This document shows positions 1-20,722 of a stretch of 20,722 bases of DNA, one piece after another. The position numbers and the translations under genes are program-made. The notes beneath the pieces are model-generated. The model did not search any database. It saw only the letters and a program-made list of their open reading frames with translations, and was not told the DNA's origin. The DNA comes from a virus, in IMG/VR virus record IMGVR_UViG_3300031757_000414, positions 1 through 20,722 of that record; one strand, given 5' to 3'. How positions within the stretch are numbered: position 1 is the stretch's first letter; every line of letters starts with the position of its first letter.

Positions 1-55
1 CGGCTGCGGTGGCTGCTGCTCCATCAACATCAATCCTTCAAGTCCAAGTATTTAG
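1..55 (+). CDS. C-terminal end of an upstream phage protein (partial)
   Basis: The second reading frame is open from the window edge to a TAG at 53-55. It encodes about 17 residues beginning G-C-G-G-C-C and ending in N-P-S-S-P-S-I. The Gly/Cys-rich run looks like the extreme C-terminus of a virion or fibre-type protein, but too little is present to name it. The next gene starts 13 nt after the stop, on the same strand, which fits a shared virion operon. The alternative is that this is non-coding upstream sequence. Confidence 0.5.
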   Translation, partial: GCGGCCSININPSSPSI

Positions 56-68
56 TTAAGGAATCATT

Positions 69-437
69 ATGGCGACATATACAAAAACAAAATTATCTGC
101 TAGTACAGATGGTAGAGGCATTCTTGTCGCTACTACTGGCGAGCCAGGGACTACTATTCATACTGGTAGTTCTGTGGCAACAACCATAGACGAAGTATGG
201 CTTTATGCTGTCAACAAGAGTAGTGCCACAGATTACAAGTTAACTGTTCAGTGGGGTGTTACAGGTGACGCTAATGACTGGATCGAGCAAACAGTTACGG
301 CTGAAACAGGATTGGTTCTTATTACTCCTGGTTTAATTCTCCAGGGAAATGCTAGTGCTGCTTTGGTAGTTAGAGCGTTTGCTGAGAATGCGGCGAATGT
401 TATTCTTCATGGTTATGTAAATCAGATCACAGTCTAG
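69..437 (+). CDS. Small beta-rich putative virion protein
   Basis: This 122-aa protein is preceded by an AAGGAA Shine-Dalgarno about 6 nt before the ATG. It alternates Thr/Val/Ala-rich strands with short turns, has no membrane segment and no Cys, and ends in a beta-type tail (NVILHGYVNQITV). This composition is typical of small phage beta-sandwich proteins such as head decoration, tail-associated or fibre-base proteins. It sits directly upstream of the glycine-rich fibre-like gene, 12 nt away, in a run of virion genes. Nothing identifies its exact position in the particle. The structural role is inferred from composition and context, not from a recognised catalytic or binding motif. Confidence 0.6.
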   Translation: MATYTKTKLSASTDGRGILVATTGEPGTTIHTGSSVATTIDEVWLYAVNKSSATDYKLTVQWGVTGDANDWIEQTVTAETGLVLITPGLILQGNASAALVVRAFAENAANVILHGYVNQITV

Positions 438-449
438 CTAGGAATCTGA

Positions 450-1364
450 ATGTCGTTTAATCAGTTCCGTACTAACCCAAGTCAGGCTGCCAGCAACTTT
501 AAGGGTAGGTCGTCTACTCTTAAAGGCTGGCCGTCTACCGCTGTTTCTACTTGGATGAACGGCGGGTTGTTTGGTAGTGGCCCAGTGGAATTTTCTGGTG
601 GGTCTAGTTCCGTTGTGGGTGATTATACTTATGTGACGTATGCGTCAAGTGGGACGATTACTTGTGTTAGCGGTGGCGAAATTGATTTGTTAGTCGTTGG
701 CGCTGGCGGCGGAATGGGCGCTGCGACTGGTCAGAATACTGGCGGTGGCGGTGGTGGCGGTTGTCTTGCTGGTACTACTGTCACCGTAGAAGCAGGCGAT
801 TACACTTTAACTATTGGTGCTACCCCTGTTCTCAATACTGGCGACCCTGGTGGTGATACCCACATCCTTATAGCTGGCTGGAATCTTTACGCATGTGGCG
901 GCGGTAACGGCGGCTACGGCGGCTACGCAAATTGTACTTCTGGTGGAGGAGGAGGAGCGACAGGTCAAGTAACTCCTTACCAGCGTGCAGGTGGAGCAGG
1001 TGGCGGTGGGGGTAGTTGGTACGGCTACTGTTCTGGTGGCCCTGGCTATGGTTCAGTAACCGCAAGTGCTGGTACTGGTAGCGGTGGAGGTACTTGGAGC
1101 ACCATTACAGCAGGTAACGGTAACGGGAGTTATAACTCTTACGAGAATAGAGGCGGCGGTGGCGGCAGTGGCAGCGGTAGCAGTTCTTTTAGCGCAGATG
1201 GCCCTGCTGGTTATACGTGGTTAGATGGCAATACGTACAGTGCTGGTGGTGATGGAGGTGGCACAAACAGTCCTGAGGCTACTGCTTACGGACGAGGCCA
1301 AGGTTATTACAACCAACTCGGTCAAAATGGTGTCTTTATCGTACGGTATTTAACGGACGGGTAG
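450..1364 (+). CDS. Glycine-rich tail fibre/adhesin-like protein
   Basis: This is a 304-aa protein with AGGA about 8 nt before the ATG. The N-terminal ~45 residues (FNQFRTNPSQAASNFKGRSS region) are non-repetitive and may anchor the protein. A short beta segment (YTYVTYASSGTITC) leads into DLLVVGAGGG at about residues 79-88. A long Gly/Ser/Tyr/Asn-rich region with several G5-G7 runs follows, and the protein closes with NGVFIVRYLTDG. The order VVGAGGG, Gly-rich body, then a terminal V-x-I-R-Y strand is characteristic of the glycine-rich domain in phage tail fibres and adhesins, which can form polyglycine-II-like bundles. It is probably a receptor-binding or fibre-tip component. The DNA is low-complexity with many GGT/GGC repeats, so this region is prone to slippage and to false ORFs on the other strand. 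Family assignment is from motif memory. Confidence 0.7.
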   Translation: MSFNQFRTNPSQAASNFKGRSSTLKGWPSTAVSTWMNGGLFGSGPVEFSGGSSSVVGDYTYVTYASSGTITCVSGGEIDLLVVGAGGGMGAATGQNTGGGGGGGCLAGTTVTVEAGDYTLTIGATPVLNTGDPGGDTHILIAGWNLYACGGGNGGYGGYANCTSGGGGGATGQVTPYQRAGGAGGGGGSWYGYCSGGPGYGSVTASAGTGSGGGTWSTITAGNGNGSYNSYENRGGGGGSGSGSSSFSADGPAGYTWLDGNTYSAGGDGGGTNSPEATAYGRGQGYYNQLGQNGVFIVRYLTDG

Positions 1365-1367
1365 CTG

Positions 1368-1733
1368 ATGAGAACTTTTGCTGAAGTAGATGGAAACAAC
1401 CTTGTAGTTAATGTTGCTATCTTTGGAGATGATAAAACTCCTGTAGATTTAGGGTGGTCTGGGTGGTATGAAACCGCAGAGAACATTCGCAAAAACCCAG
1501 CAGGAGTTGGTTCGACGTTTGTTCCAGAAGCAGACGGCTATCCTCTCGGATTGTTTTATCCTCGATCTCCACATAACGGATGGGTGTTAGACGCTAACTA
1601 TGAGTGGGGTCCACCTGCTGACAAACCTTACCCAGATGGCTATGGCGAACCACCTAACACTTGGTGGTGGGATGATCTGATTGAGGACTGGGATGAGAAA
1701 ACTCCTGTGCCCGAGGAAGAGGAAGAGGAATGA
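1368..1733 (+). CDS. Small tail-type phage protein with polyglutamate tail
   Basis: This 121-aa protein starts 3 nt after the previous stop. The body has V-V-N-V near residues 13-16, then NPAGVGSTFVPEADGYP, followed by Pro-rich text around P-H-N-G-W-V-L-D and a Trp cluster (NTWWWDD). The layout of a V-V-N-V strand, a G-x-x-(F/Y)-x-x-E-x-D turn and an N-x-W-V-L-D strand recalls short proteins found next to tail fibres in many cyanophage-like and marine phages. Their function is unclear, with fibre assembly or attachment suspected. The last six residues are all Glu and are encoded by an exact three-copy GAGGAA repeat that also supplies the ribosome binding site of the next gene. Its role is inferred from neighbours and resemblance only. 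Confidence 0.6.
   Translation: MRTFAEVDGNNLVVNVAIFGDDKTPVDLGWSGWYETAENIRKNPAGVGSTFVPEADGYPLGLFYPRSPHNGWVLDANYEWGPPADKPYPDGYGEPPNTWWWDDLIEDWDEKTPVPEEEEEE
1713..1730 (+). promoter_or_regulatory. Triple GAGGAA repeat: Glu tail plus ribosome binding site
   Basis: Three perfect tandem copies of GAGGAA encode the C-terminal Glu6 of the upstream gene. They end on the A of the ATG at 1730. The repeat gives several overlapping Shine-Dalgarno cores (GAGGA) at suitable spacing for the microprotein at 1730-1882. The dual use is visible in the sequence; the effect on translation is inferred. Confidence 0.6.
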
Positions 1734-1882
1734 TTGACATAGGGCTAGAAGACGTAATCGCCCACCTTTCCCCTATGGGTCAGATGGAGTGGGAGAACGC
1801 TGTGTTGCGAACACAGTTGGAGCAGTTGGAGGCAGCGCAATGTACTTGCGACTGTTGTTGTGGGACATCAGAGCCCACGTAG
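1730..1882 (+). CDS. 50-aa coiled-coil microprotein with Cys cluster
   Basis: The ATG overlaps the TGA of the previous gene (ATGA) and sits behind three GAGGAA repeats, so translation is probably coupled. The protein begins MIDIGLEDVI and has a short amphipathic helix with heptad-like leucines (ENAVLRTQLEQLEA). It then has a cysteine cluster C-T-C-D-C-C-C at residues 38-44 before ending at residue 50. Small phage proteins with a helix of this kind are common between fibre and internal-protein genes, but this one is not recognised. Five cysteines in seven residues suggest metal binding or disulfide cross-linking; that is inference. It was kept because of the strong start signal and because it fills the gap between two real genes. 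Confidence 0.6.
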   Translation: MIDIGLEDVIAHLSPMGQMEWENAVLRTQLEQLEAAQCTCDCCCGTSEPT

Positions 1883-1898
1883 ATGAGGTGATCTAGGT

Positions 1899-3245
1899 AT
1901 GGCGTCGATTGTTGAGCCAGTGGGAACGATGGGGCCAGGGCGCCGCAAGTCAACCCCTAACCGAAACTTGTATAGCGCTGGGATCCCAAGTCTTCCAGCA
2001 CAGAACCCGAATCGTTTCGAACGGCATCCGATAGAGGCTGAACCCTACCGTCCATCGACGATCCAACCAAATCCTAATGATTGGATCATGCCTTACACCC
2101 CGCCGACGCAACCAAACCCTGATGTCATTCAGCGACTTGGGCAAGAGTCACAGGGACCCATCCCAGAGTTCACCCCCGAGCCTGTACGCCCCACAAAGGG
2201 AACTCACATAGCTGATGCTGCGACAGCTGCGCTGCAATATATGAGCCGGCGTGATTCCGATGTGGATCGTTGGGGCGCTTACCAGCGGCCTGATGGTGCG
2301 CCCTATGGAACTGGTGATGTTGTCAAGGCCGGTATCCCTGGAACGCCGAACGCCAAGCGAATCAATGATGCGATAGTAGAGATCCAACGTCGAGCAGCTA
2401 TTGACCAACTCGGTATGCCGCAGAGCCGTTTACACAGTTCAGGTCAGGACATGGAATCGGCGCTGAAGACACGCGGCATGACTGACTATCCGCTGGATAT
2501 TCCCGTTGACCGAAGAGTGACCGACTACCCGACTGATATCCCAATGGGGTGGTACCCGCAAGACGACACAGGACGCTACCAACGCGAACTAGATCTATGG
2601 GCTTTAACTGATGGCCTAAAAAATCAGCGTGACTTAGACGCCCAGTACCTGGGCATCGATATGACGCCGAAGGTTCTGTCAAGCGGAATTCGAACCAGCA
2701 CAGAAAGCGAAGCCCTTGGAGGGGACAATAACCTGCCAGTGAAGACAAGCGATCAGCAGAGTGCTGTTCTTGGCGGGTTGGGCAGCCAAATTGCTCCTGG
2801 CAGTCTTACGGGGAAACCCAAATTTGGGTCAGCCGACTACGGGTCACCCACCTATGGTGGCTATTTGGCCCCCGAACTCATTGCTTTAAAAGCAAAGCTT
2901 GCGAATTCTTACCGCATGAAGCAGCGGGCAATGCGTGACAGAGCGATGTATCACGACGATGCGTCAAGAGACTTCAACAAAAAAATTAATGAGGTCGGAG
3001 CGCAATATAATCGGCGAGGTCTTGGGCCTGACACTGGTCTGATTTCTCGTGACAAGGGCCGTTTGGGTGAGTCCCATATTCGCGGGTTGGGTCGCTACGA
3101 CATCAGCTACGGCGACTATATGGAAGACAGGGCAGTGCAGGATGATGCTGCTCGCCGGCAAGCATTCCTTAACGCAATGCAAAAATATCAAGCAGATGTC
3201 GCTTTGAGGGCGGCAATGAAGCCAAACATTATGGAGGCTTTCTAA
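1899..3245 (+). CDS. Proline-rich virion-associated protein, unknown function
   Basis: This 448-aa protein is preceded by a GAGGTGA Shine-Dalgarno. The N-terminal ~100 residues are rich in Pro/Asn/Arg and look disordered (P-A-Q-N-P-N-R, YTPPTQPNPD). A short internal duplication, TDYPLDIP and TDYPTDIP, lies at about residues 195-202 and 208-215. The C-terminal ~120 residues are helical and charged, with an Ala/Lys/Arg/Gln-rich stretch from about 330 (ALKAKLANSYRMKQRAMRDR). No catalytic motif, signal peptide or membrane segment is visible. The stop overlaps the next start (TAATG). Together with the 665- and 1640-aa proteins it forms a size-graded set just upstream of the lysis genes, as ejection (internal core) proteins do in T7-like phages. 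That role is inference from position only. Confidence 0.6.
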   Translation: MASIVEPVGTMGPGRRKSTPNRNLYSAGIPSLPAQNPNRFERHPIEAEPYRPSTIQPNPNDWIMPYTPPTQPNPDVIQRLGQESQGPIPEFTPEPVRPTKGTHIADAATAALQYMSRRDSDVDRWGAYQRPDGAPYGTGDVVKAGIPGTPNAKRINDAIVEIQRRAAIDQLGMPQSRLHSSGQDMESALKTRGMTDYPLDIPVDRRVTDYPTDIPMGWYPQDDTGRYQRELDLWALTDGLKNQRDLDAQYLGIDMTPKVLSSGIRTSTESEALGGDNNLPVKTSDQQSAVLGGLGSQIAPGSLTGKPKFGSADYGSPTYGGYLAPELIALKAKLANSYRMKQRAMRDRAMYHDDASRDFNKKINEVGAQYNRRGLGPDTGLISRDKGRLGESHIRGLGRYDISYGDYMEDRAVQDDAARRQAFLNAMQKYQADVALRAAMKPNIMEAF

Positions 3246-5242
3246 TGGGCGTCGGGAATATGACTCCTGAAGAGGCTCGCTATTTATACGAGCATTACGA
3301 ACCCGAATCGTTTCGGAAGCGTTCCACTCCCCGCGTGTACGGGCCAGCCGATTTTCCCTCAGGCTGGGATACCGACCGCCCCCCGATCAGTATGCCTAGT
3401 TCAGATATGTCGTACAACTTTGATGGGTTGGAACAACGAAGGCTTCCCCCTAGTAGTGCTTCCCTCGAGGAAGACCTGTACGCCATGCTCAACCAAAGCG
3501 CTCAAGACACTCACGCTTTAGATGCAGGGTTTGCGTCTGATCAGCGCGATCGCCTGTTGGGGTTGATGGTCCCTGAAGCTGGTGGTGTTCGCTCGGGCGG
3601 CTACCTGAACGAACTGAACGATTTGACGACGGGTAACATCGGCGCAATGAATGACCTGCAACTTGCAGGCATCGCAGATTTGTTGGCTGCTCAACAGGCT
3701 GGCGCTCAAGGCGTACATGGTGCGGTCACCTCAGGTGCGACGGGTCGCCAGAATCTGATTGGTGGACAGCAGGATGCCCGCATGGGTCGTGTCGGCGGTC
3801 AGATCGACAACTACGAGTCGATGATGCTTGGTGGTTACGGTGAGGAGGAAACTGCTGCCTTGGATTACCTATCTGGTGCTGAAGATATTCGGCGAGGAAT
3901 GAGTGCCGATTCGCGCAGAGAAAGTGTTCAGGGGTATGAGGATGCGAAACAGGCGAACATACGTCGCCAAAACAATTTAGCCCAGCACCTTGATCCGATG
4001 GTGTCTGCGGCTGGTGCCGAAACCACGGCTCTGTTGTCGCAATCAGCGAATGTTTCGTTGGAGTTCCAAGACATGATGATTGGGATCGATGAGCAGATCG
4101 CTATTGATCGTGCTTTGGGTGTGAAGTCTGAGTTCTCTAAGGTCAGACTTCAGTTGAAGCATGATGTGTGGAATGCTCGTACTCGTTTAGAGAACAGTGT
4201 GGCTGACACGAAAGATGCTGCCGCATTGCAAGCGTTTGACACGATTGCTGCTGCGGACGCTAGTTTGGCTGTAGCGTTGGGTGCTGCTGGAATTCAGAGT
4301 ACTGAGTCGTTGAATGCGGTTGCTCAGGCAACGCTGCAGCAGAAGAACGATCTTAGTTTGGCTATGTCGGGGGCACAGTTTCAGGCGAACGAGTCGTTCG
4401 CTGTTGACAAGTATGAAGCTGATAAGGCTTTGGTGACGCAGATCGACACGATTAAGGCTGCTGAAACCCAGGGCAAGATCGGGCGAGCAGAGGCTCGTGA
4501 GCAGATGTTGGCTGCTAAAGCGAAGGAGCAGCAGAGCTGGAATTTGAAGATGCGTCGTGGTGAGGAAACTGCGAAGTACCTTGGTTTCCCGCCTGAAGTT
4601 GCGGCTGCTTGGGGCGGTATGTCTGAGGCTCAACAAAAGGTGTACATCGAAACTCTGACCAGTGGTGACATCACTGTGCCTGTGGTTATTAATGGTGAAA
4701 CCGTTGATGTGACTATGAGTCCTGAGGCGTATTTCGAGATGGAAGATCGAAACACTGGTCGTGCTTTACAGATGGCAGAGCAACAGCAGGACGCCTACGA
4801 GTTTGAGCAGAGCTCTCTTGACGATATGGATTTGATTGAGCAGTTGATGGCTGCTGGCGTTCCAATAAACAGCGAAACACTCAAATCTATTTTGGATATA
4901 TATGCGGAAGCAGATAAAGCGCCGCCAACTGATCTTTTGCTTGCGATGTTGGAAGGTGACTCATCCTTACAGGCAGAAGCGCAGGCTGCAGAAGTTGCTG
5001 CTGGGGAGCAAGCGCAACGTCAAGCGTTGATTGATTCCATTGTCAAAGATTCAAGCGGTAGGACTCGCTCTGAGGGAGCAGCGCCTTCAGGCACCGATTT
5101 TCGCACAGGGGGGTTGCAAGACATCATTAACGCCATTCTCGGCAGGTCACCTGACATCGACAAACAGATCGCTGAACAGACGGGGAACTCTAACGGAGGC
5201 ATGCTAAGCCGCGGAGATATTCTCCAAGGCGGTTCATGGTGA
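3245..5242 (+). CDS. Ala/Gln-rich helical virion protein, possible ejection/core protein
   Basis: This 665-aa protein starts on the A of the previous TAA (TAATG overlap). After a Pro-rich first ~80 residues it is almost entirely helical, with long Ala/Gln/Glu-rich stretches between about 80 and 490 (ANIRRQNNLAQHLDPMVSAA, LGRAEAREQ-type text). A more compact segment with ITVPVVINGETVDVTMSPEA near residue 480 and a Ser/Gly-rich C-terminus follow. No membrane segment or enzyme signature is seen. Composition and location fit an elongated internal virion protein or a tape-measure-like component. It lies 1 nt upstream of the 1640-aa gene, so the two are almost certainly co-translated. The ejection-protein idea rests on gene order rather than homology. 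Confidence 0.6.
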   Translation: MGVGNMTPEEARYLYEHYEPESFRKRSTPRVYGPADFPSGWDTDRPPISMPSSDMSYNFDGLEQRRLPPSSASLEEDLYAMLNQSAQDTHALDAGFASDQRDRLLGLMVPEAGGVRSGGYLNELNDLTTGNIGAMNDLQLAGIADLLAAQQAGAQGVHGAVTSGATGRQNLIGGQQDARMGRVGGQIDNYESMMLGGYGEEETAALDYLSGAEDIRRGMSADSRRESVQGYEDAKQANIRRQNNLAQHLDPMVSAAGAETTALLSQSANVSLEFQDMMIGIDEQIAIDRALGVKSEFSKVRLQLKHDVWNARTRLENSVADTKDAAALQAFDTIAAADASLAVALGAAGIQSTESLNAVAQATLQQKNDLSLAMSGAQFQANESFAVDKYEADKALVTQIDTIKAAETQGKIGRAEAREQMLAAKAKEQQSWNLKMRRGEETAKYLGFPPEVAAAWGGMSEAQQKVYIETLTSGDITVPVVINGETVDVTMSPEAYFEMEDRNTGRALQMAEQQQDAYEFEQSSLDDMDLIEQLMAAGVPINSETLKSILDIYAEADKAPPTDLLLAMLEGDSSLQAEAQAAEVAAGEQAQRQALIDSIVKDSSGRTRSEGAAPSGTDFRTGGLQDIINAILGRSPDIDKQIAEQTGNSNGGMLSRGDILQGGSW

Positions 5243-5243
5243 T

Positions 5244-8200
5244 ATGGCCGACAGGGCCGATATCCTTGCTGGTCTTGGAACGAGATCGGACATCATCAAC
5301 ACTGGTCGAACCAAAGGCAGCAACAGGGCTGCCATCATGGGGGCGTTGCCTATCGGTAGCCCTACGTCGTACACAGGGATGCTTGATGACGCCCTAATAA
5401 AACTCGAAGAGCAGGGGCTGTTGACAACTCCAGTCCCGTCTCTACGTTTCGACATACCTGAGGCCGGCTACCCCAGAGGCGACCTGCTAGATATCGAGAA
5501 AGCTGACAAGCCGCGATCATTACTGGGTCGAGCCAAGGGATCTGCTGGCATGAAAGCGTTGCGTTTCGGCGTATCCATTCCTGCGTCAACAGCGATGGAA
5601 ACAATGGACCTACTCACAGGCCAGGGACCGTCAGCGAAAGACTGGTGGAAACAGTCGTTCAATGAACCTATCGGATGGCGTCATGTACGTGAGAAACACC
5701 CAGATGTGTACAAGTGGGGCGCTCTTCCCGTTCAACCCTTTGCTCCTCTCTTTTGGATACCTGCGACTCTCGACCTAGCGGGCTGGGAAACGGGAGCAGA
5801 TTTCGCTGCCGACATGACATTCGATCTTTGGAATGTTGCCGGCGGTTTGGGAAAGTTTGCTGGTTGGACCAGAGGCGCCGCTGGTATAGCTGACGACTTG
5901 GTGGAAGCGGCTGGCAGGGTAGGTGGGCGTGAAGGTGTGTTCGCTGCAGGTAGCGCACAGCAGGAAGTGGCACTTGTTGCTTCAGGGATTATACGTCGAG
6001 AGAAGTCTATTTCTGCTGGTGTCAGATATTTGAACAAGACTCCTGCTGGTCAGGAAGTCATGCGGGTCATGGGTATCACCCCTGGCATACGGTTCCGTGT
6101 CCCAGGTACTGGGCCTGTTACCCGCTGGTTTGGTTTAGATCGTTTGCCAGGAGTTGGTAAACGCGTGGCTGCGGTAAGGGCACGCCAAACCCCAGAGTTC
6201 TATAAGCGAGCAGCGAAAGTCACTGATGAAGAACTTGCTGCAGAAATTTTGCGGCAACGTCAGGCCCATAAACCGTTCGATTGGTGGCGTATCGGCGACG
6301 ACGCAGTCGTCAATCCGAACGATCCTATTCAGACTCTTGCTCGTCGTTCTTCGAAGCAACCAATCGAGTTGGTGATTCCTGGGCAAAAGGGCAGCGTCGG
6401 TGTTGCTCACGTAATGGATGCTCCGATTCGGGGCCGCAATGCTTTACGGGGAATAAATCCTGAGAAGTGGGATGCGGCGATGAAGATGGCGCTCCCAGCG
6501 ATGTTCACCAGTCCATACAAATTCTTGGATACTTTCATCAATTCCGATAATCCTATCGTCGGGTTTGTTGGTGCCCGTATCAAAGAGGCTGGCCGTAACG
6601 CTGACTGGCGTTCCCGCGATTTTAACGCCGAGCTAGTTAATCGGGTTCAGAAAGCTTTGAACGAAGCCAATGTTTTGAATAAGAATCTTGCGAAGGGCGA
6701 TGCGCTTCAAGAGTTGGCGTACATGGATGACATTTGGATTCGTGGTGCTGACGGGGAGATTCTGTCACGTAGACCACAGGTCGCTACTGGTGATCTTGGT
6801 GCGTTGACTGACGACGAGTTGACGAACCTGTTCGACCTTGTGAAACAGGTTGAGATTTTCACACGGGAAACCCAGATGGCTGCCCGTGGAGCAGAGTTCA
6901 AGATGAGTGTCGATGAGATCCTCGAGATGGAGGGTGCGTATCAGCCGCGCCTCCCCACTGAAGAGGGCTACGAGATGCTTGGCAAAGAAAGCAGTGGCGA
7001 GTTACCTCACGGGAAAATCAAATTCGAGGGACGTTTCGAAGCATCAAACTTGAAGGACCGCAAGATAAGAGTTGGTGACCCTGTTGATCTGATTGACCCT
7101 AAGACTGGTCAGAAGGTTCGTGTCCTTGATGAGGTGTTGGATCCGCGGGAGTCGGGTCGTTCTGTTGTCAAGCAGGTGAATGATGCCGCTAATGAAGCGG
7201 GACTCCCTCAGGTGTATGAAACATCTTTCTTGGAGACATGGGGCCGTTACGGCAATGTCATGGGTGACGACTACAGGCTTCGTCTCATAGAGAACGAGTT
7301 CGAGAAGCTCGGGTTGATCATCGATGACCGTGAGGCTTTGACGAAGTTGGGGAAGATTCGGGACAACATAGGGAAAATAGAACCCAAGGTCAACAAAGCC
7401 AAAGACTTAGTGGTTAAGGCTCGGAAGGAAGCTAAAGATTTTGATAGGAAACGTCGGGAGGCATGGAAGGGAGATTCGCGGCCACGGTTCCCTAACAGTG
7501 AAGATGGATTACGAACTGCGGTGAAGATGGAGCAGGCTTTCAACGAGAAGTCTGCTTTGAGTGCCGAGTTAGAGATCATTGATGCTGAACTTGATGTGGT
7601 TCGGGCACAGTTACGTGACCTACCCAAGGACGGTGCGAATAATTCGATTAAGAACAAACAGTATTTGGATGCTGTTGAGCGAGCCAACGAGTTGGCTGCT
7701 CGAGTACGTGCGATTGAAGATATGCGTAAAGCCATCGATGAGGTGGTCGACACGTTGCAACGTATGCGTGCTCTTGAACAGGCTGGTGATCCCAGGAATC
7801 TGACACCCGAGGCTCGGGTCATGTCGAGAGCCCGCCGTGGTGTGACGGCTGACGACGAGGCAGTCCCCTTCGTCATGTATCAGGAACTTGATGACATCCT
7901 GGCTGCCCAGTTGGACCGTATCGAAACTCAGGTAATACCGTCGGTTCGCGAACTAGCTGAACGGTTCGGTTTCGCCACTAGAGAGGCAGAACAACTACAG
8001 GATTTGGTAGCGGCCAGTCGAGGCGAACTACGTGTAGCCCGCAACAGGAAACAGAAGATCGATTCCCGAGTCAAAGTATTTAATGACCGAATTAGAGAGT
8101 TCAAAGATCTGGACTCAGAGTTGGGGTATGAAACTCAACTCGCTTCAGCTAACCCAGATATTCCTTTAGAGCAGCAACTCCTTATTGCTCAAACCAATTT

Positions 8201-10166
8201 GGAACGGCAGAACCAGTGGATACAGCAGCAGATGGCTGCAGTCGGTGGCGGCGGGGAACTGGTTCCTGCCGGCACGGTTATCGATTTGCCGTCTGGCCCA
8301 TTGGAGTTACCGACTCAGTTGGTGAGTCGACGTAAACGCTTGGGGTTGGAGAAAACCCAGCTGGATCAACGCAAAAACGAAATACTCGTTGAACTCGCTG
8401 CAAAGAACGAACAGATCAACGCCTTGTACGTGACGATGAATGAGCAGTTTGCTAAAGCGCAACGAGCCATAGAATTGGGTGCGGCTCGAAACATTAAGCG
8501 TGAAGAAGAGTTGGGGAAGATGGCGCAGTACGAGTACGACGCTGCTCAACTGGAGTTCGATGAACTGATCCCACTGTACGACGAATTCCAACGCACTCTT
8601 GATGAGATCGCTAGTCGTGTGCAACGTGGCATGGATGGCACTGAAGCCGCTGGGATGCGTATCTCTGAAGCGTACGGAACTTTGGAGCAGGGCCTCGAGG
8701 AGTTAGGTGCGATGCCTGTCCGCGAAACTGCTGAAGCGATTGACGATCTACAAAAGATATTGCGTGATGATGTTGACCGTTGGGGTAACTGGCAGGTTCT
8801 TGGTTCAGAAGAGATAACAACACGCGAAGTCCAAGACATGCTCACTACCTTCCAGCAGATCAACCACCGCGAGAGCGTAAAGGGCGCTATCAAACACTGG
8901 AACACGATTCAGAGATTCTTGAAGTCACAGCAGTTGGCTACTCCTGGTTTCGTGCTGCGTAATACACAGGGTGCTTTCTGGAATGCGTGGCAGATGGGTG
9001 TGCCACCCAGCGATTTGATTCGCGCGTTCAGAATGTTGAGGCATGCCAGGGAGATCGGCAACGGCGACTATCAGGCTGGTGTGCGGCAACTTGCCGAAGA
9101 GACAGGCAGGAACGACTGGAACAACATGCTGGAGTTGATGGACTCTGGTGTGATGCGTTCAGGTATGGGCGCTCAGTCGGTTGAGCAGGCTCTGGCTGTA
9201 GATGTGAATCTGGCGGTCAAGATTGGTCGACGTAAAAGTGGACCGAAAGAGGGTCAGGCGTACAGGTTTGAGATGAACCCGTTGCGCCCTGAGTTCGCAG
9301 TCAACCAAGGTATTCGTTCTGCGAACAACATGGTTGAAGATGCTGTCCGTTTGGGCACTGGTATGCATGTCCGCTACGAGGGCGGCACCATCGGTGAGGC
9401 TCTCGAATTGATCGCTCGAACCCAGTTCGATTACAACGAACTCAGTGAAGCTGAACGCTGGTTGAAGCAGTTCGTGTTCCCGTTCTGGACATGGACGAGG
9501 AAGAACTTGCCGTTGCAGTTAAGCATGCTGTGGCGCAAGCCAGGGAAACTGAATCGGCTGCTCACTATCAAGGACAATATCGAAGCGATGTCTGAGGAAG
9601 AAAGGAACGTGCCAGCGTTCTTTATGGAACCGTTTGGTGTACGCCTACCGTTCGCTCCTGGTGGGTCACAAATATATTTCGTTCCTGATTTGCCGTTCGT
9701 GGATCTATTCAGAGCCGACTTCACATCAGAAGAGTTCCTTACGAAAACTATTTTGTCTGACATGACTCCTGTCGTAAAAGCACCCATCGAGTTAGCTCTG
9801 AGCAAACAGTTCTTCAAGGGCATACCGATATCCAACAGATACCAAAAATTTCCTGTGCTCGGTCAGGTGCCAGGACTGAAGCAAGCAATAAGCGCTTTAC
9901 CACTGATACGCGATGGCAAGATACGAGCTAACCATCTGTATTTTATTGAGCAAATGATTCCAATGTTTGGACGCATGAGACGCATCATCCCCACCGAAGA
10001 GCGGTATCAAGGGGATCGACATTTGCAGTCGTTCTTGTCCATGGGGCTCGGGTTGCCTGCACGGTTCAACAACAGGGATGCTCAACGTATGGCCCGTAAC
10101 CAGCGTGCCCGTGACCGTGCTGCTGCACGGCAAGATAGACGCGATTTGAGAGACGCTGACCGATAA
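5244..10166 (+). CDS. Giant 1640-aa virion protein with long coiled coil
   Basis: This is by far the largest gene in the window. Residues 1-100 are irregular. Residues ~110-215 contain hydrophobic stretches (VQPFAPLFWIPATLDLAGW) that could contact membrane. Residues ~690-1165 are a long charged, heptad-rich coiled coil full of Glu, Lys, Arg, Gln and Leu. A compact domain follows with LRNTQGAFWNAWQMG at about 1238 and FVFPFWTWTRKNLPLQ at 1410-1425, then an Arg-rich C-terminus (RNQRARDRAAARQDRRDLRD). The L-R-N-x-x-G and P-F-W-T-W-T-R motifs recall very large structural proteins of actinophages and uncultured phages whose function is not settled. No lysozyme or transglycosylase motif was seen. 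Tape measure, ejection protein or DNA-injection channel are the alternatives. Codon use matches its neighbours. Confidence 0.65.
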   Translation: MADRADILAGLGTRSDIINTGRTKGSNRAAIMGALPIGSPTSYTGMLDDALIKLEEQGLLTTPVPSLRFDIPEAGYPRGDLLDIEKADKPRSLLGRAKGSAGMKALRFGVSIPASTAMETMDLLTGQGPSAKDWWKQSFNEPIGWRHVREKHPDVYKWGALPVQPFAPLFWIPATLDLAGWETGADFAADMTFDLWNVAGGLGKFAGWTRGAAGIADDLVEAAGRVGGREGVFAAGSAQQEVALVASGIIRREKSISAGVRYLNKTPAGQEVMRVMGITPGIRFRVPGTGPVTRWFGLDRLPGVGKRVAAVRARQTPEFYKRAAKVTDEELAAEILRQRQAHKPFDWWRIGDDAVVNPNDPIQTLARRSSKQPIELVIPGQKGSVGVAHVMDAPIRGRNALRGINPEKWDAAMKMALPAMFTSPYKFLDTFINSDNPIVGFVGARIKEAGRNADWRSRDFNAELVNRVQKALNEANVLNKNLAKGDALQELAYMDDIWIRGADGEILSRRPQVATGDLGALTDDELTNLFDLVKQVEIFTRETQMAARGAEFKMSVDEILEMEGAYQPRLPTEEGYEMLGKESSGELPHGKIKFEGRFEASNLKDRKIRVGDPVDLIDPKTGQKVRVLDEVLDPRESGRSVVKQVNDAANEAGLPQVYETSFLETWGRYGNVMGDDYRLRLIENEFEKLGLIIDDREALTKLGKIRDNIGKIEPKVNKAKDLVVKARKEAKDFDRKRREAWKGDSRPRFPNSEDGLRTAVKMEQAFNEKSALSAELEIIDAELDVVRAQLRDLPKDGANNSIKNKQYLDAVERANELAARVRAIEDMRKAIDEVVDTLQRMRALEQAGDPRNLTPEARVMSRARRGVTADDEAVPFVMYQELDDILAAQLDRIETQVIPSVRELAERFGFATREAEQLQDLVAASRGELRVARNRKQKIDSRVKVFNDRIREFKDLDSELGYETQLASANPDIPLEQQLLIAQTNLERQNQWIQQQMAAVGGGGELVPAGTVIDLPSGPLELPTQLVSRRKRLGLEKTQLDQRKNEILVELAAKNEQINALYVTMNEQFAKAQRAIELGAARNIKREEELGKMAQYEYDAAQLEFDELIPLYDEFQRTLDEIASRVQRGMDGTEAAGMRISEAYGTLEQGLEELGAMPVRETAEAIDDLQKILRDDVDRWGNWQVLGSEEITTREVQDMLTTFQQINHRESVKGAIKHWNTIQRFLKSQQLATPGFVLRNTQGAFWNAWQMGVPPSDLIRAFRMLRHAREIGNGDYQAGVRQLAEETGRNDWNNMLELMDSGVMRSGMGAQSVEQALAVDVNLAVKIGRRKSGPKEGQAYRFEMNPLRPEFAVNQGIRSANNMVEDAVRLGTGMHVRYEGGTIGEALELIARTQFDYNELSEAERWLKQFVFPFWTWTRKNLPLQLSMLWRKPGKLNRLLTIKDNIEAMSEEERNVPAFFMEPFGVRLPFAPGGSQIYFVPDLPFVDLFRADFTSEEFLTKTILSDMTPVVKAPIELALSKQFFKGIPISNRYQKFPVLGQVPGLKQAISALPLIRDGKIRANHLYFIEQMIPMFGRMRRIIPTEERYQGDRHLQSFLSMGLGLPARFNNRDAQRMARNQRARDRAAARQDRRDLRDADR

Positions 10167-10189
10167 TTCGGGACACCTGACACTTATGT

Positions 10190-10969
10190 GTGATGGAGTA
10201 CACATCTCGCAAACAGTGGGGCGCAACGCCACCTAAAAAGCCTTTCAGTAGGCTTCGACCCTCACGGGTCGTTGGCGTCGTTTTGCATCACAGCGGGGTG
10301 AAAAACGGCCCCACAGGACACGACGCTGCTAGAGCATTCGAGGCGTATCACCTATCTAAACGATGGGCAGGCATCGCCTACAACTGGATGGTCACTGAAT
10401 CGGGCGAAGTCCTCGAGGGGCGGGGTGCAGGTGCTGTCTCAGCAGCTACCAAAGGATGGAACTCGCGGACAGAGAGTGTGATGTACACAGGCTGGGGTTC
10501 TGGGATTGTTCCTGAGGCAGCACTGCACTCCTTAAAGAGAGTCATCGAGGATGTGCAAGACAGGTATTTGGATTCACTGTGGGTGAAGCCTCACAAAAAT
10601 TTGGGGACCACATCGTGCCCTGGGTCATTCCTGATCAACTGGTTATCTGAGGGTATGCCATCTGGCACCGAAAGTTCATTCGATTGGGCAGTTGTTGATA
10701 TGGCGCACTTCAAGCGACGCAGTTTCAACGACCGCTATTTAGAAGAGATTCGTAAAGCCCCGTTGAGTCGCCGGCGGCGAAGCAGGGGGGAAATTGTTCG
10801 TGTCGTACAGGTGCGTCTCAAGGAACGTGGGCATGACCCTGGGGTCGCCGATGGAGTGGCGGGGCCTTTATTTGAGGCCGCTGTCAAGTCGTTCCAATCG
10901 GCGTGTGGCTGGTTGAAGCCTGACGGTGTTGTCGATACGAGAACTTTTCATGCCCTATTTATTCAATAG
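10190..10969 (+). CDS. Endolysin: zinc N-acetylmuramoyl-L-alanine amidase with PG-binding domain
   Basis: This 259-aa enzyme is predicted to cut the amide bond between MurNAc and L-Ala in peptidoglycan at the end of infection. The N-terminal Amidase_2/PGRP domain (about 8-155) shows LHHSG with His33/His34, AYNWMV with Tyr64 and a G-E-V-L-E-G-R-G strand. It continues with KPHKNLGTTSCPG, where His135 and Cys143 complete the zinc site in the same way as T7 lysozyme. An Arg-rich linker (about 193-200) joins a C-terminal peptidoglycan-binding domain (about 200-258) with VVQVRLKERGHDPG, ADGVAGPLFEAAVKSFQ and PDGVVDTRTF. No signal peptide is visible, so release would depend on a holin. The start is either GTG 10190 or the directly following ATG 10193; no strong Shine-Dalgarno favours one. 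It opens the lysis cassette, 23 nt after the giant virion gene. Confidence 0.93.
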   Translation: MMEYTSRKQWGATPPKKPFSRLRPSRVVGVVLHHSGVKNGPTGHDAARAFEAYHLSKRWAGIAYNWMVTESGEVLEGRGAGAVSAATKGWNSRTESVMYTGWGSGIVPEAALHSLKRVIEDVQDRYLDSLWVKPHKNLGTTSCPGSFLINWLSEGMPSGTESSFDWAVVDMAHFKRRSFNDRYLEEIRKAPLSRRRRSRGEIVRVVQVRLKERGHDPGVADGVAGPLFEAAVKSFQSACGWLKPDGVVDTRTFHALFIQ

Positions 10970-10982
10970 TTAGGAGCCAACA

Positions 10983-11129
10983 GTGGCTAACGATAGCAAA
11001 CAGTACAAAGATTCGTCCTCGGTGGATAACATGCAAGCGATAGGCCAGAAAGCCAAACGCGCTGCAGCGTTCCTTCGTAAAACAAAACTCGGCAACGCCG
11101 CCTTCGGGGGCAGGCCGTTCGGCAAATAG
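10983..11129 (+). CDS. 48-aa basic protein of the lysis cassette
   Basis: A short ORF starts at GTG with an excellent Shine-Dalgarno (AGGAG at 10972-10976, 6 nt spacing). The product begins MANDSKQYKD, has a helical Ala/Lys/Arg middle (GQKAKRAAAFLRKTK) and ends in a Gly-rich FGGRPFGK. It has no Cys, no membrane segment and a strong net positive charge. The stop shares its last base with the GTG of the next gene. Position between endolysin and holin fits either a lysis accessory protein or a small nucleic-acid-binding virion protein. The function is unknown; the call rests on start signal and tight packing. Confidence 0.6.
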   Translation: MANDSKQYKDSSSVDNMQAIGQKAKRAAAFLRKTKLGNAAFGGRPFGK

Positions 11130-11260
11130 TGCCACTCGAATCTGGCAGAGGGCGTAAAACCATCGGACGTAACATCGGCAAGCTCATTGGCGAGGGCTAC
11201 GACCGAAAGCAGGCTGCCGCCATCGCATACGACAATGCAAAGAAACGGAAACGAAAATGA
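11129..11260 (+). CDS. 43-aa basic protein of a widespread small phage family
   Basis: This starts at GTG, overlapping the previous TAG by one base, and ends at a TGA overlapping the ATG of the holin gene (ATGA). The sequence PLESGRGRKTIGRNIGKLI followed by DRKQAAAIAYDNAKKRKRK closely matches the pattern of tiny phage proteins that read P-L-x-x-G-x-x-x-K-T-I-x-x-N-I, then K-Q-A-x-A-I-A-x-x-x-A-R. That family is very common in tailed phages and has no established function. The protein is predicted to be mostly helical and highly basic. Its position just before a holin is recurrent for small phage genes of this size. Confidence 0.7.
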   Translation: MPLESGRGRKTIGRNIGKLIGEGYDRKQAAAIAYDNAKKRKRK

Positions 11261-11448
11261 CCAACAACGAGAAGACAGCGTTCGACTGGACTGACTGGGT
11301 TGAGCGTTCTGTGTGGACTGCTGTTGAGGCAGGTTTAGCGGTGATGGTTGTCACCGATATCTCCACATGGAAAGCAGCGGGGGCTGCTGCGCTTGCTGCT
11401 GGCATCGCTGCTGTTAAGACCCTCGCCAAGGCGCGGCTCAACAAATAG
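11257..11448 (+). CDS. Putative holin (r1t-like, two short membrane segments)
   Basis: This 63-aa protein has a start overlapping the previous stop by 4 nt (ATGA). A polar N-terminus (MTNNEKTAFDWTDWVER) is followed by two short hydrophobic segments at about 18-34 (SVWTAVEAGLAVMVVTD) and 38-55 (WKAAGAAALAAGIAAVK), separated by a tight DIST turn. It ends in a basic tail. The pattern W-x-x-R-x-V-W-T-x-V-E-A, then D-I-S-T-W-K-A-A, then small-residue helix is that of r1t-type holins seen in actinophages. It would permeabilise the cytoplasmic membrane so the amidase can reach the wall. Location immediately after the endolysin block supports this. An antiholin is the main alternative. Confidence 0.75.
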   Translation: MTNNEKTAFDWTDWVERSVWTAVEAGLAVMVVTDISTWKAAGAAALAAGIAAVKTLAKARLNK

Positions 11449-11452
11449 TGCA

Positions 11453-11764
11453 ATGGACTTCAATGCCCGCTTCGAAGAATGGTTAGAGATAGAGGGTAAA
11501 GCTGTCGCTGAGGAGATCGCTGGCGACGTTGAGATCTCTATGCCTCTGTTCGATTCTGCTGACGGGATCCACGCCAAGTGGGTGACACCGTTCCAAGGTG
11601 CCGACGAGTCCCTGGGGGTGTTGCTCATGTTCTCCCATCATGAACTCGCTGACCTGCTGTGTGCTTGGGAGGAAGCCAAGGAGGGGGACTCGAACGGGGG
11701 AAGTTTTGTGGCCGGCTGGTTACACACCTTCATGTCATTCATTGATGCTGCTTGTGACCAGTAG
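11453..11764 (+). CDS. Acidic 103-aa hypothetical protein after the holin
   Basis: The ATG lies 4 nt after the holin stop and gives a 103-aa acidic protein. A helical N-terminus (FNARFEEWLEIEGKAVAEEI) is followed by a mixed middle and a C-terminal helix with Trp and His (AGWLHTFMSFIDAACDQ). No membrane span, metal site or known motif is recognised. A longer in-frame start upstream at 11348 would lie inside the holin gene and is rejected. This is the last gene of the rightward block. Its final 30 nt overlap tail-to-tail with the leftward HTH gene, so no conventional intergenic terminator separates the two operons. Confidence 0.7.
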   Translation: MDFNARFEEWLEIEGKAVAEEIAGDVEISMPLFDSADGIHAKWVTPFQGADESLGVLLMFSHHELADLLCAWEEAKEGDSNGGSFVAGWLHTFMSFIDAACDQ

Positions 11765-12085
11765 GTCTGTCCATAAGCCACTGTCGTTTCGGACTGTTTC
11801 CCCAATTCGGTCCCGAAGGAGATCTCTTCTGCGGGCCAGGGTTGTCTTGGGGATCCCTGTAAAGGCGGCAGCGACACGCAGCGAAAGGTTAGCGATCAGG
11901 ATGCAATCAAATACGTCCTGGTCAATTTCGTCTTCGATGCAGGTCTTGCAAACCTCATAAAAGTTTTGCATTGCGACAGAACGACTCGAGTCTTCGGCTT
12001 CTTTCGCTGGCGCCTGAGGGATCCACCATTCTTGACTTGGGTCACGCGGCGACACACGCTTACGTCTTGGTTCAGATAGGGGCAT
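11735..12085 (-). CDS. Small helix-turn-helix protein, distal gene of replication operon
   Basis: Predicted 116 aa from the ATG at 12085. A GTG nine bases further upstream is also possible, but the ATG has GGGGTG at good spacing. The first 30 residues are Pro/Arg-rich. A helical core follows, with SLRVAAAFTGIPKTTLARRRD at about 68-88 in the spacing of a helix-turn-helix (A-A-x-x-G-I-x-x-T-T-L-x-R-R). It probably binds DNA, as a regulator or a sigma-like or packaging-type small protein. Cys46 and Cys49 are a lone pair. It is the most downstream gene of the leftward replication block and overlaps its upstream neighbour by 14 nt. The HTH reading is moderate and the role is unknown. Confidence 0.65.
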   Translation of the reverse strand: MPLSEPRRKRVSPRDPSQEWWIPQAPAKEAEDSSRSVAMQNFYEVCKTCIEDEIDQDVFDCILIANLSLRVAAAFTGIPKTTLARRRDLLRDRIGETVRNDSGLWTDLLVTSSINE

Positions 12086-12560
12086 CGTAGACACCCCAAG
12101 GGAGTTTCGTTGAGGTAACCCTCAATGCTGCTTTCCCCCTTGAAGTGGCGTTATACGTGTCTAGTCTCTCGATGCGTCCTTCTTGTCTATCCCAAAGCTC
12201 CCATGCCGAATCCAGAGGCATCCAAAGCCCCTCTTCCTTAACTCTTGACCACAGCCAAAACCAGACAGGGTAGTGGTCGTTCCATTTTGAGAGTTCTACG
12301 AGTTTCCCTATCTTGAAGAGAATCCCCTTTCTGCCAAACCCTTGCACTTCGACGAACGCTTTCGGCAGCAGATAGTCGGGAGAGTTCCGTACGAACTTCG
12401 GAAGATTCTGCACGCCCCAGTCCAGTGAGGGCCGGTCGAGGCCGAAGCGGAGAGGAGGTGAGGCCAGTCCCCCATATAAACACATGAAGTGCCCTTCAGC
12501 CTCGGCTGCCCAGTCGCCGTTATACCTTTCAACCAGCGGTCGACTACTGAAGTCGCTCAC
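12072..12560 (-). CDS. PD-(D/E)XK nuclease-like protein with EVQ motif
   Basis: This 162-aa protein starts at GTG, overlapping the stop of the RusA gene by 4 nt (GTGA). Residues 61-73 read P-D-Y-L-L-P-K-A-F-V-E-V-Q followed by G-F-G-R. That matches the PD...(D/E)-x-K arrangement of small phage nucleases, with Gln in the Lys position. The following residues (KIGKLVELSKWNDHYPVWFWLWS) supply the helix and strand usual after the active site. Such proteins may act as resolvase- or repair-type endonucleases. The Gln could reflect a tolerated substitution or loss of activity. Its place directly behind a RusA resolvase supports a recombination role. No fold-level confirmation is possible here, so the nuclease call is tentative. 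Confidence 0.6.
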   Translation of the reverse strand: MSDFSSRPLVERYNGDWAAEAEGHFMCLYGGLASPPLRFGLDRPSLDWGVQNLPKFVRNSPDYLLPKAFVEVQGFGRKGILFKIGKLVELSKWNDHYPVWFWLWSRVKEEGLWMPLDSAWELWDRQEGRIERLDTYNATSRGKAALRVTSTKLPWGVYDAPI

Positions 12561-12931
12561 AACTTGAATGCGTTGATACTTTTCACCAGTTTGTCGTTCG
12601 TGAACGCACCACTGATGCTCCCGTCGAATATTGCACCTTGCTGTAACCCGTCGAGCGTCAGCTTTACGAGGTTATCTAGATCCCCTCCCCAATGAGAGGT
12701 TGGATGCTCGATCTCTTTCACCCAGATCGAGGAACCGTTCCTGTCGTAGATGACAGTCACATCGACAGGCACATCAAGCATTGGGTGGCCGGCATTGTGC
12801 CATGCTTGACGCACACACTGCTCTGCCAAGATCGTCGTCGCTGGTGTATAGGTTCGCCTTCTCGACATCCTTGGCCGCTCTTTCGGCTTAGGTCGAGAAT
12901 CGACATGACAAAAGTATCCCTCAGGTTCCAT
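12557..12931 (-). CDS. rusA: RusA-family Holliday junction resolvase
   Basis: This 124-aa protein is predicted to cut four-way DNA junctions formed during phage replication and recombination. The basic N-terminus (SRPKPKERPRMSRRRTYTP) is typical of RusA. The core has WGGDLDNLVKLTLDGL with Asp84, Asp86, Asn87, Lys90 and Asp94, and a later acidic residue in FTNDKLV (Asp113). These match the D-x-D-N-x-x-K-x-x-x-D signature and the third catalytic Asp. The start at 12931 is chosen because AAGGAG sits 6 nt upstream; a longer version would overlap the primase gene by more than 100 nt. The start overlaps the primase 3' end by 11 nt and the stop overlaps the next GTG, so it is translationally embedded in the replication operon. 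Confidence 0.88.
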   Translation of the reverse strand: MEPEGYFCHVDSRPKPKERPRMSRRRTYTPATTILAEQCVRQAWHNAGHPMLDVPVDVTVIYDRNGSSIWVKEIEHPTSHWGGDLDNLVKLTLDGLQQGAIFDGSISGAFTNDKLVKSINAFKL

Positions 12932-13895
12932 GGAGAACTCCTTGGTCGGCTCGGTAACGACGGTCAGCAGCAGCGACCATCTCAGCGTAACGCTGATCGG
13001 CGTCGGGCCGGTCAGAGAACTTTCGAGCGAAGCGTGCATCCCAGTCAGACAAAGTTCGGATCACCTCATCGTGCGGCCATCCAGCGCCAAGTAGTCCCAC
13101 AGCGAGAGTGAACATCGATTTTGAACGATCCACTTTGCCGTTAATCATGGCTGGTCCACGGTCCAATATTTCTTGACTGACTGAACCCACTCGTCGGCGT
13201 TTCGCCCACGACAAACGGCGGGTAGGTATCGGTGACGGGGTCACCACCTTGGGGGCAAGATCTTCGAGTTCCTCGAAGACTGGCGCTGGGTAGCGGTGGG
13301 CTGTCGCTTCTTTAACGAACTCATCGACGCTAAGGGTCCAAGATCCTCGACGCACTACTTGCTTCCCATGGAACCCAACCCTGGGGTAGGGCAAACGGAT
13401 GCCGTTCCCGAACCCTTTCCCAGATAGCGCTATCTGTTTCGGATAGACCTCAACGACTGGGGCCTTGACCACCGAGCACGCAGCCATCAATGCGTTCCGC
13501 ATTGTCTTCGCTGAGACTGGTTCTTTGGCGTACACCCACAGGTGGACACCTTTGCTGCGAGAGATCTCAGTGAAAGAGGTAACTCCATACATGTCGAGGA
13601 CGTTCGTTACGTTCGCTGCATGTATGAGTGAGTGTTCGGGGTAGTCCCGATCTTTATCTAGGTCCCAATCAACTGCACCCCACCATACGGTGGGGGGAGT
13701 GGTGGACATCAATGGGTACACACCGAGGGGTTCATCCCCGTATAGGTGGTCGTCTATCGCAGCGAGATATGCTGGCCCTTCGTGGGCAGTTGGTTTCCCA
13801 TCAGGGTCTTTACGTGGACGAAACTCATCGCCAGCGTCAGCTACTGCGCCTCCCTGATGGAGGTCGGCAAAGTTTTGAACGAGTTCAGAAGTCAT
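12921..13895 (-). CDS. Archaeo-eukaryotic type primase (AEP, TOTE-like)
   Basis: This 324-aa protein is predicted to synthesise primers and possibly act as a primase-polymerase. AEP motif I is WWGAVDWD with Asp76 and Asp78 as metal ligands. Motif II is ISRSKGVHLWVY, with Ser114-x-Gly-x-His118 giving the nucleotide-binding S-x-G-x-H form. A downstream VVEVYPKQ plus GNGIRLPY (about 148-170) matches the E-(I/V)-(F/Y)-P-K-Q and G-N-x-I-x-L-P block of primases related to the TOTE conflict-system AEP. The C-terminal ~80 residues (RSKSMFTLAVGLLGAGWPHDEVIRTLSDWD) resemble a helical primase C-terminal domain. It overlaps the helicase gene by 11 nt on one side and rusA by 11 nt on the other. No zinc finger is visible. 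A polymerase-only role is the alternative. Confidence 0.82.
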   Translation of the reverse strand: MTSELVQNFADLHQGGAVADAGDEFRPRKDPDGKPTAHEGPAYLAAIDDHLYGDEPLGVYPLMSTTPPTVWWGAVDWDLDKDRDYPEHSLIHAANVTNVLDMYGVTSFTEISRSKGVHLWVYAKEPVSAKTMRNALMAACSVVKAPVVEVYPKQIALSGKGFGNGIRLPYPRVGFHGKQVVRRGSWTLSVDEFVKEATAHRYPAPVFEELEDLAPKVVTPSPIPTRRLSWAKRRRVGSVSQEILDRGPAMINGKVDRSKSMFTLAVGLLGAGWPHDEVIRTLSDWDARFARKFSDRPDADQRYAEMVAAADRRYRADQGVLHGT

Positions 13896-14883
13896 CGGCT
13901 TCGGGGACTAGATCTGTGGTGTACTCCCTGATCTGACCAGACTCAGGATCCAAATAGTAGGTGAGGTCGCCTCGGAGGTTGCCGCGCTTGTTCTTCACAA
14001 GGTTGATGTTGATCGAGTTCTCATGAAAGCGACGTTCGGCTGCGCTCAAGTCCGAACGGTCCCGCTGACGGTACACCTCGTAAGCGAAGATAGCTTCTTG
14101 TTCTCCACCGAAACGCGAGGAGTACAGGCCAGCGGATTCGCCGACAGTTCCCGATCTCCCCTGCTGGTGGATGAGTACGACAGGGATGTCTGCCTCTTTA
14201 GCAAATATTTTCATGCCCTGCGCTTTAGCGATCACCCCTTGAGAGTCAGCTGCGCCTGCGCCACCGAAGAGTTCGAGGTAGTCGCAGACCGTTAGCGTCG
14301 CTGGCATCTGCCAGTAGTCTTCCGCTTCGACGACGACATCATGCATCGTTTGAAACGACGGCGAACCGTCATAGATCAAGAGTTTGTCGAGGTAGTTCCC
14401 TGGCTCTGCTAGTTCGGTCAGGTGAGCAACGAGAGCAGGGTCACCTTCACGCATTCGTTTCTCTACCTCAATCGAGTTGAGCCCAAACATGAGCGAGTAG
14501 AACTTTGCGACGATCAGTTCGCGAGGCTCATCTGGGCTAAACAGAATGATGCGAACGTCCTCCACGTTTAAAAGAGAGTGGATGCAGGCGTTGAATACAA
14601 CCTGCGATTTTCCCATGTGGGATCTCCCCATGAACAATGCAAGTTCACCTCGCCCGAGGCCCCTGGTCATTACATCGAGTCGATGGAATCCAGTGAGCCA
14701 GCGGGCCTCAGGGTTGGTGGCGTAATCGATCCATGAAGAGACTGCTGTGCTCGTCGGATCGATCAGGTTAAAAGAACGCGCCGGCACTTTCGGAGTTTGA
14801 TCGATTTCTTTATTGGCAGAACGCAGGGAGAGGACGCTTTGCTCAATATCGGATCGCTCCAGAAGTACCGGCGCGTCACTCAC
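13885..14883 (-). CDS. DnaB-like replicative helicase, RecA-fold domain only
   Basis: This 332-aa ATPase is predicted to unwind DNA at the fork. Walker A is GRSHMGKS (86-93). The catalytic Glu is probably E119 in FSPDEPRELI, Walker B is LTVCDYLEL with Asp201, and the sensor strand is LIHQQGRS (238-244). The motif-4-like block is NLVKNKRGNLRGDLTYYLD (295-313), matching the K-N-R-x-G of DnaB. Compared with DnaB (about 450 aa) it lacks the N-terminal primase-interacting domain, having only ~65 residues before the core. The start is a GTG sharing one base with the previous TAG. Being adjacent to a separate AEP primase, it may form a split primase-helicase pair. A KaiC/RecA-type ATPase is less likely given the motif set. 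Confidence 0.85.
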   Translation of the reverse strand: MSDAPVLLERSDIEQSVLSLRSANKEIDQTPKVPARSFNLIDPTSTAVSSWIDYATNPEARWLTGFHRLDVMTRGLGRGELALFMGRSHMGKSQVVFNACIHSLLNVEDVRIILFSPDEPRELIVAKFYSLMFGLNSIEVEKRMREGDPALVAHLTELAEPGNYLDKLLIYDGSPSFQTMHDVVVEAEDYWQMPATLTVCDYLELFGGAGAADSQGVIAKAQGMKIFAKEADIPVVLIHQQGRSGTVGESAGLYSSRFGGEQEAIFAYEVYRQRDRSDLSAAERRFHENSININLVKNKRGNLRGDLTYYLDPESGQIREYTTDLVPEADDF

Positions 14884-15389
14884 TAATGGCCCATCCTCTG
14901 TCGTAATTCTGCGATGGCTTCCATCTTTGTAGCGAACTGCACGATGCCTTCCGCAGTATTGAACCGTGTTGGTACCGAGTCAGCCCACAAGCCTTCCTCG
15001 AGATAGGGGTTGCCGACGTTCTTGAATCTGAAGTCGGGGCCTTTACCTCCACCTGTCTTGGACCGAGGGTCATTGACGTTGCAGAACGCTGAACCTGGGT
15101 TAGTGAACAAGTAGTCCCACATTGTTTGCTTCTTGTTCCCAGTCGATGGTGCTTGAGCTAGGGCAGGCTGGGGTGCTGCAGGCTGACTATTGTCAGTTGC
15201 GGGAAGTGGCGGTGCAGTATTCGCAACGCTTTTAGAGTTGGTGTCTTCGACCTCTTCCAAGAGTGCCGAAAGAACCGTCTCGAATGTGGCTCCCCAAGCG
15301 TTTTGATCGCCTGAACCTGCGTGTATTCGTCCCGCCACATGGGCGGCTGTTTGTATGATCCCCACTTGGGGGTTGTAGTTATCGGCCAT
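14883..15389 (-). CDS. Putative ssDNA-binding protein with PDF motif
   Basis: This 168-aa protein has a strong AGGAGG Shine-Dalgarno 4 nt before the ATG. The N-terminal ~50 residues are helical, followed by a Pro/Ala/Gln-rich linker (about 58-85). The C-terminal part has Trp91, Leu94-Phe95, Asn97-Pro98, Pro118-Asp119-Phe120 and Leu134-Trp135. The spacing W-x-x-L-F-x-N-P ... P-D-F ... L-W matches the PDF motif of plant organellar ssDNA-binding (OSB) proteins and related bacterial and phage sequences. No OB fold is evident, so binding of single strands is inferred from this motif and from its place between a Cas4-like nuclease and a DnaB-like helicase. It could instead be a recombination mediator or loader. 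Confidence 0.6.
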   Translation of the reverse strand: MADNYNPQVGIIQTAAHVAGRIHAGSGDQNAWGATFETVLSALLEEVEDTNSKSVANTAPPLPATDNSQPAAPQPALAQAPSTGNKKQTMWDYLFTNPGSAFCNVNDPRSKTGGGKGPDFRFKNVGNPYLEEGLWADSVPTRFNTAEGIVQFATKMEAIAELRQRMGH

Positions 15390-15412
15390 CTGGCCTCCTA
15401 GTTTGTTTATGT

Positions 15413-16288
15413 TTATACACTGACTTCTTTCTTTATTGTCAGAATCGGTCGACCAAGATCTCTTACATCATCGGTCACGTACTTACCCCTACAGTCAGAC
15501 CACGCTGGGCACCAGTCTGCGGAACAGAACCACGAGTCCCATTTCTGCGGGAGAGCTGTCAAGTTCGCTTCGAGAGTCACGGCTAAACCCACGATCATGT
15601 CGATGAGTGCCTCGTGTTCTCGTTCGTTGCGACCCATCTCTATCCAAGAGGGCTCGTCAACTATTAGTCCATTTCTTTTCTTCACGGGAGGGAGAAGATG
15701 GCACAGTGTGAACCGTTCGATACCTGTAGCAAATGTGTACACAACTGATTGCAGATTGGAGCGACGCGTCAGCCACTCATCTCGGGGTGGGCCGCCTGGG
15801 TTTTTCCAGTCCACGATTCGAGACAACGGATCCCCTGGTTCACCTTCAACCCAGTCAGGCGTCCCTGTTAAATAGATTTGACGTACAGCATCCTCGTACG
15901 CCAAGAATTCGAACTTCTGTTCAATGGCACTGGGGCGACGCAAAACAGGGAGGGCCTTCTCGTACCACTGCGTCAACCGCTGGTTGACCTGCTCCAAAAC
16001 TTTTTCTGGGTTCGCCCGCCACGTTGTGTCAGGCATTGATGATTCCTCTTCGAAGCATCGCTCTCCAAGTTCGAGCAATGTCACCAACGGCATCTGGGTA
16101 TCTTCGATCATCCATTCAAGACCGAACGCTTCAATCGAATTATGGACAGCATTGCCTCGAACGAAGTCAGAGTTGTTTTGCTCCTTGATCAGGCCAGCAT
16201 GTTTACGTCGACCGTACTCAGGGCATTTCCAGAAGTCATTGATGTTTGACTGACGGAACTTGTGTATGTGCTTAGGGGGTGTGACCAT
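15413..16288 (-). CDS. Cas4/RecB-type PD-(D/E)XK exonuclease with Fe-S cysteines
   Basis: This 291-aa nuclease shows the whole RecB/Cas4 signature. It has an R-G-N-A-V-H motif with His49, GTPDWV with Asp145, RIVDWKNPG with Asp160-x-Lys162, and a Q-x-x-x-Y motif in LQSVVYTF (Gln180, Tyr184). Cys22 near the N-terminus and Cys255, Cys260, Cys266 near the C-terminus are the four ligands expected for a 4Fe-4S cluster. It is predicted to degrade or trim DNA ends during recombination or replication. GAGG about 6 nt before the ATG supports the start. It is the first gene of the leftward replication block, preceded by a ~270-nt non-coding region, and leads into the ssDNA-binding-like gene after a 23-nt gap. 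No CRISPR array or other cas gene is nearby. Confidence 0.85.
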   Translation of the reverse strand: MVTPPKHIHKFRQSNINDFWKCPEYGRRKHAGLIKEQNNSDFVRGNAVHNSIEAFGLEWMIEDTQMPLVTLLELGERCFEEESSMPDTTWRANPEKVLEQVNQRLTQWYEKALPVLRRPSAIEQKFEFLAYEDAVRQIYLTGTPDWVEGEPGDPLSRIVDWKNPGGPPRDEWLTRRSNLQSVVYTFATGIERFTLCHLLPPVKKRNGLIVDEPSWIEMGRNEREHEALIDMIVGLAVTLEANLTALPQKWDSWFCSADWCPAWSDCRGKYVTDDVRDLGRPILTIKKEVSV

Positions 16289-16372
16289 TTCAACCTCAAA
16301 TGTACCGTGCCGGTGCGCGGTATTACGGGATTTAAACTAGAAGAGAGGTGGGACACTCAGTGACGCTCGCGC

Positions 16373-16378
16373 TGTCAA
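16373..16378 (-). promoter_or_regulatory. Consensus -35 box upstream of replication operon
   Basis: A perfect TTGACA on the minus strand lies about 85 nt before the nuclease ATG and just beyond the terminator hairpin. This is where a promoter for the leftward replication block would be expected. The hexamer 17 nt further (TGTCCC) is a poor -10, so the promoter is uncertain. The same TTGACA recurs at 16450-16455. Confidence 0.3.
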
Positions 16379-16405
16379 GACGTACAAGCCCTCATAAAGG
16401 AAAGA

Positions 16406-16422
16406 GGCCGCCTGGGGCGGCC
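16406..16422 (-). terminator. Intrinsic terminator after the integrase gene
   Basis: A perfect 7-bp GC-only inverted repeat (GGCCGCC / GGCGGCC) with a 3-nt loop is followed, reading leftward, by TCTTTCCTTT. This gives a stem plus T-rich tract typical of Rho-independent termination of the integrase transcript. Rightward, the tract after the stem is weaker. It insulates the integrase operon from the replication operon promoter region. Confidence 0.65.
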
Positions 16423-16489
16423 ATCCTTCTGCTAGCGATTGTAACGGTTTGTCAAGGGTCTGTCACGTCTTTGGGAACAAATAGTCGTC

Positions 16490-16522
16490 GCCACGGGCAG
16501 TAAGCCGGCAGCAACCCGTGGC
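16490..16522. repeat. 8-bp inverted repeat between integrase and terminator
   Basis: GCCACGGG (16490-16497) and CCCGTGGC (16515-16522) are perfect inverse complements separated by 17 nt that contain GCCGGC. No T tract follows on either strand, so it is not a convincing terminator. It lies 34 nt beyond the integrase stop, a usual place for a phage attachment site or integrase core sites. An mRNA structural element is the alternative. The role is inferred from position only. Confidence 0.45.
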
Positions 16523-16555
16523 ACTTACACAGGTCGATAGGTGGTTCCTCTTCAC

Positions 16556-17488
16556 TCACGCCGACATCCGTTCCTTCAGGTCTTCCTCTAACCCGTCACT
16601 CATGTCCACATAATATTTTTGTGTCGTCGCACTGGTGGCATGATTCATCAATCCTGCGACCCTCTCAATGGGCAGTCCTGCTTGGAAAAGGTTGTGACCG
16701 AACGAATGCCGCAAGTCGTGCGGGGTGAACGGCAACGACGATTCGTTTTTCCCTGAATAGACGAACCCAGCAGGGTTCCAAAAGAAAGTTTGAAGGCGAC
16801 GGGTCGACTCGGGCTCACCTCGACCCTGGGGAATCAGGTAGCCACCACGGGACTCTGATCGCAACATCAACTCCTTGTAGGCCAGCCACACACGCCACGC
16901 ATCATGACCACACTCTTCATGTTTCTCAGCAAGAAACTCACCAACAGCTACCCAAGGGAGTGACTGGTGGTCTGTCCCTCGTTTGGTGCGTTTCCTCTGA
17001 ACCAACAAACGGTCGTTCTGCACATGTTCCGTTTTGAGTCGAGCCATCTCGTTGGCACGCAACCCTCCGAACCAGCCAAGCCCCAAACAGAAACGCAACT
17101 CGTCCCGAAACTCAGCGTGCGGCAACGAATAAAAATTTTCCAAGGGGACATGACGTTTGAGGCGCTCAGAAATTTTCGGAACAGCGTCCCTCAGCCTCAA
17201 CCCGTAGTCCTTCGGAAGGTGCTCGTACCTGTACGCCCAATCATAAAAAGAACGCAGGACATTTAAGTCGTTCTTGATTCGGTACTTCGACGGTTCACCT
17301 GTTCTACGCGACCGATAAGCGAAGTCAACTAGATCCCCATCGGTTGGCGCCAACTGGTCAGTGTCGACCTTCAACCAGTTAGACAGAACGTGACGTAACG
17401 AATGCATCGTCTGGTCAGTGGCCTCGGTTCTGCGTTTGCGCCACTCCAAATATTCCGCAACTAACTCTTCTGCTGATCTACTACCCAT
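16556..17488 (-). CDS. int: Tyrosine recombinase (phage integrase)
   Basis: This 310-aa site-specific recombinase is predicted to integrate and excise the phage genome. The N-terminal SAM-like core-binding domain spans about 1-105 (SAEELVAEYLEWRKRR, then RIKNDLNVLRSFYDWAYR). The catalytic domain has Arg144 in GWFGGLRANEMARL, a Lys in KRTKRG (166 or 169) and His257-x-x-Arg260 in FTPHDLRHSFGHNLFQ. His283 in MNHAT and nucleophile Tyr292 in TTQKYY complete the full set. It lacks an obvious extra arm-type-site domain, so it is on the short side for lambda-type integrases. A GGGAGGA ribosome binding site lies close before the ATG inside a hairpin. The neighbouring small HTH gene could be its excisionase or regulator. 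A terminator lies ~130 nt downstream. Confidence 0.93.
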   Translation of the reverse strand: MGSRSAEELVAEYLEWRKRRTEATDQTMHSLRHVLSNWLKVDTDQLAPTDGDLVDFAYRSRRTGEPSKYRIKNDLNVLRSFYDWAYRYEHLPKDYGLRLRDAVPKISERLKRHVPLENFYSLPHAEFRDELRFCLGLGWFGGLRANEMARLKTEHVQNDRLLVQRKRTKRGTDHQSLPWVAVGEFLAEKHEECGHDAWRVWLAYKELMLRSESRGGYLIPQGRGEPESTRRLQTFFWNPAGFVYSGKNESSLPFTPHDLRHSFGHNLFQAGLPIERVAGLMNHATSATTQKYYVDMSDGLEEDLKERMSA

Positions 17489-17495
17489 AACATTC

Positions 17496-17513
17496 CTCCC
17501 TACTGCTAGGGAG
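17496..17513 (-). promoter_or_regulatory. Hairpin masking the integrase ribosome binding site
   Basis: On the minus strand CTCCCTA, a 4-nt loop GCAG, then TAGGGAG form a perfect 7-bp stem whose 3' arm is the integrase Shine-Dalgarno, 7 nt before the ATG. TATACT overlaps the start of the 5' arm (about 17514-17519), a possible -10 box with only a weak -35. If folded, the hairpin would block ribosome entry and couple integrase synthesis to a signal or to translation from upstream. Structure is seen; function is inferred. Confidence 0.55.
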
Positions 17514-17526
17514 TATAGCGTTATGG

Positions 17527-17787
17527 TTAGGAGTTGCGAAGCCGATAGATGGCAGAGCGGTGAACACCAACATGTTTTGCTAGTTCAGTGTCCCCGTACC
17601 CGTCACATGCGGAGGCTGCCTGTTGGCGGGCAACGGCCACCTCTGAACGCATGTCACTTACCATGTCGCTTAACGCTTGGGCTTCCTTGAGGTGCTCAAG
17701 CGGATTATCGGAGAGAGAGGCCAGCCAAGCCATGATCAGTCGAGTCTGCTTTCGGGCTTCATTAATATCCATGACAGTGTTTGACAT
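17527..17787 (-). CDS. Small HTH protein upstream of integrase
   Basis: This 86-aa protein has a strong AGGAGG Shine-Dalgarno, and its ATG shares a base with the previous stop (TGATG). Residues 1-58 are helical and charged, and residues 64-85 (YGDTELAKHVGVHRSAIYRLRN) form a clear helix-turn-helix at the very C-terminus. A DNA-binding regulator or excisionase is likely, given its position directly before the integrase. The C-terminal placement of the HTH differs from Cro/CI-type repressors, where it is N-terminal. The long N-terminal helix may mediate dimers. No repressor-type protease domain is present. Which promoter it controls cannot be read from the window. Confidence 0.7.
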   Translation of the reverse strand: MSNTVMDINEARKQTRLIMAWLASLSDNPLEHLKEAQALSDMVSDMRSEVAVARQQAASACDGYGDTELAKHVGVHRSAIYRLRNS

Positions 17788-18044
17788 CAGTCCTCCTCTG
17801 GACGTGGGAACGGGATGACGTTCTCAGGCAATTTGCTGACAACAGCGGGATGATCGTACTCGCTGGCAGAGGCAACAATAAGCTCAGCGCACAGTATTGC
17901 TAGATCTTCATAAACGTGTGCCAACTCTAGGTGCATCGAAGACAGTTCCATGAACTTGTCCCCGAACCTTCTTGGGGCGCTCATCATCTGAAGAGGACAC
18001 TCTCGGTCATCATCACTCATCTTCGAACAGCGTTCCGTTGACAT
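17787..18044 (-). CDS. Hypothetical 85-aa acidic protein
   Basis: A GAGGG Shine-Dalgarno 8 nt upstream supports the ATG at 18044; an internal ATG at 18020 is a weaker alternative. The protein has a helical middle (FMELSSMHLELAHVYEDLAILCAELIVASAS) rich in Leu, Glu and Ala, and an acidic, Pro-rich end (ENVIPFPRPEED). It has no membrane segment or zinc motif, and two Cys near the start (6 and 16). It overlaps the methyltransferase 3' end by 32 nt and the HTH gene by 1 nt, so it is co-translated in this leftward operon. Function unknown. Confidence 0.6.
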   Translation of the reverse strand: MSTERCSKMSDDDRECPLQMMSAPRRFGDKFMELSSMHLELAHVYEDLAILCAELIVASASEYDHPAVVSKLPENVIPFPRPEED

Positions 18045-18561
18045 CGCCGATTCCCTCTGAGACGGCTAGACGCCACTTGTGCCACGCAGCGGTGACAGCG
18101 CCACTACCTGGGAACAGGTCATCGAACTCGTCAGTCGGTTCCGCTCCTGCTACTTCGAACGCCCACATGCACACGGCTTCAGGTTTGACACCCACGAGCC
18201 CTTTTTGCATGGTGATGCGTTCCGCTACCCAATCACGCAATGTGAGACGGTCGCTCACCACGGGCTTACGAATCGCCTTCACAAGCACTGGTTCCCAGGC
18301 GTACGCCACTGGCACATTCGGCTTGAAGGCTGCAAAAGTTTTCATCCACGACATTATCCGATACCCGTCGACACCTGCGTCAGCGGCACAGTTCATGACA
18401 TGCTCCAACGTGACTGATGCTGTGTGTAGCACCCACCCGTCGTAGGTGTCTAGACGTTCGAACAGTTTGGTGTGGTCGACCTCACCATCGAAGTCAGGGT
18501 GGTCTTTGTAGTAGGCGGCAGAGTACCCAGGGTAGGGAGGGTCAGCGTAGGCGAACCTCAC
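18013..18561 (-). CDS. Small adenine-N6-type DNA methyltransferase
   Basis: This 182-aa protein is predicted to methylate adenine (or cytosine N4) in DNA using S-adenosylmethionine. The catalytic D-P-P-Y is at residues 7-10 in MRFAYADPPYPGY. The SAM-binding F-x-G-x-G motif lies near the C-terminus in FDDLFPGSGAVTAAW (148-160), so the motif order is the permuted one with IV before I. The start at GTG 18561 is chosen over 18603 because it overlaps the upstream stop (GTGA) and begins with the M-x-F-A-Y-A-D-P-P-Y text seen in many phage enzymes. There is little room for a separate target-recognition domain, so specificity is unknown. No partner restriction gene is visible, so it is most likely an orphan anti-restriction or regulatory enzyme. 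Confidence 0.82.
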   Translation of the reverse strand: MRFAYADPPYPGYSAAYYKDHPDFDGEVDHTKLFERLDTYDGWVLHTASVTLEHVMNCAADAGVDGYRIMSWMKTFAAFKPNVPVAYAWEPVLVKAIRKPVVSDRLTLRDWVAERITMQKGLVGVKPEAVCMWAFEVAGAEPTDEFDDLFPGSGAVTAAWHKWRLAVSEGIGDVNGTLFEDE

Positions 18562-18770
18562 TCGTCCTCGTCCTCGGCTCCCCTGTCGTTGCAGGGGACA
18601 CACAAATAGGCGCCGGTGGCGTAGCCGTGGATGACATCGCGTTTAGCGGGATCCATCCCAGGCCAGACAGCCTGCAAGTTTGCTCCCCCTGCGTACTTGT
18701 TCCAGTCCTGGGGCCACACACTGACGCTGTCTTTCTGTTGGCAGATCAGACACGAAGCAGTCAGATTCAT
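18558..18770 (-). CDS. 70-aa zinc-ribbon-like protein
   Basis: The ATG at 18770 overlaps the preceding gene stop by 4 nt (ATGA), and the stop overlaps the methyltransferase GTG. Two C-x-x-C knuckles are visible, Cys7-Cys10 (CLIC) and Cys57-Cys60 (CVPC), about 46 residues apart, which is consistent with one zinc-binding site. Between them lies NLQAVWPGMDPAKRDVIHGY, a pattern common in small phage zinc proteins. The C-terminus is strongly acidic (EDEDE). It may bind DNA or a protein partner of the methyltransferase; that is inference from neighbours only. A longer start at 18812 would overlap the previous gene heavily and is rejected. Confidence 0.65.
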   Translation of the reverse strand: MNLTASCLICQQKDSVSVWPQDWNKYAGGANLQAVWPGMDPAKRDVIHGYATGAYLCVPCNDRGAEDEDE

Positions 18771-19039
18771 TTTACTGACCTTGCGAATTCGCATGTCGTA
18801 GCGATGCAACACTCGCCGTGAACATCTTCCCCGTCCTCACGAGTGTGGCGATGGTCCCACTCAAGGTGAGAGAAACCATCGCCGCACTCCGCACAGTGCG
18901 GTCCAAGATAAGGGGGAGGGTATTCCCTATCTCGCCGCGCCATGAAACCCATCACGTAACCAGCACCTAGAAAAACTAGAGCGACAACTATAGGAACGAG
19001 TAGCACCCAGAAGAAACCGTACTCCCAAGAACACATCAT
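18767..19039 (-). CDS. Membrane-anchored zinc-binding-like protein
   Basis: The chosen start gives 90 aa. Residues 9-33 (FFWVLLVPIVVALVFLGAGYVMGFM) form one clear transmembrane helix. The C-terminal half is cysteine/histidine-rich: Cys49-x-x-Cys52, His58, His63, His65, His74, Cys77, Cys78 and Cys83. The W-D-H-R-H motif is reminiscent of HNH-type or zinc-ribbon folds. Positive charges after the helix (ARRDR) suggest the tail is cytoplasmic. The start at 19039 has AGGA nearby and shares a base with the previous stop (TGATG). It could tether a DNA- or protein-binding zinc module to the membrane; the role is unknown. An extended start at 19075 is possible but lacks good spacing. Confidence 0.6.
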   Translation of the reverse strand: MMCSWEYGFFWVLLVPIVVALVFLGAGYVMGFMARRDREYPPPYLGPHCAECGDGFSHLEWDHRHTREDGEDVHGECCIATTCEFARSVK

Positions 19040-19239
19040 CAGATTCCTGCCATTTCCCGTTGCCTCTGCGTCCATGCCAACTCTGGGTTCTGCCGCACTC
19101 GTTCCTCGAGTGTCGCAACAAATTCTGTTGGCGTCGTCAGGTTTCGTTTCATCGGTGTCTTCTTCGACTTCCGATCTTGATCGGCAGCCTGGATAAGCTC
19201 GGCTCGCCGCTGCCGGCCTTTGCTTTGTTTATTTGCCAT
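19039..19239 (-). CDS. 66-aa basic protein, first gene of the leftward operon
   Basis: An AGGG ribosome binding site 5-6 nt before the ATG supports this start. The first ~32 residues are strongly basic (KQSKGRQRRAELIQAADQDR, then KSKKTPMKR). The rest (TPTEFVATLEERVRQNPELAWTQRQREMAGI) looks like one or two amphipathic helices. There is no Cys and no membrane segment. It could bind nucleic acid, but no family is recognised. It is the first gene transcribed leftward from the divergent promoter region at 19240-19297 and its stop overlaps the next start. Confidence 0.6.
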   Translation of the reverse strand: MANKQSKGRQRRAELIQAADQDRKSKKTPMKRNLTTPTEFVATLEERVRQNPELAWTQRQREMAGI

Positions 19240-19297
19240 TGTCCCTCACAACTAGGTATGCACTCCACCATAGCAACCGCACGGTATTATTCAACTG
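19240..19297. promoter_or_regulatory. Compact divergent promoter region
   Basis: This 58-nt gap separates outward-facing genes. Leftward, TTGAAT (19289-19294) and TATGGT (19267-19272) are 16 nt apart, with an extended TGC before the -10. Rightward, TATTAT (19285-19290) lies 7 nt before the ATG at 19298 with no Shine-Dalgarno, consistent with a leaderless mRNA; no good -35 is seen for it. The rightward -10 overlaps the leftward -35, so the two would compete for RNA polymerase. The boxes are seen in the sequence; activity is inferred. Confidence 0.45.
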
Positions 19298-20086
19298 ATG
19301 ACAACCCACGTAGTGATGTACTCAGGGGGGAAAGCATCATGGCTAGCGGCATGGAAAGTTCAGGACCGGTACCCAGAGGATCAGATAGACCTCTTGTTTG
19401 CTGACACCAGAACTGAGGACGAAGACCTGTACAGGTTCCTCAGTGAGGGGGCTGAAGCACTCAACCTCCCACTCATAGAGGTAGCCGACGGTCGAAACAT
19501 TTGGGAGGTATTCCGAGAGGAACGATTCCTAGGGAACAACCGAGTCCCTATCTGCTCACGCGTCCTTAAGCAAGAAACGTCAGCGAAGTATGTGCGAGAG
19601 AACTATGACCCTGACGACTCGGTGCTGTACTTCGGGATTGATTGGACCGAAGCGCACCGTGCCGACCGCATACCTAAACATTGGGAACCATATGAGGTGG
19701 ACTTCCCGCTGTTGTGGGAACCAGTCACCGACAAAACCGACGCCGACATGTTGTTAGCGAGGTACGGAATTGAGCAGCCCCACCTGTACGACCTCGGTGC
19801 TCCGCACAACAACTGTGGTGGGCTGTGCGTCAGGGCAGGGCACGGCCATTTTAAGTGGGCGCTTGAAAATATTCCTGAGACGTACAGAGTGTGGGAACTG
19901 GAAGAGCAAGCGTTGCGAGACTACCTGGAAGCCGATGTGGCGATACTGCGGGACCGCCGCGGTGGGACAACTCGACCAATGACTATGACCGAGTTCCGAG
20001 AGCGAGTCCAAGAGAAAGACACGCAACTCGATCTGTTTGATTGGGGCGGGTGCGGCTGTATGGTCGAATACGATGAAGATCCTTAG
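19298..20086 (+). CDS. PP-loop ATPase, PAPS reductase/DndC-like family
   Basis: This 262-aa protein starts with MTTHVVMYSGGKASW, where Ser9-Gly10-Gly11-x-x-Ser14 is the PP-loop of the adenine nucleotide alpha-hydrolase/PAPS reductase superfamily. These proteins activate a substrate by adenylation or bind a sulfonucleotide. Cysteines are placed in three clusters: Cys86 (VPICSRVLK), Cys173/Cys177 (NNCGGLCVRAGHGHF) and Cys252/Cys254 (GGCGC). They suggest an Fe-S or thiol-transfer function. True PAPS reductase usually has a C-terminal ECGLH motif, which is absent, so assimilatory sulfate reduction is unlikely. DndC-type DNA phosphorothioation, tRNA thiolation or nucleotide modification are possible. 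No dndB, dndD or dndE-like gene is visible. It overlaps the C5-methyltransferase gene by 14 nt. The start lacks a Shine-Dalgarno, consistent with a leaderless transcript. Confidence 0.75.
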   Translation: MTTHVVMYSGGKASWLAAWKVQDRYPEDQIDLLFADTRTEDEDLYRFLSEGAEALNLPLIEVADGRNIWEVFREERFLGNNRVPICSRVLKQETSAKYVRENYDPDDSVLYFGIDWTEAHRADRIPKHWEPYEVDFPLLWEPVTDKTDADMLLARYGIEQPHLYDLGAPHNNCGGLCVRAGHGHFKWALENIPETYRVWELEEQALRDYLEADVAILRDRRGGTTRPMTMTEFRERVQEKDTQLDLFDWGGCGCMVEYDEDP

Positions 20087-20722
20087 CCTGTGCTCAGGGT
20101 ACGGTGGCCTCGACCTAGCAGTCGAACAATTCTTTGGAGCCACCACCACCCACTGGTCCGAGACAGACAGCGCCGCCTGCAAAGTGATGGAGGCCAGATG
20201 GCCCGACGCCTCACCACTAGGGGATCTGAGACAGCTGAATTCGCATCAGCTTGACGACATTGAGATCATCACTGCAGGTTTCCCCTGCCAACCCTATTCG
20301 AATGCGGGCCTACTGAAAGGTACTCATGACCAGCGAGCAATCTTCCCCCATATCGGGAAAATTATTGGCAACATTCGACCGCGACTCGTCGTGCTGGAAA
20401 ACGTCGGAGGCATCCTTATTAGGGGAGGCCCAGAAGTCATTGCCACGCTTACCTCCCACGGGTATGACGACATCAGATGGACTGTTGTTCGAGCAAGCGA
20501 CGCCCATGCACCTCATCGAAGAGCGCGCTGGTTCTGTGTTGCCGCTGCTGCCGACGCCAGTAGTGAACGACATGGGGGACGACAAGACACTCGAGTGGTG
20601 GCACGACTGGATCAAAGAGAAGAGACTGCAACACAACAACAGCAACGGCCACGGCAAGAGCCTGTCGGTCGAGGCACGGCTTATGACCGAGCCTTACGAC
20701 GATGGGAGCACACCATCGGACG
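20073..20722 (+). CDS. C5-cytosine DNA methyltransferase (3' end beyond window)
   Basis: The first 216 residues are present and the gene runs off the right edge. Motif I is LSLCSGYGGLDLAVE (residues 4-18), motif IV with catalytic Cys72 is AGFPCQPYSNAGL, motif VI is VVLENVGG (Glu109-Asn110-Val111) and motif VIII is APHRRARWF (146-154). All fit a DNA (cytosine-5)-methyltransferase that flips and methylates cytosine using SAM. After motif VIII the sequence turns Gln/Arg/Asp-rich and low-complexity (about 160-200) before YDRALRRWEHTIG, which resembles the post-insert segment of actinobacterial homologues. The ATG overlaps the PP-loop gene by 14 nt. From 20326 onward a second frame is also open with protein-like content. 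Motifs IX-X would lie outside the window. An orphan phage methyltransferase is most likely. Confidence 0.9.
   Translation, partial: MKILSLCSGYGGLDLAVEQFFGATTTHWSETDSAACKVMEARWPDASPLGDLRQLNSHQLDDIEIITAGFPCQPYSNAGLLKGTHDQRAIFPHIGKIIGNIRPRLVVLENVGGILIRGGPEVIATLTSHGYDDIRWTVVRASDAHAPHRRARWFCVAAAADASSERHGGRQDTRVVARLDQREETATQQQQRPRQEPVGRGTAYDRALRRWEHTIG
20326..20722 (+). CDS. +1-frame ORF overlapping the C5-methyltransferase (partial)
   Basis: ATG 20326 lies in the +1 frame relative to the methyltransferase and has GAAAGG 5 nt upstream. The frame is then open for 132 codons to the window end, while the same frame upstream is broken by several stops. The product begins MTSEQSSPISGKLLATF and has SSCWKTSEASLLGE (21-34), PPTGMTTSDG (43-52), LPLLPTPVVNDMG (72-84) and NGHGKSLSVEARL (107-119). 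This W-x-T-S, G-M-T, repeated LPTP-x-x-x-D layout resembles, from memory, a family of hypothetical proteins in actinobacteria and their phages. It covers methyltransferase motifs VI and VIII, so both frames would be under selection. A chance open frame or a frameshifted methyltransferase insert are the alternatives. The start and openness are seen; family membership is unverified. Confidence 0.55.
   Translation, partial: MTSEQSSPISGKLLATFDRDSSCWKTSEASLLGEAQKSLPRLPPTGMTTSDGLLFEQATPMHLIEERAGSVLPLLPTPVVNDMGDDKTLEWWHDWIKEKRLQHNNSNGHGKSLSVEARLMTEPYDDGSTPSD

Follow-up and report, generated by a model that had tools for sequence, protein, structure and literature searches.

A conserved second reading frame inside a phage C5-cytosine DNA methyltransferase gene points to a probable dual-coded, two-subunit enzyme

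The end of the viral IMG/VR record IMGVR_UViG_3300031757_000414 presents a C5-cytosine methyltransferase gene whose DNA seems to be readable as protein in two frames. We asked whether both readings are genuine and, if so, what the second protein might do. The analyzed stretch, called the window here, comprises 20,722 nt (positions 1 to 20,722 of the record). A sequence-only reading had proposed that methyltransferase motifs run unbroken through frame 0, that a +1 frame begins at an ATG with its own Shine-Dalgarno sequence and continues without a stop over 132 codons up to the edge, and that the codons for LENV of motif VI yield WKTS in +1. All three observations held. Frame 0 is open from the ATG at 20073 up to the window edge, and its product matched PF00145 at residues 1-175 in a profile search (E 1.5e-35); the +1 open reading frame (ORF) starts with the ATG at 20326. 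We refer to the two products as alpha (frame 0) and beta (+1). The features are as follows:

20073-20722, + strand: alpha, the C5-cytosine methyltransferase in frame 0, identified by the PF00145 match and a confident C5-methyltransferase model; crosses the window edge
20315-20320, + strand: Shine-Dalgarno-like GAAAGG, from sequence, 5 nt before the beta ATG
20326-20722, + strand: beta, the nested ORF in the +1 frame, identified by its open frame, a phrog_1008 match and a +1-type substitution pattern in the family and against ten relatives
20394-20405, + strand: motif VI, LENV in frame 0 and WKTS in +1, from sequence
20508-20534, + strand: motif VIII region, APHRRARWF in frame 0 and overlapped by +1, from sequence and alignment; frame-0 fourfold divergence is reduced over VI-VIII in nested relatives
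20544-20681, + strand: dual-coded segment, in frame 0 a Gln/Arg linker predicted to be disordered (pLDDT 44-51 at alpha residues 161-200) and in +1 the module LPTPVVNDMG...NGHGKSLSVEAR, with family substitutions concentrated at +1 third positions

From the same DNA, frame 0 reads RVVARLDQREETATQQQQRPRQ where +1 reads LPTPVVNDMGDDKTLEWW; elsewhere, +1 reads GMT where frame 0 reads GYD, and FEQAT where frame 0 reads VRASD. The window's own record ends at the edge. Contig L010 (IMGVR_UViG_3300037674_001089), which differs by 2 mismatches in the shared part, extends beyond it. There, beta comprises 138 aa and stops 20 nt past the edge, and alpha comprises 275 aa and ends 178 nt past it, so the beta gene lies entirely within the methyltransferase gene. 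The continuation of alpha, TAYDRALRRWEHTIGRPAPPALTDGRLSPRFVEWLQGL...LLGNGVCPPQ, corresponds to motifs IX-X. Alpha in L010 combines in one chain the C5-methyltransferase features, including motifs I, IV (PCQ), VI (ENV), VIII, IX and X, with the corresponding fold. The earlier remark that frame 0 turns Gln/Arg-rich where +1 reads LPTP is thus accurate for that segment, but the change is not permanent, as motifs IX-X and a stop follow in L010.

Relatives were gathered from viral contigs, which were queried with the +1 protein, with the methyltransferase and with a fused homologue; one genome scan and annotated phages supplemented this set; for the methyltransferase search, the best 80 matches were kept, with a bias to full-length frame-0 genes. 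We obtained 146 distinct classified loci, of which 71 were nested, 43 split and 22 fused, with a few in no class. In the nested layout, frame 0 encodes motifs I-VIII, a linker and IX-X, and +1 reads W[KR]TS...GMT...LPTP modules. In the split layout, found in phiBT1, Lilbooboo, Camerico, Samy, Zaka and Winget, among others, frame 0 stops soon after motif VIII, and the modules and IX-X lie on the +1 chain. In the fused layout, exemplified by ShiLan gp70, core, LPTP modules and IX-X are all in frame 0. These classes are partly defined by openness; the substitution tests described below are independent of it. The +1 gene is sometimes already annotated, as 'DNA methylase'. In phiBT1 (NC_004664.2), the +1 chain with the methyltransferase C-terminal half is unannotated and the frame-0 gene carries the remark 'may be inactive'. 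The one strong cellular match with nested layout was a contig (L216) from an assembled Acidimicrobiaceae metagenome (TMED189), which hints at marine actinobacterial hosts.

In a PHROG profile search, window beta matched phrog_1008 over residues 2-88 (E 6.7e-6), as did +1 chains of relatives (L011, 2e-17; L016, 4e-10; L018, 2e-11; best value 9e-86). Independent homologues of the +1 product therefore exist, in phrog_1008 and in the separately annotated genes Winget gp5, Zaka gp90 and LIKHA_52. The impression that +1 reads like a real family is borne out by the phrog_1008 match but not by all the words that had prompted it: WKTS, GMT and FE over VI-VIII largely follow from conserved frame-0 motifs. 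No Pfam match to beta was found up to E 1, an HNH nuclease domain included, nor any solved structure similar by sequence, and Rfam returned no family at threshold within the window.

Could the +1 ORF be an untranslated by-product, kept open and similar by frame-0 motifs, codon bias and composition? Such an origin would account for the words shared over VI-VIII, and +1 is also open in many fused loci. Openness, however, exceeds that of synonymous shuffles: when synonymous codons were permuted across the whole window gene without altering the frame-0 protein, 0.84% of the shuffles left the +1 span open. Because stop statistics are inflated in loci preselected for openness, we ran the test again with 54 non-fused loci that had been retrieved by frame-0 methyltransferase motifs only, without reference to +1. 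Over 240 nt around motif VIII, +1 was free of stops in all 54 (15.5 expected), as compared to 8 of 54 for the +2 frame (7.1 expected).

Substitution patterns were compared in independent pairs of relatives, counting only aligned blocks with at least 60% identity; pairs were compared at the nucleotide level, so that no frame was favored by the alignment. In nested loci, rates at frame-0 codon positions 1/2/3 were.185/.135/.421 upstream of the overlap,.317/.113/.103 from motif VIII to the C-terminal domain and.160/.124/.376 in the C-terminal domain. Since frame-0 position 1 is the third position of +1, the DNA in the middle changes as expected of a gene for a +1 protein, flanked on either side by stretches that evolve in frame 0. 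The opposite direction was seen in 3 of 27 nested pairs. The other layouts are the expected controls: split loci exhibit the +1 pattern both after motif VIII (.297/.091/.071) and in the C-terminal domain (.296/.121/.081), and fused loci the frame-0 pattern throughout (.145/.071/.244 and.129/.122/.343, respectively). When the window gene was compared with ten relatives, changes at positions 1/2/3 numbered 174/131/383 upstream and 225/159/273 in the part of the overlap that ends at motif VIII; after VIII they numbered 124/84/86, and the C-terminal domain had 132/98/223. The closest relative by itself supplied too few changes after VIII (13/8/14) to tell the frames apart.

Synonymous variation gave a matching picture. 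Over motifs VI-VIII, where frame 0 dominates and +1 words partly follow from its motifs, frame-0 fourfold divergence was lower than upstream in nested (.306 versus.492, p 1e-11) and split loci (.207 versus.367, p 1e-9) but not in fused ones (.325 versus.361, p 0.42), indicating that the +1 reading is constrained there too where it is needed. After motif VIII, the nested value dropped to 0.069 versus 0.492 upstream. Frame-0 synonymous variation is, thus, suppressed across the overlap (fourfold 0.31-0.33 in VI-VIII and 0.07 after VIII, against 0.49 upstream). Fourfold sites that hardly change next to first positions that do cannot result from frame-0 selection or composition, and this pattern refutes the by-product explanation for the family, to which we assign a negligible chance. 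Conservation extends to both frames, and it is +1 that is under amino-acid selection once motif VIII is passed. The two-frame overlap of the window is, hence, confirmed as real. Of the three grounds named beforehand for rejecting it, namely a lack of independent +1 homologues, +1 stops in close relatives and normal synonymous variation in frame 0, none was borne out. A simple frameshift error, which had been doubted from the start, or a pseudogene is ruled out because each of the three layouts is conserved with a matching substitution pattern.

The same data bear on the converse possibility that only +1 matters after motif VIII, with frame 0 decaying and the C-terminus of alpha no longer made. 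Linker amino acids are indeed little constrained, and +1 fourfold divergence in this region reaches 0.65-0.90 of the upstream rate. Yet past the end of the overlap, the C-terminal domain of nested loci follows the frame-0 pattern, and loci fetched by beta motifs comprised 15 nested and 5 split cases. Stops in the frame-0 linker were also absent from all 71 nested loci (183-344 expected), a surprise that is overstated because these loci were chosen as open. We regard decay of frame 0 as scarcely credible.

How beta would be made was assessed from its 5' region. In 60 of 68 non-redundant nested loci, a +1 ATG is positioned ~200 nt ahead of the point where motif VIII ends, and in 46 of these 60 it is preceded by a Shine-Dalgarno-like tetramer, against a background of 10%. 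The Asp codon that creates this ATG is GAT in 44 of 54 cases, versus 86 of 242 elsewhere (p 7e-10). Both signals partly follow from frame-0 codons, as does the window's GAAAGG from Lys-Gly codons, and GAT is also kept in fused loci (10 of 10). An alternative is programmed ribosomal frameshifting near motif VIII, which would generate an alternative chain (core plus LPTP modules) and no free subunit. A +1 shift at this point would restore a full-length enzyme in split loci, and some annotated +1 genes begin late or after the frame-0 stop. A shift at VIII would not, however, call for the constraint that +1 shows ahead of this motif. The +1 ATG and Shine-Dalgarno-like site are conserved; Winget gp5 and Zaka gp90 are annotated with starts well upstream, and the shifted product of nested loci would be devoid of motifs IX-X. 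The conserved start signals, the GAT enrichment and the constraint on +1 upstream of VIII favor internal initiation, which is, thus, supported as the putative route to beta; we consider frameshifting improbable, though not to be dismissed.

In ordinary C5-methyltransferases, the target-recognition region is located between motifs VIII and IX, and it is from this DNA that the LPTP modules are read in +1. AlphaFold modeling predicted a confident C5-methyltransferase core for alpha (mean pLDDT 87). The structure that matched it best was M.HhaI, with 226 residues aligned to a chain of 327 (Z 24.7). Between VIII and IX, the model contains about 40 residues at pLDDT 44-51 and no ordered domain; the predicted disorder, at residues 161-200, coincides with the position where the beta module is read. 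The model thus gives alpha a linker that is supported as disordered, with no sign of an ordered target-recognition domain. For a fused homologue, the LPTP region was modeled with low confidence and without a confident fold.

Across relatives, we counted 151 internal LPTP-to-LPTP units with a median of 33 aa. In relatives with 85-98% identical cores, the sets and orders of LPTP modules differ, and these units, therefore, meet the expectation of short modules between VIII and IX that are exchanged among relatives. Their position and exchange between close relatives suggest that beta is probably a specificity subunit. A TL signature of target-recognition domains has been quoted (PMC2413257). Defined strictly as P[STCA]PT[ILV][TASV], this motif was rarely encountered: 68 nested betas contained 3 strict and 25 relaxed matches, the feature thus not being met, and the window module reads PTPVVN; among 68 nested alphas, one carried the motif. 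With 3 strict matches, the TL motif does not support beta as a proven target-recognition domain, and because of this rarity we put the inferred recognition role of the LPTP modules at about an even chance.

Beta might instead be translated and functional without recognizing DNA, for example by regulating, inhibiting or chaperoning the methyltransferase or by acting elsewhere, such as on host defense. The mostly missing strict TL motif fits such a role, as does a second nested +1 family from Bacillota, which does not cover the recognition region, as judged from the canonical APTLCS motif that the alpha of Streptococcus phage MM1 keeps in frame 0. Motifs IX-X on the same chain in split loci and the LPTP region as part of the enzyme in fused loci, on the other hand, tie beta to the methyltransferase. 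A non-recognition function is unlikely in our estimate, but it remains the most substantial competitor.

We propose that the locus encodes a dual-coded, two-subunit C5-cytosine DNA methyltransferase, which we consider likely although all evidence comes from sequence and no expression data exist. Alpha would provide the catalytic core (I-VIII), connected through a flexible linker to motifs IX-X at its C-terminus. From the internal ATG with its own Shine-Dalgarno sequence, ribosomes would additionally translate beta in +1 across VI-VIII and the linker. Beta would contribute exchangeable LPTP modules, dock on alpha and, most likely, supply or alter sequence recognition, and the phage could in this way methylate its own DNA against host restriction. 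A physical alpha-beta complex is inferred without expression data, methylation may or may not need both polypeptides, and the anti-restriction purpose is likewise an inference. The broader notion of a phage methyltransferase class with recognition modules encoded out of frame in a nested, cassette-swapping gene, where the catalytic gene reads a disordered linker and specificity resides in a separate, swappable subunit, is tentative, and we hold it at somewhat less than an even chance. The earlier suggestion that a whole family was overprinted from methyltransferase genes stands insofar as a conserved second +1 family exists (phrog_1008 and the separately annotated genes); with known precedents, it is best read as a methyltransferase subunit and not as an unrelated overprinted gene.

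Upstream of the methyltransferase, a PAPS-reductase-like gene (19298-20086; phrog_424, E 3.7e-43) overlaps its start by 14 nt; in ShiLan, a PAPS reductase (gp72) is located two genes after the methyltransferase gp70. The remaining window contains the following genes, by which the virus looks temperate:

16556-17488, - strand: tyrosine integrase
15413-16288, - strand: PD-(D/E)XK nuclease
13885-14883, - strand: DnaB-like helicase
12921-13895, - strand: primase related to AEP-TOTE
10190-10969, + strand: amidase with peptidoglycan-binding domain

For a further ORF of 1640 aa (5244-10166), no Pfam match was obtained.

The Bacillota family (phrog_16143) was detected at seven loci, in Streptococcus phage MM1 and in Enterococcus, Carnobacterium and Listeria plasmids, overlapping motifs IV-VIII. 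Outside the overlap, frame-0 fourfold divergence was.62 and.67; within it, the values were.25 and.24, all from pairs that are not independent. Its members (L218, 1352-1777; L228-L233) read KTS..GMMWNG..SLSDILEE..YFLS within dcm genes and are annotated as beta subunit only in MM1. In ctgrD200 (L226, 1258-2310 and 1445-2278), frame 0 matches phrog_363 and +1 matches phrog_1008 and phrog_31772; here, the DNA of the C-terminal half encodes two known methyltransferase endings, AEPAVGRVAHGVPSRVDRLKCLGNA in frame 0 and QLNPLWVEWLMGFPPEWT in +1. With these cases, out-of-frame partners seem to be widespread among the C5-methyltransferases of phages and plasmids. A second conserved protein is probably concealed behind many of their 'dcm' annotations; such subunits are mostly unannotated. 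If beta sets specificity or is needed for it, expression of alpha alone, as is common in methylome studies, would mislead or give a null result. Moreover, with its nested, split and fused layouts the family offers a natural series in which the origin and resolution of overlapping genes can be studied, with a simple and strong computational signature. A literature search, which did not cover most subscription journals, retrieved no paper on an LPTP-type nested subunit.

Several known systems share parts of this architecture. In M.EcoHK31I, beta is reportedly nested in alpha in another reading frame. M.AquI and M.EcoHK31I are two-polypeptide C5-methyltransferases, and M.EcoHK31I (and M.EaeI) naturally yields two polypeptides from one locus (PMC3404938), as is proposed for the window. 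Motif IX of M.EcoHK31I is on beta and the target-recognition domain with motif X on alpha (PMC3404938), whereas in the window type IX-X are part of alpha, and the LPTP modules part of beta. The window, thus, meets one feature of the M.EcoHK31I type, a second polypeptide from an overlapping ORF in another frame (the +1 ORF being under selection), but not another, motif IX on the small polypeptide; IX-X are on alpha in the window type and on beta in split loci only. We know of no LPTP modules reported for M.AquI. Its larger subunit contains I-VIII and its smaller one IX-X (PMC3404938), which is the layout of our split class, whereas the window belongs to the nested class. The LPTP-type chains of split phage genes, annotated in phrog_1008 as 'DNA methyltransferase', represent the same +1 chain as window beta; in longer members, of the split and Likha types, the +1 frame also encodes the C-terminal region, whereas window beta stops before it.

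Multispecific C5-methyltransferases of the Bacillus phages SPbeta, phi3T and H2 feature exchangeable modules of 30-45 aa between VIII and IX. The LPTP modules resemble these in position and exchangeability, but the Bacillus phage modules, which have the TL motif (PMC2413257), are in frame on a single chain, whereas LPTP modules are read in +1 and rarely match it. An unrelated out-of-frame HNH gene in another phage methylase has also been published (PMC11855218). Like beta, it lies concealed in an alternate frame of a phage methylase gene whose host frame lacks stops (PMC11855218). Beta, however, has no HNH match and overlaps conserved motifs VI-VIII, whereas the HNH gene is mobile and inserted into ShiLan gp65, a different methylase. 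In Streptococcus phage MM1, with its 'C5 methyltransferase alpha/beta subunit', beta is annotated as a nested +1 ORF inside alpha, as in the window. MM1 beta differs in belonging to phrog_16143, in overlapping IV-VIII only and in its lack of LPTP modules, with MM1 alpha retaining its own recognition motif; in the relatives of MM1, as in the window family, frame-0 synonymous sites are suppressed in the overlap.
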